Origin: Dyella sp. OK004
GTDB lineage: Bacteria > Pseudomonadota > Gammaproteobacteria > Xanthomonadales > Rhodanobacteraceae
Direction of reading: 5' to 3'
NCBI RefSeq assembly: GCF_900114495.1
Contig: NZ_FOZI01000002.1
Coordinates: forward strand, 992,001-1,056,000
Length of the DNA stretch: 64,000 nt
Made by a program: the position numbers and the translations under genes. Position 1 is the first letter of the stretch, and every line of letters begins with the position of its first letter. The notes beneath the pieces were generated by a model that worked only from the letters and a program-made list of their open reading frames with translations, searched no databases and was not told the DNA's origin. This document shows positions 1 through 64,000 of this stretch, piece after piece.

Positions 1-47
1 TGTTTCTGCTGCCTCTAGACTTTGCCTCCCATCCCGCCTCCCTGACC

Positions 48-566
48 ATGACCCACAGCGACCACCACCTCACGCAGCCGAGTTCCGAGATTGAGGCCCA
101 GCACAGTCTTGGCCTGCGCATCATTGCGATTTACAAGGCCATCAAGACGGTGTGCCTGATCGTGGTGGCGGTTGCCGCGTTCCGCCTGATCCAGCCGGAT
201 CGCTTCCATCACCTGCTGCACTGGCTGGAGCATCTGCCGTTGACCGACAGTAATGGCCTGCGCTGGAAGCTGGTGGATCTGCTGGAACAGATGGGGCCGA
301 GCAAGTTTGTCGCCGTCGGCATCGTGGCCCTGGGCTATGCGGCGATCTTCGCCACCGAAGGTATCGGACTGTGGCTGCGCAAGCATTGGGCGGAATGGTT
401 CACGGTGATCGCCACGGGCTCGCTGATTCCGCTGGAACTGTACGAGTCGGTGGCGCACTTCACCTGGCTGAAGCTGGCGGCGCTGGTGGCGAACGTCGCC
501 ATCGTGGTCTATCTGGTACGCATCGCCATGCAACCGCGGCCACCCAAGCACACCTCAGACACCTGA
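48..566 (+). CDS. DUF2127 family membrane protein
   Basis: This 172-residue integral membrane protein shows about four hydrophobic segments, near residues 22-45, 83-105, 114-133 and 138-158, with a polar N-terminus and a short basic C-terminal tail. Its length and the pattern LGLRIIAIYKAIK near the N-terminus resemble the DUF2127 family of predicted inner-membrane proteins, whose biochemical role is not established. The gene ends only 4 nt before the 3' end of the convergent EamA transporter gene, so the two transcripts must overlap or terminate inside one another. I see no motif that would assign a substrate. Family membership is recognised by pattern, not by a search. Confidence 0.75.
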   Translation: MTHSDHHLTQPSSEIEAQHSLGLRIIAIYKAIKTVCLIVVAVAAFRLIQPDRFHHLLHWLEHLPLTDSNGLRWKLVDLLEQMGPSKFVAVGIVALGYAAIFATEGIGLWLRKHWAEWFTVIATGSLIPLELYESVAHFTWLKLAALVANVAIVVYLVRIAMQPRPPKHTSDT

Positions 567-570
567 CCAC

Positions 571-1482
571 TCACACGTCGTGATGCGCGGCCTCGGCATG
601 CAGCGCCGACGCATCGCCTTGCCGTCGCGGCACCAGCTCCACCAGATACATCGCCGCCAGCACCAGCGCACCACCGGCGAGCATGCGCCAGGTCAGTGCC
701 TCGCCACCGAGCACCACCGCAAACGCAGCGGCAAATACCGGCTCGGTAGTCATCACGATGGCCGCGCGGGTGGCACTGAGGTGCGACTGCGCCCAGGTCT
801 GCATCAGCATCGCGCCCGCGCCGGCCGCCAGCGCCATGTACAGCACCGCCAGCCATGCACCGCTATCGGGCGGCAAGGTCGGACCGCGTGGCAAGGTGGC
901 GAGCAGGCAGATCAGTGCGATGGCCAGCATCTGCACGGTCGATAACGCAAACGCGCTGCCGGGCCGCGACCACAAGCCAAGACCCACGATGTGCAGTCCG
1001 TAGAGCAGTGCCGAAACCAGCGTGATCCACACGCCATAGCCCAGGCTCATGCCGCGCAGCGCCAGCAAGGCGAGCCCACCCACTGCAAGCAGTACCGCCA
1101 CCCACGTCACCGTCGGCAGGCGCTGGCGCAACAGCACCGTGCCGAGCAGCGGAGTGAACACCACGTACATGCCGGTGGCGAAGCCGCTGATGCTGGCTGA
1201 GGTGTGTTCCAGGCCTGCGGTCTGCAGCAGTTGTCCAACGCCATACACCACGCCGAGCAATAAGCCTTGCCACCATTCGGACTTCGACAGTCGCCACAGA
1301 TGACGATGGAACAGAATCAGCATCGACAGCGCCGCGATAGCAAAGCGCACCGCCAGGAAATCGGCCACCGGCATGCGGCCGAGCAGATCCTTGATCAGGA
1401 AAAAAGTGGAGCCCCAGATCGTGGTGACTGAAATCAGCCCCAGCGTGGCGAGCGTCGACAGGCGCGATGCCTGCGCACTCAT
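571..1482 (-). CDS. EamA/DMT-superfamily exporter
   Basis: A 303-residue, roughly ten-helix protein made of two EamA repeats. The first repeat begins with the typical TIWGSTFFLIK segment and the second ends with TEPVFAAAFAVVLGGEAL, a hallmark of the drug/metabolite transporter superfamily. Members export amino acids, nucleosides or other small metabolites; the substrate here cannot be told from sequence. The start is fixed by a 4-nt ATGA overlap at 1479-1482 with the stop of the upstream glycosyltransferase gene, which implies translational coupling. Longer upstream reading in this frame is glycosyltransferase sequence out of frame and is not part of the gene. Confidence 0.9.
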   Translation of the reverse strand: MSAQASRLSTLATLGLISVTTIWGSTFFLIKDLLGRMPVADFLAVRFAIAALSMLILFHRHLWRLSKSEWWQGLLLGVVYGVGQLLQTAGLEHTSASISGFATGMYVVFTPLLGTVLLRQRLPTVTWVAVLLAVGGLALLALRGMSLGYGVWITLVSALLYGLHIVGLGLWSRPGSAFALSTVQMLAIALICLLATLPRGPTLPPDSGAWLAVLYMALAAGAGAMLMQTWAQSHLSATRAAIVMTTEPVFAAAFAVVLGGEALTWRMLAGGALVLAAMYLVELVPRRQGDASALHAEAAHHDV

Positions 1483-2381
1483 GCGTTGACCGAAGTCGCG
1501 CGACGCTTGAGCAGGCGCCACCATTGTCCCGGCACTTGCAGCAGGAAATGCACCCAGATGCCACACCAGACAACCAGCGCGAACCACGGCTTGCGTGCCG
1601 CCGGATCGAACTTGCGGAACCAGCGCCACATACCGCGATGCTTGTGCCAGCTCACAAACACCGGCCTGTGCCGGCTGGAACCGCCCTTGCCATGCAGCAC
1701 GCGTACATCGCCGGCCAGCCACACCTGATAGCCGGCGTCGCGTGAGCGGCGGCACAGGTCGAGATCCTCGCAATGCAGGAAATAGGTTTCGTCGAAACCC
1801 TTCAGGTATTCGAAGGCGCGGCGCGGCATCAGCATCAATGCGCCCGAGACGTTCTCCGCCTCCACCGGCTCTGACGGCATTTGGCCATCCATATTCACGC
1901 CTTCGCCGGCGCCGCCCAACATGCTGCGCAACGCGCGGCGCATCAGGGGATCACGACGGTACGACGCCGGATCCGGCACACCCTGCGCATCGCACACGAC
2001 GGCGCCAATCACGCCCGCCTTCGGATGCGCTTTCAACAGATCGAGCAGCCGGTGCAGGCTGTCGTTGTCCAGCATGCAGTCCGGATTGAGGATCAGCAGC
2101 ACCTCGCCGCGCGCACGTGCCGCGCCGCGATTCACCGCCGGACCAAAACCCAGATTGGCGCGGTTGTATAGCAGCCGCAGCCGCGACTCGTCCTGGTGTC
2201 CCCGCTCGATCGCCTGCGGCACGCCGTCGGTGGAACCGTTGTCGACCAGGATCAACTCCAGCGGCACATCGCACGCCATCACGTGCCGTACACAATCGCG
2301 CAAGGTCGGGCCGCTGTCAGCGGCCACCACGATCACACTGACGACAACAGGCAAGGGAGCTTGGAAAGCAGAAGTATTCAC
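1479..2381 (-). CDS. Glycosyltransferase family 2 (rhamnosyltransferase-like)
   Basis: A GT-A fold inverting glycosyltransferase of about 300 residues. It shows the nucleotide-sugar binding start VSVIVVAADSG, the DNGSTDG motif, a metal-binding NPDC in the DXD position, and the acceptor-side FDETYFLHCEDLDLCRR segment containing the catalytic-base ED pair. A C-terminal hydrophobic stretch (WFALVVWCGIWVHFLL) probably tethers it to the inner membrane. Such enzymes commonly add rhamnose or related sugars to cell-surface glycans. I chose the GTG at 2381 because reading further upstream only translates the REP element at 2393-2415; the exact start is uncertain. It overlaps the downstream exporter by ATGA. 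Confidence 0.85.
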   Translation of the reverse strand: MNTSAFQAPLPVVVSVIVVAADSGPTLRDCVRHVMACDVPLELILVDNGSTDGVPQAIERGHQDESRLRLLYNRANLGFGPAVNRGAARARGEVLLILNPDCMLDNDSLHRLLDLLKAHPKAGVIGAVVCDAQGVPDPASYRRDPLMRRALRSMLGGAGEGVNMDGQMPSEPVEAENVSGALMLMPRRAFEYLKGFDETYFLHCEDLDLCRRSRDAGYQVWLAGDVRVLHGKGGSSRHRPVFVSWHKHRGMWRWFRKFDPAARKPWFALVVWCGIWVHFLLQVPGQWWRLLKRRATSVNA

Positions 2382-2392
2382 TGTGCAAGTAT

Positions 2393-2415
2393 GTAGGAGC
2401 GCACCCTGTGCGCGA
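2393..2415 (+). repeat. REP element, single copy
   Basis: One copy of GTAGGAGCGCACCCTGTGCGCGA, the motif recurring at 9762, 16781, 18841, 32191 and 32236. It lies just upstream of the glycosyltransferase gene. Confidence 0.85.
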
Positions 2416-2495
2416 TAGACGCGACGCCCAATACCAAACACTCAGGCAACCGAACAACGAAGGAACATGCCCGCAGCCTTTCAGCTTCACGGTAC

Positions 2496-3257
2496 CTAGA
2501 CACCGGTGTCATCCCCCTGCCCCAACACCTCATGCAACGCGACCGGCACACCATCTGCCTGTCGCGCCAGCCAGGGCTGCTCGCCGTCTTCCCAGCCACA
2601 TAATTGCCAGCCACGCAGACGATGCCATTTGCCGCGATGGCGATCGCACAACACATCGCCACGCCCTTCCGGCAGGCTGGCCACAAACCAGCGACCAGCA
2701 GGACTGAACGCATGCCGCGAACTGAGCCGATCGACGATCGAGCCATCCGCAAAAACATAGCGACCCGCGCCCGCCCCCTGCGACTCATAACGCACCACGC
2801 CGCCGCGCGGATCGGCAAACTTACCGCCGGCTTCGTCCCATGCGACGACGTGCAGTTCGATGATGTGTGCCGCTGGTCCGATCGGCGCCATCGCCATATC
2901 GCGCCATTCGGGCGTCGCACCCGCTTTGGCCTGACGGCGCACGCGATGGAACAGCAAAGATTCCAGCAAGGCGACCAGCGAGAAACCGACCAGCGCACCG
3001 AGCAAGGCCGCGCCCCACGCAAGCAGATCGCCGCCCAGCGCACGCTGCAACGCAAACAGGCATCCAGGCAGCCCCCACTTCAGGCCCAGCCGACAGGCAT
3101 CGCTAAGACTGGCCGAACGCCGCGCATACCAGACCGCGCCAGCGGCGGTGCCCAGCAGCAGAATCAGACCCAGCCACCACGGCAGCAGCGCAAGCAAAAC
3201 CATCCAGCCTGCCAGCAACAGCAGCGGGGCCAACTTGTTGCCGAAGGAAACGGTCAT
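2496..3257 (-). CDS. Hypothetical membrane protein
   Basis: I do not recognise this 253-residue protein. Its first 50 residues contain two close hydrophobic helices (LAPLLLLAGWMVLLALLPWWLGLILLLGT, residues 9-37), another hydrophobic region lies at about 65-100, and the remainder is soluble, rich in Gly, Trp and charged residues. A large cytoplasmic or periplasmic C-terminal domain is therefore likely. The start is supported by a purine-rich GAGGGGCGGG upstream. Only about 14 nt separate the start from the purL terminator hairpin at 3271-3301, leaving no room for a separate promoter; expression probably depends on read-through or on a promoter overlapping the hairpin. The gene runs in the same direction as purL upstream and the glycosyltransferase downstream. 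Confidence 0.7.
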   Translation of the reverse strand: MTVSFGNKLAPLLLLAGWMVLLALLPWWLGLILLLGTAAGAVWYARRSASLSDACRLGLKWGLPGCLFALQRALGGDLLAWGAALLGALVGFSLVALLESLLFHRVRRQAKAGATPEWRDMAMAPIGPAAHIIELHVVAWDEAGGKFADPRGGVVRYESQGAGAGRYVFADGSIVDRLSSRHAFSPAGRWFVASLPEGRGDVLCDRHRGKWHRLRGWQLCGWEDGEQPWLARQADGVPVALHEVLGQGDDTGV

Positions 3258-3270
3258 GCCCGCCCCTCAA

Positions 3271-3301
3271 GAAAAAAGGGCACGCCGTAAGCGTGCCCTT
3301 T
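3271..3301 (-). terminator. Rho-independent terminator after purL
   Basis: An 8-bp GC-rich stem GGGCACGC / GCGTGCCC (3278-3285 and 3291-3298) with a 5-nt loop. It is followed on the minus strand by a run of six T. It sits 6 nt after the purL stop codon. Confidence 0.9.
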
Positions 3302-3306
3302 CATGA

Positions 3307-6300
3307 TCAGCCGCACCACACCCGTGCGTTGCGGAACATGCGCATCCAGGGCGAGTCCTCACCCCACTGCTCCGGATGCCAGCTCATCTGCACGCTGCGG
3401 AACACGCGCTCAGGGTGCGGCATCATGATCGTCACGCGACCGTCTGCAGCGGTGAAGCCAGCCAGACCGCCCGGCGAACCATTCGGGTTCAGCGGATAGT
3501 GCTCGGTCGGCCTGCCGCGATTGTCGACAAAGCGCACCGCGGCGGCGGACTTGGACGGGCTGCATACCTGCGGGAAGCTCACGCGGCCTTCGCCGTGCGC
3601 CACCGCCACCGGAATGCGCGAACCGGCCATGCCCTTGAAGAAGATGCTCGGCGAGTCGAGCACTTCCAGCGTAGCGAAGCGGCCTTCGTACTGCTCGGAC
3701 GTATTGCGCAAGAACTTCGGCCAGTGCGCCGCACCGGGGATGATGTCCTTCAACTGCGACAACATCTGGCAGCCGTTGCACACACCCAGCGCGAACTTGC
3801 TGCTGTCGGCGAAGAACGCGGTGAACTCCGCACGCAGCATCTCGTTGTACATGATCGATGTGGCCCAGCCGCGACCGGCACCGAGCACATCACCATACGA
3901 GAAGCCACCGCAGGCCGCGAAACCGCGGAAGTCCGCAAGCTTGATGCGGCCGCTGGCGAGATCGGACATATGCACGTCCACCGCATCGAAGCCGGCGCGA
4001 TCGAACGCCGCCGCCATCTCCACCTGACCGTTCACACCCTGCTCGCGCAGAATCGCCACGCGCGGACGCGCGCCCTTGGCAATGAACGGTGCGGCGATGT
4101 CCTGGGCCGGATCGAAGGTGAGCTTGGGACTGATGCCCGGATCGGCGTCGTCCAGGCGCCACTCCAATTCCGCCTCGGCGGTGAGCGGGTTGTCGCGCAG
4201 GCGCTGCATCGCCTGGCTGGTTTCATTCCACGCGGCGAACAACTCGGTCCACTTCCAGGCGTGTTGCTTCTCGCCACCGTTGAACAGCTTGATGCCAAGC
4301 TTTTCCTTGGGATGACCGATGCGATAGCTCATGCCGGCCAGTTCGTGCTTGATCAGCAGCGCTTCGAAGGCTTCGCGGTTGGCCTGAGCCACCTGCATCA
4401 CCGCGCCGAGCTCTTCGTTGAACAGGGCGCGCAGCGTCGCTTCGCCCCAGCCTTCCAGCTGGATCTCCAGACCACAGCGACCGGCGAAAGCCATCTCCAG
4501 CAAGGTGACGATGGCGCCACCGTCGGAGCGGTCGTGGTACGCCAGCAGCAAGCCGCTGGCATTCGCTTCCTGCACCAGTTCGAACAGCGCCTTCAGGCGC
4601 TTGGCATCATCGAGATCCGGCGGCACACCGCCACCACGGTTGAATACCTGCGTCAGCGCCGAACCGCCAAGGCGGTCGCGGCCGTCGCCAAGATCGATCA
4701 GCCACAGATCGGAATCGCCGCGATCGAGGCGAAGCTGTGGCGTCAGCGTACGGCGCACGTCAGTGACGCGCGCGAAACCAGTGATCACCAGCGACACCGG
4801 CGACACCGTGCGCTGCGGCTGATCGCCGTCCGTCCACACGGTCTGCATGGACAGCGAGTCCTTGCCCACCGGAATCGAAATATCCAGCTCCGGGCACAAC
4901 TCCATGCCGACGGCCTTGACGGCGTCGAACAAGGCGGCGTCCTCGCCCGGGTGATTCACCGCGGCCATCCAGTTCGCCGACAAACGCACTTCGCTCAGCG
5001 AGGCGATGGGTGCGGCGGCGAGATTGGTGATCGCTTCGCCCACGGCAAGGCGCGCGGCATCGGCACTGCTGAGTAGCGCCACTGGTGCGCGCTCGGCCAT
5101 CGCCATCGCTTCACCGGCATAACCGTCGAAGTCGGCAATGGTCACCGCGCAATCGGCCACCGGCACCTGCCACGGACCCACCATCGGATCGCGATGGTTG
5201 AGGCCGCCAACGGTACGGTCGCCGATGGTGATCAGGAAGCTCTTGCTGCCCACGGTAGGCAGGCGCAACACGCGCAGCAGCGCCTCGTCCATACCGATGC
5301 CGGTGAGATCCGGCACCAGATCGATGCGCGGCTTGATGCGCTTGGCATCGCGATGCATGCGCGGCGGCTTGCCGAACAGCACATCCATCGGCAGGTCGAT
5401 CACGGTGAGATCGCGGCGCGGATCAAGCACCGTCAGGCGACGCTCGGCGGTCGCGTCACCCACCACTGCATACGGGCAACGCTCGCGTGCGCAATAGGCT
5501 TCGAACTCGGCCAGGTCGGCCGGCTCGATCGCCAGCACATAACGCTCCTGCGATTCGTTGCTCCACACCTGCATCGGCGACAGCGACGGGTCGTCACACG
5601 GCACCTTGGAGAGATCGATCACGCCGCCGACACCGGCGTCGTTGAGCAATTCGGGGATGGCGTTGGAAAGACCGCCCGCACCGACATCGTGAACGCTGAC
5701 GATGGGGTTCTTGTCGCCACGCGACCAGCAGCTGTCGATCACCTGCTGGCAACGGCGTTCCATCTCGGCGTTGTCGCGCTGCACGGAAGCGAAATCCAGT
5801 TCCGCGCTCGACGTGCCGGAAGCCACCGACGAAGCAGCGCCACCGCCCAGGCCGATCAGCATCGCCGGGCCGCCCAGCACGATCACCTTGTTGCCCGGCT
5901 GCACATCACGCTTCTGCACGTGGTCCGCGCGCATATTGGCCAGACCGCCGGCGATCATGATCGGCTTGTCGTAACCGCGGCGCACGCCGGCTTCACCCGT
6001 CTCGTGCTCGTAAGTGCGGAAGTAGCCGCCCAAACACGGACGGCCGAATTCGTTGTTGAACGCAGCGGCGCCAAGCGGCCCATCGCGCATGATCTCGAAC
6101 GCGGTCGCCATGCGCGGCGGCAGCGGGCGATCAATCTCCCACGGCTGCGGATGGCCGGGAATGCGCAGGTCGGACACGGAGAAACCAGTGAGGCCAGCCT
6201 TTGGCTTGGCGCCACGACCGGTCGCGCCTTCATCGCGGATCTCGCCACCCGCGCCGGTCGCCGCGCCGGGCCACGGGGCAATCGCGGTGGGATGGTTGTG

Positions 6301-7167
6301 CGTCTCCACCTTGATCGCGTATTCGATGCGCTCGTCGTGCTTGCGCCACACACCTGCATCATCTGTGTAGAAGCGCTTGCCTTCGTTACCTTCAACCACC
6401 GCGGCGTTGTCCTTATAGGCGGACAACGTGTAGTTCGGCGAATGCTGGTGCGTGTTCTTGATCATGCCGAACAGGCTCTTTTCCTGAGCCTCGCCATCCA
6501 GCGTCCAACTCGCGTTGAACACCTTGTGACGGCAATGCTCGGAGTTGGCCTGGGCGAACATGAAGAGTTCGGCGTCGGTCGGATCGCGACCCAGCTCGGC
6601 GTAACGCTCGGCGAGGTAATCGATCTCGTCCTCGGCCAGGGCCAGGCCCAGTTCGGCATTGGCCTTAGCCAGCGCACCGCGGGCATCGCTGCCCGGCGCG
6701 ATATGCACCAGATCGCCCGGCTTGCCGGCCAGGAACAGGCCCTTGGCGTCGTCGATGCGTTGAAGCACCGACTGCGTCATCGCATCGCACAGCACGGCCA
6801 TCACGGCCTCGTGGTCCGGGGCACCCGCTTCCGGCAGTCCAATCGCTTGGTAAGCGACACCACGCTCCACTCGGCGCACTGCGAAACCGGCGCCATGCAG
6901 GATGTCAGTGGCCTTGCTCGACCATGGCGAAATCGTGCCCAGACGCGGCACCACCCATAGTGAGGCGTTATCGGTTGCGGTGTCCTTCGCCTCCAGCACT
7001 TCCAGCAGGCGCTGGCGCTGCTCGCCCTCCGGGGCGACATCGGCATCGATGAAGTAAACGAACCACGAAGCCTGTACACGAGCGCCGCGATGCAGGGCAT
7101 CCAGGCGGGCATTGAGGCGTTCGAGGCGGAACGGCGAAAGGGCGCTCTGCCCGTCGAGTGCGATCAT
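3307..7167 (-). CDS. purL: Phosphoribosylformylglycinamidine synthase
   Basis: A 1286-residue single-chain FGAM synthase of the large gammaproteobacterial type. It catalyses the ATP- and glutamine-dependent fourth step of purine synthesis, FGAR to FGAM, in the cytoplasm. The N-terminal linker and two AIR-synthase-like halves are followed by a C-terminal class I glutamine amidotransferase. In that domain the nucleophile C1130 lies in GVCNGCQM and the catalytic pair H1251/E1253 in MPHPER. The AIR-synthase-like halves include [13 protein letters not shown] and GLGGGAASS. Length equals the usual size, so the gene looks intact. It stands alone, with a strong terminator downstream and a dispersed repeat in the region upstream. 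Confidence 0.98.
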
Positions 7168-7267
7168 GCGGGGAACGGGAGCTATGCGGAGGAAACGCGC
7201 ATTCTACCCTATGCTGCAGGACAACATCGGCGAGGGCTCCGGAAGCGCATAGCAGCGCCGCTTCTGG

Positions 7268-7411
7268 AGCCCCTCCCCCTCTGGGAGAGGGGGAGGGGTG
7301 AGGGTACGGGGCTTGTGTCAAGCCTCATCGCAGTCACTCTGCCGAACCCCCATCCGTTGCGACCGAAGGGAGTCCCCGTGGGACCGGCACCTTCTCCCGG
7401 AGGGAGAAGGG
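7268..7411. repeat. About 144-bp dispersed repeat, copy A
   Basis: This stretch matches 23298-23440 in the same orientation with scattered substitutions. Shared blocks include CATCCGTTGCGACC and GAGTCCCCGTGGGACCGGCA. Both ends hold small GC hairpins of the CTCCC...GGGAG type. It lies between dsbC and purL; nothing coding is seen in it. Confidence 0.85.
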
Positions 7412-7416
7412 TTCAA

Positions 7417-8190
7417 TTACGGCGCCTTATCGGGCCCGGCGACCTTATTGCGCTTATCCAGCGCCTTCAGCAGCTGCTCCGGGGTCATATAACCACCCAG
7501 CACGCTGCCGTCATCGGCCACGATGGTCGGTGTGCCGGTGACACCCAGGCGCACGCCCAGGTCGAACTCGTCCTTCACCGGGTTGGTGCAGGTAGTTTCC
7601 TTGGGCTTCTTGCCCGACTTGGCCGCAGTGAACGCCGCCTTGCGGTCAGCGGCGCACCAGACCGATACCATCTCGCTGTAGGTCGGCGTGGGATTGCCGG
7701 CCGTGGTGTTCACGCCCTCGCGCGGCCAGGCGATGTACTCCAGCGCGATGCCAGCCTTGTTGAAGTCGGCTACGTGCTCATGCAGCGCGCGGCAATAGCC
7801 GCAGTTGACGTCGGTGAACACGGTAACGGTGTGCAGCGGCTTGGCCGGCGCGAACACAATGCGGTCGGCTTGCGGCACCTTGGCCAGCTCGGCCTTGCGG
7901 AACTCGGCCCAGCCGGAGTCGCTGATGTCTTTCTTGCTGGCGAGATCGATCAGGTTGCCGGTCATCATGTATTTGCCATCCGCGCTGACATAAACCAGCT
8001 GGCCGGAAGCAATCACCTGATAGAAACCCGGCAGCGGTGCGGGCTTGATCGACTCGATCTTCACCTTGGCGAGACCCAGCACGGCCTGGCGCACGGTGTT
8101 CTCGGCGCTGGACGGCGCCGCCACATCGGCCGCAAAAGCCTGGAAGGCCAACGCGCTGGCGCATAGGGCCAGCAACCACTTCTTCAACAT
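7417..8190 (-). CDS. dsbC: Periplasmic thiol:disulfide interchange protein DsbC
   Basis: A 257-residue protein-disulfide isomerase. A signal peptide (residues 1-20, cleaved after AFA) sends it to the periplasm. An N-terminal dimerisation domain (about 22-80) is followed by a thioredoxin fold carrying the active site C130-G-Y-C133 in TDVNCGYCRALHEH and a cis-proline at P221 in GVTGTPTIV. A second cysteine pair, C179 and C201, matches the structural disulfide of DsbC. The enzyme reshuffles wrong disulfides and is kept reduced by DsbD, which is not in this window. I chose the ATG at 8190 because it directly precedes the signal peptide. xerD lies upstream on the same strand, 111 nt away. Confidence 0.95.
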   Translation of the reverse strand: MLKKWLLALCASALAFQAFAADVAAPSSAENTVRQAVLGLAKVKIESIKPAPLPGFYQVIASGQLVYVSADGKYMMTGNLIDLASKKDISDSGWAEFRKAELAKVPQADRIVFAPAKPLHTVTVFTDVNCGYCRALHEHVADFNKAGIALEYIAWPREGVNTTAGNPTPTYSEMVSVWCAADRKAAFTAAKSGKKPKETTCTNPVKDEFDLGVRLGVTGTPTIVADDGSVLGGYMTPEQLLKALDKRNKVAGPDKAP

Positions 8191-8301
8191 GTCAAACCTC
8201 ACTCGCTTCCATTTCCGCGCTCGGGAATGGCGGCGGAAGTGCTTGATTCTCGCACAGCAGCATGAATGACTCTGCCAGGGGATTCTCAAAGATTGATGGA
8301 G

Positions 8302-9213
8302 TCAGCCGCGCGGATGGTGCTGCGCATGCAGCCGCTTGAGGCCTTCTTTCGCCACCAGCGTATAAATTTGCGTGGTGCTTAACGCGCTATGCCCCAGCAA
8401 CATCTGCAACGCACGCAGATCGGCGCCGTGATTCAGCAAATGGGTCGCGAAGGAATGCCGCAGCACATGCGGCGAAATGCGCTTGGGCACTATGCCGACC
8501 TGCACCGCATAGCGCTTCACCAGGGTCCAGAACATCTGCCGCGTCATGCCCTCGCCGCGCTTGCTGAGGAACAGTGCCTGCGGCTGCCTGCCCTTGGCCA
8601 GCACCGGGCGCGCGGCAGCGAGATAAGCCTCGATACGCTCCAGCGCCACCTCGCCCACCGGCACCAGGCGATCCTTGCCGCCCTTGCCGGTCACGCGCAG
8701 CACGCCCTGGCGCGGATTCAACGCCGCCAACGGCAACTCCACCAGCTCGGAAACGCGTAGGCCGGAGGCGTACATCAGCTCCAGCATTGCGCGGTCGCGC
8801 AGGCCCAGCGTGGTCTCCACGTCCGGCGCGTTGAGCAAGCCTTCGATCTCACGCTCCGCCAGCGCCTTGGGCAGGCTGCGCGGCATCTTGGGCCGCTCGA
8901 TCAGCAAGGTCGGATCCTCGAAACCCGGTTCGTTGCGCGCCACAAAGCCGTAGTAGCGGCGGAATGACGACTGCCGCCGCGCCAGCGAGCGCACCGCCAC
9001 CGGTTGCGCACCGTGGTATTCGGAAAGGTGCTGCCGCCGCGCCGTAAGCAAACCCAGCCCGCGCCCGGCCAGCCAGCGCGCCAACCCCTCCAGATCGCGG
9101 CGATACGCCTCCAGGGTGCGGTCGGACAAACCATCCTCCGACCACACCCTCTCGATAAAGGCGGCGATGCTGCGCTGGTCGGCTTCGGCGATACTTGCGG
9201 TCTTCTCTGACAT
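8302..9213 (-). CDS. xerD: Tyrosine recombinase XerD
   Basis: A 303-residue site-specific recombinase, the expected XerD length. It has an N-terminal SAM-like core-binding domain (about 10-95) and a C-terminal catalytic domain with the full set of active-site residues: R153 (ASGLRVSEL), K177 (TGKGGKDR), H249 and R252 (HVLRHSFATH), H275 (LGHSALSTT) and the nucleophile Y284. With XerC it resolves chromosome dimers at dif during division, under FtsK control. The xerD-dsbC order is typical of gammaproteobacteria. An in-frame ATG at 9231 is an alternative start, and no clear ribosome-binding site decides between them. Being chromosomal and next to dsbC, it is the housekeeping enzyme rather than an integrase of a mobile element. 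Confidence 0.95.
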   Translation of the reverse strand: MSEKTASIAEADQRSIAAFIERVWSEDGLSDRTLEAYRRDLEGLARWLAGRGLGLLTARRQHLSEYHGAQPVAVRSLARRQSSFRRYYGFVARNEPGFEDPTLLIERPKMPRSLPKALAEREIEGLLNAPDVETTLGLRDRAMLELMYASGLRVSELVELPLAALNPRQGVLRVTGKGGKDRLVPVGEVALERIEAYLAAARPVLAKGRQPQALFLSKRGEGMTRQMFWTLVKRYAVQVGIVPKRISPHVLRHSFATHLLNHGADLRALQMLLGHSALSTTQIYTLVAKEGLKRLHAQHHPRG

Positions 9214-9257
9214 GCGCGAGATGCTGGCCATTGCGCGCGCCCGACGCAAGCGAACTG

Positions 9258-9755
9258 ATGAGCACAAGCCTCCAAGCCCTGCCCTGCCCGTTGTGGCGAC
9301 GCCTGATCGCGCTGGTCTACGACCTGCTCGCGGTGCTGGCCATCGTGATGGTGGTGGGCTACGTCTGCCAGCGCATCACCGGCGGCGAATTGATCCACAC
9401 CGGCGGCCATGCGCAGATCGCCTGGTGGTACCAGCCGCTGCAAGGCCTGGTGGTATCCGCCTACTTCATCGTGTCGTGGCTGCGCGGCGGACAAACACTG
9501 GGCATGCGGCCGTGGCGGCTGCGCCTGACCCGCGCGGATGGCAGCAAAGTCGGCCTGCCGCAGGCGCTGATCCGCGTACTCGTGGCGGGCGCGCCTTTGC
9601 TGTTGCTGGAAGTAGCGCCATGGCTCGGCATGCGCACCGCGCTGTGGGCGGTAGTGATCGCGTGGGCGGTATGGTTCGCCATCGCGCTGATCGATCCGCG
9701 CAAGCGCACCCTTCACGACATCGCCGCCGGCACTGAACTCCGCCGCATCGCCTGA
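9258..9755 (+). CDS. RDD family membrane protein
   Basis: A 165-residue protein with the RDD-domain layout. It begins with an Arg-containing segment and first helix (WRRLIALVYDLLAVLAIV), followed by a second helix around residues 50-75, the GMRPWRLRLTRADG loop, two more hydrophobic stretches, and a C-terminal KRTLHDIAAGT signature. RDD proteins are small inner-membrane proteins of mostly unknown function; some have been linked to ion transport. It is divergent from xerD with only about 44 nt between starts, so the two promoters must overlap or lie inside the genes. The ATG at 9258 is preferred, as upstream reading overlaps xerD. Confidence 0.85.
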   Translation: MSTSLQALPCPLWRRLIALVYDLLAVLAIVMVVGYVCQRITGGELIHTGGHAQIAWWYQPLQGLVVSAYFIVSWLRGGQTLGMRPWRLRLTRADGSKVGLPQALIRVLVAGAPLLLLEVAPWLGMRTALWAVVIAWAVWFAIALIDPRKRTLHDIAAGTELRRIA

Positions 9756-9761
9756 TATCCC

Positions 9762-9834
9762 GTAGGAGCGCACCCTGTGCGCGATGCCTTTGCAAGAATG
9801 TGGCAAGAGCGTCGCCCACAGGGCGGGCTCCTAC
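9762..9834. repeat. Inverted pair of REP elements
   Basis: A forward copy at 9762-9784 and an inverted, slightly diverged copy at 9812-9834 form a hairpin-capable BIME-like unit between the RDD and methyltransferase genes. The right copy reads TCGCCCACAGGGCGGGCTCCTAC. Confidence 0.85.
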
Positions 9835-9891
9835 AGAAAATCCCCCGCGATTCACACCTGCCTCAGCGTCCGGCGAGCGACACTAATCGAC

Positions 9892-10644
9892 ATGCCTAGC
9901 TCACTCGCTCCGACCCAGTCGCCGCGCAGCGACGCCGACCTGATCCGCACCAACCGCGGTTTCTACGAATCGCTGTGGTCCGACGCCCGCCTGGTTTCGC
10001 CCGAGCGCTTCAATACCTGGCCGCTGGTACGCGAACTTGCCGCCGCCGCACCGCGCCGACTGGAAGTGGCCCCCGGCCTGCGTCCGCGCCTGCCGCTCGA
10101 AGGCACCTGCTTCGTTGACCTCAGCCACGCTGCGCTGCGCAAGCTGAGCGAGCGCGGCGCCGAAGCGGTGCACGGCATGATCGGCACCCTGCCCTGCGCC
10201 GACGCCCAGTTCGACCTGGTCTGTGCCTTCGACATCCTCGAGCACGTGGCCGACGACGAAACCGCGCTGTCTGAACTCGCTCGCGTGGCCGCACCCGGCG
10301 CCACCTTGCTGATGTCAGTGCCACTGCATCCAGAAGCATGGACCGCCTTCGACGATTTCGTTGGCCACTGCCGCCGCTACGAACCGGCGCAGATCGTAGC
10401 CCTGCTCGATCGCTGCGGCTTCCACATCGAACGCAGCGCGATCTACGGCATGCAGCCCAAATCCTCGCGCCTGCTGGAGCTGGGCCAGCACTACCTCACC
10501 CACCAGCGCGAGCGCGCTATGTGGTGGTACAACCGCGTGTTCATGCCGCTGGGTTTGCGCCTGCAGAAGCCGCTGCAATGGCGCGCGGGGATGGGCGATA
10601 CCGCGGGCGTCGACGAGGTACTGCTGGTCTGTCGCAAGCGCTAA
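9892..10644 (+). CDS. Class I SAM-dependent methyltransferase-like protein
   Basis: A 250-residue protein with a Methyltransf_11-like Rossmann core. The segments DAQFDLVCAFDILEHVADD (motif II region) and LARVAAPGATLLMSVPLH (motif III region) are clear. Motif I is degenerate: where an E/DxGxGxG loop is expected, EVAPGLRPRLP is seen, so either SAM binding is atypical or the enzyme has changed function. The C-terminal part (MWWYNRVFMPLGLRLQKPLQW) is hydrophobic and may contact membranes or lipids. The acceptor substrate is unknown. The start ATG at 9892 follows the REP pair; the longer upstream reading would translate that repeat. It is followed 100 nt later by phaZ on the same strand. Confidence 0.75.
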   Translation: MPSSLAPTQSPRSDADLIRTNRGFYESLWSDARLVSPERFNTWPLVRELAAAAPRRLEVAPGLRPRLPLEGTCFVDLSHAALRKLSERGAEAVHGMIGTLPCADAQFDLVCAFDILEHVADDETALSELARVAAPGATLLMSVPLHPEAWTAFDDFVGHCRRYEPAQIVALLDRCGFHIERSAIYGMQPKSSRLLELGQHYLTHQRERAMWWYNRVFMPLGLRLQKPLQWRAGMGDTAGVDEVLLVCRKR

Positions 10645-10743
10645 GCGACTGATTCATTTAATACAACGATCTTGCGGCATCGCAGCAGAGCATGGCCATA
10701 AGGGGTAAGATGCGCCCTTTCCGTCCCCCGGTGGTTCCCCGCC

Positions 10744-11997
10744 ATGCTTTATCAGATCCACGAATGGCAACGCTCGATCCTCGGCCCGCTCAGCTACTTC
10801 GCGGACGCCAGCGCACGGATGCTCACCGACCAGGCCAGCCCCTTCAACTATGTCCCCGGCGCACAGCGCCTGGCGGCGGGCTATGAACTGCTGCACCGCC
10901 TGGGCAAGGAATACGAGAAGCCCGCTTTCGACATCCACCAGGTCGTAGCACACGGCCAGGAAATCGCCATCGTCGAACGCGTGGCGCTGGAAAAACCGTT
11001 CTGCCAGCTCAAGCGCTTCAAGCGCTTCAGCGACGACCAGGACACCATCGAAAAGCTCAAGACCGATCCGGTCGTGCTCGTAGTGGCTCCGCTCTCCGGT
11101 CACCACTCCACCCTGCTGCGCGACACCGTGCGTACCCTGCTGCGCGACCACAAGGTCTACATCACCGACTGGGTCGACGCGCGCATGGTGCCGACCAGCG
11201 AAGGCGCGTTCCATCTCGATGACTACGTGGCTTACATCGAAGAATTCATCCGCCACATCGGTGCACGCAACCTGCATGTGATTTCGGTATGCCAGCCGAC
11301 CGTGCCGGTGCTCGCCGCCGTGTCGCTCATGGCCGCGCGCGGCGAAGACACCCCGCTCAGCATGACCATGATGGGTGGCCCGATCGAGCCACGCAGCAAC
11401 CCCACCGGCGTCAACAACCTTGCCACCACGCAGCCGCTGAGCTGGTTCACCGGCAACCTGATCCACACCGTGCCGTCGAACTATCCCGGCCGCGGACGCG
11501 AGGTGTATCCGGGCTTCCTGCAGCACGCCGGCTTCGTGGCGATGAACCCCAACCGCCACCTCAACTCGCACTGGGATTTCTATCTCGACCTGCTGCGCGG
11601 CGACCTCGACGACGCGCAGGCACACCGCAAGTTCTACGACGAATACAACGCCGTGCTCGACATGCCCGCCGAGTACTACCTCGACACCATCAGCACCGTG
11701 TTCCAGCAATTCCTGCTGCCGCGCGGCCTATGGGATGTCGCAGGTGAGCGCGTGAAGCCTAGCGCGATCAAACACAGCGCCCTGCTCACCGTGGAAGGCG
11801 AGCTCGACGACATCTCGGGCCTCGGCCAGACCGAAGCCGCACACGACCTGTGCAGCGGCATTCCTGCGGACCGTCGCGCACACAAAGTGATCGAAGGCGC
11901 CGGCCACTACGGCATCTTCAGCGGCCGACGCTGGCGCGAGGTGGTGTACCCGCAGGTGCGCGACTTCATCCGAAAGTTTGATCAGGCCGTGAGCTGA
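10744..11997 (+). CDS. phaZ: Intracellular polyhydroxyalkanoate depolymerase
   Basis: A 417-residue alpha/beta-hydrolase of the intracellular PHB depolymerase family, which degrades amorphous polyhydroxybutyrate granules in the cytoplasm. These enzymes use a cysteine nucleophile, and the full triad is visible: C183 in SVCQPTVPV, D355 in GELDD, and H388 in GAGHYGIFSG. These positions agree with those I recall for Ralstonia eutropha PhaZa1. No signal peptide is present, as expected. No polymer synthase (phaC), phasin or phaA/B gene occurs in the window, so the polymer must be made elsewhere or the enzyme may act on another short-chain ester. The gene is monocistronic, followed by an inverted repeat at 12032-12165. 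Confidence 0.9.
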   Translation: MLYQIHEWQRSILGPLSYFADASARMLTDQASPFNYVPGAQRLAAGYELLHRLGKEYEKPAFDIHQVVAHGQEIAIVERVALEKPFCQLKRFKRFSDDQDTIEKLKTDPVVLVVAPLSGHHSTLLRDTVRTLLRDHKVYITDWVDARMVPTSEGAFHLDDYVAYIEEFIRHIGARNLHVISVCQPTVPVLAAVSLMAARGEDTPLSMTMMGGPIEPRSNPTGVNNLATTQPLSWFTGNLIHTVPSNYPGRGREVYPGFLQHAGFVAMNPNRHLNSHWDFYLDLLRGDLDDAQAHRKFYDEYNAVLDMPAEYYLDTISTVFQQFLLPRGLWDVAGERVKPSAIKHSALLTVEGELDDISGLGQTEAAHDLCSGIPADRRAHKVIEGAGHYGIFSGRRWREVVYPQVRDFIRKFDQAVS

Positions 11998-12031
11998 TAC
12001 TCAAGCGGCACTCGCGACACCCTTTCACTCT

Positions 12032-12165
12032 CGTCATCCCGGCGCAGGCCGGGATCCAGTGGAGTTATCGTAGGGTTGTCGCGATGTCGCTAACGGGCGA
12101 GCTATTTGCGGCATCGCGATAATCCAACGCTTCACTACTGGATCCCGGCCTGCGCCGGGATGACG
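12032..12165. repeat. Inverted-repeat element with 29-bp perfect arms
   Basis: The arm CGTCATCCCGGCGCAGGCCG... at 12032-12060 is repeated in perfect inverse at 12137-12165. The 76-bp centre contains further partial inverse matches around TCGCGATG/CATCGCGA. Related, more diverged units occur at 22717-22829 and 28894-28924, so this is a dispersed MITE-like family. It lies between phaZ and the convergent threonine aldolase gene. Confidence 0.85.
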
Positions 12166-12188
12166 CCAAAGGCGTAGAGTGAAAGCCC

Positions 12189-13208
12189 TCAACTGCGCGC
12201 AAAGAACGTACGAAACGCCTCCGCCGTACGCGCAACGCCCGCATCATCCACATCCAAATGCGTCACCAACCGCAGCGTCGGCAAATAGCCAATGCTGATG
12301 CGCACCTCAGCCGCACGCAGATGGACGTCCAAATCCCTAAGCCGCTCAGCCGGCACATCCACAAACACCATATTGGTGTGATGGCTCAGCAGCTTGACCC
12401 CATGGATCTCACCGAGCTGCGCGCCCAGCAACGCAGCTCGCGCATGATCCTCCGCCAGCCGCGCCACATGATGATCCAGCGCATATAGCCCCGCCGCCGC
12501 CAGCATGCCCGCCTGTCGCCAGCCACCGCCAGCCACCTTGCGCCAGCGCCGCGCCTTCTCAATCAGCACCGCAGAACCCACCAGCACCGAACCCACCGGC
12601 GCGCCCAGCCCCTTGGACAGGCAGATCGACACGCTGTCGAACAGTCCCGCGATATTGCGCGCTGGCACGCCGCTAGCGACCGCGGCGTTGAACAGCCGCG
12701 CACCATCCAGATGAAAACCAAGACCCCGCTCACGTGCAAAGTCACGCGCGGCTTGCAAATAGCTCAACGGCAACACCCGTCCATGCCAAGTATTTTCCAG
12801 CGCTAGTAATCGCGTGCGCGCAAAGTGAGGATCTATCGGCTTGATCGCCGCCGTAAGCTTCTCCAACGGCAACGTACCATCGACATCATGCGCAATCGGC
12901 TGCGGCTGGATCGAACCCAATACCGCCGCGCCGCCACCTTCAAACTTATAGGTATGCGCATCCGCGCCAACGAGATACTCATCGCCGCGCTCGCAGTGCG
13001 ACATCAGCGCCAGCAGGTTCGACTGCGTGCCAGTCGGCACAAACAGCCCCGCCTCGAACCCGAGATCCGCTGCTAACCGCGCCTGCAGCGCGTTGACCGT
13101 CGGGTCTTCTCCATACACGTCATCGCCCACATCTGCCGCCACCATGGCGGCGCGCATGGCCGATGTCGGTTTGGTTACTGTGTCGCTGCGGAGATCTACC
13201 CAGGTCAC
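12189..13208 (-). CDS. ltaE: Low-specificity L-threonine aldolase
   Basis: A 339-residue PLP enzyme of fold type I that cleaves L-threonine or L-allo-threonine to glycine and acetaldehyde. The N-terminal DLRSDTVTKP and GDDVYGEDPTVNALQ segments are family signatures, FHLDGARLFNAA holds the pyridine-nitrogen Asp (D168), and K199 in SICLSKGLGAPVG forms the Schiff base. The start is a GTG at 13208, with AGGA about ten bases upstream; no ATG fits better. The gene is read away from the TonB receptor terminator and converges with phaZ. Length is normal and nothing suggests inactivation. Confidence 0.95.
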   Translation of the reverse strand: MTWVDLRSDTVTKPTSAMRAAMVAADVGDDVYGEDPTVNALQARLAADLGFEAGLFVPTGTQSNLLALMSHCERGDEYLVGADAHTYKFEGGGAAVLGSIQPQPIAHDVDGTLPLEKLTAAIKPIDPHFARTRLLALENTWHGRVLPLSYLQAARDFARERGLGFHLDGARLFNAAVASGVPARNIAGLFDSVSICLSKGLGAPVGSVLVGSAVLIEKARRWRKVAGGGWRQAGMLAAAGLYALDHHVARLAEDHARAALLGAQLGEIHGVKLLSHHTNMVFVDVPAERLRDLDVHLRAAEVRISIGYLPTLRLVTHLDVDDAGVARTAEAFRTFFARS

Positions 13209-13295
13209 GACTACGTCCTATTTGCCAGACTGAAGGGGTCAAGCTAGGACCTTGACCCGGCACAAGGCAAGTCACACAAGTCCTGGAGCAGGCAC

Positions 13296-13332
13296 AAAAA
13301 AAGGGCACCAGTTGTCAGCTGGCGCCCTTTTT
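13296..13332 (-). terminator. Rho-independent terminator of the TonB receptor gene
   Basis: An 11-bp stem with one mismatch (13301-13311 pairs with 13319-13329) around a 7-nt loop. It is followed on the minus strand by a run of T (plus-strand A run 13296-13302). It ends the receptor transcript before ltaE, and T residues on the other side could make it work both ways. Confidence 0.85.
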
Positions 13333-13348
13333 GACCCGAAGGCCGAGT

Positions 13349-16300
13349 TCAGAACGTGTAGCGCACCGTCGCCTGCAACGACCAGCGCGATTGTGCGCGG
13401 TCGTCTTCCAGCACATAGCCGCCGCTGTTGAAGTTGCCGGCCTTGTCGGTCGGCAGCGCGAGGACGTATTTGCCGGTGGCCGGATCGACACCAGCGAAGT
13501 TGGCGAGGCTGCGCATGTAGGGGTAGCCCACATCGCGCACCTGGCCCCACTTCTTGTTGAACATGTTCAGCACGTTGAATACGTCCAGGCGTAGCTCGCC
13601 TTTGTTGCCCTTGAACAGGCCGGGGATTTCCTGGCGGAAGGCCAGATCCAGCTCGTTCACCCACGGCGAGCGTGCGCTGTTGCGGCCGGCGACCTGGCCC
13701 TGGTGGTCCTTCAAATAATTCTCGCGCTGGATGAAGGCGTAGAACTGGTCGATGGCCTGCTGCGGCGTGCCCTTCTGGAACTGCACGTCGCCCGGGCGCG
13801 GGATGTACATCAGCCCCGGCGGTGCAGACAGGCCGCCGGGCTTGATACCGCTGACGTCGTTGCCAAACACCCAGCTGTACGGCTGGCCGGTGTGGCCGTC
13901 GTAGAACGCACTGATGCTGGTGGCGTAGTCGCCGAAGAAGTGGTGCTGCCAGGTCAGCGACGCGATCACGCGGCGCGCGATCTCGAAGTTGCTGTGGCTG
14001 GCCTTGTCCGCGTTGGGGTTGTACACCGCGTCGTTGGCCCAGGTGCTGGCGGCCACTTTCTCATTGCCGGAACTGACGTCGGTGGAGCGGCCAAAGACCA
14101 CGCCCAGCGAGCCGGACCAGTCGGAGTCGGCGGTGAACGGGCGGCTGAGCTTCAGCGTGACGTAGTCGGCGGAACCGTTCCTGGTATTGCTCAGGTAGAT
14201 CACGTTGCCGAACTGCGGGTTGCGATTCGCGCGGGCCGATGCGCAGCTGCGGTCGGGCGTGGCGCACAGGGTCTGGCCACTCGGGCTTTTGCCGGTGACC
14301 AGGAACGCGTTCGGGTCGGTGGTGTTCCAGTAGCTCAGACGTCCATCCGGCAAGGCGCCATTGGCTTTGCCCAGGTTGAGATCCTGGAAGTAGACGCCGT
14401 CACGCGTGGACAGATGCTCCACCTCGGCGGTGAACACCGTGTTCCACCACGGCAGCTGGCGGTCGAAGCCCAGGCTCATCTTCCACACCGAAGGCATGCG
14501 GAAGCGTGCGTCGGTCACATCCACTTCCGGCGAACCGCCCTTGCGCGCGCCGGCCGGGATCAGCGGATTGTTCGGATCGGCCGAGAAACCAAAACCGTTC
14601 GACGCCGAGTAGCTGGTGAGCGACACACCGTTGTTGGTGTACGGGTTGGATAGCCACACGCCGGGAGGCGCACCTTCCGACAGGCCCACGCCGCCTCGCA
14701 GCTGCATCGCACGCTCGCCGTCAAAGCTGTAGTTGAACGACACACGCGGCTCGAACAGGCCGTTGCCGTCGAAGGTGGCGTTGTTCGGCACACCCGGGAA
14801 GGCCGTGTTGAACACCGGATTGGCCAGCGGCGACTGGCTCACCTTGGGCAGGTCATAACGGAAGCCGTACTGCAGCGACAGGTTGCCGACCTGCCAGGTG
14901 TCTTGCGCGAACAGGCCCCACTGGTTGAGCGTCCAGCGCGCCGCGATGCTCTGCAGGTCACCGTTGGTCGGGCGGAACACGGTGTACTGGAACCAGTTGT
15001 TATTGGCGAAGGCATCGATGCTCGGGAAGGTATACGCGCCGAACTCGGTACGGCCGAACAGGTTGTAGAACTTGTCGCGCTGGAAATCGAAACCGACCTT
15101 GATGCTGTGATCGCCCAAAGCCCAGGTGCCGGCGAAGAAGGTATTGAGGCTCTTGATGTTCAGGATGTTGTAGTGGCGGAACTCTTCTTCGCCAAGATAC
15201 ACACTCGGCCCGGTGATGGTGCTGCCGCTGATGTTGCCGTTGGTGAACACGCGCACCTGCGGCTGCTGCGCATACGGAATCGGCGTGGCGTCATAGCTGG
15301 AATACGACACCGCCGCCTCGGTGGAGAAGCTATCAGTCCATGCGTCATATGCATTGAGCACGTACTGCTTGCTCTCTCGGTTCTTGGTGAACCAGTAGCT
15401 GGAAAGGCTCAAGCTCGGTGTGGTCGACGAGGTGCTATAGCCATTGAGGTTCGGCTGCGTGCTCTTCACACGATCGAAGCGGAAGCTCACGCGATGACCG
15501 TCGGCGATGTTCCAGTCCAGCTTGAACAGGCCGCGCTTCTCGTCCTGGTTGGCACCGGCGGCATTCACCACACCCGGCTTCATACCGTGCTGGGCGGCGA
15601 TCTGCGCAATGCGGTCAATGTCCGACTGCGCGATCGGCACGATGTTGCCTTTGCCGGAACCCTGCGGACCAAAGTTCGGCGCCGCCGCAATCGTCTTGGA
15701 CTCTTCGACGTTGGCGAAGAAAAACAGCTTGTCCTTGATGATCGGTCCACCGAAGGTGGCGCCACCGGTCCACTGGCGCTTGAAGCCGGTGAACTGGTTG
15801 CCGGCCCGGTCCTCACCCACCATGCCGTCGGCATTGCGGTAGGCGTAATAGGCCGAACCGTGAAAATCGTTGGTGCCGCTCTTGGTGACGATGTTGATCG
15901 CCGCACCCACCGCACGCTTGTTGGCGACGTCGTAGTTGGCGGTGGAGATGTTGTATTCCTCGATGGCGTCCAGCGCGACCGGCTGGTTGAGCGCCGGCAG
16001 GCCGTTGTCTTCCAGGCCAAAGGAATCGTTGGTCGGCACCGCGTCGATGCTGATGTTGTTGTAGCGGCTGTTCTGGCCCAGCGCGGAGATCTCGCCCTTG
16101 CTCTTATTGGTCACCGTGATCATCGGGTCCAGGCGCGCAATGTCCTGGATCGAGCGGTTCGGAATCGGCAGCACCTTCAGCTCGCGCTGCGACACGTTGG
16201 TGCTGATGCCCTTGGCATCCGGCTGGAAGATCTGTGCCATCGCCACGGCCGAGCTGTTGGCGCTGACCTGCACGCCCTGCAGGTTGGTGGCGTTCGACGC

Positions 16301-16645
16301 GGTGGCACCGAGGTTCAGATCGATGCTGCTCTCCTGCGCCAGCTGCAGGTATACACCATCCTTCTCACCGGAAGCCTGCCCGTCCTTGCTCACCGTGATG
16401 TCGAACGGCCCGCCTACGCGCAGACCCTGCGCCTTGTAGCGGCCATCCGCGTCGGTGGTCACCGCCTGGGTGGTGCCGGAGGGCACGTGCACGATCTGCA
16501 CTTTGGCGCCGGCCACCGGCTTGCCGGCGGTGTCGAGCACGCGGCCGCTGAGCGATGACGAGGTGTTCTGTGCGAATACGGTACTGCTGATCAATAGCGA
16601 TGCGATGGCGAGCGGCAACAAGCGCCCGCGAAGACCGACCTTCAT
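13349..16645 (-). CDS. TonB-dependent receptor, Oar-like, with carboxypeptidase-regulatory-like domain
   Basis: A 1098-residue outer-membrane receptor. Residues 1-26 are a signal peptide (cleavage near VFA-QN), followed by a beta-sandwich carboxypeptidase-regulatory-like domain (about 30-110, SGRVLDTAGKPVAGAKV), a plug domain (about 125-260, with VLPIPNRSIQDIARLDP) and a long beta-barrel ending in the usual aromatic residue, ATVRYTF. This Oar-type architecture is abundant in Xanthomonadales and is used for energy-dependent uptake of large substrates such as oligopeptides or glycans; the ligand is not deducible. The ATG at 16645 is preceded by AAAGGGG, a good ribosome-binding site. It is monocistronic, with its own terminator. 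Confidence 0.92.
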   Translation of the reverse strand: MKVGLRGRLLPLAIASLLISSTVFAQNTSSSLSGRVLDTAGKPVAGAKVQIVHVPSGTTQAVTTDADGRYKAQGLRVGGPFDITVSKDGQASGEKDGVYLQLAQESSIDLNLGATASNATNLQGVQVSANSSAVAMAQIFQPDAKGISTNVSQRELKVLPIPNRSIQDIARLDPMITVTNKSKGEISALGQNSRYNNISIDAVPTNDSFGLEDNGLPALNQPVALDAIEEYNISTANYDVANKRAVGAAINIVTKSGTNDFHGSAYYAYRNADGMVGEDRAGNQFTGFKRQWTGGATFGGPIIKDKLFFFANVEESKTIAAAPNFGPQGSGKGNIVPIAQSDIDRIAQIAAQHGMKPGVVNAAGANQDEKRGLFKLDWNIADGHRVSFRFDRVKSTQPNLNGYSTSSTTPSLSLSSYWFTKNRESKQYVLNAYDAWTDSFSTEAAVSYSSYDATPIPYAQQPQVRVFTNGNISGSTITGPSVYLGEEEFRHYNILNIKSLNTFFAGTWALGDHSIKVGFDFQRDKFYNLFGRTEFGAYTFPSIDAFANNNWFQYTVFRPTNGDLQSIAARWTLNQWGLFAQDTWQVGNLSLQYGFRYDLPKVSQSPLANPVFNTAFPGVPNNATFDGNGLFEPRVSFNYSFDGERAMQLRGGVGLSEGAPPGVWLSNPYTNNGVSLTSYSASNGFGFSADPNNPLIPAGARKGGSPEVDVTDARFRMPSVWKMSLGFDRQLPWWNTVFTAEVEHLSTRDGVYFQDLNLGKANGALPDGRLSYWNTTDPNAFLVTGKSPSGQTLCATPDRSCASARANRNPQFGNVIYLSNTRNGSADYVTLKLSRPFTADSDWSGSLGVVFGRSTDVSSGNEKVAASTWANDAVYNPNADKASHSNFEIARRVIASLTWQHHFFGDYATSISAFYDGHTGQPYSWVFGNDVSGIKPGGLSAPPGLMYIPRPGDVQFQKGTPQQAIDQFYAFIQRENYLKDHQGQVAGRNSARSPWVNELDLAFRQEIPGLFKGNKGELRLDVFNVLNMFNKKWGQVRDVGYPYMRSLANFAGVDPATGKYVLALPTDKAGNFNSGGYVLEDDRAQSRWSLQATVRYTF

Positions 16646-16780
16646 GTCTACCCCTTTCCTTGTAGTGCGACGGACGTGGGTCCGTCCCCAGAGATGCCGC
16701 CCAAAGAGGACAGCGAAAGGCCGCAGATTAGATAGCCTGTGTGACGTGTCCGTGATGACCATCCCGATATGAACAAACGG

Positions 16781-17021
16781 GTAGGAGCACACCCTGCGCG
16801 CGAACGCTCACCATGGCCTGATTTATCGTCATGACTCCCTCCCCTGCTCGCAGGGGAGGGTTGGGGAGGGGTGAGTACTTGAGAAAGCGTTTCGGTGAGA
16901 GGCTCTTGCAAGAGCTCACCCCTCCCAACCTCCCTCTGCATGCAGGGGGAGGAGAAAATCATTGCTGTAATCCGAACGAATCGGGCCGCGGTGAGCGTTC
17001 GCGCACAGGGTGCACTCCTAC
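16781..17021. repeat. Composite nested inverted repeat (REP arms plus CTCCC-type inner arms)
   Basis: Outer arms at 16781-16812 and 16990-17021 are inverted copies of REP plus CGAACGCTCACC, 32 bp with three mismatches. Inside, GCTCGCAGGGGAGGGTTGGG... near 16850 and its inverse near 16919-16954 form a second imperfect inverted pair. The whole stretch lies in the 425-bp gap between the divergent TonB receptor and ABC exporter genes. I see no gene in the gap. Confidence 0.8.
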
Positions 17022-17070
17022 AAGGTCGTGCGATGCTATTCACCGTCAACACTTACGGGGAGCTGTCGCC

Positions 17071-18840
17071 TTGTCGTTCCTGCGTCTCTATCTGCGCGTG
17101 CTCGGCCTGCTGGCGCCCGAGCGGAATCTGGCCATCACCCTGGCGCTCGCCAACCTCGCCCTGGCCGGCGTGTTCTTTCTGGAGCCGATGCTGTTTGGCC
17201 GCGTAGTCGATGCACTGGCTGCGCCCGATACCAGTGGAGCACCGCGCCTGATCGCGCTATGGGCGCTGGTCGGTTTCGGCGGCGTGCTGGCGAGCGTGTG
17301 GGTGTCGCTGCATGCGGACCGCCTTGCGCACCGGCGCCGGCTGGCCGCCATCGCGCTGTTCTTCGAGCACGCCGCGGCGCTGCCGATGGCTTTCCACAGC
17401 GACCACCACACCGGCCGCCTCGCCCGCATCATGAACAACGGCGTCGGTAATCTGTTCGGTCTGTGGCTGAGCTTCTTCCGCGAGCATCTCGCCACCCTGC
17501 TGTCGATCTTCGTGATGATCCCGCTGTCCTTGTGGATGAATTGGAAGCTAGCCCTGCTGATGATCGCGCTGATGCTCAGCTTCGCCACCTTCAACGCCAT
17601 CGCGGTACGCCGCACGCATGAGGCGCAGGGCGAGGTGGAGGAGCTGCATCACGAGATCGCCACGCGTGCCGGCGACGTGTTCGGCAACGTCACGGTGGTG
17701 CAGAGCTTTACGCGACTGGCGGCCGAATCCGCGGCGCTGAAGGACATGATGACGCGCGTACTCGCCGCGCAGTATCCCGTGCTCAAGGGCTGGGCGATCT
17801 TGTCCGTGCTTAACCGCGCGGCAAGTACGCTGACCATTGTGGCGATCTTCGCGCTAGGTAGCGCACTGCACGCGAAGGGTGAAGTGACAGTGGGTGGCAT
17901 CGTCAGCTTTGTCGGCTTCTCGATGATGCTGATCGGACGGCTGGAGCAGTTCGCCGGCTTTATCTCCAGCCTGTTCTTCCAGACCCAATCGCTGCGCGAT
18001 TTCTTCGGCGTGCTGGATGAGCACACTGCCATCGTCGATGCGCCGGATGCCGAAGTGTTGCCAGCGGTGCGCGGCGAAGTGGTGTTCGAGCAGGTGAGCT
18101 TCGGCTACGACCCGGTGCAACCAGCGCTGCACGGTCTAAGTTTCCATGCGGCGGCCGGCAGCACCATTGCCTTGGTCGGCCCGACCGGCGCGGGCAAGAC
18201 CACCGCGCTCAGCCTGCTCTATCGCGCCTATGATCCGAGCGGTGGGCGTATCACCATCGACGGCCACGACATCCGCCATGTCACGCTGGATTCGTTGCGC
18301 CAGAACGTCGGCGTGGTGTTCCAGGACCCGGGCATGTTCTATCGCTCCATCCTGGAAAACCTTCGCGTTGGCAAGCCGGATGCCGATCTCACCCAGATCG
18401 AAAACGCCGTCGGCGCGGCCGAAGCGGCGGCCTTTATCGCGCGCAAACCAGAAGGCTTCGAGACCATGGTGGCCGAGCGCGGCCGCTCGCTGTCCGGCGG
18501 CGAACGCCAGCGTCTGGCGATTGCCCGCGCGATGCTGAAGAACGCGCCGATCCTGGTACTCGACGAAGCCACCAGCGCGCTCGACAACGCTACCGAGGCG
18601 CGCATCCAGCGCGCGCTGGATGCATTGACCAAGGGCCGCACCACCTTCGTGATCGCGCACCGCTTGTCGACCGTGCGCAATGCCGATCTGATCCTGGTGC
18701 TGGATCAGGGGCGACTGGTGGAACGAGGGCGATTCGACGAGCTGATCCGCCAGGGCGGTTTGTTCGCGCGGCTGGCGGAAGACGGCAAGTTCGCCCCAGA
18801 TGCGCAAGCCAGCGAAGAGCCCGCCACCGCATCACTGTAG
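17071..18840 (+). CDS. ABC exporter (fused permease-ATPase), NdvA/ChvA glucan-exporter-like
   Basis: A 589-residue half-transporter with an N-terminal six-helix type I exporter domain (about 1-310) and a C-terminal ATPase (about 335-575). Walker A is GPTGAGKTT with K376, the signature LSGGERQR starts at 474, Walker B is ILVLDEATSALD and the H-loop is VIAHRLSTV. Length and the start SFLRLYLRVLGLLAPERNL strongly resemble NdvA/ChvA, which exports cyclic beta-1,2-glucan to the periplasm in rhizobia. The start is a TTG at 17071 with GGGAG eight bases upstream; earlier reading only translates repeats. No cyclic glucan synthase is nearby, so the substrate is inferred from family resemblance alone. 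Confidence 0.85.
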   Translation: MSFLRLYLRVLGLLAPERNLAITLALANLALAGVFFLEPMLFGRVVDALAAPDTSGAPRLIALWALVGFGGVLASVWVSLHADRLAHRRRLAAIALFFEHAAALPMAFHSDHHTGRLARIMNNGVGNLFGLWLSFFREHLATLLSIFVMIPLSLWMNWKLALLMIALMLSFATFNAIAVRRTHEAQGEVEELHHEIATRAGDVFGNVTVVQSFTRLAAESAALKDMMTRVLAAQYPVLKGWAILSVLNRAASTLTIVAIFALGSALHAKGEVTVGGIVSFVGFSMMLIGRLEQFAGFISSLFFQTQSLRDFFGVLDEHTAIVDAPDAEVLPAVRGEVVFEQVSFGYDPVQPALHGLSFHAAAGSTIALVGPTGAGKTTALSLLYRAYDPSGGRITIDGHDIRHVTLDSLRQNVGVVFQDPGMFYRSILENLRVGKPDADLTQIENAVGAAEAAAFIARKPEGFETMVAERGRSLSGGERQRLAIARAMLKNAPILVLDEATSALDNATEARIQRALDALTKGRTTFVIAHRLSTVRNADLILVLDQGRLVERGRFDELIRQGGLFARLAEDGKFAPDAQASEEPATASL

Positions 18841-18863
18841 TCGCGCACAGAGTGCGCTCCTAC
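18841..18863. repeat. REP element, inverted single copy
   Basis: TCGCGCACAGAGTGCGCTCCTAC starts on the base after the ABC exporter stop codon, between that gene and the convergent lptG. Confidence 0.8.
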
Positions 18864-18901
18864 AAGATCTTCGCGCGGGCGTGTCCGCAAATAGAACCGG
18901 G

Positions 18902-20002
18902 TTAGCCGTGCTTGCGGAAGTACAGCCACGCCGCCAGCGCCAGGATCACCGCCGGCAACAGGTTGGCCATCAGCGGCGGCACGCCGTACACGGTGCCGAA
19001 GTTCACCATGGCCTTCTGCAGGAAGTACCAGCCGATCGCCAGCAGCATGCCGATAAACATGCGCTTGCCCAGGCCGCCCGAGCGCAACGCGCCGAACGCA
19101 AACGGCATCGCGCACAGCACCAGTACCAGCACGTTGAGCGGATACAAGGCGCGCGTCCAGAACGCCACCGCATAGACGCCCGGGTTCTGGTTATTGGCTT
19201 CGAGGTATTTGATGTTGCGGCGCAGGTCGCGCATCGGCAGGTATTGCGGCTGGATCACCGACTGCTCCAGTACCTGGGGGTTCAGGCTGGAATCCCAGCG
19301 TTGCGTCGTCGCCGTGGTGCTGTGCGTGCCCTGGTCATCCAGGGTGGTACTGCGCACATCGCTCATCACCCACTGGCGGCCGTCATGCTCGGCGGTCTTG
19401 GCCCAGTCGAAGCTCGATACCTGGCCGTCCTTGGTCAGCGTGAAGACGCGCACGTCGGCCAGTTGCACCGTGCTGTGCGTACCGGTTTGCTTGGCCATGG
19501 CGGCTTTCGCATTGATGATGCGCTCGCCATCGCGCGCCCACAGACCGGTGTTGGTCGCCATGCCCACGTTGCGCGACTTCATGCGCAACTGCATCGCCTG
19601 CGCCTGGCGATCGCCCCATGGCGCCGCCGTTTCGCCCAGGATCACCACGCCCACAATCAGTGCCGCCACCACGCCCACTGCCGACACGCCGATGCGCAGC
19701 TTGGACATACCGGCAGCGCGCAACGCGGTCAGCTCGCCGCTGGCGGCGAGGCCACCCAGACCGAGCAGGCCGCCGATCAGCGCCGCATTGCCAAACATCT
19801 CGTACATGCGGCGCGGGAACGTCACCAGGATGTACACCACAGCATTGCTGAGCGTGTAGCCGTTGCGTCCCACCGCGCCGAGCTGGCGCAGGAACTGGAT
19901 CACTGCATCAAAACCGGTGAGCAGCAGCCACACCATCAGCAGCGAGCCGAGCACGCTAGTGCCGATCAGCCAATCGACACGTTTGACCCGGAGAGCGGCC
20001 AT
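18902..20002 (-). CDS. lptG: LPS export ABC transporter permease LptG
   Basis: A 366-residue inner-membrane permease of the YjgP/YjgQ family. With LptF and the ATPase LptB it extracts lipopolysaccharide from the inner membrane and passes it to LptC/LptA. Three N-terminal helices (about 12-125), a periplasmic beta-jellyroll domain (about 140-260) and three C-terminal helices (about 270-366) are visible. The ATG at 20002 overlaps the lptF stop by one base (TGATG), so translation is coupled. lptFG stands divergent to pepA, the same order as in E. coli. The gene ends 38 bp from a REP element. Confidence 0.95.
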   Translation of the reverse strand: MAALRVKRVDWLIGTSVLGSLLMVWLLLTGFDAVIQFLRQLGAVGRNGYTLSNAVVYILVTFPRRMYEMFGNAALIGGLLGLGGLAASGELTALRAAGMSKLRIGVSAVGVVAALIVGVVILGETAAPWGDRQAQAMQLRMKSRNVGMATNTGLWARDGERIINAKAAMAKQTGTHSTVQLADVRVFTLTKDGQVSSFDWAKTAEHDGRQWVMSDVRSTTLDDQGTHSTTATTQRWDSSLNPQVLEQSVIQPQYLPMRDLRRNIKYLEANNQNPGVYAVAFWTRALYPLNVLVLVLCAMPFAFGALRSGGLGKRMFIGMLLAIGWYFLQKAMVNFGTVYGVPPLMANLLPAVILALAAWLYFRKHG

Positions 20003-21111
20003 CAGGCGTTGCCCTTGCGCGGCCGGGTAGCCGTGTACTGGTTGCGGAACATCCACGCGGCGCCGGCGAACACCAACAGGCTGACCAGCCACATCGGACC
20101 GGCGTTGTGCCAATGGCCCTTGACGATCTGGCTGCGGCATAGCGCGAGTAGGTTGAAGTAAAGGAAGAACGCCAGCACCGCCAGCAGCATGCGCCCGTAG
20201 CGCGGTTCGCGCGGGGTCTGCCGCGACAACGGCAGGGACAGCATCATCAACACCACCGCCATGATCGGCACGGTGATGCGCCAGGCGAATTCGGCGCGTC
20301 CGTCAGGCGTGGTAACGCGCGACAGCGTAATGGTGTCCAGCGTGTGCGCGGGATCTTCCTCGCTATCGTCGTTCTGCACATTGGACAGCGATGCATCGTT
20401 GCGCTCGTACTGCATCTTGCGCCAGTTGTCGGCGCCCAGCGGAATTTCGTACTGCCAGCCGTTGTGCAGCGACAGATAGCGGCCATCGCCGTTGCTGTCC
20501 TGATAGAGCTGCCCGCTCTTGCCGGTCACCAGCTTCACCACAGCGGGGCCGTTGTTCTTGCCGGGGCGCTCGGTAACGATCAGGGTGTTACCCAACACGC
20601 TGCCATCGCGGCTGAGCGAGTCGACAAAGATGATGCCGCCCTTGCCCGGCAGCTCGGTGAAGCGGCCAGCATCGAGGCCGGCGGCGATCACGGAACGGTT
20701 CGCCGCTGCCACCAGCGCATCGGCCGTGCGCGTGGCCCATGGCCCCAGCCACAGCGATACGATGGCCACCAGCGCCACCAGGCAGACAGCGAGCATCGCC
20801 ACCGGCCGCAGCAGACCGAGCGGTCCCATGCCCGACGAAGCCAGCACATGCATCTCGCTTTCGCGGTACATGCGGCCCAGCGACCAGAACACACCGAGGA
20901 AGCCCGCCAGCGGCAGCAGATTCGACAGACCGTCGAGCATGTTCAGGCCAAGTACCTGGAACATCACGCTGGCCGGAAAGCTGCCGTTGGCCACTTGCTG
21001 AAGCACGCGCGCGAACGCCGAACCGGCCATGATCACCAGCAGCACCACGGCCACCGCGGCCACGGTCTGGGCCAGCTCGCGCAGGAAGTATCGGTCGAGG
21101 ATGCTCAGCAT
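20002..21111 (-). CDS. lptF: LPS export ABC transporter permease LptF
   Basis: A 369-residue partner of LptG with the same topology: about three helices, a periplasmic domain, and three helices. The N-terminus MLSILDRYFLRELAQT and the coupling-helix region YRESEMHVLASSGMG, which contacts the LptB ATPase, are typical. It is the first gene of the lptFG pair and faces pepA across a 99-bp divergent intergenic region that must contain both promoters. Length is normal and no defect is seen. Confidence 0.95.
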   Translation of the reverse strand: MLSILDRYFLRELAQTVAAVAVVLLVIMAGSAFARVLQQVANGSFPASVMFQVLGLNMLDGLSNLLPLAGFLGVFWSLGRMYRESEMHVLASSGMGPLGLLRPVAMLAVCLVALVAIVSLWLGPWATRTADALVAAANRSVIAAGLDAGRFTELPGKGGIIFVDSLSRDGSVLGNTLIVTERPGKNNGPAVVKLVTGKSGQLYQDSNGDGRYLSLHNGWQYEIPLGADNWRKMQYERNDASLSNVQNDDSEEDPAHTLDTITLSRVTTPDGRAEFAWRITVPIMAVVLMMLSLPLSRQTPREPRYGRMLLAVLAFFLYFNLLALCRSQIVKGHWHNAGPMWLVSLLVFAGAAWMFRNQYTATRPRKGNA

Positions 21112-21210
21112 GAGGTAAAGTGAAGGGCTCCGTGCCTTGCCCCGAGCGGGCCGGCAAACCGCAAGTCTAGCCTGTCCGCCGCTCGGCCGGACCTTCGCAG
21201 GATCTTATCG

Positions 21211-22701
21211 ATGACGCTCCAGTTCAGTCTCGGCCCCGTCGCCCCCGAAACCGTCGAAACCCCGTGCGTGGTGGTCGGCGTTTACGAGAACGGCGTGTTC
21301 ACCAGTGCCGCCGCCCGCGTGGATACCGCCGCTAATGGCGCGATCAAGCGCCAGGTGGAAAGCGGCGACATCAGCGGCAAGGCTGGCAGCGCCACCGTGC
21401 TGTTCGGGCCAGAGGGCGTGACGGCCAAGCGCGTGCTGGTGGTGGGCCTGGGCGGGCAGAAATCGTTCGACGGCGCGCGCTACCAGAAGGTGTGCATTGA
21501 AGCCGCACGTGCGCTCGGCCGCCTGCCGATCGACGGCGCCGTGTGCTGCCTCACCGAAGTCGAGGTGCCAGGCCGCGATGCTGCCTGGCGCGTGCGCACC
21601 GCGGCGCTTGCCGCCGACTACGCTGCCTATCGCTATACCGCTACCTTCAAGCCGCGCGAAAAGAGCACGCAGCCCGAACTGAGCGCGCTCGCCTTTGCCG
21701 GCGGCGACGATGCCAAGGCCGGCCTGGAACAGGCCGCGGCCATCGCTGAAGGCGTGCGTTTCGCGCGCGAGCTGGCCAACCTGCCGCCGAACATCTGCAA
21801 CCCCGCTTACATCGCCGACCAGGCCAAGGCTTTCGCCGACGCCAACGACAAGGTCAGCTGCAACGTGCTCGACCACGTCGAGATGGAAAAGCTCGGCTTC
21901 GGCTCGCTGCTGGCCGTGGGCCGCGGCTCGGTCAACAAGCCGAAGCTGGTGGTGCTGGAATACAAAGGCGGCAACGAAGGCGACAAGCCGTATGCCTTCG
22001 TCGGCAAGGGCATCACCTTCGACACCGGCGGCATCAGCCTCAAGCCCGGCCCGGGCATGGAGGAAATGAAGTTCGACATGGGCGGCGCGGCCGGCGTGCT
22101 CGGCGCATTCGTCGCCACGGTGAAGATGGGCCTCGCACTCAATCTGGTATGCGTAGTGCCCGCGGTGGAGAACATGCCGGACGGCGACAGCTACCGTCCG
22201 AGCGACGTGCTCACCAGCCTGTCCGGCCTCACCATCGAAGTACTCAACACCGATGCGGAAGGCCGCCTGATTCTGTGCGACGCGCTGACCTACACCGCGC
22301 AGACATTCCAGCCGCAGGTGCTGATCGACGCCGCCACGCTCACCGGCGCCTGCGTGATCGCGCTGGGCAAACATGCCAGCGGCCTGATGAGCAAACACGA
22401 CGACCTGGCCGCCGAGTTGCTCGCCGCCGGTGAAACCACACTCGACCGCGCCTGGCGTTTGCCATTGTGGGACGACTATCAGGCGCAGCTCGATTCCGGC
22501 TTCGCCGACGTCGCCAATATCGGCGGCAAGAATGCTGGCGCGATCACTGCCGGCTGCTTCCTCGCGCGCTTCACCGAAGGCCAGCGCTGGGCGCATCTGG
22601 ATATCGCCGGCACGGCGTGGGACGAGGGCCGCAAGGGTCTCGCCACCGGCAGGCCGGTGCCGTTGCTGGCGCAGTGGTTGATTGATCGCGTTGCAGGTTG
22701 A
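21211..22701 (+). CDS. pepA: Leucyl aminopeptidase (M17)
   Basis: A 496-residue cytosolic metallo-aminopeptidase. The C-terminal catalytic domain has [16 protein letters not shown], with the metal-ligand Lys and Asp, the [13 protein letters not shown] segment, and the M17 signature NTDAEGR. It removes N-terminal residues from peptides as a hexamer with two metal ions per subunit. In E. coli PepA also binds DNA as a Xer accessory factor at plasmid cer sites; whether that applies here cannot be read from sequence. It is divergent from lptFG and followed by holC, the conserved gammaproteobacterial order, with a repeat at 22717-22829 inserted between pepA and holC. Confidence 0.97.
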
Positions 22702-22716
22702 GGAAACCCCACCTAT

Positions 22717-22829
22717 CGTCATTCCGGCGCAGGCCATAATCCAGTGGCGTTAATGCCCGATGCGAAGAGCGGAATTTGAGTGCTTCGCACTGGTTACTTA
22801 ACTGGATTCCGGCCTTCGCCGGAATGACG
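22717..22829. repeat. Inverted-repeat element of the CGTCATCCCGGC family, diverged copy
   Basis: The left arm CGTCATTCCGGCGCAGGCC and right arm GGCCTTCGCCGGAATGACG flank a 70-bp centre. It resembles 12032-12165 but with imperfect arms. It separates pepA from holC. Confidence 0.8.
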
Positions 22830-22864
22830 AGCAAAAAACACCTATCCCTATCGACTCAATAGCC

Positions 22865-23287
22865 ATGCCCCGCGCCGACTTCTACCTGATCGACAAGCCG
22901 CGCTTCCGCGAACAGCCGCTGCTGCTGGTGTGCGAGCTGGCGAAGCGCGCGTATGCCGCACAGCAGCCGACCATGATCCTCACCCGCGATTTCGAGCAGG
23001 CCGAGGCCATCGACGAGTTATTGTGGGCATTCGACGACGATGCGTTCATTCCGCATCAGCTGGCGGGCGACGATGACGACGCGAATACCGCGGTGCTAAT
23101 CGTGCCACCAGGTATCGACGCAACGGATCGCCCGATGGTGATCAACCTGCGCGAGACCTGCCCCACCGGCCACTACGAACGCGTGCTGGAAGTGGTGGCC
23201 GCCGACCCGGCCGAGCGCGAGGGTTCGCGTACACGCTGGGGTGAGTACAGGCGGCTGGGTGTGGAAGTCGCAAAGCACGATATGTGA
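22865..23287 (+). CDS. holC: DNA polymerase III chi subunit
   Basis: A 140-residue protein with the HolC fold. It starts MPRADFYLIDKPRF, then has the ELAKRAYAAQQPTMILTRD and DELLWAFDDDAFIPHQL segments that are conserved in chi. Chi bridges the clamp loader, through psi (HolD), and single-stranded DNA-binding protein at the replication fork. It lies downstream of pepA as in E. coli, but the usual next gene, valS, is missing here; a dispersed repeat and a convergent histidine kinase gene follow instead. Confidence 0.93.
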   Translation: MPRADFYLIDKPRFREQPLLLVCELAKRAYAAQQPTMILTRDFEQAEAIDELLWAFDDDAFIPHQLAGDDDDANTAVLIVPPGIDATDRPMVINLRETCPTGHYERVLEVVAADPAEREGSRTRWGEYRRLGVEVAKHDM

Positions 23288-23297
23288 CGCCACCTTT

Positions 23298-23440
23298 AGC
23301 CCCTCTCCCTGCGGGAGAGGGGTCGGGGTGAGGGTTCCGGGCTTGTGCGAGCATTCATCGCAGCCCCTCTGTCGAACCCTCATCCGTTGCGACCAAAGAG
23401 AGTCCCCGTGGGACCGGCACCTTCTCCCGAAGGGAGAAGG
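23298..23440. repeat. About 144-bp dispersed repeat, copy B
   Basis: This is the partner of 7268-7411, in the same orientation. It sits in the gap between the convergent holC and histidine kinase genes. Its GCCCCTCTCCCTGCGGGAGAGG hairpin end could also serve as a transcription terminator. Confidence 0.85.
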
Positions 23441-23457
23441 ATCTATACCAGGCAGCC

Positions 23458-26400
23458 TTAGATAGGCGCCTGCTCTGCAGCCACGGCGTTTGCCAGCGCC
23501 TCCGCCAGTTGCTCACCCGTCACCGGCTTGCGCAGGAATCCATCCATGCCCGCTTCGCGCGAGCGGGCCTCCTCGTCACTGCCGGAACGCGCGGTAATGG
23601 CGATAAGTGGCAGGTGTTCGCCATCGCCTTCACGCATACGGATCAGGCGAGCGATCTGGAAACCGTCTACACCGGGCAGGTCCAGATCCAGCAACACGAC
23701 GTCGTAAGTGTTCTGGCTCAGCTCGGTCATCGCTGCGAGACCGTGACCGACGTAACGCACCCGATGGCCTTGCCGTTCCAGCAGACCACGCACCACCGCT
23801 GCCACGATCGCGTCGTCTTCCACTAGCAGGATGCGCAGGCCTTCGGCTTCGCTGGCGCGGACGGGCGCTGCAGCAGTAATGATTTCGCCTTCCACGATCT
23901 CCAGTGGCAGGTGCACGTGGAAGCTGCTGCCGTGTGCCACCTTCGATTCGAGTTCGATGCTGCCGCCCATCATCGCCACCAGTTCGCGGCAGATCGCAAG
24001 GCCGAGTCCACTGCCGACTTTGCGCTGCGGACCGGTCGCCTGTTCGAAACGCTGAAACAGGCGCGCCTGGCTCGCCTCGGGAATGCCGGGGCCAGTGTCG
24101 ATCACGCTGAAGTGCAGACCGTTTGCATCACGCAAGGCGCGCAGGGTCACGCTGCCGTGCTCGGTGAACTTCAACGCGTTGTTGGCAAGGTTGAGCAGGA
24201 TCTGCTGCACGCGCAGCGCATCACCCATGACACGCGCAGGCAGGTCGTCGGCCATCGCCAGCTGGAAATGCAGGCCCTTGGCGCGCGCCTGGCCCTGTTC
24301 GAGCTGCGCCACTTCCTGCACCAGCGCGCGCGGATCGAACGGCGCGAGATCGAGTGACAGGCGGCCGGCTTCGATGCGGGCCAGATCCAGCGCGTCGTTG
24401 AGCAGCTTGAGCAGCATCTTGCCGGAGCGCTGGATGGCTTCGGCGTAGTCATGCTGCTGCGGGCCGAGCGGCGTGCTCAGCAACAATTCCGCCATGCCCA
24501 TCACGCCGGTCATCGGCGTGCGTATCTCGTGGCTCAGGGTGGCGAGGAACTGCGTCTTGGCGGCGCTCGCCTGCTCGGCAAGACGGCTGCGCTGTTCGGC
24601 CAGCTGAATCTGATGGCGCTGCGCCAGGCGGCGGCGCCATACCAGCAGTACCATCAAGCCCACCAGCGCGGCGAACAGGATATAGGCGCACCACGCCCAC
24701 CAACGCACCCACGGTGGCGCCTGCACATGGATACGCAACGGCTGGGACAGCGAACCCCATTCGCCATCCGCACCCGCGCCCATCACATTCAAGGTGTAAT
24801 CGCCCGCGGCCAGGCCCGCGAATTCGCGCTCGCCGCGCGCACCGGTGTCGACCCAATCATTGTCGAGGCCATCGAGACGGAAGCGATAACGATTGTTCGC
24901 AGGGTTGATGTAGGAGAACACGCGTGCATCGACATTGAGACCGCGATCGCGCCAGCCGAGCTCCAGCCCATCCTGACGCAATGGCTGGGCAAGCACCCCG
25001 CTTTGCGTGCGCACGCCGATGCCAGTGATGGCCAGCGGCGGCACCGCGCTGCCGCCATCGCTCTGGTCGGGATTGAAACCGATCACGCCGCCCATGGTCG
25101 GCGCGTAAATGTTGCCGTCGGGCATGCGCGCGAAGCCGCGGAAAAATTCGCCGTTGCTCAGGCCGTCCTGCAAGCCAAACGCGCGGAACGTGCCGCTGTC
25201 GGGATCAAAGCGCCACATGCCATCGCGGCCGAGTAGCCATACGCGTCCGCGCTTGTCCACCGCGACGTCGACGACATTGACCGAGGGCCAGCCGTGGTGC
25301 GCATCGATCTTGCGATCCAGCGCCAATCCATCGCCTTCGTAGTGATAAAACTCCAGACCATCGGGACGGGCCAGCCACATGCCATCAGGGGTGAAGTCGA
25401 AGGCATCCACCGCGCGGTCGTTGCGCACACCCGGCACCGGTTCGAAATGATCGCGGGTGGCATCGAGCCGCAGCAGGCCTCCGTCGCTGGCGTACCAGAA
25501 CACGCCGTTCTTCAAAGTCAGCTGGCTGCCCCAGCGCGCCTTTTCATCGGCCGGCAGGATCGCCACCGGTGTGACCGCCAGCGTTTCCTGGTCGACGCGG
25601 AACAGGCCTTCGCTGAAGCTGCGCGCGTATAACTTGCCATCCGGCCCCAGTTCCACTTCCAGCGGATGCGCCATGCCATGTCCGGCACTGGGTACGCGGT
25701 CGAGCTTGCCATTGGCGTAGCGAAACAGGCCGCCCTGCACCGTGATCCACAAGCGATCCTGTGCGTCCTGGGTCATGCCCACCACATCGCCGCGCATATC
25801 GGAAAGCACATGCTCGGCCTTGCCAGTGGTGGGATCGAGTTTGTCCACGCGACCGTTGCGCGCGCCGACCCAAATGCGCCCGTCACGGCCGCGTGCCACC
25901 GAGTTGGCGACGGAATCGCGCAGGCTCTCGTTGTCCTCGGGCATGTGCGTGAAGCGGCTTACGTTATTCCAGCTGGGCGCGAGATAGGCCACGCCGCCGT
26001 CGAACAGGGCAATCCATAAACCGCCTTCGCGATCCGGTAGGATCTTCCACACCCAGGTGCCCGGCAGGTTGCCGTAAAGCAGCGGCTGATTGACCAGCGG
26101 CTGCACCGGACCGCCCGGCACCGTCTGCAGATACATGCCGCGCTGCGTGCCGATCCACAGACGTCCGGCGCGATCGCGCGTGCTGCTCAGCACGTTGAAG
26201 TCGGCGATGTCCTTGCAGAACATGCGCATCACGCCATCTTTGTCCACTACCAGCAGACCGCGCGCAGAGGCGATGCGCACCTCGTCGCCGTCGCCTTCGA
26301 TACGCCAGGCGTCCACGATTTCAGAAGGATGCTCATACGGCACCGGGCGGATGACGCCGTTGGTATCGCGAAGGAAGACACCGTTGGTGCCACCGATCCA

Positions 26401-27003
26401 CAGACGTTGCTTTGCGTCCACATAGAGCGCGCCCACTGCGCCAAAACCGCCGACGTCGCGGTTAGGTGCCGGGATGTGCTCGAAACCCGTGCCATCAGGG
26501 CGCATACGATCCAACCCCAGCGCCGTGCCCACCAGCAACGCGCCGTCCGAGTCGAGCTTGATCACCCACACCTTGTCGCTACTCAGGCTGTGCGGATCAG
26601 CCGGATCGTGCGCCCAATGCTGAAACTTGTCAGTCTGCGGGTCATAGCGGTTCAGTGCCGCTTCCAGGCCGCCAGCCCATAGATGTCCCGAGCGGTCGAA
26701 GGCCAGGGTGGAAATACCGTTGTCGCGCAGCGAGCCGGGATCGTCCGCCACATGGCGGAATACTTTGAAGCCTACGCCGTCATAGCGCGCGATGCCGCCC
26801 TTGGTGGCAAACCACATGGCGCCGTCCGGCCCTTGCACCACTGTGTACACGCTGCTGCTTGGCAGACCATTGACGGTGCCATAGCGGCGAAACTGGGGCG
26901 TGGGCAGCATGCCGCCCGATGGCGCCGATAGTGGCGCCACTGTCTCGGCCACCGTCGGCGACGACGCCAGCAACGCCAGGCTCAATAGCAACGAAGACAG
27001 CAT
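23458..27003 (-). CDS. Propeller-type hybrid sensor histidine kinase
   Basis: An 1181-residue membrane sensor. A signal peptide (1-20) is followed by a large periplasmic region of two-component-regulator beta-propeller repeats (about 30-640, recurring W-A/G-x-x-G-x-h patterns such as GAMWFATKGGIARYDG), a Y_Y_Y immunoglobulin-like domain (about 690-760), one membrane helix (about 765-785), a HisKA domain with phospho-acceptor H825 (LSHEIRTPMTG), an HATPase domain (about 920-1035) and a receiver with D1106. This is the HTCS architecture known for glycan sensing in Bacteroidetes, but without the C-terminal AraC domain, so it must signal through a separate phosphotransfer partner or regulator. 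No cognate regulator or transport gene is adjacent. Confidence 0.92.
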   Translation of the reverse strand: MLSSLLLSLALLASSPTVAETVAPLSAPSGGMLPTPQFRRYGTVNGLPSSSVYTVVQGPDGAMWFATKGGIARYDGVGFKVFRHVADDPGSLRDNGISTLAFDRSGHLWAGGLEAALNRYDPQTDKFQHWAHDPADPHSLSSDKVWVIKLDSDGALLVGTALGLDRMRPDGTGFEHIPAPNRDVGGFGAVGALYVDAKQRLWIGGTNGVFLRDTNGVIRPVPYEHPSEIVDAWRIEGDGDEVRIASARGLLVVDKDGVMRMFCKDIADFNVLSSTRDRAGRLWIGTQRGMYLQTVPGGPVQPLVNQPLLYGNLPGTWVWKILPDREGGLWIALFDGGVAYLAPSWNNVSRFTHMPEDNESLRDSVANSVARGRDGRIWVGARNGRVDKLDPTTGKAEHVLSDMRGDVVGMTQDAQDRLWITVQGGLFRYANGKLDRVPSAGHGMAHPLEVELGPDGKLYARSFSEGLFRVDQETLAVTPVAILPADEKARWGSQLTLKNGVFWYASDGGLLRLDATRDHFEPVPGVRNDRAVDAFDFTPDGMWLARPDGLEFYHYEGDGLALDRKIDAHHGWPSVNVVDVAVDKRGRVWLLGRDGMWRFDPDSGTFRAFGLQDGLSNGEFFRGFARMPDGNIYAPTMGGVIGFNPDQSDGGSAVPPLAITGIGVRTQSGVLAQPLRQDGLELGWRDRGLNVDARVFSYINPANNRYRFRLDGLDNDWVDTGARGEREFAGLAAGDYTLNVMGAGADGEWGSLSQPLRIHVQAPPWVRWWAWCAYILFAALVGLMVLLVWRRRLAQRHQIQLAEQRSRLAEQASAAKTQFLATLSHEIRTPMTGVMGMAELLLSTPLGPQQHDYAEAIQRSGKMLLKLLNDALDLARIEAGRLSLDLAPFDPRALVQEVAQLEQGQARAKGLHFQLAMADDLPARVMGDALRVQQILLNLANNALKFTEHGSVTLRALRDANGLHFSVIDTGPGIPEASQARLFQRFEQATGPQRKVGSGLGLAICRELVAMMGGSIELESKVAHGSSFHVHLPLEIVEGEIITAAAPVRASEAEGLRILLVEDDAIVAAVVRGLLERQGHRVRYVGHGLAAMTELSQNTYDVVLLDLDLPGVDGFQIARLIRMREGDGEHLPLIAITARSGSDEEARSREAGMDGFLRKPVTGEQLAEALANAVAAEQAPI

Positions 27004-27072
27004 GCCTTCCCCCTCCGAAGCACACGATCATGCCAAATCCCCCAGGGCTTAACGAGTGTCCAGTGCTGCGAC

Positions 27073-28563
27073 ATGACTAGAATGCCCGTCATGTCCCGAC
27101 GCCCAAGACTGCTACTGGCCGCACTCGCCATCGCCGCCCTGGTGTGGCTGCTGTTCGCTGCGGCCGAACGTGCGCTGGCCCTGGCCCAGCGCTTTCTGCA
27201 ATTGCCGGCCTGGCTGCAATGGACGCTGGGCTCGGCCCTGGCGCTGTTCGCCCTGCTCGGCCTTGGCGTGCTGTGGTGGCTGTTCCGGCCGCGCCGCAAG
27301 CGGCGGCCCGTACCGGCGCCGGACCGCGGCAGCCTGGAACAACGCATCGATCAACTGCAAAACCGCGGCGCCAACACCGGCGCGCTCGGCGCCGAATTAG
27401 GCGAGCTGGACCGCCGCCGCGCGACGGCGCGCGTCTACGTGGCGCTGTTCGGCGAGATCTCCACCGGCAAGTCCACATTGATCCGCGCTCTCGCGCCGCA
27501 TGCGGCCGCGATCAGCGATGTGCGCGGCGGCACCACCCAGCAGGTCAGCCACGTCGATGGACAACTGCCCGATGGCCGTACCCTGGTACTCGCCGACGTG
27601 CCGGGCAGCCGCGAGACCAACGGCGAAGCCCACGAAACCCTGGCCCGCCAGGAAGCCCTGCGCGCGCATGCGGTGATCTATGTCTGCGCCGGTGACCTCA
27701 CCCGCAGCCAGGCGCAGGAAGTGCGCTGGCTCGGCGACTTCGGCAAACCGCTGCTGCTGGTGCTCAACAAAGCCGACCAGTGGAGCGACGCCGAACGCGA
27801 TCTGCTGCTGCATCGCCTGCGCCAGCAAAGCCACGACATTGCCGCCACGGTAGTCGCCATCAGCGCCGGTGGCAGCGAACGTTACCAGCGCACCCTCGCC
27901 GATGGCGGCATCGAACAGATCGAACGCCAGCGCAAACCCGCCGTCGAGCCGCTGCTCAAGGCCCTGATGCGCGTGATCGCGCCCGGCACCGAAGGCCTGG
28001 AACCGCAACGCGAACAAGCCGTACTCGCCGGTCTGCACGAACGCATCGGCACACTGGAAACACAAACCCGCGCCGCCGAAGCCGAACGCATCGTGCGCAA
28101 ATACGCGCGCCGCGCCATCGTCGGCGCCCTCGCGGCGGTAGCGCCCGGTAGCGACCTGATCATCCAGGGCGCCCTCGCCGCCGCCCTCACCCGCGAACTC
28201 GCCGAGCTCTACGGCATACGCGTCACCGACGTGCAGATCGACGACTTCATCCAACAAGCCAAACTCACCCTGCGCACCGGCAGCTCCATCGTCCTCGCCA
28301 TCGCCGGCAACGCCCTCAAAGCCTTTCCCGGATTGGGCACACTCGGCGGCGGCGTCCTCCACGCCTTCGCCTACGCCCTCATCTTCGACAGCCTAGGCCG
28401 CGCCCTCGCCGCCTCCCTCGCCGAACGAAACACCCTCGACCAGCAAGATGCCGGGGCGCGACTCAAGACCTTGCTTGCTGATAGCGGCGGTGCGCGAGTG
28501 AAAGAGCTGGCGACGTTGACGATGGAGGCGTGGAGGGAAAGGGAGAGGGAGAAGAGTGAGTGA
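27073..28563 (+). CDS. Membrane-anchored GTPase with DUF697-like domain
   Basis: A 496-residue protein with two N-terminal membrane helices (about 10-35 and 45-72), then a dynamin/Era-like GTPase domain: P-loop G127-EISTGKS with K133, DVPG as G3 (about 177) and NKAD as G4. The C-terminal part (about 350-460) has hydrophobic segments typical of DUF697 (YcjF-like) domains. The function of this class is not settled; envelope stress or membrane remodelling roles have been suggested. A second GTPase of the same type occurs at 30838-32178. ATG 27091 is an alternative start. Downstream lies 507 bp of repeat-rich sequence. Confidence 0.8.
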   Translation: MTRMPVMSRRPRLLLAALAIAALVWLLFAAAERALALAQRFLQLPAWLQWTLGSALALFALLGLGVLWWLFRPRRKRRPVPAPDRGSLEQRIDQLQNRGANTGALGAELGELDRRRATARVYVALFGEISTGKSTLIRALAPHAAAISDVRGGTTQQVSHVDGQLPDGRTLVLADVPGSRETNGEAHETLARQEALRAHAVIYVCAGDLTRSQAQEVRWLGDFGKPLLLVLNKADQWSDAERDLLLHRLRQQSHDIAATVVAISAGGSERYQRTLADGGIEQIERQRKPAVEPLLKALMRVIAPGTEGLEPQREQAVLAGLHERIGTLETQTRAAEAERIVRKYARRAIVGALAAVAPGSDLIIQGALAAALTRELAELYGIRVTDVQIDDFIQQAKLTLRTGSSIVLAIAGNALKAFPGLGTLGGGVLHAFAYALIFDSLGRALAASLAERNTLDQQDAGARLKTLLADSGGARVKELATLTMEAWREREREKSE

Positions 28564-29070
28564 GGGGTGGTTCGTAAATCGCGCGCACTGCAATCCATCA
28601 ATAGCAACACTGTCTCGAGCACCCACCCCTCACCCCAACCCTCTCCCCGAAGGGGAGAGGGAGATGTTGCGCTTCGATAAAGGACGGACGATCAGGCCAA
28701 GGAAAAAACTATCCCGATGCCTGACACTGGAAAAGGCGGAGCTACAGAGCCCGCCGCAAGCTCTTCAGGCCATTTCTCTTTGGTTACTTTCTCTTTGGGC
28801 CAGCAAAGAGAAAGTGACCCGGACGGCGGCAGCGGTTCGGAAGCCCGCGGCAGGCGAACCCGGGCACGCAGACGCTAAAACCGAGCGATAAGGCACTGGA
28901 TTCCGGCGTGCGCCGGAATGACGAAGTAGGGACGAAGTAGGAGTGAGTGTCGCAAGGGCCGAACCCTCTCCCGGAGGGAGAGGGAGCAAAGCAAAGGACG
29001 CGCTCACGGAAACAATCCGTTCCCCCAAACCCGCTGGCGCCCCCACCCCCGATCCGCCAGACTCCCCCGC
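28564..29070. other. Repeat-rich intergenic region without genes
   Basis: This gap contains three unrelated repeat units. At 28622-28662 and near 28962-28985 are CTCTCCC/GGGAGAGG hairpins of the kind that cap the repeats at 7268 and 23298. At 28782-28819 is a 16-bp inverted repeat with one mismatch (GGTTACTTTCTCTTTG, 6-nt loop). At 28894-28924 is a short copy of the CGTCATTCCGG element. No credible coding sequence or ribosome-binding site was seen. Confidence 0.75.
28782..28819. repeat. Inverted repeat GGTTACTTTCTCTTTG, 16-bp arms
   Basis: Arms 28782-28797 and 28804-28819 differ by one base pair around the loop GGCCAG. From memory, the TTTGGTTACTTTCTCTTTGGGCCAGCAAAGAGAAAGT motif is common in Xanthomonadales intergenic regions. 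Confidence 0.8.
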
Positions 29071-29688
29071 ATGTCCAAACCACGCACCAGCCACCTCATC
29101 GCACTCGCCCTGAGCGCCCTGCTGGCCTGCGCAACCGCCCACGCCGCATCAAGCACCTACCGTTACGACACCACCCACAGCCAGATCCTTTTCAGCATCG
29201 ACCACAACGGCTACTCGCGGCCATTTGGACGGCTGCACATCGCACGCGGCTGGCTGCGTTTCGATCCCGACGACTGGAGCCGCTCGGCCACCGAACTGGA
29301 CATCGACCTGGACAGCCTCGACATGGGCGACAAGGAATGGAATGCGGCCGTGCTCAAGCCTTCGTTCCTCGATAGCGGCAAGGCGCGCTACGCGCATTTC
29401 GTCAGCACCTCGGTGGAACGCAAGGACGATACGCACGGCGTGCTGCATGGGCAGCTCAGCCTGCGCGGCATCACCCGTCCGGTCGAGCTGCCGTTCACCG
29501 TGAACCGGGTCGCCAAGACCATCTACGGACTGCATACGGTCGCCGGCTTCTCCGCCACCGCCATGCTGGACCGCACCGACTTCGGCATCACCGCCAACCC
29601 GGGAGCCATTGGCCGCTCGGTCATGGTGTGGCTGGAATTGGAAGCTATCCTCGACGACACCGCTCAGACCAACAAGGAGTCTTCATGA
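29071..29688 (+). CDS. YceI family periplasmic protein, first copy
   Basis: A 205-residue protein with a signal peptide (cleavage after AHA, residue 25) and a lipocalin-like YceI domain. YceI signatures are visible: YRYDTTHSQILFSIDHNGYSR at the start of the barrel and GVLHGQLSLRGITRPVELPF in the middle. Family members bind long isoprenoid or fatty amphiphiles in the periplasm and are often encoded next to cytochrome b561 proteins. Its stop overlaps the b561 start by ATGA at 29685-29688, so the two are translationally coupled. Its sequence differs clearly from the second YceI at 30263, so the pair is not a recent duplication. Confidence 0.92.
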   Translation: MSKPRTSHLIALALSALLACATAHAASSTYRYDTTHSQILFSIDHNGYSRPFGRLHIARGWLRFDPDDWSRSATELDIDLDSLDMGDKEWNAAVLKPSFLDSGKARYAHFVSTSVERKDDTHGVLHGQLSLRGITRPVELPFTVNRVAKTIYGLHTVAGFSATAMLDRTDFGITANPGAIGRSVMVWLELEAILDDTAQTNKESS

Positions 29689-30266
29689 GCCTGCGCAGCA
29701 ACGACCGCCAGTGGGGTTCGGTCGCCAAATTCTTTCACTGGACCATGGCACTGCTCATCCTGGGCAACGGTATCTTCGGGCTGCTGATGGATCTGGCCAG
29801 CAATCCGATGCAGAAGATCAACTGGCTGGCCTTGCACAAGTCGATCGGACTCACCGTGCTGGCGCTGTTCTTGCTGCGTCTGTTGTGGCGCTTTGGCGAC
29901 AAGCGTCCGCGCGAAGAACCCGCGCCGCGCTGGCAGCAAGTGGCCGCCCACGTCACGCATGCCGCGCTGTATCTGTTGATCGTGGCCTTGCCGCTCAGCG
30001 GCTGGTGGTTCAATTCGGTCGCCGGCAAGCCGCTGCAGTTCTTCAAGCAGCTCAACCTGCCCGCGATCGCCGGCGCCAATCCCGACATCAGCGACCTGGC
30101 CCACGAAGTGCACGAATACCTGTTCTGGTTTCTGCTGCTGGTGCTGGCAGCGCATATCGGTGGCGCGCTGAAACATCACCTCGTTGATCGCGACAATACC
30201 CTGCTCCGCATGCTCCCCTTCCGCCGCCTGCGCGACGGCATCCGCTCCCAAGGAGATCGCTCATGA
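29685..30266 (+). CDS. Cytochrome b561
   Basis: A 193-residue di-haem membrane protein with four helices. Candidate haem-ligand histidines are visible in KFFHWTMALL (H18), WLALHKSIGL, HVTHAALYL and the last helix FLLLVLAAHIGGALKHH. Bacterial b561 proteins move electrons across the inner membrane, for example from quinol to periplasmic acceptors such as superoxide or YceI-bound quinones. The start is set by AAGGAG upstream and the ATGA overlap with the first YceI gene; its stop overlaps the second YceI start in the same way. The three genes form one tightly coupled unit. Confidence 0.92.
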   Translation: MSLRSNDRQWGSVAKFFHWTMALLILGNGIFGLLMDLASNPMQKINWLALHKSIGLTVLALFLLRLLWRFGDKRPREEPAPRWQQVAAHVTHAALYLLIVALPLSGWWFNSVAGKPLQFFKQLNLPAIAGANPDISDLAHEVHEYLFWFLLLVLAAHIGGALKHHLVDRDNTLLRMLPFRRLRDGIRSQGDRS

Positions 30267-30817
30267 AAACCCTCACCCGTTTGGCTCCCCTGCTGCTCGC
30301 ACTGGCTCTGCCCGGTCTGGCAAGCGCCGCCGACTACACCGTGCAGACGGGCAGCAAGCTCGGTTTCTCCGGTACGTTCCAGGGCGCCGGCTTCGACGGC
30401 AGCTTTGGCAAGTGGACCGCGGTGATCAGCTACGACGCGGCCAAGCTGGCCAGTTCGAAGTTCGATGTAGAAGTGGATCTCGCCAGCGTGAAAACCGGTG
30501 ACAAGGACCGCGACGGCGCGCTGCCGGGTTCGGATTTCTTCAACGTCGCCAAGTTTCCCAAAGCACATTTCGTCACCACCGGCTTCCGCCAGAATGGCGC
30601 GCAGGTGATTGCCGACGGCAACCTCACCCTGCGCGGCGTGACCAAGCCGGTGAGCCTCAACGTCACCTTCAAGCCGCAGGGCACGGGTGCCACGCTGGAT
30701 GTGGCCGGCACGGTCAAGCGTCTCGACTTTGGCGTGGGCGGCGGTGACTACGCCGACACCTCGGTGATCGGTGGCGACGTGAAGGTAACGGCGCACGTCG
30801 TGCTCGCAGCGAAGTAA
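30263..30817 (+). CDS. YceI family periplasmic protein, second copy
   Basis: A 184-residue YceI lipocalin with a signal peptide cleaved after ASA (residue 22). It shows the canonical pattern: YTVQTGSKLGFSGTFQG, then KTGDKDRDGALPGSDFFNVAKFPKAHF, and NLTLRGVTKPVSLNVTF. It is closer to the standard E. coli-type YceI than the first copy. The ATG overlaps the b561 stop by four bases. Two different carriers flanking one b561 suggests that the cytochrome services two ligands or two oxidation states of one ligand; that is inference. Confidence 0.93.
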   Translation: MKTLTRLAPLLLALALPGLASAADYTVQTGSKLGFSGTFQGAGFDGSFGKWTAVISYDAAKLASSKFDVEVDLASVKTGDKDRDGALPGSDFFNVAKFPKAHFVTTGFRQNGAQVIADGNLTLRGVTKPVSLNVTFKPQGTGATLDVAGTVKRLDFGVGGGDYADTSVIGGDVKVTAHVVLAAK

Positions 30818-30837
30818 ACGAGTCGGAATAAACCCGC

Positions 30838-32178
30838 ATGAGTGAAGGCACGCTGTGGCAGCGTCTGCGCGGCTGGCTGACGCCGGAGCAGACAAGCACT
30901 GCCGCGGCGGCGCCGGACGGAACGCGCATGGCGGACAGCCTGCGCCATCTGCTCGACGACCCGGGCATTCCGGCAAGCATTCGCAGCGAACTCGCCGAAG
31001 ATTTCGGCCGTGTGGAGACCATGCTCGACCGTCTGCAGCGCGGCGAGCTGCATGTGGCGGTGTTCGGTCGTGTGTCCGCTGGCAAGTCCGCGCTGGGCAA
31101 CGCACTGCTGGGACGCGAAGCGTTTACCGTGGGCGTTCTGCACGGCACCACCACGCAAGCCGAGCAGGCCACGCTGGATGAAGCTATCCAGGATGGGCTG
31201 GTGCTGATCGATACGCCCGGCATCAACGAACTGGATGGCGACGCACGCGAACGGCTCGCATTCGAAGTAGCGGAAGTCAGCGACCTGGTGGTGTTCGTCG
31301 CGGATGGCGACCTTACGCGCGACGAACTGGATGCGCTGAAGCTGCTCGCCGCTACGCAGCGCCCGGTGCTGCTGGCACTGAACAAGTCGGATCGCTACAG
31401 CCCCGACGAACGCGCTTCATTGATCGCGCATCTGCGCGAACGCACACACGGCCTGGTACGCGCCGAGGATGTGGTGGCGGTCGCCGCGCGCCCTTCGCCG
31501 CAGCGCGTGATTGAGGTCGGCGCCGACGGCCGCGACCATGCACGCGAAACATCAGCACCGCCTGAAGTGGCCGCACTGCGTGAGCGACTGATCGGCATTG
31601 CACAACGCGAAGGCAAGACCATCGCCGCGCTCAATGCCGGCCTTTATGCCAGCCGGCTGACCGATCAGGTCAGCACGCGTATTGCCGAAAGCCGGCGCCA
31701 GCTCGCCACCAAGGTGATCCGGCAGTACTGCCTCGCCAAAGGCGTGGCGGTAGCGCTCAATCCGATTCCCGTGGCTGATCTGCTGGCGGCGGCCGGCCTC
31801 GATGCGGCGATGGTGTTGCAGTTGTCGCGCGTGTATGGACTGCCACTGACGCGCGCGGAATCCGGGCGCCTGGTGGCGGTGATTTCCGCGCAACTGATCG
31901 CGTTGATGAGTGCGATCTGGGGCGTGCATCTGGTGGCGTCCACGCTCAAGGGTGTCAGCGCTGGTCTTTCGGTCGTCATCACCGCGGCGGCACAAGGTGC
32001 GCTGGCGTGGTACGCCACCGTGCTGATCGGCCGCGCGGCGGAGCGTTACCTGGTGGCTGGCAAATCCTGGGGCGAGCTGGGTGCCAAGCGTGCGGTGGCG
32101 GAGATTGTCGCCAGCCTGGATCGCGATTCGATCCTGCGTGAAGCGCGCGAGGAAATCCTCAAGCGGCTGAAGCGCTGA
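30838..32178 (+). CDS. GTPase with DUF697-like C-terminus, soluble N-terminus
   Basis: A 446-residue Era/dynamin-like GTPase. The P-loop is G77-RVSAGKS with K83, G3 is DTPG (IDTPGINELDG), and G4 is NKSD (LALNKSDRYS). The C-terminal half carries hydrophobic helices (about 305-330, 355-400) fitting a DUF697 domain. It resembles the 27073-28563 GTPase in layout but lacks the two N-terminal membrane helices and is shorter. It starts only 20 nt after the second YceI gene and is probably in the same transcript. The role is unknown; the pairing with an electron-transfer/lipocalin unit is notable. Confidence 0.82.
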   Translation: MSEGTLWQRLRGWLTPEQTSTAAAAPDGTRMADSLRHLLDDPGIPASIRSELAEDFGRVETMLDRLQRGELHVAVFGRVSAGKSALGNALLGREAFTVGVLHGTTTQAEQATLDEAIQDGLVLIDTPGINELDGDARERLAFEVAEVSDLVVFVADGDLTRDELDALKLLAATQRPVLLALNKSDRYSPDERASLIAHLRERTHGLVRAEDVVAVAARPSPQRVIEVGADGRDHARETSAPPEVAALRERLIGIAQREGKTIAALNAGLYASRLTDQVSTRIAESRRQLATKVIRQYCLAKGVAVALNPIPVADLLAAAGLDAAMVLQLSRVYGLPLTRAESGRLVAVISAQLIALMSAIWGVHLVASTLKGVSAGLSVVITAAAQGALAWYATVLIGRAAERYLVAGKSWGELGAKRAVAEIVASLDRDSILREAREEILKRLKR

Positions 32179-32190
32179 AGCCGCTCTTTT

Positions 32191-32258
32191 GTAGGAGCGC
32201 ACCCTGTGCGCGACCGGGATAACGCTTCGTAGGTGTCGCGCACAGGGTGCGCTCCTAC
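32191..32258. repeat. Inverted pair of REP elements
   Basis: Perfect inverted copies of GTAGGAGCGCACCCTGTGCGCGA lie at 32191-32213 and 32236-32258, separated by 22 bp. The inner edge of the right copy supplies the TAG stop codon (32255-32257) of the minus-strand glutaredoxin-like gene. Confidence 0.9.
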
Positions 32259-32491
32259 AGGTCTGCAGTCAGAAACTGACGCAGCGCCGACGCATCGAAC
32301 GGCCAATCCAGCTCCCGTCCATCGCGCACATCGCGCAACACGGGCACCCGCGTGCCGTAGCGTTCTTCCAGCCCCGCGTCGTCATCCACCCAAACGCTAT
32401 CGAAATCCGGCGCACGCGCCTCGGCCATCACGGCAAGCGCCTGATCGCACAGGTGGCAGTAGTCGCGCTGGTAGAGGATCAGGTCGGCCAT
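32255..32491 (-). CDS. Glutaredoxin-like protein (DUF836 type)
   Basis: A 78-residue thioredoxin-fold protein. The redox motif C-H-L-C is in YQRDYCHLCDQAL (C12 and C15), and the cis-proline region is TRVPVLRD (P50). It matches small glutaredoxin-family proteins found in many gammaproteobacteria, likely acting in cytosolic thiol-disulfide exchange. The stop codon TAG falls inside the REP repeat, so the present C-terminus (FLTADL) may have been set by insertion of that repeat. It is divergent from sdaA, with an 81-bp gap. Confidence 0.88.
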   Translation of the reverse strand: MADLILYQRDYCHLCDQALAVMAEARAPDFDSVWVDDDAGLEERYGTRVPVLRDVRDGRELDWPFDASALRQFLTADL

Positions 32492-32572
32492 AACAAACGG
32501 AAGCGTACGGACTGCGGGGCGCCAGAGGGACGCGTAGAATAGCGGGCTCCCTCCCTAGCCCGCAGCATCGCC

Positions 32573-33955
32573 ATGGCCGTCAGCGTATTCGACCTGTTCA
32601 AGATCGGTATTGGTCCCTCCTCTTCGCATACGGTGGGCCCGATGCGCGCTGCCGCGCGTTTCGCCGAGCGCTGGCTGGAAGAGAAAGGCGTGCTTGACCG
32701 CGTGGCGCGCCTGCGCGCCGAACTGTACGGCTCGCTGGCGATGACCGGTCGCGGCCACGGTACCGACAAGGCGGTGCTGCTCGGCTTCGAAGGCGAGCAT
32801 CCCGATACGGTCGACCCCGACCGCATTCCGGAAGTGCTGGAGCGCATCCGCGGTACGCATCGCCTGCGCGTGCTGGGCAAGCATGACATCGAGTTCGACG
32901 AGAAACGCGACCTGGTGTTCAACAAGCGCCAGAAGCTGCCGTTCCACACCAACGGCATGCGCTTCACCGCCTACGACGCCGACGGCAATGAGCTGGGCAC
33001 GCGCGACTACTACTCGGTGGGCGGCGGCTTTGTAGTGAACCAGGACGAGGCGGCGGAAGACCGCATCGTGGCCGACACCACCGCGCAGCCCTATGCGTTC
33101 TCCACCGGCGACGAAATGCTCGCGCTCTGCGCGCAGCACAAGCTCACCATCGCGCAGCTGATGATGGAGAACGAGAAAGTCTGGCGCAGCGAGGCGGAAA
33201 CCCGCGCCGGCCTGCTGACCATCTGGAAGGCCATGCAAGATTGCGTCAATCGCGGCCTGCGTTCGCCCGGCGTGCTGCCGGGCGGCCTCAAGGTGACGCG
33301 TCGCGCGCCGGCGATGGCCGCCGAGCTGCGCGATCAACCCGAGGCGGCGTTGAAGGATCCGCTCACCATCCTCGACTGGGTGAATCTCTACGCGCTGGCG
33401 GTGAATGAAGAAAACGCCGCGGGCGGCCGTGTGGTCACCGCACCGACCAATGGCGCGGCAGGCATCGTGCCGGCGGTGCTGCACTACTACCACCGCTTCT
33501 GCCCCAAATCGAACGACGACGGCGTGATCGAATTCCTGCTCACCGCCGCCGCCATCGGCATCCTCTACAAGGAGAACGCCTCGATCTCCGGTGCCGAAGT
33601 GGGCTGCCAGGGCGAAGTAGGCGTGGCCTGTTCGATGGCTGCCGGCGGCCTCACCGCCGCGCTCGGCGGCAATGTGCTGCAGGTGGAGAATGCCGCCGAG
33701 ATCGGCATGGAACACAACCTGGGCCTCACCTGCGACCCGATCGGTGGCCTGGTGCAGATTCCCTGTATCGAGCGCAACGCGATGGGTTCGGTGAAGGCGA
33801 TCAATGCCAGCCGCATGGCGTTGAAGAGCGATGGCAAGCATCGCGTGTCGCTGGACAAGGTGATCGCCACCATGCGCGACACTGGGCGCGACATGAAGGA
33901 CAAGTACAAGGAAACCTCGCGCGGCGGCCTGGCGGTCAATGTGATCGAGTGCTGA
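32573..33955 (+). CDS. sdaA: L-serine dehydratase, single-chain iron-sulfur type
   Basis: A 460-residue enzyme that deaminates L-serine to pyruvate and ammonia with an oxygen-labile [4Fe-4S] cluster. The N-terminal beta domain begins [20 protein letters not shown]. The C-terminal alpha domain carries conserved cysteines in [14 protein letters not shown] and in [18 protein letters not shown], which bind the cluster. Length matches SdaA/SdaB of E. coli. It is monocistronic; a weak hairpin at 33984-34029 may end its transcript. Confidence 0.96.
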
Positions 33956-33983
33956 GGGAAACACTCCCTCGCCCGCCCTCCAT

Positions 33984-34036
33984 CCGCCGCAACGTCACCC
34001 GGGTCGCGCGAACCCGCTAATTGCGGCGGCGCATTT
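33984..34036 (+). terminator. Possible weak terminator after sdaA
   Basis: A 9-bp stem CCGCCGCAA / TTGCGGCGG (33984-33992 and 34021-34029) with a long 28-nt loop is followed by GCATTTTC. The T run is short, so this is tentative. Confidence 0.35.
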
Positions 34037-34187
34037 TCTCGCGCCGACCACGCGCGCAGCGCGCTGCATGGGCGATGCGCAGCGCTGATGCGGGCGCAAG
34101 AAACTGAGCCTAGGGAAAGTCCGTATTGCCGTGTGATGACAGCGGTTCTAAATGCCGAGCCATTCCCCACGGCATGGAAGTTCCGCC

Positions 34188-36953
34188 ATGACATACGTCG
34201 CCCCCAGCGCATCCGCCACCTACACGCAGCCCCAACTCCCGCCACCGCAGACCTACACCTCCACCGGCAAGGAGACGGTCACGCAGGTCGCCCAGCAGCA
34301 TGGCGTCACGCCGGAGGAACTGGCGCGGACCAATGGCATCAGCGTAGACAGCGCGCTATCGCTCGGCCAAGTGCTGACCCTGCCGCCCCACGCGACAGCG
34401 CTGACGACTGCGCAGGCTGCACCCGCACCACAAACGCCGGCGCAGAAAACCGACGCAGCCATCGCCGCCTATCAGGCTGCCGTGAAGGAACACGACGACG
34501 TCATGCGCAACGCGCCGCACAACGGCGGCATTCGCCAGGACCTGGACACCAGCGAGCTAGACAAAGTCGACGCCGCGAAGAAAGCCATGGACCAGGCGAT
34601 CGGCGAGGAGATCGCCGGCCAGGTCGCCTTGCGCAACCAGGGCGTACCGATGGAGTTCCGCACACCGACCGATCAGCTGATCGCCAGCGCCGGCAACACG
34701 ATCCTGGCGCGCCACGCAGGCGATCCGGCGCTCACTTCTACCCTCAATAGCTCCATCCACTCCTACACGGTGCAGAGCGATGCCAATGCGCTGATCCCGG
34801 AGTACTCCGGCGACTGGAGCCCGACCGACAAGCTCAAGGGCATCATCCTGGACGGTCAGCCACCGGAGGTGGTCGACGCCGTGCTCGCTGACCCACGCGT
34901 GCAGGGTTGGATCAAAGATGCCGCCAGCCAGGTCGACCAGCCCTACAACGGCGTCAGCAACTATGCTGACGCCGAGACCCATGCTACCGATGCTGCCCAG
35001 CGCCTGCTCAATACCGTGCAGGGCCTGCCCCCGCCGCTGGCCGCGGCGGTGGTTAACCAAAGCATGCCCACGATCCAGAAGATCGCGCAGTGCGAGATGG
35101 TCAGCGGCGGCGAGGGCGCCTACGGCACCATGCAGCGCGTGGTCAGCGCACTGGGTGAAGGGCCTCAGGCGCAGGACCTTGCCAACCAGATCGCCGGCGC
35201 TTACGTGCACCAGGCCGAGCGCTGGGCAGGCTTCACGACTGACGCCACCAAGTTCGCCGTATCCGACGGCGCCAGCCCCACGCTCGCCATGGCGCTGGCA
35301 AATGCCCTGCGCCAGGACGGCAAGAGCGACCAGGCCGACGGCATCGTGAATCTTGCTACCCAGGGACTGCAGCAGTACCTCGCCAACGGCAAGGACAGTC
35401 CGCTCAAGGCCTACGAGGACGCGCACGGCGCGGCGGAAGAGAAGGACAAGCGCCTGTCGCAGCTACTCGCCAACGCCGGACCGCTCGACGATGACCAGAA
35501 GAAGAAATTCGTCGAGGCCTACACCAAGGATCCGGACAACGCGAAGGTGTACCAGGCCGACGCCGATGCCGCGAAGAACCTCGCGTCCTACATGGATGCC
35601 CACAAAAACGACCTGCTGTCAGCGGCCGGGAACAGTCCGGATGCTGCCAAGCAGCTGTACCAGTGCATGAAGGACCTGACGCAGTCCGGCCAGGGCAAGA
35701 CCGCCTTGGAATTCGCCGATGCCATCAAGGCAGACAGCCCGGCATCCCAGGCCTTCAGCGCGTTCTCCGACTACGAAAGTGACTTCCTGCCCAAGGCGAT
35801 CGCTTCGGCGCAGGGCCAGCTGCTGGTCGAGGAAAAAGGCGACAGCAAGACCGCGACCGACAAACTGCTCGAACTGGCCGAGCCGCTGTTCAAGGACAAG
35901 GAAGGCTGGGCGTCGATGAAGGAGAACTACCAGCGACTCGGCGAGAACGAGAACAAAGCGTTCGACCCGAAGCAGTTGGGCGAGGAGTTCGCCAAGCTCG
36001 GCCCGGCGGGCAAAGGACTGGCGATGGCCTCCGTCATGGTCAGCGCCTACAACGGCGGCCAGGCGGACAACATCACCGCCATGATCGGTGCCTACAGCAT
36101 GGCCGGCGGCAACGCGGCAGGCCTCGCCAGCGGCGCCGTGCAGTATCTGGCCGATGCCGGCAAGCTCGGGCGCTACACCGAATCGGCTCAGGCCTTCGCC
36201 CAGTTCAGCGCGCGCTTCGTCCCCGGCCTGGCAGTGATCGCCAGCACCGCCTCGTTCGCGACGGATTTCAACAAGCTCAAGAGCGATCCCGTCTACGCTG
36301 GCGCGGTGGTGGGCGACCTCTTCTCGGTGATGGGTAGCGTGCTGGAAACGACCGGCGCCGGCGAAGTGCCCGGCGCCTTCCTCAACGGCGTCGGCTTTTT
36401 CCTCTCCGCGCCGTTCCAGTTCGTCGGCGGGCTGATCGACGGCAACAAGGAAGCGAGCGAGCTGCACAAGGAGGTCGAGAAATATCTGGGCAAGGATGGC
36501 GTAGGCCTGGACGATCCGACCAGCAAGGCGCTGGCACAAAGCGATCCGGACCAGGTCAAGCAGTGGCTGGCCACCGGTATATCGCCGGACAAGCTGCAGG
36601 ATCTGGCGAAGCTCGATCCGAACCTGCTGCAGAGCGAGCATGGCTACGGCCCTAATATCGTCTCGTTGCCGGACCTGGAGAAGCGCACCGGGCTCAGCGG
36701 CGACGACATGTACAACATGCTCATGGCCGCCAATGGGAATGACACTTCGGGCGCCGGCGTATCAGAGGTGATGCATGTGCTTGGCCACCCCGGTTGGTTC
36801 CCGCAATCGGCTAATGCACATACCAGGACAGAACTGGCCGCGAGTTTCCTCGCCCAAGCACAAAGCCTGCAGAGCGACGCTGCGGGCGACCCGAACGTAG
36901 CCGCGCAAGCGGCCGCACTGAATCGCGCTGCTGATTGGCTGCAGCACAACTGA
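34188..36953 (+). CDS. Large orphan protein with N-terminal LysM-like domain
   Basis: I do not recognise this 921-residue protein as a whole. After a Pro/Thr-rich N-terminus, residues about 20-66 look like a LysM domain (ETVTQVAQQHGVTPEELARTNGI ... SLGQVLTLPP). The rest is helical, rich in Ala, Asp and Lys, with repeated helix-loop units of type DPDQVKQWLATG. A Gly/Ala-rich membrane-like stretch at about 640-760 (FVPGLAVIASTASF, GAVVGDLFSVMGSVL, FLSAPFQFVGGLIDG) stands out. No signal peptide is visible, unusual for a peptidoglycan-binding protein and reminiscent of secreted effectors or translocators. The ATG at 34188 follows GGAAG. It has its own gaps on both sides and no obvious partner. 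Confidence 0.75.
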   Translation: MTYVAPSASATYTQPQLPPPQTYTSTGKETVTQVAQQHGVTPEELARTNGISVDSALSLGQVLTLPPHATALTTAQAAPAPQTPAQKTDAAIAAYQAAVKEHDDVMRNAPHNGGIRQDLDTSELDKVDAAKKAMDQAIGEEIAGQVALRNQGVPMEFRTPTDQLIASAGNTILARHAGDPALTSTLNSSIHSYTVQSDANALIPEYSGDWSPTDKLKGIILDGQPPEVVDAVLADPRVQGWIKDAASQVDQPYNGVSNYADAETHATDAAQRLLNTVQGLPPPLAAAVVNQSMPTIQKIAQCEMVSGGEGAYGTMQRVVSALGEGPQAQDLANQIAGAYVHQAERWAGFTTDATKFAVSDGASPTLAMALANALRQDGKSDQADGIVNLATQGLQQYLANGKDSPLKAYEDAHGAAEEKDKRLSQLLANAGPLDDDQKKKFVEAYTKDPDNAKVYQADADAAKNLASYMDAHKNDLLSAAGNSPDAAKQLYQCMKDLTQSGQGKTALEFADAIKADSPASQAFSAFSDYESDFLPKAIASAQGQLLVEEKGDSKTATDKLLELAEPLFKDKEGWASMKENYQRLGENENKAFDPKQLGEEFAKLGPAGKGLAMASVMVSAYNGGQADNITAMIGAYSMAGGNAAGLASGAVQYLADAGKLGRYTESAQAFAQFSARFVPGLAVIASTASFATDFNKLKSDPVYAGAVVGDLFSVMGSVLETTGAGEVPGAFLNGVGFFLSAPFQFVGGLIDGNKEASELHKEVEKYLGKDGVGLDDPTSKALAQSDPDQVKQWLATGISPDKLQDLAKLDPNLLQSEHGYGPNIVSLPDLEKRTGLSGDDMYNMLMAANGNDTSGAGVSEVMHVLGHPGWFPQSANAHTRTELAASFLAQAQSLQSDAAGDPNVAAQAAALNRAADWLQHN

Positions 36954-37078
36954 CGACCATCGGCCGGGGCCATGCAGTGTGCGCCCCGGTCGGCGTCGTG
37001 CGAAGACTGTCCATACGCCGATGAATGGACGACAGAGGCATTTCCGCCATGGGGAATGGTGCGCCGCGACACTCACTT

Positions 37079-37142
37079 GGGGCCATCCCGGCGACGGTGG
37101 CCCTATGACTTCCGCAGGCTGACAGCCGCGCGAGGGGCTGTC
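37079..37142 (+). promoter_or_regulatory. Two short hairpins in the leader of the permease gene
   Basis: The 253-bp gap 36954-37206 contains a 6-bp stem GGGCCA/TGGCCC at 37079-37103 and a 7-bp stem GACAGCC/GGCTGTC at 37121-37142. Neither has a T run. They may be leader RNA structure or chance in GC-rich DNA; nothing else is seen in the gap. Confidence 0.3.
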
Positions 37143-37206
37143 ATGATCCCGCCTTTGTGCCGTTCCGATGGGCGGCCGTTCGAGATCCAATCCAGCGGGA
37201 GCCTGC

Positions 37207-38871
37207 ATGTCCTCTTCCAGCCCTATCCGACGCGAAGTCGGTCCGTTCGCGCTCATGCTTACCGGCCTGGGTTCCATCATCGGCTCCGGCTGGCTGTTCG
37301 GCGCATGGCGCGCGGCGGGTCTCGCCGGCCCGGGCGCGGTCTGGGCCTGGATACTCGGCGCCGCGATCATCATGACTATCGCGCTGACTTATGCAGAGTT
37401 GGGCTCGATGTTTCCCGAGTCGGGCGGCATGGTGCGCTACAGCCACTACTCGCATGGCTCGCTGGTGGGTTTCATCGGCGCGTGGGCCAACTGGATCGCC
37501 ATCGTGTCGGTGATTCCGGTGGAAGCGGAAGCTTCGGTGCAGTACATGGCTTCGTGGCCATGGCAATGGGCGCATGACTTGTATATGCACATGCCGGACG
37601 GGCATGGCGAACTGTCGGTGCCGGGTTTATGGATCGCCGCCGTGCTGGTGATCATCTACTTCCTGCTCAACTTCTGGAGCGTGAAGTTGTTCGCGCGTTC
37701 CAACACCTTGATTACGGTATTCAAGCTGGTCGTGCCGGCAGCCACCGGCCTGGCACTGATCGCCAGCGGCTTCCACAGCGAGAACTTCTCGGTGGGCGTG
37801 CATGGCGATGCGCACTCGATCGATTTCGCCGCCGTGCTTACCGCCGTCGCCACCGCCGGCATCGTTTTCAGCTTCAACGGTTTCCAGAGTCCGGTGAACC
37901 TCGCAGGCGAAGCACATAACCCGGGCAAGAGCATTCCGTTTGCGGTGATCGGCTCCATCGTGCTGGCCACCATCGTCTACATCATTCTGCAGGTGGCCTA
38001 CATCGGTTCGGTGCCGCCGGACATGCTGGCCAAGGCCGGCTGGCACGGTATCGACTTCCGCTCGCCGTTCGCTGAGCTGGCGATCATCGTCAACCTGCAC
38101 TGGCTGGCGATGCTGTTGTACGTCGACGCCTTCATCAGCCCCAGCGGCACCGGCATCACCTACACCGCCACCACCGCGCGCATGATCTACGGCATGGAGC
38201 GCAACGGCACGCTGCCCAAGATCCTCGGCAGCATCCATCCGAAGTGGGGTATCCCGCGTCCGGCGATGTGGTTCAACCTGCTGGTGTCCTACCTGTTCCT
38301 GTTCAAGTTCCGCGGCTGGGGCACGCTGGCGGCGGTGATCTCGGTAGCGACGATCATTTCGTACCTCACCGGCCCGGTGAGCGCGATGACCCTGCGCCGC
38401 ACCGCGCCGGAACTGCACCGCCCGCTGCGCATCGCCGGCCTGCCGATCCTTGCCGGCGTCGCCTTCATCATGGCGACCGAACTGCTGTATTGGGCCAAGT
38501 GGCCGCTGACCGGCGAGATCATCCTGCTGATGGTCGTCGCGCTGCCGGTGTACTTCTACTACCAGGCCAAGGCTGGCTGGCATGACTTCGGCCGCCAGTT
38601 GAAGGGTGCGTGGTGGCTGATCTGCTACCTACCGACGCTGGCGTTGGTGTCGTGGGCTGGCAGCACCATGTTCGGTGGCGCCGGCTATCTGCCGTACGGC
38701 ATGGACCTGGCCGTGGTCGCGGTGGTGGGCCTGGTGTTCTACGTATGGGGCGTGAAGTCCGGCTGGCGCACGCCGTCAGTGGAAGCTGCGCTGCTGGAAG
38801 CGAAAGCACACCCTGGCGCGCCGGTGGTGCCGCCGGATGAATTCGAGTCCGAGCGCATGACGGGGCATTGA
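37207..38871 (+). CDS. APC-superfamily amino acid permease, aspartate:proton symporter-like
   Basis: A 554-residue transporter with about 12-14 membrane helices. The first helix holds GLGSIIGSGWLFG, the unwound substrate-binding motif of APC permeases, and the FSFNGFQSPVNLAGEAHNPG region in helix 6 is typical. Overall it resembles the Bacillus YveA-type aspartate:proton symporters, so acidic amino acid uptake is the best guess. The ATG at 37207 follows GGGAGCC. It has a 253-bp leader and a strong two-way terminator. Confidence 0.87.
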   Translation: MSSSSPIRREVGPFALMLTGLGSIIGSGWLFGAWRAAGLAGPGAVWAWILGAAIIMTIALTYAELGSMFPESGGMVRYSHYSHGSLVGFIGAWANWIAIVSVIPVEAEASVQYMASWPWQWAHDLYMHMPDGHGELSVPGLWIAAVLVIIYFLLNFWSVKLFARSNTLITVFKLVVPAATGLALIASGFHSENFSVGVHGDAHSIDFAAVLTAVATAGIVFSFNGFQSPVNLAGEAHNPGKSIPFAVIGSIVLATIVYIILQVAYIGSVPPDMLAKAGWHGIDFRSPFAELAIIVNLHWLAMLLYVDAFISPSGTGITYTATTARMIYGMERNGTLPKILGSIHPKWGIPRPAMWFNLLVSYLFLFKFRGWGTLAAVISVATIISYLTGPVSAMTLRRTAPELHRPLRIAGLPILAGVAFIMATELLYWAKWPLTGEIILLMVVALPVYFYYQAKAGWHDFGRQLKGAWWLICYLPTLALVSWAGSTMFGGAGYLPYGMDLAVVAVVGLVFYVWGVKSGWRTPSVEAALLEAKAHPGAPVVPPDEFESERMTGH

Positions 38872-38879
38872 GCACACTC

Positions 38880-38931
38880 TTTGCTACATAAAAAAAACGC
38901 GGCTTCAAGCCGCGTTTTTTTATGTAGCAAA
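38880..38931 (+). terminator. Bidirectional terminator, 52-bp near-perfect palindrome
   Basis: Arms TTTGCTACATA-A(n)-CGCGGCTT and their inverse pair over about 25 bp with one extra A on the left side. The core ACGCGGCTT-CAAGCCGCGT followed by a T run is a classic intrinsic terminator readable in both directions. Confidence 0.92.
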
Positions 38932-39020
38932 CATGCCCCTGTTTATAGTTCGTGTCCGCACGCTAGGATCAGCGGAATCAAGGGAGCCGTGTCGGCCAGC
39001 CCAGCATCAAGGAGGATGTT

Positions 39021-39284
39021 ATGACGCCTTTTCTATGGTTTAGCCTGTCGCTCCGCATTATCGGTGCATGGACAATCGTCACCGGCCTCGAAATGGCGGT
39101 AACGGCGTTCAACGTTACCCGTGGCTTGAGCAATGCACTGGAATACTCAGCCTGGGCATTCTTCAATCAAACCATTGCGCATCTGGTGATCGGTCTTGTA
39201 CTGGTCAAATTTGCGCCGTTGCTCGCGCAATGGGCCTACCCTCGCGCTAAAGCCTCTTTGCAAGAGGAAGGCGCCGAAGCCTGA
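39021..39284 (+). CDS. Small two-helix membrane protein, unknown
   Basis: An 87-residue protein with an excellent ribosome-binding site AAGGAGG at 39009-39015. Two hydrophobic helices are visible at about 5-28 (FLWFSLSLRIIGAWTIVTGLEM) and 46-67 (FFNQTIAHLVIGLVLVKFA), with a charged C-terminal tail. I do not recognise the family. It stands alone between the permease terminator and the convergent hom gene. Good initiation signals and codon use like its neighbours support that it is real. Confidence 0.65.
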   Translation: MTPFLWFSLSLRIIGAWTIVTGLEMAVTAFNVTRGLSNALEYSAWAFFNQTIAHLVIGLVLVKFAPLLAQWAYPRAKASLQEEGAEA

Positions 39285-39322
39285 TCACGGATTGAGGCAG
39301 GTCGGTACATCCACAACCTGCC

Positions 39323-40408
39323 TCAGGCAAGAGCCAGCACGTCGCCAAGCAGTGCCTGCGCCGTCACTTCCGGCCCTGCGCCCGGCCCCTGGATTACCAG
39401 CGGCTGCGAGTGATAGCGGGTGGTGGTGAGGGCGAACTGGTTGTCGGTGCCGTAGAGGCGTGCAGCGGGGTGTGTGACCGGCACTTCGACCAGTCCGACG
39501 CGCGCGCGGCCGCGCTGGTTGAGTCGGGCCAGGAAACGCAGCACACCGCCGCGCGCTTTCGCTTCCGCGTGACGCGCAGCCAGCGGTGCATCGAGTTCTT
39601 CGAGGCGTGACAGAAAGGTCTCGGTGTCAACCCCGCGCAGCGCTTCGGGCACCAGACTTTCCACTTCCACTTCATCGGTACCCAGGGCGAAGCCGGCGTT
39701 GCGCGCGATGATCAGCAGCTTGCGTGCTACGTCTTCGCCGGAAAGGTCAGAACGCGGATCCGGCTCGGTGTAGCCGAGCTTGCGCGCCTCACGCAGCAGC
39801 GCGGAAAACGGCTGACTGCCGTCGTACTGGTTGAACAGATAGGACAGCGAGCCGGAGAACACGCCTTCGAGCGTGAGCAAAGCGTCGCCACAGCCGCGCA
39901 GGCGGCGCAGGGTGGAGAGAACCGGCAGGCCGGCACCCACGGTCGCGGCGTCGCCGTAGCGCGCGCCATTCGCGGTGGCTGCCTGCAGTGCGCGCCAGCC
40001 CGGCAACTCGCCGCCAGCCAATGCCTTGTTGGCCGTGACCACGTGATAGCCCTTGGCCAGCCATTCCGAGTGACGCGCAGCAAGGCCCGCATTGGCCGTC
40101 GCGTCGATGATCACCTTGACCGCCGCACCGCTGGTGTCGAGCGCGGCCAACAAGGTGGCGTCGTTACGCGGATCGCCAAGCTGCTTGAGCTTTTCGCGCA
40201 GGCCGCGATCGGCCAGCTGCGCGGGATCAGTCTGCTGGCGGCGTGAATTGGCGGCGCCGACCAGGCGCAATGAAGCAGCTGCCGGCGTGTTCAACAGCTT
40301 GAGCAGCGCACCGCCAACCACCCCGGTGCCGAGCAGCACCATGGCGATGCCCGATGCGGCAGCAGGTGCCGTAGCTGGCGCTGACGCTTCGGCGAGCACC
40401 GCGCTCAT
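39323..40408 (-). CDS. hom: Homoserine dehydrogenase
   Basis: A 361-residue NAD(P)-dependent enzyme converting aspartate semialdehyde to homoserine. The Rossmann motif is VLLGTGVVGGALL (about 24-36), the NKALAGGELPGW segment follows the central strand, and the catalytic region GVFSGSLSYLFNQYDG / GYTEPDPRSDLSGEDVARK matches the C-terminal half of E. coli ThrA/MetL. It lacks the N-terminal aspartokinase and any C-terminal ACT domain, so allosteric control by threonine seems absent. The ATG overlaps the metB stop by ATGA (40405-40408). It is the third gene of the metX-metB-hom operon. Confidence 0.93.
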   Translation of the reverse strand: MSAVLAEASAPATAPAAASGIAMVLLGTGVVGGALLKLLNTPAAASLRLVGAANSRRQQTDPAQLADRGLREKLKQLGDPRNDATLLAALDTSGAAVKVIIDATANAGLAARHSEWLAKGYHVVTANKALAGGELPGWRALQAATANGARYGDAATVGAGLPVLSTLRRLRGCGDALLTLEGVFSGSLSYLFNQYDGSQPFSALLREARKLGYTEPDPRSDLSGEDVARKLLIIARNAGFALGTDEVEVESLVPEALRGVDTETFLSRLEELDAPLAARHAEAKARGGVLRFLARLNQRGRARVGLVEVPVTHPAARLYGTDNQFALTTTRYHSQPLVIQGPGAGPEVTAQALLGDVLALA

Positions 40409-41595
40409 GCAAGCACCCGGCGTTTCGACGCCAGCGAAACCTGTGCACGGACCAGCGCGGCATCGAGATCGCGCAGCAGATCGTCGCCGTCCTCGATGCC
40501 TACGGACAGACGCAGCAGGCTGTCGGCGATGCCGGCGGCGCGGCGCGCCTCTGGTGCCATCGATGCATGGGTCATCGACGCGGGATGAGCGATGAGACTT
40601 TCCACACCGCCCAACGACTCGGCCAGCGAGAAGTACTGCAAGCCGTCGACGAAAGCCTCGATCTGCGCCACATCGCCTTCCAGCTCGAAGCTGAGCATGG
40701 CGCCGAAGCCTTGCTGCTGGCGTGCCGCCAGCGCGTGGCCCACGTGACTTTCGAGGCCCGGATAGTAGACCTTGCGAATGGCCGCATGGCCGTCCAGACG
40801 CTCGGCGATGCGCACTGCGTTTTCCTGGTGCTGCCGCAGGCGCACGTTCAGGGTGCGCAAGCCACGCAGCGTGAGGAAGCTGTCGAACGGTGCGCCGGTG
40901 AGGCCGTTGCAGTTGCCCCACCACTTGAGCTGCTCGGCAACCGCCGCGTCGCGCGCAATCACCGCGCCGCCGACCACGTCGCTGTGACCGTTGATGTACT
41001 TGGTGGTGGAGTGCACTACCACGTCCGCGCCCAGCACGAGCGGTTGCTGCAGCGCCGGCGAAAGGAAGGTGTTGTCCACCACCACCAGTGCGCCGACGGC
41101 ATGCGCGGCCTGTGCCACATGGCGGACATCGGTAATACGCAACAGCGGATTGGACGGCGTCTCCACCCACACCAGCGCGGGCTTGGACGCGAGGCCAGCG
41201 GCCAGTGCCACGCTGTCGGTGAGGTCGACAAACTCGACGCTGAAGCGCCCTTTCTTCGCCCACGCATCCAGCAACCTCCAGGTGCCACCGTAGCAATCGT
41301 GCGCAGCGAGGATCCTGGCGCCGGCCGGCACCAGTTCCAGCGCCAGCGCCACCGCGGACATGCCGCTGGACGTCACCACCGCACCCGCTCCCTGCTCCAG
41401 CTCCGCCAGCGCATTACCCAGCTGATCGCGCGTGGGGTTCCCGCTGCGCGAGTAATCGTAAGCGCGCTTGCCGCCCAGCCCTTCAAAGGCGTAGTTGGTC
41501 GACAGATGCAGCGGCGGCACCACGGCGCCATGCTGGGTATCGGACTCAATGCCGGCGCGCACGGCGCGGGTACAGGGGGCGGGGGTGTCGCTCAT
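40405..41595 (-). CDS. metB: Cystathionine gamma-synthase family PLP enzyme
   Basis: A 396-residue Cys/Met-metabolism PLP enzyme. K199 in DVVVHSTTKYINGHSDV forms the internal aldimine, and YDYSRSGNPTRDQL and VWVETPSNPLLRITD are family signatures. It joins O-acyl-homoserine with cysteine to give cystathionine. The position after metX and before hom supports a gamma-synthase rather than a lyase. MetB and O-acylhomoserine sulfhydrylases are hard to tell apart by eye, so direct sulfhydrylation is a possible alternative. The ATG at 41595 lies 67 nt after the metX stop. Confidence 0.9.
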   Translation of the reverse strand: MSDTPAPCTRAVRAGIESDTQHGAVVPPLHLSTNYAFEGLGGKRAYDYSRSGNPTRDQLGNALAELEQGAGAVVTSSGMSAVALALELVPAGARILAAHDCYGGTWRLLDAWAKKGRFSVEFVDLTDSVALAAGLASKPALVWVETPSNPLLRITDVRHVAQAAHAVGALVVVDNTFLSPALQQPLVLGADVVVHSTTKYINGHSDVVGGAVIARDAAVAEQLKWWGNCNGLTGAPFDSFLTLRGLRTLNVRLRQHQENAVRIAERLDGHAAIRKVYYPGLESHVGHALAARQQQGFGAMLSFELEGDVAQIEAFVDGLQYFSLAESLGGVESLIAHPASMTHASMAPEARRAAGIADSLLRLSVGIEDGDDLLRDLDAALVRAQVSLASKRRVLA

Positions 41596-41662
41596 GGTGA
41601 ATCTCCGTGTCGTGCTTGGTGCCCGGTGATGCGGATCGGGCGATGCGTGGGGACGTAAAGGG

Positions 41663-42700
41663 TCAGGCCAGGGCTTCGCGCAACAGCGGCGCAAGGCGGT
41701 CGGTTTCCTTGAGGAAGGCGTCGTGTCCGTAGGGCGACTCGAGCACTTCCAACGTGGCGGGGCCGTACAGGCGGCGCTGCAGTTCGCACAGGTCGGACAG
41801 CGGCACTAGGCGATCGGACGGAAAGCCGATCAGCGTGGCCGGCGCGGCAACCTGCTCGGGTGTCACGTCATGCAGGTCGATGGATTCGGATAGAGCCAGG
41901 AAGCGCTCGACGTCGAAGCGTTCGACGAAGCTGCGACCTGCGTGCTCCAGGTAATCCTCGACCGGGAAACGGAAGCGGCCGTCACGGAATTCCGGCGCGG
42001 CGGTGAAGCGGCGCGAGAACTCCTCGCTGCCACGATACGTGGTCATGGCCAACTGACGGGCCAGCGCCAGCGCCTGTTCCGGCTGGCCGGTGCTCTGGCC
42101 GAGACGCACGATGCCGCGCTGTACCGAGCGCTGCGCCGTGGCGAGGGGATGCGGACGGTGCGCGCCGGCGAGCAGCACGAGGCGGCCCAGTGCATAGGGA
42201 TGACGTGCGGCGAAGGCGAGCGCAGCCATCGCGCCGTAGGAGGAGCCGATGAAGGCATGCACACGGCCGATACCCAGCGACTCGACCAGGGCGGCCAGCG
42301 CGTCGGCCTGATCCTCGCTGGAGATGGCGTCGACGCCTTCGAGATCGGCCGGGACAATCCAGTCGATCGACAGTACGCGGTAGCGATCCAGATCCACCGG
42401 CAGGCCGGCGCCCACCACCTCCTGCCACCAACCCTGCGCCGCCTCGCTATCCAGCGCGACCACGTCGCGGCTGGCCGAGATGCCGCCCTGCACGATTACC
42501 GTCGGCGCATCCGGCGCACCGCACCACAGATAACGCACATCGACTTCGCAGGGACGGCTGCCGTACTTGGGCGTGAAACGCACGCGGCGGGAGCTGCGTT
42601 GGGTGGCGAGGCGTTGCGTGGTGAGATCCGAGCGCGCGGCACCCGCCAACGTACAGTGGCTGGATGGGCTGGTCGGAACGGGCTGGGGCTGGCTGGACAT
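41663..42700 (-). CDS. metX: Homoserine O-acyltransferase (MetX type)
   Basis: A 345-residue alpha/beta-hydrolase-fold acyltransferase that activates homoserine in methionine synthesis. The nucleophile S154 lies in FIGSSYGAMAAL, the Asp in IGFPSDRLVPLSDL and the His in SPYGHDAFLKE. Several gammaproteobacterial MetX proteins use succinyl-CoA rather than acetyl-CoA; the sequence alone does not let me decide. The ATG at 42700 follows CCGGAGAG, a ribosome-binding site that can pair with a complementary CTCTCCGG in the leader. The gene heads the metX-metB-hom operon behind a SAM-I riboswitch. Confidence 0.93.
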   Translation of the reverse strand: MSSQPQPVPTSPSSHCTLAGAARSDLTTQRLATQRSSRRVRFTPKYGSRPCEVDVRYLWCGAPDAPTVIVQGGISASRDVVALDSEAAQGWWQEVVGAGLPVDLDRYRVLSIDWIVPADLEGVDAISSEDQADALAALVESLGIGRVHAFIGSSYGAMAALAFAARHPYALGRLVLLAGAHRPHPLATAQRSVQRGIVRLGQSTGQPEQALALARQLAMTTYRGSEEFSRRFTAAPEFRDGRFRFPVEDYLEHAGRSFVERFDVERFLALSESIDLHDVTPEQVAAPATLIGFPSDRLVPLSDLCELQRRLYGPATLEVLESPYGHDAFLKETDRLAPLLREALA

Positions 42701-42777
42701 CACGCTCTCCGGTTGGCATCGCCCTGCGGATCCGGAGAGGTCGCCACGCCTCCGGCAGAGCATGCCGGCGCGAAGCT
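42701..42777 (-). promoter_or_regulatory. Expression platform between the SAM-I riboswitch and metX
   Basis: The metX ribosome-binding segment CCGGAGAG (just before the ATG) is perfectly complementary to CTCTCCGG about 30 nt upstream. CTCTCC can instead pair with GGGAGAG, which includes the 3' strand of riboswitch helix P1. This gives mutually exclusive structures that hide the start site when SAM holds P1 together. There is no T run, so control of translation is more likely than termination. Confidence 0.6.
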
Positions 42778-42893
42778 CTCCCATCTCTCGGCGGCGCTGT
42801 AGCGCCTCCGCAGGAGTTGGCACCGTCGCGGAATGGATCCCGCAGGTTGCCCCGGCTTCAAAGGGCCTGTCCCTCAGCCGGTCTCGATGAGTA
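42778..42893 (-). ncRNA. SAM-I (S-box) riboswitch
   Basis: The minus strand contains the conserved S-box core in order: CTCATCGAGA at the start of P1/P2, GAGGGACAGGCCCTTTGAAGC (joining and kink-turn region), GGGGCAACC, then GACGGTGCCAACTCC, and a P4 hairpin GGCGCTACAGCGCC. The 3' strand GATGGG pairs with CTCATC to close P1. It lies directly upstream of metX, the classic target, and should switch the operon off when S-adenosylmethionine is plentiful. Confidence 0.92.
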
Positions 42894-42899
42894 GAACGG

Positions 42900-42929
42900 A
42901 CTGTATCGATGCAAAGTCTACTGTGTCAA
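42900..42929 (-). promoter_or_regulatory. Sigma-70-like promoter of the metX operon
   Basis: On the minus strand a perfect -35 hexamer TTGACA (42929-42924) and TACAGT (42905-42900, four of six matches to the -10 consensus) are spaced by 18 nt. Transcription would start near 42892-42894, exactly at the 5' edge of the riboswitch. Confidence 0.65.
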
Positions 42930-42930
42930 T

Positions 42931-42954
42931 AGACGTCTAAACGTCTACACATCC
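42931..42954. promoter_or_regulatory. Tandem met boxes, candidate MetJ-like operator
   Basis: Consecutive 8-mers AGACGTCT (42931-42938), AAACGTCT (42939-42946) and the weaker ACACATCC (42947-42954) follow the tandem arrangement of E. coli MetJ operators; the first is identical to the met-box consensus. They abut the -35 box of the metX promoter and also lie upstream of the divergent dioxygenase gene. No metJ gene is in the window. Confidence 0.6.
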
Positions 42955-43071
42955 ATTTCGCGACATTGGCCAAAATCCTATAGCCGTCCAAAGGCCCGGA
43001 AGGCGCATGGCTGCGCCATATGCGGCCTCCCGCGAGGCGTTATGATGGGCTTCCCCTCAAGCCTCCCCGCC

Positions 43072-43809
43072 ATGACCGACCACCAGGCCTCCAGCCCCGA
43101 AACCCTGCAAACCCTGATCCGCCAGGACGGCTTTGCCTTTGTTACGCCCGAAACCATGCGCCGCCTGCTGGCACCCACCGGCCATCTGGTGGACTGGACC
43201 GCGTTTGCCGCCAGCTGGGAGCAGTTGGGGCCGGATACCTACCTGGCCGCCAAGGGCCGCCACCGCCGGCGCCGCCATGCAGTGTTCTCGGCCGGCCCGG
43301 CCGGCGGGTTCACGCGCCCGCCGCATCAGCCGCACTATCAGAGTCTCGACTACAACAGTCTGCAGGGCGGTATCGAGCGCTGGTTTGAGCCGGTGCTGCC
43401 AGCTATTGCCGATGGTTCGAGCATGCAGTGCATCCTGCATTTCTGTCGCGACTTCTTCGGCACACTCGCGCCGTCCGTTCGCCAGTGGCATGTCGAGGTG
43501 CATCAGTTCCGTATCGAGGCGCGCATCGGCGAGGCCGGCGAGCCCACCCCCGAAGGCGTCCATCGCGACGGTGTGGACTATGTGCTAGTGCTGCTGATCG
43601 ATCGGGTGAATATCGAAAGCGGCACCACCAGCATCCACGCACCGGATGGCGAGCTATTGGGCAGCTTCACGCTCACCCACCCGCTGGACGCCGCCCTGGT
43701 CGACGATGCCCGCGTCTGCCATGGCGTCACTGCCGTCACACCGCACGACCCCACCCAGCCGGCGCATCGCGATGTGCTGGTGGTGACGTTCCGCGCGGTC
43801 GAAAGCTAG
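43072..43809 (+). CDS. 2OG-Fe(II) dioxygenase family protein, amino-acid-hydroxylase-like
   Basis: A 245-residue protein with the iron facial triad H164-x-D166 (EGVHRDGVDY) and H217 (ARVCHGVTAV), and R241 near the C-terminus to hold 2-oxoglutarate. The layout resembles the 2OG-Fe dioxygenase family that includes bacterial isoleucine/methionine-type amino-acid hydroxylases. The substrate is not known, but its position divergent from the methionine operon, sharing a control region with met boxes, makes a sulfur or branched amino acid plausible. An ATG at 43042 or 43045 is an alternative start. The nested inverted-repeat element follows about 30 bp after its stop. Confidence 0.8.
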   Translation: MTDHQASSPETLQTLIRQDGFAFVTPETMRRLLAPTGHLVDWTAFAASWEQLGPDTYLAAKGRHRRRRHAVFSAGPAGGFTRPPHQPHYQSLDYNSLQGGIERWFEPVLPAIADGSSMQCILHFCRDFFGTLAPSVRQWHVEVHQFRIEARIGEAGEPTPEGVHRDGVDYVLVLLIDRVNIESGTTSIHAPDGELLGSFTLTHPLDAALVDDARVCHGVTAVTPHDPTQPAHRDVLVVTFRAVES

Positions 43810-43839
43810 GAAGCAGACGAACCGGCGAGGCCGTCTCCA

Positions 43840-44128
43840 GGGCCCCTCAGATCTGTTCCACGCAGGCGTCACCGTTGTTGTTTGCGCGCAGCTCGCCGTT
43901 GCGTTGGCGAAGGCAGACTGGATGTCTGTCGAGACAGCGCGGCGGCGAGCTGCGCGCAAACAACAACGGCCCAACCTTTTGTTTTCAGATGCGTGGGTGA
44001 TCTCCCGAAGGCGCGCTGCGGTCACCGCGCGGCTCGACCTGACGGCCAGTCAGGCGCTTCACCACGCGGTGACCGCAGCGCGCCTTCGGGAGATCATGCC
44101 GCCTGCGTGGAACAGATCTGAGGGGCCC
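43840..44128. repeat. Three nested perfect inverted repeats (cloverleaf-capable element)
   Basis: Outer arms of 29 bp (43840-43868 and 44100-44128) are perfectly inverted. Inside them are two perfect hairpins: 27-bp arms 43872-43898 / 43943-43969, and 32-bp arms 43998-44029 / 44065-44096. The two loops contain smaller stems (CAGAC/GTCTG and CCTGAC/GTCAGG). A 28-nt AT-richer spacer (43970-43997) joins the two hairpins. As single strand it would fold into a three-way junction. No coding sequence or T-run terminator is apparent; origin and role are unknown. Confidence 0.9.
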
Positions 44129-44179
44129 AGGCTATGCTGCACCCGCTACCCGTTCCGGGTGTTACTCAGGGGAACCCAC

Positions 44180-44533
44180 GTGTCCACCATCGCCAGTCTC
44201 GTGATCGCCCTCGTCGCCTTGCTACACCTGTGGTTCCTGGTGCTGGAGATGTTCCTGTGGGACAAACCGGCGGGGCGCCGGGCTTTCGGCACGACCGCAG
44301 AGTTCGCCGCACAGTCGAAAGTGCTGGCCGCCAATCAGGGGTTGTACAACGGCTTTCTGGCGGCAGGTCTGATCTGGGGCTTGTGGCTCGGCGACAGCGG
44401 CATGCCAGTGAAATACTTCTTCCTTATCTGCGTACTGATCGCCGGCATCTATGGCGGGCTTACAGCCAGCCGCAAGATTCTCTGGATCCAGGCACTGCCC
44501 GCAGCACTCGGCCTTGTCCTGCTTTGGCTTTGA
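44180..44533 (+). CDS. DUF1304 family membrane protein
   Basis: A 117-residue protein with four membrane helices at about 3-25, 48-68, 74-93 and 99-117. The N-terminal TIASLVIALVALLHLWFLVLEMFLW and the NQGLYNGFLAAGLIWG segment match the DUF1304 family, whose function is unknown. The start is a GTG at 44180, with AGGGGAA eight bases upstream. Reading further upstream in frame would run through the inverted-repeat element, which I regard as non-coding. The M24 peptidase gene follows 22 nt later, so the two may form an operon. Confidence 0.85.
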   Translation: MSTIASLVIALVALLHLWFLVLEMFLWDKPAGRRAFGTTAEFAAQSKVLAANQGLYNGFLAAGLIWGLWLGDSGMPVKYFFLICVLIAGIYGGLTASRKILWIQALPAALGLVLLWL

Positions 44534-44555
44534 TATTCACCCAGCTTTCCCAGCT

Positions 44556-45236
44556 ATGACTACGACCACCCCGACACCCTCCCGCGAAGCGGTCGGCACC
44601 AGCTTTGACCCCAAAGCCATGCAGCACGCACGGGAACAAAGCTGGGCCGCGCTGCGCGGCATTTGCGAGCGCATGCGCCCTGGCATCAGCGAAGACGAAG
44701 CGAAAGCCGAAGCCGCCGAAGTGTTCAAAGCACTCGGCATGGAGCGGCTATGGCACCCGGTGATCATCCGCATCGGCGAAAACACCACCAAGATCTACCG
44801 CGAGCGTTCGACGCCCGATGTGCGGCTGGGCGAGAACGACATCTACTTCATCGATCTCGGCCTGGTCTTCGATGGCCATGAAGGCGATGTCGGCGACACC
44901 TTCGTCACCGGCCATGCCCCCGAGAAGCTGGCCTGCGCCGAGGCCGCACGCATGCTGTTCAAGCGGGTCGCCGACGCGTGGCGCACGCAAGAGCTGAGCG
45001 GCGAGGCTCTGTATGCCTTTGCCGGCGAGCAGGCCGAGGCGATGGGCTGGCGCCTGAATCACGCCATCAAAGGCCACCGCGTCAGCGACTTTCCCCATTC
45101 GGTACACAAGGCCGGCGATCTTGGCGAACTGGGCGCCACGCCTTCGGGCGGCTTGTGGATTCTGGAAATCCAGATCGCGCATCCTTCCGAACCCTATGGC
45201 GCGTTCTACGAAGATCTGTTGACCCGCACGCCGTAG
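44556..45236 (+). CDS. M24 family metallopeptidase-like protein
   Basis: A 226-residue protein with the pita-bread fold of methionine aminopeptidase, prolidase and creatinase. Candidate metal ligands are the two Asp in YFIDLGLVFDGHEGDVGDTF, a His in the AIKGHRVSDFPHSVHK region, and Glu in LWILEIQIAH. It is shorter than prolidases and lacks their N-terminal domain. It is also shorter than typical MetAP (about 260), so it is probably a variant M24 enzyme of unknown substrate. Some M24 proteins are catalytically dead binding proteins; the visible ligands argue against that here but do not prove activity. Confidence 0.8.
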   Translation: MTTTTPTPSREAVGTSFDPKAMQHAREQSWAALRGICERMRPGISEDEAKAEAAEVFKALGMERLWHPVIIRIGENTTKIYRERSTPDVRLGENDIYFIDLGLVFDGHEGDVGDTFVTGHAPEKLACAEAARMLFKRVADAWRTQELSGEALYAFAGEQAEAMGWRLNHAIKGHRVSDFPHSVHKAGDLGELGATPSGGLWILEIQIAHPSEPYGAFYEDLLTRTP

Positions 45237-45327
45237 TCCAAGGCTGAGCCACGTCCCTGTCACCCCTCCAACACGCGCTTATCAGCGTATCGATTACCAT
45301 GCACTCTCCTTCCCCCGAGTGCACGGC

Positions 45328-46497
45328 ATGTCGCCTGAGTCATCTCATCGAACGGCCGATGCCGCTCGATCCCCGCAGACGGATGCCTTCACGGATCGGC
45401 TGAAGTTCAACGGCGACAACACGTTCCAGCGTGAACTGCGGCGGCGTGTCGAGGACTATTTCAAACGCAGCGGGCACCCGCAGCGCGACAACGCACGCAT
45501 GTATGTGAAGACGGCGATCATTCTCGCCACCTTCATCGCCTCGTATGTGCTGCTGGTGTTTTTCGCGGCGACCTGGTGGCAGGGTCTGCTGCTCAGCATC
45601 GTGCTCGGCTTTGCCACAGCGCAGATCGGTTTCAGCATCCAGCACGATGCCGGCCATCAGGCGTATTCAGAGCGCCGCTGGGTCAACCGATGGATGGCCA
45701 TGACGCTCGACCTGGTCGGCGGCAGTTCGTATCTCTGGCATTGGAAGCACGCGCGCTTCCACCACACCTACGTCAATATCGACGGCTACGACAGCGATAT
45801 CAGCCTGGGCGCCCTGGCGCGGTTCTCACCGCAGCAAAAACACCATTGGCACCATCGCTGGCAGCACATCTACCTGTGGATGCTCTACGGCCTCACTGTG
45901 GTGAGCTGGCATTTGCATGACGACTTTCGCGACATCATCACCGGCACCATCGGCAAGCGCCGCATCCCGCGGCCGCGCGGCAAGGATCTGGCGGTTTTCG
46001 TGCTGGGCAAGCTGGTCTTTTTTACGCTCGCTTTCGGCTTGCCTCTGGTCTTTCATTCCATCGGCACGGTCTTGCTCTATTACGCCGTGGTCGCCGTCGT
46101 CACCGGTTTCCAGCTTGCCGTGGTGTTCCAGCTGGCGCACGCAGTCGAAGAGGCGACGTTTCCGCTGCCGGACGAATCGGGGCGCATGGACAAGCCATGG
46201 GCGATCCACCAGTTGGAAACCACGGCGAACTTCTCGCGCAACAGCCGGGTGATCACCTGGCTGGTCGGCGGCCTCAATTTCCAGGTCGAGCACCATCTCT
46301 TTCCGCGTATCTGCCACCTGCACTACCCGGCCATTTCGCGGGTAGTCGAGGCGACCTGCCGCGAGTACGGCGTCCCTTACCACGTGAATCGCTCATTCGG
46401 TGCCGGCATCGCCTCACACTACCGATGGCTGCGGCGGATGGGTCGGCTGGAACTGGTACCCGAGCCGCCAATACCTGCATTGGTGCCACAAACCTGA
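45328..46497 (+). CDS. Membrane fatty-acid desaturase
   Basis: A 389-residue di-iron desaturase with the three histidine boxes: H106-DAG-H110, H141-ARF-HH(145-146), and QVEHH near residue 325. The Q in the third box is typical of front-end (delta-5/6-like) desaturases, although no fused cytochrome b5 domain is present, as usual in bacteria. Four membrane helices lie at about 60-105 and 205-260. It inserts a double bond into membrane acyl chains using ferredoxin-type electrons and O2. The ATG at 45328 is preferred over a GTG nine bases upstream. Confidence 0.9.
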   Translation: MSPESSHRTADAARSPQTDAFTDRLKFNGDNTFQRELRRRVEDYFKRSGHPQRDNARMYVKTAIILATFIASYVLLVFFAATWWQGLLLSIVLGFATAQIGFSIQHDAGHQAYSERRWVNRWMAMTLDLVGGSSYLWHWKHARFHHTYVNIDGYDSDISLGALARFSPQQKHHWHHRWQHIYLWMLYGLTVVSWHLHDDFRDIITGTIGKRRIPRPRGKDLAVFVLGKLVFFTLAFGLPLVFHSIGTVLLYYAVVAVVTGFQLAVVFQLAHAVEEATFPLPDESGRMDKPWAIHQLETTANFSRNSRVITWLVGGLNFQVEHHLFPRICHLHYPAISRVVEATCREYGVPYHVNRSFGAGIASHYRWLRRMGRLELVPEPPIPALVPQT

Positions 46498-46623
46498 GTC
46501 CCGATAGACGATAGCCGGGACCCGTGCGGGTTCGCGAGGGCTCAAGCCCGCCATCCCCGCCCAGGCACGGCCCGACCCGCGGGAGTAGGCTAGCGAGCCC
46601 GTGTTCCCGACAGGAGCATCGCG

Positions 46624-47112
46624 ATGGCCATCCTCGAGCTTCCACTGGAAGGTGGTTGCACCTGTGGCGGCGTGCGTTACCGGCTGAGCAGCAAGCCGCT
46701 GATCGTGCATTGCTGCCACTGCCGCTGGTGTCAGCGCGAGACCGGCACGGCGTTCGCGCTCAACGCGATGATCGAGACCGATCGTGTGGTGCTGCTCAAG
46801 GGGCGTCCACTGCTGGAGACCATCCCCTCCTTCAGCGGCAAAGGCCAGCAGATCGCCCGCTGCCCCGACTGCCTGATCGCACTGTGGAGTCACTACGCCG
46901 GCGGAGGAAGCACCTTCGCCTATGTGAGGGTGGGCACCCTGGACGACCCCGATCGATTACCACCGGACGTGCATATCTTCACCATGAGCAAGCAGCCCTG
47001 GGTGGCGCTGTCGGAGGGCGTGCCGGCGATGGCTGAGTTTTATTCGCGCAACACAGTGTGGCGCGCGGAAAGCCTGGAACGGCGGCGGATCGCACTGGAA
47101 GGACACCCTTGA
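46624..47112 (+). CDS. GFA family zinc protein (glutathione-dependent formaldehyde-activating-like)
   Basis: A 162-residue protein with the GFA zinc-binding cysteine pattern: GGCTCGGVRY, HCCHCRWCQRETG and ARCPDC. Family members bind two zinc ions; the founding enzyme Gfa was proposed to speed S-hydroxymethylglutathione formation, but most relatives are uncharacterised. The ATG follows AGGAG. It is monocistronic, and a toxin-antitoxin operon starts about 50 bp downstream. Confidence 0.88.
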   Translation: MAILELPLEGGCTCGGVRYRLSSKPLIVHCCHCRWCQRETGTAFALNAMIETDRVVLLKGRPLLETIPSFSGKGQQIARCPDCLIALWSHYAGGGSTFAYVRVGTLDDPDRLPPDVHIFTMSKQPWVALSEGVPAMAEFYSRNTVWRAESLERRRIALEGHP

Positions 47113-47136
47113 GCAGGCCCATAAGTTGCGTCGGGC

Positions 47137-47160
47137 AAAGTGACACTTTAGTATCACTTT
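47137..47160. promoter_or_regulatory. Palindromic operator upstream of the toxin-antitoxin pair
   Basis: AAAGTGACAC-TTTA-GTATCACTTT has 10-bp inverted arms with one mismatch and ends one base before the antitoxin ATG. It is well placed for autorepression by the antitoxin or the complex. Confidence 0.65.
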
Positions 47161-47161
47161 C

Positions 47162-47419
47162 ATGCGCACTGAACTCGTCACTACCCTGAAACGCCAGGCA
47201 ACGGAGCTTCTCGCTGAGCTGGAGCGGGACCGCGAACCCATCCTGATTACGCAGCACGGCCTGCCCAGCGCGTATCTGGTCGATGTAGCATCTTTTGAAA
47301 AACTGCAGCAGCGCATGTCGCTGCTGGAAGGCATCGCCCGGGGCGAACGTGCGCTCGAAGAAGGCCGCACCCTGACCCAGTCCCAGGCCAAGACGCGCAT
47401 GGCGCGATGGCTGAAGTAA
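47162..47419 (+). CDS. Type II antitoxin, Phd/YefM family
   Basis: An 85-residue protein with the Phd/YefM fold: ITQHGLPSAYLVDVASFEKLQQ is the typical strand-helix segment following the N-terminal DNA-binding part. The C-terminal region ([22 protein letters not shown]) would wrap the toxin. It neutralises the ParE/RelE-type toxin encoded downstream, whose start lies inside the antitoxin gene (13-nt overlap). The palindrome just upstream suggests autoregulation. The antitoxin-first order is standard. Confidence 0.88.
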   Translation: MRTELVTTLKRQATELLAELERDREPILITQHGLPSAYLVDVASFEKLQQRMSLLEGIARGERALEEGRTLTQSQAKTRMARWLK

Positions 47420-47730
47420 CCCGCCACGAGATTATCTGGACCGAGCCCGCGCTGGCCGAACTGGACGAGATCGCCGATTACATTGCACTGGATGATCCAC
47501 AGGCCGCACGCGGCCTGGTGCAGCGGGTTTTCGCCCATGTCACCCAACTGGCTGACCATCCGGCTAGCGGATCGAAACCTCCCGAACTGAAGGGCTGGCG
47601 CTATCGTCAGATCATCGAGCCTCCCTGCCGGGGCTTCTACCGAGTCGATGCCGGCAAGGTCGTCATCCTCTACGTCATGCGCAGCGAGCAACTTCTGCGG
47701 TCCAGCCACCTGACAGACCGGGGACCCTGA
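47407..47730 (+). CDS. Type II toxin, RelE/ParE superfamily
   Basis: A 107-residue toxin. The N-terminal [22 protein letters not shown] and central [36 protein letters not shown] fit the RelE/ParE fold; ParE members poison gyrase, RelE members cut mRNA on the ribosome. The pattern of the first helix and the PPCRGFYRV strand leans towards the ParE-like group, but the target cannot be decided by eye. It overlaps the antitoxin gene by 13 nt. Being chromosomal and next to prfC, it may be stabilising or simply domesticated. Confidence 0.88.
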
Positions 47731-47792
47731 AGGCCGGGGGCCGACCGTTCCACGGTATCATTACCGGTTCGCGCCCTCTCAGCCCTTCCGGT

Positions 47793-49394
47793 ATGTCCAC
47801 CCATCTCGCCGAAACCCGCCGCCGCCGCACCTTCGCCATCGTCAGCCATCCTGACGCGGGCAAGACCACGCTGACCGAAAAGCTGCTGCTGTTCGGCGGC
47901 GCGATCCAGATGGCTGGCTCGGTAAAGGGGCGCAAGGCGGCGCGCCATGCCACCTCGGACTGGATGGCGCTGGAAAAGGAGCGCGGCATTTCGGTGACCT
48001 CGTCGGTGATGCAGTTCCCGTACGAAGACAAGATCATCAACCTGCTCGACACCCCGGGCCATGCGGACTTCTCGGAAGACACCTACCGCGTGCTCACTGC
48101 GGTGGACTCGGCACTGATGGTGATCGACTGCGCCAAGGGCGTGGAGGAGCGCACCATCAAGCTGATGGAAGTGTGCCGCCTGCGCGACACGCCGATCATG
48201 ACCTTCATCAACAAGCTCGACCGCGAAGGTCGCTCGCCGATCGAACTGCTGGATGAAGTGGAGTCCGTACTCGGCATCGCCTGCGCGCCGCTGACCTGGC
48301 CGATCGGCATGGGCAAGCGTTTGAAGGGTGTGTATCACCTGCTGCTCGACGAAGTGCATGTGTTCGAGCCGGGCAAGAATTTCACGCGGCAGGACTCGAC
48401 CATCTTCAAGGGTCTCGACGCACCGGGCCTGGAAGCGGCCATCGGCACCGAAGCCATGCGCGAGCTGCGCGACGAACTGGAGCTGGTGCAGGGTGCCTCG
48501 CATCCGTTCGACCTCGACCAATACCTGGCCGGCAAGCTCACGCCAGTGTTCTTTGGCTCGGCGGTGAACAACTTCGGCGTGCAGTTGCTGCTCGACTTCT
48601 TTGTGGAGCATGCACCCTCGCCCAAGCCGCGCGACACGCTGACGCGCGAAGTCGAGCCCACCGAAGACAAGCTCACCGGCTTCGTGTTCAAGATCCAGGC
48701 AAACATGGATCCGGCGCACCGCGACCGCGTGGCCTTCATGCGCGTGTGTTCGGGTACCTACACGGCTGGCATGAAGATGATCCAGACGCGCACCGGCAAG
48801 GAAGTGCGCATTGCCAATGCGCTGACTTTCATGGCGAGCGACCGCGAGATCGTGGAAAGCGCCTTCCCCGGCGACGTGATCGGTCTGCACAACCACGGCA
48901 CCATCAGCATCGGCGACACCTTCTCCGAGGGTGAGCCGGTGTCGTTCACCGGCATTCCCAACTTCGCGCCGGAACTGTTCCGCCGCGCGCGCCTGCGCGA
49001 TCCGCTGAAAATGAAGGCGTTACAGAAGGGCCTGGCGCAGTTGTCGGAAGAAGGCGCCACGCAGTTCTTCCGCCCGCTGATGAGCAACGACCTGGTGCTC
49101 GGCGCGGTCGGCGTGCTGCAGTTCGACGTAGTGGCGTATCGCTTGAAGGATGAATACGGCGTTGATGCGAGCTTCGAGACGGTCGGCGTCGTCACTGCGC
49201 GCTGGGTGCATTGCGATGACGCGAAGAAGCTGGAGGAATTCCGCGAGAAGAACGCGATGAATCTCGGCATCGATGCGGCGGGCGAGCTGGTGTATCTGGC
49301 GCCGTCGCGGGTGAATCTGCAGCTGGCGCAGGAACGCTGGCCGCAGGTGCGCTTCTCGGCAACGCGCGAGCACGCGGCGTCGGTAGACGTCTGA
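47793..49394 (+). CDS. prfC: Peptide chain release factor 3
   Basis: A 533-residue translational GTPase that recycles release factors RF1/RF2 from the ribosome. The G motifs are complete: [15 protein letters not shown] (G1), the switch region with [25 protein letters not shown] (G3) and NKLDREGR (G4). Domain II and the RF3 C-terminal domain follow at normal length (E. coli RF3 is 529 residues). The gene is monocistronic. Confidence 0.97.
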
Positions 49395-49510
49395 GGCAGT
49401 GCTAATCCGGGACCGTAGGGCCGTGCCCATCAGTTTCCCGCGTGACTGAAGCCACGGGGCCGTACCGCCCTTCCCTGCTAGCCTGCGGAAAACCCAGGGG
49501 AGCCACACTT

Positions 49511-50425
49511 ATGCAGACCGGACAGATCGCCTTCGTTACCCCCGTCGCGGTACCGGGGTGGCAGCGCTGGCTGGTGTTCTCGCCGGTGGCGCGCATCGTC
49601 AATTTCGCGGTGATGATGTTTGTGTTTACCGTCGCGGCGCACTTCGTCGTGGGTTCGCTGGGCTGGACCGCGAAGGAAGCCAGCCCGCTGCAACACGCGC
49701 TGGCCAGACTGGCCATGCAACTGCTGCCGGCAATACTCGCCTATCTGGTTTTGGTGAAACTGATCGAGCGGCGCCGCTTAACCGAGCTGTCGCTGCGCCA
49801 GTTGCCAGGGCTCGGTCTGCTGGGCCTGCTAGTCGGCGCGAGCCTGATCAGCTTGGTGATCGGCGTGCTGTGGCTGGCAGGCAGTTACCACGTTACCGGC
49901 ACCAATCCCCACGTGGACTGGCTGCCGGCGGTGTTGGTGGTGGGCCTGGGAGCCGGCATCGGCGAGGAGATCATCACCCGCGGCGCGCTGTTCCGGATCG
50001 TCGAGGAAGGGCTGGGCACCTGGTGGGCGCTGGCGATCTCGGCGGCATTCTTCGGCGCCGCGCATATCTTCAATCCCGGCGCCACACTGTGGAGCTCCGC
50101 GGCTATCGCGATCGAGGCCGGCATCCTGCTCGCCCTGCTCTATCACGTGACCCGCTCGCTGTGGGCCTGCATCGGCATGCATGCGGCCTGGAATGTCCTG
50201 CAGGGCACCTTGTACGGCGTCGCCGTCTCCGGCACGGCGGCGGACGGGCTGCTGGTCTCCAGGCTGACCGGTCCCGACTGGCTGAGCGGCGGCAGCTTCG
50301 GCGCGGAAGCCTCCGTGGCGGCCCTGCTGGCCTGCTCTTCGGTCAGTGTGCTGCTGCTGATCATCGCCCTGCGCCGCCACTCCATCGTGCCACCGGCCTG
50401 GCGACGTAACGCCGCCACCGCCTGA
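49511..50425 (+). CDS. CPBP family intramembrane metalloprotease
   Basis: A 304-residue polytopic protein with about eight helices and the CAAX-protease/bacteriocin-processing motifs: E152-E153-xxx-R157 (GIGEEIITRG), F-xxx-H185 (FFGAAHIFNP) and H224-xxx-N228 (GMHAAWN). These make up an intramembrane glutamate/histidine active site like Rce1. In bacteria such proteins process prenylated or small hydrophobic peptides or act in immunity and regulation; the substrate is not known. The ATG at 49511 follows AGGGGAG. Confidence 0.88.
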   Translation: MQTGQIAFVTPVAVPGWQRWLVFSPVARIVNFAVMMFVFTVAAHFVVGSLGWTAKEASPLQHALARLAMQLLPAILAYLVLVKLIERRRLTELSLRQLPGLGLLGLLVGASLISLVIGVLWLAGSYHVTGTNPHVDWLPAVLVVGLGAGIGEEIITRGALFRIVEEGLGTWWALAISAAFFGAAHIFNPGATLWSSAAIAIEAGILLALLYHVTRSLWACIGMHAAWNVLQGTLYGVAVSGTAADGLLVSRLTGPDWLSGGSFGAEASVAALLACSSVSVLLLIIALRRHSIVPPAWRRNAATA

Positions 50426-50528
50426 TCCGGCCCAAACACCTAGCTACCCCGGCCCGGCGACTACCGCTACCCTGCGCCGGACCGCCCACGCCAGGCAGGA
50501 CGCCCAGGCATCAACAGCGACGACACGC

Positions 50529-54172
<3,644 letters not shown>

Positions 54173-54176
<4 letters not shown>

Positions 54177-55045
54177 AACCGGATGGCCGTCCAGCAGAAT
54201 CTGTACCCGACGTTGCGCTGGAAGACATCGAAGTCGAGTTGTTTGTGCGCGCGCTTCAGCTGGGCCATGGCTACGACTTTAGTCAGTACTCGCCCGCCTC
54301 GCTGAAACGGCGGGTATTGCAACTGGTGCAGACGCAACAGACCGGCACGATCAGCGAACTCACCGCGCGTCTGTTGCATGAAGCGGGTTTTCTGCAGACC
54401 GTGCTGGAAGGCCTGTCGGTACCGGTGTCGGAAATGTTCCGCGACCCTGATGTGTTCCGCACCCTGCGCGAACAGGTCTTTCCGCTGCTGGCTTCCTATC
54501 CGCAGATCAATATCTGGCAGGCCGGCTGCGCGCACGGGCAGGAGGTGTATTCGCTCGCCATCCTGCTGGAAGAAGCCGGCCTGTATGAGCGCACACAGAT
54601 CTATGCCACCGACTTCAACGAGAGTGCCTTGCGCCACGCGCAGGAAGGCATCTATCCGGCCAAGGAGGCGCAGTTGTGGTCGCGCAACTATCTGGCCGCC
54701 GGCGGCAGCCACACATTGGCCGACTACTACAGCGCGCGCTACGAGCTGATCAAGCTCGACCAGCGGCTACGCCGTAACGTGATCTTTGCCAACCACAACC
54801 TGGTCACCGACGAAGTGTTCTGCGAAGCGCATCTGGTGCTTTGCCGCAACGTGCTGATCTATTTCTCCGACCCTTTGCAGGACCGCACGCTGGCACTGTT
54901 CCGCGACAGCCTGGTGCGTGGCGGCTTCCTCTGCCTGGGTACGCGAGAGAGCCTGGACTTCGCGCCTTCGGCGGCGGATTTCGTGCCGGTCGACACCGGG
55001 CTGCGCATCTACCGCCTCGGGCCGCGTACGCCGGCCGGTGAGTGA
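54173..55045 (+). CDS. CheR-type protein-glutamate methyltransferase
   Basis: A 290-residue SAM-dependent methyltransferase of the CheR family. The helical N-terminal domain (about 15-75) has the usual YSPASLKRRV segment, then IWQAGCAHGQEVYSLAILL carries SAM motif I, and DEVFCEAHLVLCRNVLIYF is the catalytic-fold signature. It would methylate glutamates on a chemoreceptor-like partner. No methyl-accepting chemotaxis protein, CheA or CheW is in the window, so the likely target is the adjacent hybrid kinase or a distant receptor. Its start overlaps the kinase stop by ATGA; cheB starts one base after its stop. Confidence 0.93.
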
Positions 55046-55046
55046 G

Positions 55047-55616
55047 ATGAACACGCCGGAGGCCATCGTGATGGGTTGTTCGGCGGGCGGACTGAGCGCG
55101 CTGGAGAGCTTGCTCGCCGCGCTCGATCCGCAGCTGCCGCAGCCGTTGGTGGTGTGTTGCCACACCGGTTCGGCCAATGTCGACCTGCTGTGCGAACTGC
55201 TGGCCGGCCACTCCACGCTGCCGGTGATCGAAGCACGCGAACGCGAGCCGCTGCAGCCGGGCATGGTGCATATCGCGCCCAGCGGTTATCACCTGCTGGT
55301 GGAGCCGGACCGGCGTTTCGCGCTATCGGTGGATCCGCGCGTGAGCTTTGCGCGGCCATCCATCGACGTGCTGTTCGATTCGGCGGCCGAGGCGTATCGC
55401 GACACGCTGGTCGGCGTGGTGCTGACCGGCGCCAACAAGGACGGTGCCGAAGGCCTCGCGACCATCCGCCGGCTTGGCGGGGTCGCCATCGTGCAAGAAC
55501 CCGGTGACGCCGAATCACCGGTCATGCCCCAGGCGGCGCTGGATCATGCCGGCGCCGATCATCGTCTGCCCCTCGCGGCTATCGCGCCGCTGCTCAACCG
55601 CCTGTGTCTGCCATGA
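55047..55616 (+). CDS. CheB-type methylesterase, no receiver
   Basis: A 189-residue protein-glutamate methylesterase/deamidase domain with the catalytic triad S12 (GCSAGG), H39 (VCCHTG) and D132 (GANKDGAEG). Unlike E. coli CheB it has no N-terminal receiver, so its activity is not controlled by direct phosphorylation. Together with CheR it forms an adaptation pair, here placed between a hybrid kinase and a diguanylate cyclase. Its stop overlaps the next start by ATGA (55613-55616). Confidence 0.93.
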   Translation: MNTPEAIVMGCSAGGLSALESLLAALDPQLPQPLVVCCHTGSANVDLLCELLAGHSTLPVIEAREREPLQPGMVHIAPSGYHLLVEPDRRFALSVDPRVSFARPSIDVLFDSAAEAYRDTLVGVVLTGANKDGAEGLATIRRLGGVAIVQEPGDAESPVMPQAALDHAGADHRLPLAAIAPLLNRLCLP

Positions 55617-56605
55617 ATGCCGCAATGCCCAAGATCCTCGTCGTCGACGACACTCCTGCCAATCTGGTCGCCATGCGCCGGCTGCTCGCCGACTGTGGCG
55701 CACAGCTCTTCGAAGCTGACAGCGGCAACGCGGCGCTGGCGATGTGCCTGGATCATCAGTTCGCGCTGATCCTGCTCGACGTGAACATGCCGGAGATGGA
55801 CGGTTTCGAGGTCGCCGCGCTGTTGGGTGAGGCGGAGCGGCTGCGCGAAACGCCGATCATCTTCGTCACCGCCGCCTATGCGGACGACATCAACCGGCTC
55901 AAGGGCTACCGCTTCGGTGCGGTGGACTACCTCGCCAAGCCGGTCAACGACGCGATCCTGCAATCGAAGGTACGCGTATTCCTGGATCTGTACTCAGCAC
56001 GCGCGCAGCTGAGCGCCACGCTGGACACGCTATCGGAACGCAATCGCCAGCTTGGCATCGAGATCACCGAGCGCAAGCGCGTGGAAGAGCAGATTCGTCA
56101 CCAGGCCACGCACGACATGCTGACCGGCCTGCCCAACCGCACGCTGTTTCACGACCGCCTACTTACCGCCATGCAACGCGCAACGCGCCATGGCAGCTTT
56201 GCGCTTGCATTGCTAGATATCGATGGCTTCAAGGGCGTCAACGACGGGCACGGCCATCCTGCCGGCGACGCGTTGCTGCAGGCCATCGCGGTGCGCCTGC
56301 GCCAACAGCTGCGCGCCAACGACACGGTGGCGCGTCTTGGCGGCGATGAGTTCGCGCTGATCCTGGAAGATGTAACCGACGCTCCTGCGCTGATGGAACG
56401 CTGCCGGCAGATTGGCGAACGGCTTGCACAGCCTTATCCGCTACAGGGACGGCACGGCGCTTTCGAGGCGAAGATAAGTGCAAGCATCGGCATCGCACTG
56501 GGCCACGGCGATGCCGGTCACGATGAAGAACTGATCCAGGCTGCGGACCGTGCACTCTACGCGGCGAAGGACGGCGGCAAGAACCGTTGCGCTCTCGCCA
56601 CCTGA
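55613..56605 (+). CDS. Receiver-GGDEF diguanylate cyclase
   Basis: A 330-residue response regulator with a receiver (D56 in LILLDVNMPEMDG, K109 in LAKP), a linking helix (about 125-165) and a GGDEF domain. The active-site motif GGDEF is intact at 243-247, with an RAND inhibitory site (R234-D237) five residues before it, so it should make c-di-GMP and be subject to product inhibition. It is the most likely output of the operon's hybrid kinase. I chose the ATG overlapping the cheB stop; a GTG nine bases upstream is possible. Confidence 0.94.
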   Translation: MNAAMPKILVVDDTPANLVAMRRLLADCGAQLFEADSGNAALAMCLDHQFALILLDVNMPEMDGFEVAALLGEAERLRETPIIFVTAAYADDINRLKGYRFGAVDYLAKPVNDAILQSKVRVFLDLYSARAQLSATLDTLSERNRQLGIEITERKRVEEQIRHQATHDMLTGLPNRTLFHDRLLTAMQRATRHGSFALALLDIDGFKGVNDGHGHPAGDALLQAIAVRLRQQLRANDTVARLGGDEFALILEDVTDAPALMERCRQIGERLAQPYPLQGRHGAFEAKISASIGIALGHGDAGHDEELIQAADRALYAAKDGGKNRCALAT

Positions 56606-56615
56606 ATCCAGCCGC

Positions 56616-57086
56616 TCAACGGCGGCTGCGCGGCGAAACCCACATGCTGATGCGGGCGCGGAAGACTTCCTGGCCACCGGCATCGCGCACACTGATCGCG
56701 ACCGGCCACTCGTAGCCTTCTGTGGATTCCACGGCCGCGCGCTCGGGTGTGGCCACTGCGTGCATGGCACCCACTGCCTTCGCCAGGTATTCGACCGACA
56801 TGCCTTTGGGAATCCAGCGCATGCTGGACGGGATCGAGATGTCGGTCATGGTGCCGCCGCTCAGCTCGGCGAGATTGCACAACGCGATCGCGTGCACTGT
56901 GCCGATGTGGTTGTGCACACGTCGGCGGTCGCGGATGCGGATTTCGCAGCGCCCTGGCTCTAGCACCAGAAAGCGTGGCGCGATGGTGGCGAAGTACGGC
57001 GCCTTGAAACAGATCAGTCGCGAGAACAGCCACTGGCCGCAGGGCCACGAAACGAGGCGGCGCCAGGCCGACAGCGCCGCGCTCAT
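56616..57086 (-). CDS. Hotdog-fold thioesterase-like protein (DUF4442)
   Basis: A 156-residue protein resembling the DUF4442 group of hotdog thioesterases. Conserved features include the helix HNHIGTVHAIALCNLAELSGG, which carries the likely catalytic acidic residue, and the following strand pattern SMRWIPKGMSVEYLAKA. It probably hydrolyses acyl-CoA or acyl-ACP. The gene lies 58 nt downstream of fadE on the same strand, suggesting co-transcription and a role linked to fatty-acid breakdown. The ATG at 57086 follows GGGAG. It converges with the cyclase gene, with 10 nt between stops. Confidence 0.85.
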   Translation of the reverse strand: MSAALSAWRRLVSWPCGQWLFSRLICFKAPYFATIAPRFLVLEPGRCEIRIRDRRRVHNHIGTVHAIALCNLAELSGGTMTDISIPSSMRWIPKGMSVEYLAKAVGAMHAVATPERAAVESTEGYEWPVAISVRDAGGQEVFRARISMWVSPRSRR

Positions 57087-57144
57087 GACGGCACTCCCAC
57101 CTGGACGGAGCGAGTGCTCCGTCCAGTAGAGACCGCGGGCTGCG

Positions 57145-59616
57145 TCATGCGGCGTCTGCCAGCTTCTTCTTTTCGTCGGCGCGCGTCTTGGCCGCACCCA
57201 GCTCCGACGGATCGAAATCGTCCACCGAAATGAACTCGAACACGCCTTCGCGCACACGCTTGAGCAGGGCCGCTTCGGAAGCGTCGATCACCCCGGCCTT
57301 CTCCGCTTCAACCAGCTGGCCGAAGTAATCGTGCGAGGTGAACTGGCCGGCCTTCTGCGCCTTGCCGAACTTGCGATCGACCGGCTCGGCAGCAATCACG
57401 TCGGGCAGCAAAGCATTCATGCGGCCGATGGTGTTGTTGGCGGTGGGCGTGAGGTAAACCCACTCAGTCAGACGATCGCGCGCTTCGCCGGGTGCAGTGA
57501 TGATCGCGGCGACACGGCGACCCAAGCGATCCGACGGCGGCACTTCGCGGCGACCGAACGGGAACACCAGCGCGCGCAGCAGCCACGAAACCGGCCTCAC
57601 CGGGAAGTTGCGGATCGCGCCGTCCAGCGCCATCTGCGTACGCCACATGCACTCATGGAAGGCCCAGGCCAGCAGCGGACGATCCGCTTCCGGACGGCCG
57701 GTGTCTTCGTAGCGCTTGAGCATGGCGCTGGCAATGTACAGATAGCTCAGCACGTCGCCCAGGCGAGCCGACAGCTTCTCCTTGAACTTCAGCTTGCCGC
57801 CGAGCACACCCATGAAGGTGTCGGCGCACAGAGCCAGTGCGGCGGAGTAGCGGTTGAGCTTGCGGTAGTAGCGGCGGGTGTAAGCGTCGCCCGCGGTCTC
57901 GCCGATGCGCGAACCGGTGATGCCCAGGGTGAAGGCGCGCACGGCGTTGGAGATGCCAAAGCCGATATGACCGAACAGCGCGCGGTCGAAGGTCTTCAGG
58001 CGCTCGCTGTAGTCGGCGATGGTCAGCGCCTGCATTTCCTTCAGCACGTAGGGATGGCAGCGGATCGCACCCTGACCGAAGATCATCAGGCTGCGCGTCA
58101 TGATGTTCGCTCCTTCCACCGTGATGGCGATCGGCACACCCTGCCAGGCGCGGCCGGCATAGTTCTTCGGGCCGAGCTGCACGGCCTTGCCGCCGTGCAC
58201 GTCCATCGCGTCACCGGCGATCACACGGCCCCATTCGGTGGCGTGATACTTGGCAATGGCCGACGGCACCGCCGGCTTCTCGCCGCGATCCACCGCCGCG
58301 GCGGTCGCACGCGACAACGCGGCCGTGGCGTAGGTCAGACCGCCGATGCGGGCCAAAGCTTCTTCCACACCCTCGAAGCGGGCGATGGCCAGGCCGAATT
58401 GCTTGCGCATGCGCGCATAGGCACCGGTAGCCGCGACAGCGGCGCGCACGCCGCCCGTCGCGTTGGATGGCAGCGAGATCGCGCGGCCGACCGAGAGACA
58501 TTCCACCAGCATGCGCCAGCCATGGCCGGCCATGTGCGGGCCACCGATCAGGGTGGACAGCGGCACGAATACATCCTTGCCGTGCAGCGGGCCGTTCTGG
58601 AACGGCACGTTGAGCGGGAAGTGGCGGCGACCGATTTCCAGGCCCGGGGTGGTGCGCGGCAGCAGCGCCAGGGTGATGCCCATGTCTTCCTTGTCGCCCA
58701 GCAATTTCTCCGGGTCGTACATGCGGAAGGCCAGGCCGACCACGGTGGCGATCGGCGCCAGTGTGATGTAGCGCTTGTCGAAGGTGAGCTTCACGCCCAC
58801 CGTTTCGACACCATCCACCGTCTGCTTGCAGACGATGCCGAAGTCGGTGATCGACGTGGCATCCGAACCCGCATACGGACCGGTAAGCGCGAAACACGGA
58901 ATCTCTTCTCCGACGGCAAGGCGCGGCAGGTAGTAGTTCTTCTGCTCGTCGCTGCCGTAGTGCAACAGCAGCTCCGCCGGGCCGAGCGAGTTGGGCACGG
59001 CGACGGTGGAAGCCACGGTGGCCGACATGGTGGCCAGCTTCTGCAGCACGGCCGAGTGCGCCAGCGCGGAGAAACCCAGGCCGCCGTACTGCTTCGGGAT
59101 GATCATGCCGAAGAACTTGTGCTTCTTCAGGAAGGCCCAGACATCTGGCGGCAGGTCGGCGAGCTCGTGAGTGATCTGCCAGTCGTCGATCATCCCGCAC
59201 AGCTGTTCCACCGGGCCGTCCATGAAGGCTTGCTCCTCGGTGCTCAGTTCCGGCTTCGGCTGCTTCAGCAGCTCGTGCCAGTCCGGCTTGCCGGAGAACA
59301 GCTCGCCTTCGAAACCGACGGTGCCGGCCTCGAGTGCGGTCTGCTCGGTCTCGGAGAGTTTCGGCGTCACCTTGGCGAACAGCTTGAGCAACGGTGCGCT
59401 GATCTTCTTGCGTCGGAAATCCATCATCAGCAGTGGCACGGCAATCGCCAACTCGATAATCAGCAGGATCACCATGGTCCATGGCGCCTGCGCGATCAGG
59501 CCGACCACCAGCGTGGTGACCACGGTGACGATCGCCCAGGTGCGCAGGCTGCTGCGATGGTAGGCACAGGCGCCGGTAGCGATCAGCGCCGCCAGCAGGG
59601 TCAGGATCACGGACAT
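57145..59616 (-). CDS. fadE: Acyl-CoA dehydrogenase FadE
   Basis: An 823-residue enzyme that catalyses the first step of beta-oxidation, acyl-CoA to trans-2-enoyl-CoA. Two N-terminal membrane helices (about 3-20 and 28-65) are as in E. coli FadE (814 residues). The dehydrogenase core includes FGMIIPKQYGGLGFS, CFALTGPYAGSDATS and MDVHGGKAV, followed by a long C-terminal domain. The ATG at 59616 is chosen over a GTG one codon earlier. The downstream thioesterase-like gene and the nearby hydrolase and TetR regulator form a lipid-metabolism neighbourhood; whether that TetR protein controls fadE is inference. Confidence 0.95.
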   Translation of the reverse strand: MSVILTLLAALIATGACAYHRSSLRTWAIVTVVTTLVVGLIAQAPWTMVILLIIELAIAVPLLMMDFRRKKISAPLLKLFAKVTPKLSETEQTALEAGTVGFEGELFSGKPDWHELLKQPKPELSTEEQAFMDGPVEQLCGMIDDWQITHELADLPPDVWAFLKKHKFFGMIIPKQYGGLGFSALAHSAVLQKLATMSATVASTVAVPNSLGPAELLLHYGSDEQKNYYLPRLAVGEEIPCFALTGPYAGSDATSITDFGIVCKQTVDGVETVGVKLTFDKRYITLAPIATVVGLAFRMYDPEKLLGDKEDMGITLALLPRTTPGLEIGRRHFPLNVPFQNGPLHGKDVFVPLSTLIGGPHMAGHGWRMLVECLSVGRAISLPSNATGGVRAAVAATGAYARMRKQFGLAIARFEGVEEALARIGGLTYATAALSRATAAAVDRGEKPAVPSAIAKYHATEWGRVIAGDAMDVHGGKAVQLGPKNYAGRAWQGVPIAITVEGANIMTRSLMIFGQGAIRCHPYVLKEMQALTIADYSERLKTFDRALFGHIGFGISNAVRAFTLGITGSRIGETAGDAYTRRYYRKLNRYSAALALCADTFMGVLGGKLKFKEKLSARLGDVLSYLYIASAMLKRYEDTGRPEADRPLLAWAFHECMWRTQMALDGAIRNFPVRPVSWLLRALVFPFGRREVPPSDRLGRRVAAIITAPGEARDRLTEWVYLTPTANNTIGRMNALLPDVIAAEPVDRKFGKAQKAGQFTSHDYFGQLVEAEKAGVIDASEAALLKRVREGVFEFISVDDFDPSELGAAKTRADEKKKLADAA

Positions 59617-59687
59617 CACGGCACCTCGTTACGAATGACGTTGTTGCAGAAGACAGACATAAGCACTGCTCGATTCATGTGGCTCAG

Positions 59688-60548
59688 TTAAGCCAGAGAC
59701 CGCACGAATCGTGCGATCTCGCGGGTGAAAGCATCGTTGGCGTCGCCAGCCACCATATGAGTAGCGCGCGGCAGCTCCACGTGTTCGGCATGCGGCACCA
59801 GCTGCATGAATTCGCCCACCGTGTCGCGCGACACTACGTCGCTGCGGCCACCGGAAAGCAACAGCACCGGCACCTGCACTTTGGCAGCAGCGGCCATCAG
59901 GCGCGGCTGGTAGCGCTCGCTTTCGCTCACCACGCCACCGAGCAAGGCGGGGTCCCAATGCCAGCGCAGGCGGCCATCGGCGCCTTCGCGCAGCAGAGGG
60001 CGCAACTGTTCCTCGCTCTTGCGGCCGGCACGATGCGGCAGATAAGCCGCGATTTGTTCGGCCGCCTCGGCGTAGTCGGCGAAGCCATCGGGATGCGCCT
60101 GCATGAAGGCCAGGATGCGTTCCACGCCCGCAGTTTCCCAGCGCGGTGTGATGTCGACCAACACCAGGGCGCGGAACAGCGAGGGATCGATTTCTCCGGC
60201 CACCACCAGACCGAGCAGGCCGCCCATCGAAGCGCCCACCAGCACTGGCCGGGAGGGCTGCGCATGACCCAGCTGCACCAGGTCGGAGACGAACTGCTCC
60301 ATGTGGTAGTCACCACCGGGGACGCGATCGCTCTCACCGTGGCCGCGAGTGTCGAAGCTCACGCAGCGGCAGCCTTCCTGCGCCAGCGTCGCCGCAGCAG
60401 CATTCCATGCGCCGCGCGTCTGGCCGAAACCATGCGCAAACAGCAGCAGTGGAGCACCCTCGGGGTTGCGCAGATCGACCGACAATCCGACACCGTCGGC
60501 GGTGACGAAACGGGAATTTGTTGTGGCGGGTGGCGTCGCAATAACCAT
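59688..60548 (-). CDS. Alpha/beta hydrolase
   Basis: A 286-residue hydrolase with oxyanion-hole segment FAHGFGQTRGAW, nucleophile S107 in GASMGG and a His in ATHMVAGD near the C-terminus. The fold resembles esterases/lactonases of broad specificity; the substrate is unknown. It is on the same strand as fadE and could be co-transcribed with it across a 71-nt gap. It is divergent from the TetR gene, the usual layout for a regulator and its target. Confidence 0.9.
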   Translation of the reverse strand: MVIATPPATTNSRFVTADGVGLSVDLRNPEGAPLLLFAHGFGQTRGAWNAAAATLAQEGCRCVSFDTRGHGESDRVPGGDYHMEQFVSDLVQLGHAQPSRPVLVGASMGGLLGLVVAGEIDPSLFRALVLVDITPRWETAGVERILAFMQAHPDGFADYAEAAEQIAAYLPHRAGRKSEEQLRPLLREGADGRLRWHWDPALLGGVVSESERYQPRLMAAAAKVQVPVLLLSGGRSDVVSRDTVGEFMQLVPHAEHVELPRATHMVAGDANDAFTREIARFVRSLA

Positions 60549-60665
60549 ACGCTTGAGTATGGATGCTCTTCCAAGCTTCCGTCAACCACGCGGCAAGACC
60601 CCTTGTAATCAACGGCTTGCAGCCCAGCCGATTGCAAAGGCCTCGACTGGGGCTACCATGCTCTG

Positions 60666-61244
60666 ATGAATGTCAGCGCAAAACCCGAACGGACCCGCCT
60701 CTCCGCCGAGGACTGGGAAGATGCCGCCCTCAGGCTGATCGCCGACCAGGGCGTCGGTGCCCTGGCCGTCGAAGCCCTGGCCCGTCAGCTGGGTGTGACC
60801 AAGGGCAGTTTTTATTGGCACTTCCGCACCCGCGAAGCCCTGTTGCAAGCCGCGCTGGAGCGCTGGGAGCAATACGGCGAGCGCGAAGTGATCAGCCAGA
60901 TCGAGGCCATGCCCGACCCCCGCGCGCGCCTGCCGGAGCTGTTCCGCCGCGTGGCGCACGAGATCGCCCCCCATCGCGTCTACGCTGCCCTGCTCAAGGC
61001 GCTGGATCACCCGCAGGTGGTGCCGGTGATGGCGCGCGTCTCGCAGCGGCGCATGGAATTCCTCACCACCATCTATCGCGAAGCCGGACTACCCCCGCCA
61101 GAGGCATTGAATCGTGCGCGACTGACTTACGCCGCCTATGTCGGCTTCCTGCAACTGAACTTCACGCTGGGTCTACCGCGTATCAGTCATGAAGAGTTCG
61201 ACGCGTATGTCGAGCACATGATCACCACGCTCACGCCTGGCTGA
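60666..61244 (+). CDS. TetR/AcrR family regulator
   Basis: A 192-residue repressor-like protein. The N-terminal helix-turn-helix is clear: VEALARQLGVTKGSFYWHFRTREALLQAAL, with the family's YWHF. The C-terminal ligand domain is variable. It is divergent from the hydrolase gene with a 117-bp shared gap, so it likely controls that gene, and possibly fadE behind it. I did not find a clear palindrome in the gap. A strong terminator follows. Confidence 0.92.
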   Translation: MNVSAKPERTRLSAEDWEDAALRLIADQGVGALAVEALARQLGVTKGSFYWHFRTREALLQAALERWEQYGEREVISQIEAMPDPRARLPELFRRVAHEIAPHRVYAALLKALDHPQVVPVMARVSQRRMEFLTTIYREAGLPPPEALNRARLTYAAYVGFLQLNFTLGLPRISHEEFDAYVEHMITTLTPG

Positions 61245-61270
61245 AAGGCCTGTCGCATCAGCATCTTGGC

Positions 61271-61290
61271 GGCCCTTCGGGGCCGTTTTG
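61271..61290 (+). terminator. Rho-independent terminator of the TetR gene
   Basis: A 6-bp stem CGGCCC / GGGCCG with a TTCG tetraloop is followed by TTTT. It stands between the regulator and pckG. Confidence 0.85.
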
Positions 61291-61370
61291 CTGCACCTCG
61301 CCTTGCAATGCCAGTGCACGCAAACTACCGTTTCTGCTCTTTTTTATCCTAAGACCAGAGTGAGGAATGC

Positions 61371-63149
61371 ATGGCGAGCAAGCTGGAGGCGCTGCAGCGC
61401 TGGGTGAACGAGGTGGCGACGCTGACGCGCCCTGCCCGCATCCATTGGTGCGATGGCTCGGACGCCGAATACCAACAGCTGGTGCAGCAGATGCTGCAAA
61501 CCGGCGACCTGATCGAGCTGAACCAGCAGACCCATCCGGGCTGCTACTTGCACCGCTCGAACCCCTCCGACGTGGCCCGCGTTGAACACCTCACTTTCGT
61601 CTGTACCAAGGACGAGGAGGCCGCCGGCCCGAACAATCACTGGATGGCCCCGGCCGACGCGCACGCCAAGATCGACGCGCTGTTCGACGGCTGCATGGAA
61701 GGGCGCACTTTGTACGTCATCCCGTACTGCATGGGTCCGATCGATTCGCCACTGGCCCGTTGCGGCGTGGAGATCACCGACAGCCCTTACGTGGTCGCCA
61801 ATATGCGCACGATGACGCGCATGGGCGCCGCGGCGCTGGCGCGTATCGAGCGCGAGGGCAGTTTCGTGAAGGGCCTGCACTCCATCGGCGAGCTGGATCC
61901 GGAGCGTCGCTTCATCATGCATTTCCCCGAAGAGCTAACGATCAAGTCGTACGGCTCGGGCTACGGTGGCAACGCCCTGCTCGGCAAAAAGTGCCACGCT
62001 CTGCGCATCGCCAGCTGGCAGGCCAAGTCGGAAGGCTGGCTGGCCGAGCACATGCTGATCGTAGGCATCGAGAACCCGCAGGGCGAAACGCATTACGTCG
62101 CCGCCGCATTCCCCTCGGCTTGCGGCAAGACGAACCTTGCCATGCTGATTCCGCCGGACGGTTATCGCAAGGATGGCTGGAAGGTGTGGACCGTAGGCGA
62201 CGACATCTGCTGGATGCGCCCCGGTGCGGATGGCCGTCTATACGCGATCAACCCTGAGGCCGGCTTCTTCGGCGTGGCCCCGGGCACTAGCGACAGCAGC
62301 AATCCGAACGCGCTGGCCAGTATTGCGCGCGACACCATCTTCACCAATGTCGCTGTGACCGCCGACAACCAGCCCTGGTGGGAAGGCCTGCCCGGCACGC
62401 CGATCACCGATTGGCAGGGTCGTCCGTACGACGCAGCGAACGGTCCGGCGGCACATCCGAATTCTCGCTTCACGGTAAGCGCAAAGCAGTGCCCGACCTG
62501 GTCGCCCAAGGCCGAGGACGCGCAGGGCGTGCCGATCAGCGCCATCGTATTCGGCGGCCGCCGCCCGTCGCTGGTGCCGCTGGTGTTCGAGGCGCGTGAC
62601 TGGGCACACGGTGTGCTGGTCGGCGCCGCGATGGGTTCGGAGACGACCGCCGCCGCTACCGGTGCGGTCGGCGTGCTGCGCCGTGACTCGATGGCGATGA
62701 AGCCGTTCTGTGGCTATCACTACGGCGACTACTTCAAGCACTGGCTGTCGTTCGATCAGGCCGGCGCGAAGCTACCGAAGATTTTCCACGTGAACTGGTT
62801 CCGCAAGGGCAAGGACGGCAAGTTCCTGTGGCCTGGTTTCGGAGACAACCTGCGCGTGCTTGAGTGGATGATCGCCCGCGTAAAGGGCACGGCCGAAGGT
62901 CAGGTGACGCCAATCGGCACGCTGCCCGCCAAGGGCGAGCTGCGTCTCGATGGCCTGGATCTCAACGCTGCCACGCTTGAAGAACTGCTCGAGGTGGACC
63001 ACAGCGGCTGGCAGGCCGAGCTCGATGCCATCGGCGATTACTTGCACAGCTTCGGCGCACGCATGCCCAAGCACCTGCACGACGAACAGCAACGCGTAGC
63101 CAAGGCCATCGCCGCGGCAGAGCCGCGCCGCGAAGCGGTCGCCTCCTGA
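61371..63149 (+). CDS. pckG: Phosphoenolpyruvate carboxykinase (GTP)
   Basis: A 592-residue GTP-dependent PEPCK that converts oxaloacetate to PEP in gluconeogenesis. The kinase P-loop is in AFPSACGKTNLAML, with the active-site cysteine typical of the GTP form, and the NWFRKGKDGKFLWPGFGDN nucleotide-binding segment is also specific to that class. Length is normal. In Xanthomonadales the GTP type commonly replaces the ATP type of E. coli. It is monocistronic, with a terminator just upstream and a 126-bp gap before the sigma factor gene. Confidence 0.97.
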   Translation: MASKLEALQRWVNEVATLTRPARIHWCDGSDAEYQQLVQQMLQTGDLIELNQQTHPGCYLHRSNPSDVARVEHLTFVCTKDEEAAGPNNHWMAPADAHAKIDALFDGCMEGRTLYVIPYCMGPIDSPLARCGVEITDSPYVVANMRTMTRMGAAALARIEREGSFVKGLHSIGELDPERRFIMHFPEELTIKSYGSGYGGNALLGKKCHALRIASWQAKSEGWLAEHMLIVGIENPQGETHYVAAAFPSACGKTNLAMLIPPDGYRKDGWKVWTVGDDICWMRPGADGRLYAINPEAGFFGVAPGTSDSSNPNALASIARDTIFTNVAVTADNQPWWEGLPGTPITDWQGRPYDAANGPAAHPNSRFTVSAKQCPTWSPKAEDAQGVPISAIVFGGRRPSLVPLVFEARDWAHGVLVGAAMGSETTAAATGAVGVLRRDSMAMKPFCGYHYGDYFKHWLSFDQAGAKLPKIFHVNWFRKGKDGKFLWPGFGDNLRVLEWMIARVKGTAEGQVTPIGTLPAKGELRLDGLDLNAATLEELLEVDHSGWQAELDAIGDYLHSFGARMPKHLHDEQQRVAKAIAAAEPRREAVAS

Positions 63150-63276
63150 TGCTGTCCACGTGGCCGGACTGCAATGGTCCGGCCACGCTTTGTTTCTATC
63201 TTCTCTAAACCCTGCCGCACACAGGCGCATCTAAGCTGGCAAGATGATCAGCGCCTGCCTCGCCACCGGAAGCTCC

Positions 63277-63825
63277 ATGTCGCCTGCCCCCGCCGCAGAA
63301 TCCGACGACGCGGATGATGTGCGCGCGGCCGCCGCCGGGGACCGCTCCGCTTTCCAGCGGCTGTACCGGCAACACGTGGACCGCGTTTACGGCGCGGTTT
63401 ACCGGCTGGCCGGCTACGACCATGCGCGCGCCGAAGATCTCACCCAGGACGCCTTCGTGCGCGCCTGGCAGAAGCTCGAGGGATTCCGCCACGAGAGCAG
63501 CTTCGGCACCTGGCTGTACCGGCTTGCGGTGAACCTGGCGCTGATGGACATCCGCTCGCGCGGCTCAGACCCGGTCAGCATGATGGACGAGGACAGCCTG
63601 CCCGAGCACGGCGAAACCCCGTTCTGCGCGGCCGAACGCGAAGAACTGGAACGCGCCATCGGGCGTTTGCCACCGCGGGCCCGGGCCGTGCTGGTCTTGC
63701 ACGACATCGAAGGCTGGCGGCATGAAGACATCGGCGTCGAGCTCGGCATGGCCGTCGGCTCGTCGAAAGCGCAACTGCACCGCGCACGCGGTCTGCTGCG
63801 GAAAGTTTTAGGAGAAGCGTCATGA
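63277..63825 (+). CDS. ECF RNA polymerase sigma factor
   Basis: A 182-residue ECF sigma factor of the RpoE-like type. Region 2 (FQRLYRQHVDRVYGAVYRL ... AEDLTQDAFVRAWQ ... SSFGTWLYRLAVN) binds core enzyme and the -10 element, and region 4 (RLPPRARAVLVLHDIEGWRHEDIGVELGM) binds the -35 element. The anti-sigma gene overlaps its stop by ATGA, the usual coupled pair. I chose the ATG at 63277 (GGAAG upstream); ATG 63244 is an alternative. Confidence 0.93.
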   Translation: MSPAPAAESDDADDVRAAAAGDRSAFQRLYRQHVDRVYGAVYRLAGYDHARAEDLTQDAFVRAWQKLEGFRHESSFGTWLYRLAVNLALMDIRSRGSDPVSMMDEDSLPEHGETPFCAAEREELERAIGRLPPRARAVLVLHDIEGWRHEDIGVELGMAVGSSKAQLHRARGLLRKVLGEAS

Positions 63826-64000
63826 ACGAACTCGAATGGCACCGCCAGATGCGCGCCCTGCGCGAACCGGTGTCGCCGCGCCGCGATCTGTGGCCGGACA
63901 TCGCAGCCGCCCTGGATGCCGACGCAGGCGTACAGACTCCGACGGCGCGTGCGTCGCGCCGCCAGGCCTGGTTGCTCGCCGCCGGTTTCGCCGGCCTCTC
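63822..64000 (+). CDS. Anti-sigma factor, cut by the window end
   Basis: Only the first 59 codons are present. The start MNELEWHRQMRALREPVSPRRDLWPDI and the onset of a membrane helix (AWLLAAGFAGL) fit the small membrane anti-sigma proteins of Xanthomonadales ECF systems, which hold the sigma factor until a signal releases it. No zinc-binding HxxxCxxC is seen in the visible part. The ATGA overlap with the sigma gene supports the assignment. Confidence 0.7.
   Translation, partial: MNELEWHRQMRALREPVSPRRDLWPDIAAALDADAGVQTPTARASRRQAWLLAAGFAGL

Follow-up and report, generated by a model that had tools for sequence, protein, structure and literature searches.

A MITE family with IS5-like ends and two inverted, oppositely stranded hairpins in Dyella and related Rhodanobacteraceae

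The window considered here is a stretch of 64,000 nucleotides from Dyella sp. OK004 (contig NZ_FOZI01000002.1, positions 992,001 to 1,056,000), and the element under study lies between two genes of its + strand. A 2OG-Fe dioxygenase gene (43042..43809, PF10014) reads toward the element and a DUF1304 gene (44180..44533, PF06993) reads away from it. A sequence-only reading of this DNA had described three nested perfect inverted repeats in the gap, and these are real. The outer, terminal arms (43840..43868 on the + strand and 44100..44128 on the - strand) match exactly across 29 bp and enclose two hairpins with exact arms of 27 bp (from 43872 and 43969) and 32 bp (from 43998 and 44096); outer and inner repeats together give the 176 bases in exact arms that had been counted. 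With mismatches allowed each of the three repeats reaches 35 nt at 91-97% identity, the left terminal repeat doing so at 94% when taken as 43837-43871. With borders placed as in the 109 catalogued elements described below, the window copy spans 287 bp (43841..44127). It is flanked by CCAG on the left (43837..43840) and CAGG on the right (44128..44131), in the place of a YTAR-type target duplication that is imperfect here, although CAG adjoins the copy on both sides.

Hairpin H1 (43872..43969, +) carries at its tip GCAGACTGGATGTCTG (43913..43928, +; searched for as GVAGACTGGNYGTCTK), and the inverted hairpin H2 (43998..44096, -) carries at 44041..44051 a tip that reads GACTGGCCGTC on the - strand. 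The two are separated by an AT-richer centre with a short CCC/GGG stem (43970..43997). A 311-nt stretch over the element folds as single-stranded DNA at -154.3 kcal/mol (shuffle mean -69) and as RNA at -254.2 (shuffle mean -134.9); none of 100 shuffles folded as well in either case, which places the structure of the window copy far beyond chance.

The sequence-only reading had noted the lack of T-run terminators, a coding frame, and a nearby recombinase. There is no terminator-like site in 43750-44250, nor any sigma-70-like site in that interval, and Pfam searches of eight neighboring proteins returned no recombinase, transposase, or reverse transcriptase. Open reading frames called mechanically run across the element, none of them known as a gene. 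No Rfam family matches the element at gathering score, and its 14 sub-threshold matches are mostly to miRNA families. The sole gathering-score match in the window is a SAM riboswitch (RF00162, 81.8 bits) at 42778-42893 on the - strand, downstream of which lie a frame for an alpha/beta hydrolase (41663-42823, -) and, beyond it, a gene of Cys/Met metabolism (40405-41694, -). If the hydrolase frame is taken at its longest, it starts within the riboswitch, and the real start is therefore probably further in. Two short overlapping + strand frames elsewhere in the window (47162-47419 and 47407-47730) resemble, by eye, a type II toxin-antitoxin pair.

The window copy belongs to a family of repeats in which the arms co-vary from copy to copy; it is not a unique, static sequence. 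An element search followed by end finding recovered 12 full-length copies from the same genome, 66-100% identical over their aligned parts, along with a 46-bp remnant. Among six genomes of the genus four match the element at E ≤ 1e-5. The richest, G004, has 45 matches, several at contig ends and some of them self-complementary second matches, and it holds 101 end-like sites at no more than one mismatch, compared with none for a reversed control. None of the five congeners (G001-G005) has the element in the orthologous gap between the 2OG and DUF1304 genes, these gaps being too diverged to display an exact empty site. Across the wider family a pattern needing both hairpin tips was found in 34 of 197 genomes and 6 of 26 genera. 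With both tips required to be intact, named Dyella and Rhodanobacter records carry the element, among the matches listed; the tip scan also returned, among the matches listed, records of distant phyla, mostly with weak folds. One contig titled Candidatus Eremiobacteraeota (L129) has its element at the same coordinates as contig C239 of the family genome G187, and the two are probably the same contig under a misleading title. Plasmid and phage collections held no match to the element.

These copies bear directly on what had been proposed from the single locus. The suggestion of a non-autonomous mobile element is borne out by the 12 full-length copies with common borders and by the empty orthologous gaps; the same structure occurs elsewhere with different arms and loops; and occurrence at this one place, which would have spoken against a mobile element, is contradicted by copies in the same genome, in congeners, and in other genomes of the family. 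From the lack of mismatches the sequence-only reading had also concluded that the element is of recent origin or actively conserved. The arms are indeed perfect, but that inference needs change, since arms co-vary across copies of the family.

End-bounded elements were collected into a catalogue of 111, from which two (L140 and L190) were dropped as chance occurrences to leave 109. Because end similarity was the rule of entry, the shared ends of these elements are in part a selection effect and not independent evidence. The length of 85 of the 109 is 280-289 bp; the commonest form begins GGATGCTCTGATCTATTCC, and GGCRACGCTGATCAAGTATC-like ends mark a second subgroup. Single-hairpin forms exist (L034 and L223), and G004 has seven elements (L212-L217 and L230), 70-73 bp long, with both ends and no hairpins. 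These ends-only elements have YTAR-like flanks and make up a sub-family without hairpins that has proliferated in Dyella subtropica. The existence of copies with one or no hairpin implies that the hairpins are not needed for mobility, for which the element ends appear to be sufficient. In three Dyella species (L107, L161, and L163) a second, small palindrome, centered on CATGGATG and with a GAGGAGCGAGGAAG-like tail, sits within a hairpin adjoining the TGGNY tip; it has the look of a REP-type sequence with a preference for that spot. In sum the element is short, has no transposase gene, ends in inverted repeats (exact 29-bp arms on the 287-bp window copy), and is dispersed, with element-free orthologous gaps, all as in a MITE. 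The mobility of the family is plain from its dispersed copies with common borders and from the orthologous gaps that lack it.

Target sites offer evidence of another kind, as the four bases on each side of an element played no part in catalogue selection. Elements sit in YTAR-like sites, and the flanking 4-mers are equal in 33 of 109, as compared with a mean of 13 and a maximum of 23 over 500 shuffles. Most of the equal flanks are CTAG/CTAG (17) or TTAA/TTAA (15), a YTAR target with 4-bp duplication of the IS5 type. Target-site duplication, a feature of MITEs, is thus found across the family; in the window copy, where a check for it had been proposed, it is inexact (CCAG/CAGG). E. coli IS5 duplicates Py-T-A-Pu, most commonly CTAG, and also uses looser sites such as CAAG, according to the part of the source available (PMC5493358). 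The bases adjoining the element ends are complementary to each other in 106 of 109 elements.

The element ends point in the same direction. A match to PF01609 is present in 97 of the 197 family genomes, and 30 such loci were fetched. Four genomes (G023, G082, G143, and G022) have an IS of approximately 1.15-1.2 kb whose transposase-proximal end, GGATGCTCTGATTTATTCC, agrees with the common MITE form at 18 of 19 bases and with the end of the window copy at 13 of 19, the latter counted by eye. Three of these four IS have CTAA or TTAG duplications, and the transposase from G023 belongs to the IS5 family (NF033581, 350.6 bits against a cut-off of 140). By eye the IS end in G023 and G082 resembles the H2-side MITE end up to GGCATSAT, where H2 starts, and the right terminal repeat of the window copy (44100..44128) is like the transposase-proximal end of the relatives' IS5-family IS. 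With these IS (NF033581, IS5_4) and with E. coli IS5 the MITE shares the end GGATGCTCTGATNTATTCC of its common form, the YTAR target, and the 4-bp duplication. It differs in having no transposase, in its length of 287 bp rather than roughly 1.15-1.2 kb, and in the two inverted hairpins inside. The asymmetric duplications CTAA/CTAA and TTAG/TTAG also set the two apart, occurring in none of 109 elements and in four of the seven IS copies with both flanks available.

IS5-like ends together with YTAR duplications make mobilization in trans by an IS5-type transposase the best reading; the likeness of the ends and the choice of target both speak for the IS5 type of the element. Any particular helper transposase is putative. 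No PF01609 transposase was found in the six genus genomes, nor, at E ≤ 1e-60, an IS5 helper-like protein, and among the family genomes a helper-like protein is present in 6 of the 34 with the exact element pattern and 30 of the 163 without it (Fisher p = 1). An element mobilized in trans does not require a helper in the same genome, yet its absence weakens the helper assignment. Helpers may be transient, multi-copy IS may have dropped out of the draft assemblies, or a different transposase may do the work. Further points against the IS5-type reading are the imperfect flanks and the 13 of 19 end match of the window copy and, across the catalogue, the complementary adjoining bases and the lack of asymmetric duplications. 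An IS630-type helper, suggested by the TA in the flanks, was considered and set aside (PF13358 in none of the six genus genomes), as was a RAYT helper (Y1_Tnp in three of six, two of them over the cut-off, and none in G004). A search for an autonomous partner by pairs of terminal repeats 0.7-6 kb apart gave one weak pair (L193) in the loci examined. It had also been proposed that the element moves as a folded single strand; the inverted-repeat ends, the YTAR-type duplications, and the IS5-type end similarity point instead to a DDE transposase.

The two hairpins share a tip, AGACTGGNYGTCT, in opposite orientation, on the + strand for H1 and on the - strand for H2, and their consensus sequences agree only in part outside it. 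All 14 exact matches to the tip motif in the Dyella sp. OK004 genome lie within the 12 catalogued copies, and none lies outside the element. Strand constraint was assessed by mapping 87 full-length copies onto the fold of copy L001. Over these copies the outer stem has 38 G.T and 44 A.C cells; H1 has 257 and 65, and H2 has 23 and 215. A single G.T pair close to the H1 tip, almost invariant across copies, accounts for 78 of the 257; leaving it out gives H1 counts of 179 and 65. Counted by pairs, H1 favors G.T by 26 to 5 and H2 favors A.C by 23 to 5. The structure was taken from a + strand fold, which favors G.T, and the A.C excess of H2 therefore runs counter to the bias. Both directions hold when copies are dereplicated to 52, 20, and 7, at which sizes the outer stem has G.T and A.C in the ratios 22/18, 11/5, and 2/1. 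Folding both strands gave the same picture: H1 is more stable on the + strand in 85 of 87 copies and H2 on the - strand in 81 of 87, and among the 20 dereplicated copies the figures are 19 and 17, respectively.

Compensatory changes, for which a check had been suggested, are abundant. Read on its own strand, H1 has double compensatory changes at 27 of 37 pairs (18 copies) and H2 at 29 of 43 (19 copies). None of 500 shuffles scored as high on any of five covariation measures, and the signal collapses when pairing partners are slid. One copy, L112:5786, was at first oriented backwards; it remained in the 87-copy counts, as did L224 and L005, while alignment A5 omits it together with L224 and alignment A6 omits it alone. 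In L224 the H1 tip, and in L005 the H2 tip, is inverted relative to the other copies, as if recombination between arms had flipped the loop. Orientation was also scored in 27 elements with two hairpins that had been identified independently of the tip pattern, in which 46 of 47 scored tips point inward; the other 7 of their 54 tips, not scored, include the H1 tip of L224, inverted by eye. L143 and L149 come from two records but seem to be the same insertion at orthologous positions, which therefore enters both the 109 and the 87 twice; they differ by one base, too little for testing compensation after insertion.

Each hairpin thus combines compensatory changes beyond the controls with a constraint on one strand, a pattern expected of structured RNA that does not by itself separate RNA from single-stranded DNA. 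Because the constraint on H1 falls on one strand and that on H2 on the other, what is conserved is a pair of separate hairpins and not one cloverleaf. The pattern suggests that each is maintained independently, on the strand that leads inward from its end of the element. The earlier idea of a structured RNA would suit the single hairpins but is not supported for a cloverleaf acting as one functional strand.

The reading that best accounts for the whole, and which is judged likely, is that of an IS5-type MITE moved in trans into YTAR sites and carrying two strand-maintained hairpins that most likely act as RNA. The MITE is, or was, presumably moved by an IS5-family DDE transposase. Between its ends lie two hairpins, each about 100 nt long and inverted relative to the other; each would be maintained in single-stranded form on the strand that runs 5' to 3' inward from the nearer end. 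The constrained strand is that of a transcript entering from the side of that hairpin. Whichever neighboring transcript entered the element would thus form a single hairpin in the right orientation, with a UGGNY loop; protein binding, cleavage by RNase III, or termination or stabilization of the transcript may follow. Action as RNA in incoming transcripts is the preferred interpretation, and within the MITE reading its chances are put at about even. Gene context was scored from crude ORF calls (75 of 109 elements had enough flank and one gave no call), with 46 of 74 copies between tandem genes, 21 between divergent genes, where no transcript is expected from either neighbor, and 7 between convergent genes. 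Enrichment between convergent genes, expected of a terminator or 3'-end role, is not seen (7 of 74), and such a role is not favored. The share of divergent sites and the scarcity of convergent ones, like the lack of promoter- and terminator-like signals at the window copy, count against the RNA role, and the lean of the outer stem toward G.T at 20 dereplicated copies (11 to 5) is a further point against the reading as a whole.

Two alternatives keep the MITE and differ on the hairpins; an RNA role is preferred to single-stranded DNA, and this in turn to a purely mutational origin. The hairpins may act as single-stranded DNA, such as is exposed during lagging-strand synthesis or in an intermediate of transposition, with a host or element protein reading the TGGNY loop. 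The symmetric, inward layout is that of two transposon ends, DNA hairpins tolerate G.T pairs too, and the strand asymmetry suits RNA and single-stranded DNA alike. Set against this are the hairpin-free copies of G004, in which hairpins are dispensable for mobility, the failure of the search to turn up a partner protein, and the lack of a Y1 (RAYT-type) domain in G004, the genome with the most element matches of the six; this alternative is considered unlikely, if worth keeping in view. A mutational account, in which arm-to-arm correction of quasi-palindromes and strand-biased cytosine deamination generate the pairing and the asymmetry in functionless hairpins, is viewed with slightly more doubt. 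The complementary bases adjoining 106 of 109 elements fit such correction, a C to T change is a possible reading of many G.T cells, and inverted tips do occur, as in L005. Blanket correction would nonetheless erase the internal loops and TGGNY tips, which reappear at matching positions in copies that have diverged, and the inward direction of nearly all scored tips in elements found without the tip pattern also speaks against it.

The remaining alternatives are far less probable than either of these. A single structured RNA, or a single folded DNA strand, made up of the entire cloverleaf would suit the very stable fold of the complete stretch, but opposite strand constraints and elements with one or no hairpin make it very improbable. 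An attC site consists of paired RYYYAAC and GTTRRRY core sites. The attC-like substrate proposed earlier finds one RYYYAAC at 43969 on the + strand and no GTTRRRY, leaving the core motifs unpaired; a retron-like substrate is unsupported, with no reverse transcriptase among the eight neighbors tested. An element of REP/REPIN type moved by a RAYT (Y1) transposase would suit the inverted hairpin doublet, which resembles the REPIN layout, but not the terminal inverted repeats with target duplications, and Y1_Tnp occurs in only three of six genus genomes and is lacking from element-bearing G004. Taken together these attC, retron, and REP-like possibilities are given still less credence. Perfect hairpins are a known source of assembly artefacts, and chimeric reads had been named as a possible refutation; the assemblies of many species carry the element with different flanks, and an artefact is scarcely credible.

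Folded, transposon-derived repeats are familiar from other bacteria. In the Correia/NEMIS elements of Neisseria the stem is formed from the element ends. These are MITEs with inverted-repeat ends of 24 bp and 5'TA3' termini, whose folded transcripts have been proposed as RNase III substrates, in the part of the source available (PMC2229807). The Dyella element differs in having two separate inner hairpins, for which RNase III action is only proposed. REPINs, or BIMEs, are inverted hairpin pairs dispersed in intergenic DNA. The Dyella element resembles them in its inverted hairpin pair and differs in its long inverted repeats and target duplications, with no Y1 in G004. QMITE2 of Coxiella is a MITE with a predicted stable transcript structure, and IS are given as the main source of MITEs; the available part of that account makes no mention of strand-specific constraint on inner hairpins in QMITE2 or other IS-derived MITEs (PMC10969869). 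IS-derived MITEs with foldable transcripts are thus already known, from what is available of these sources (PMC10969869; PMC2229807). The present family is undescribed in the open-access literature as judged by title or abstract opening among the matches listed, and co-varying inner hairpins of opposite strand within a MITE are, as far as could be seen, new.

A more specific proposal, held tentatively and with somewhat less than even confidence, is that this is a double-headed, RNA-bearing MITE, in which transcription entering from either side would always meet one structured RNA in the right orientation. Such symmetry could have evolved because the orientation of insertion is random. On this view H1, with its GUCGAG shoulder, and H2, with its CAAGCC shoulder, would be related from long ago and maintained apart since, with the UGGNY tip in common. 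The usual view of bacterial MITEs is that they are what deletion has left of insertion sequences. Opposite, strand-specific constraint on two hairpins would instead be a sequence signature of a non-autonomous element that maintains a cargo acting as a single strand. With 109 copies, compensatory changes, and variants that have no, one, or two hairpins, the family is ready material for testing the value of such hairpins to the MITE and to its host. If true, the double-headed proposal would imply a conserved RNA-binding partner across the Rhodanobacteraceae.
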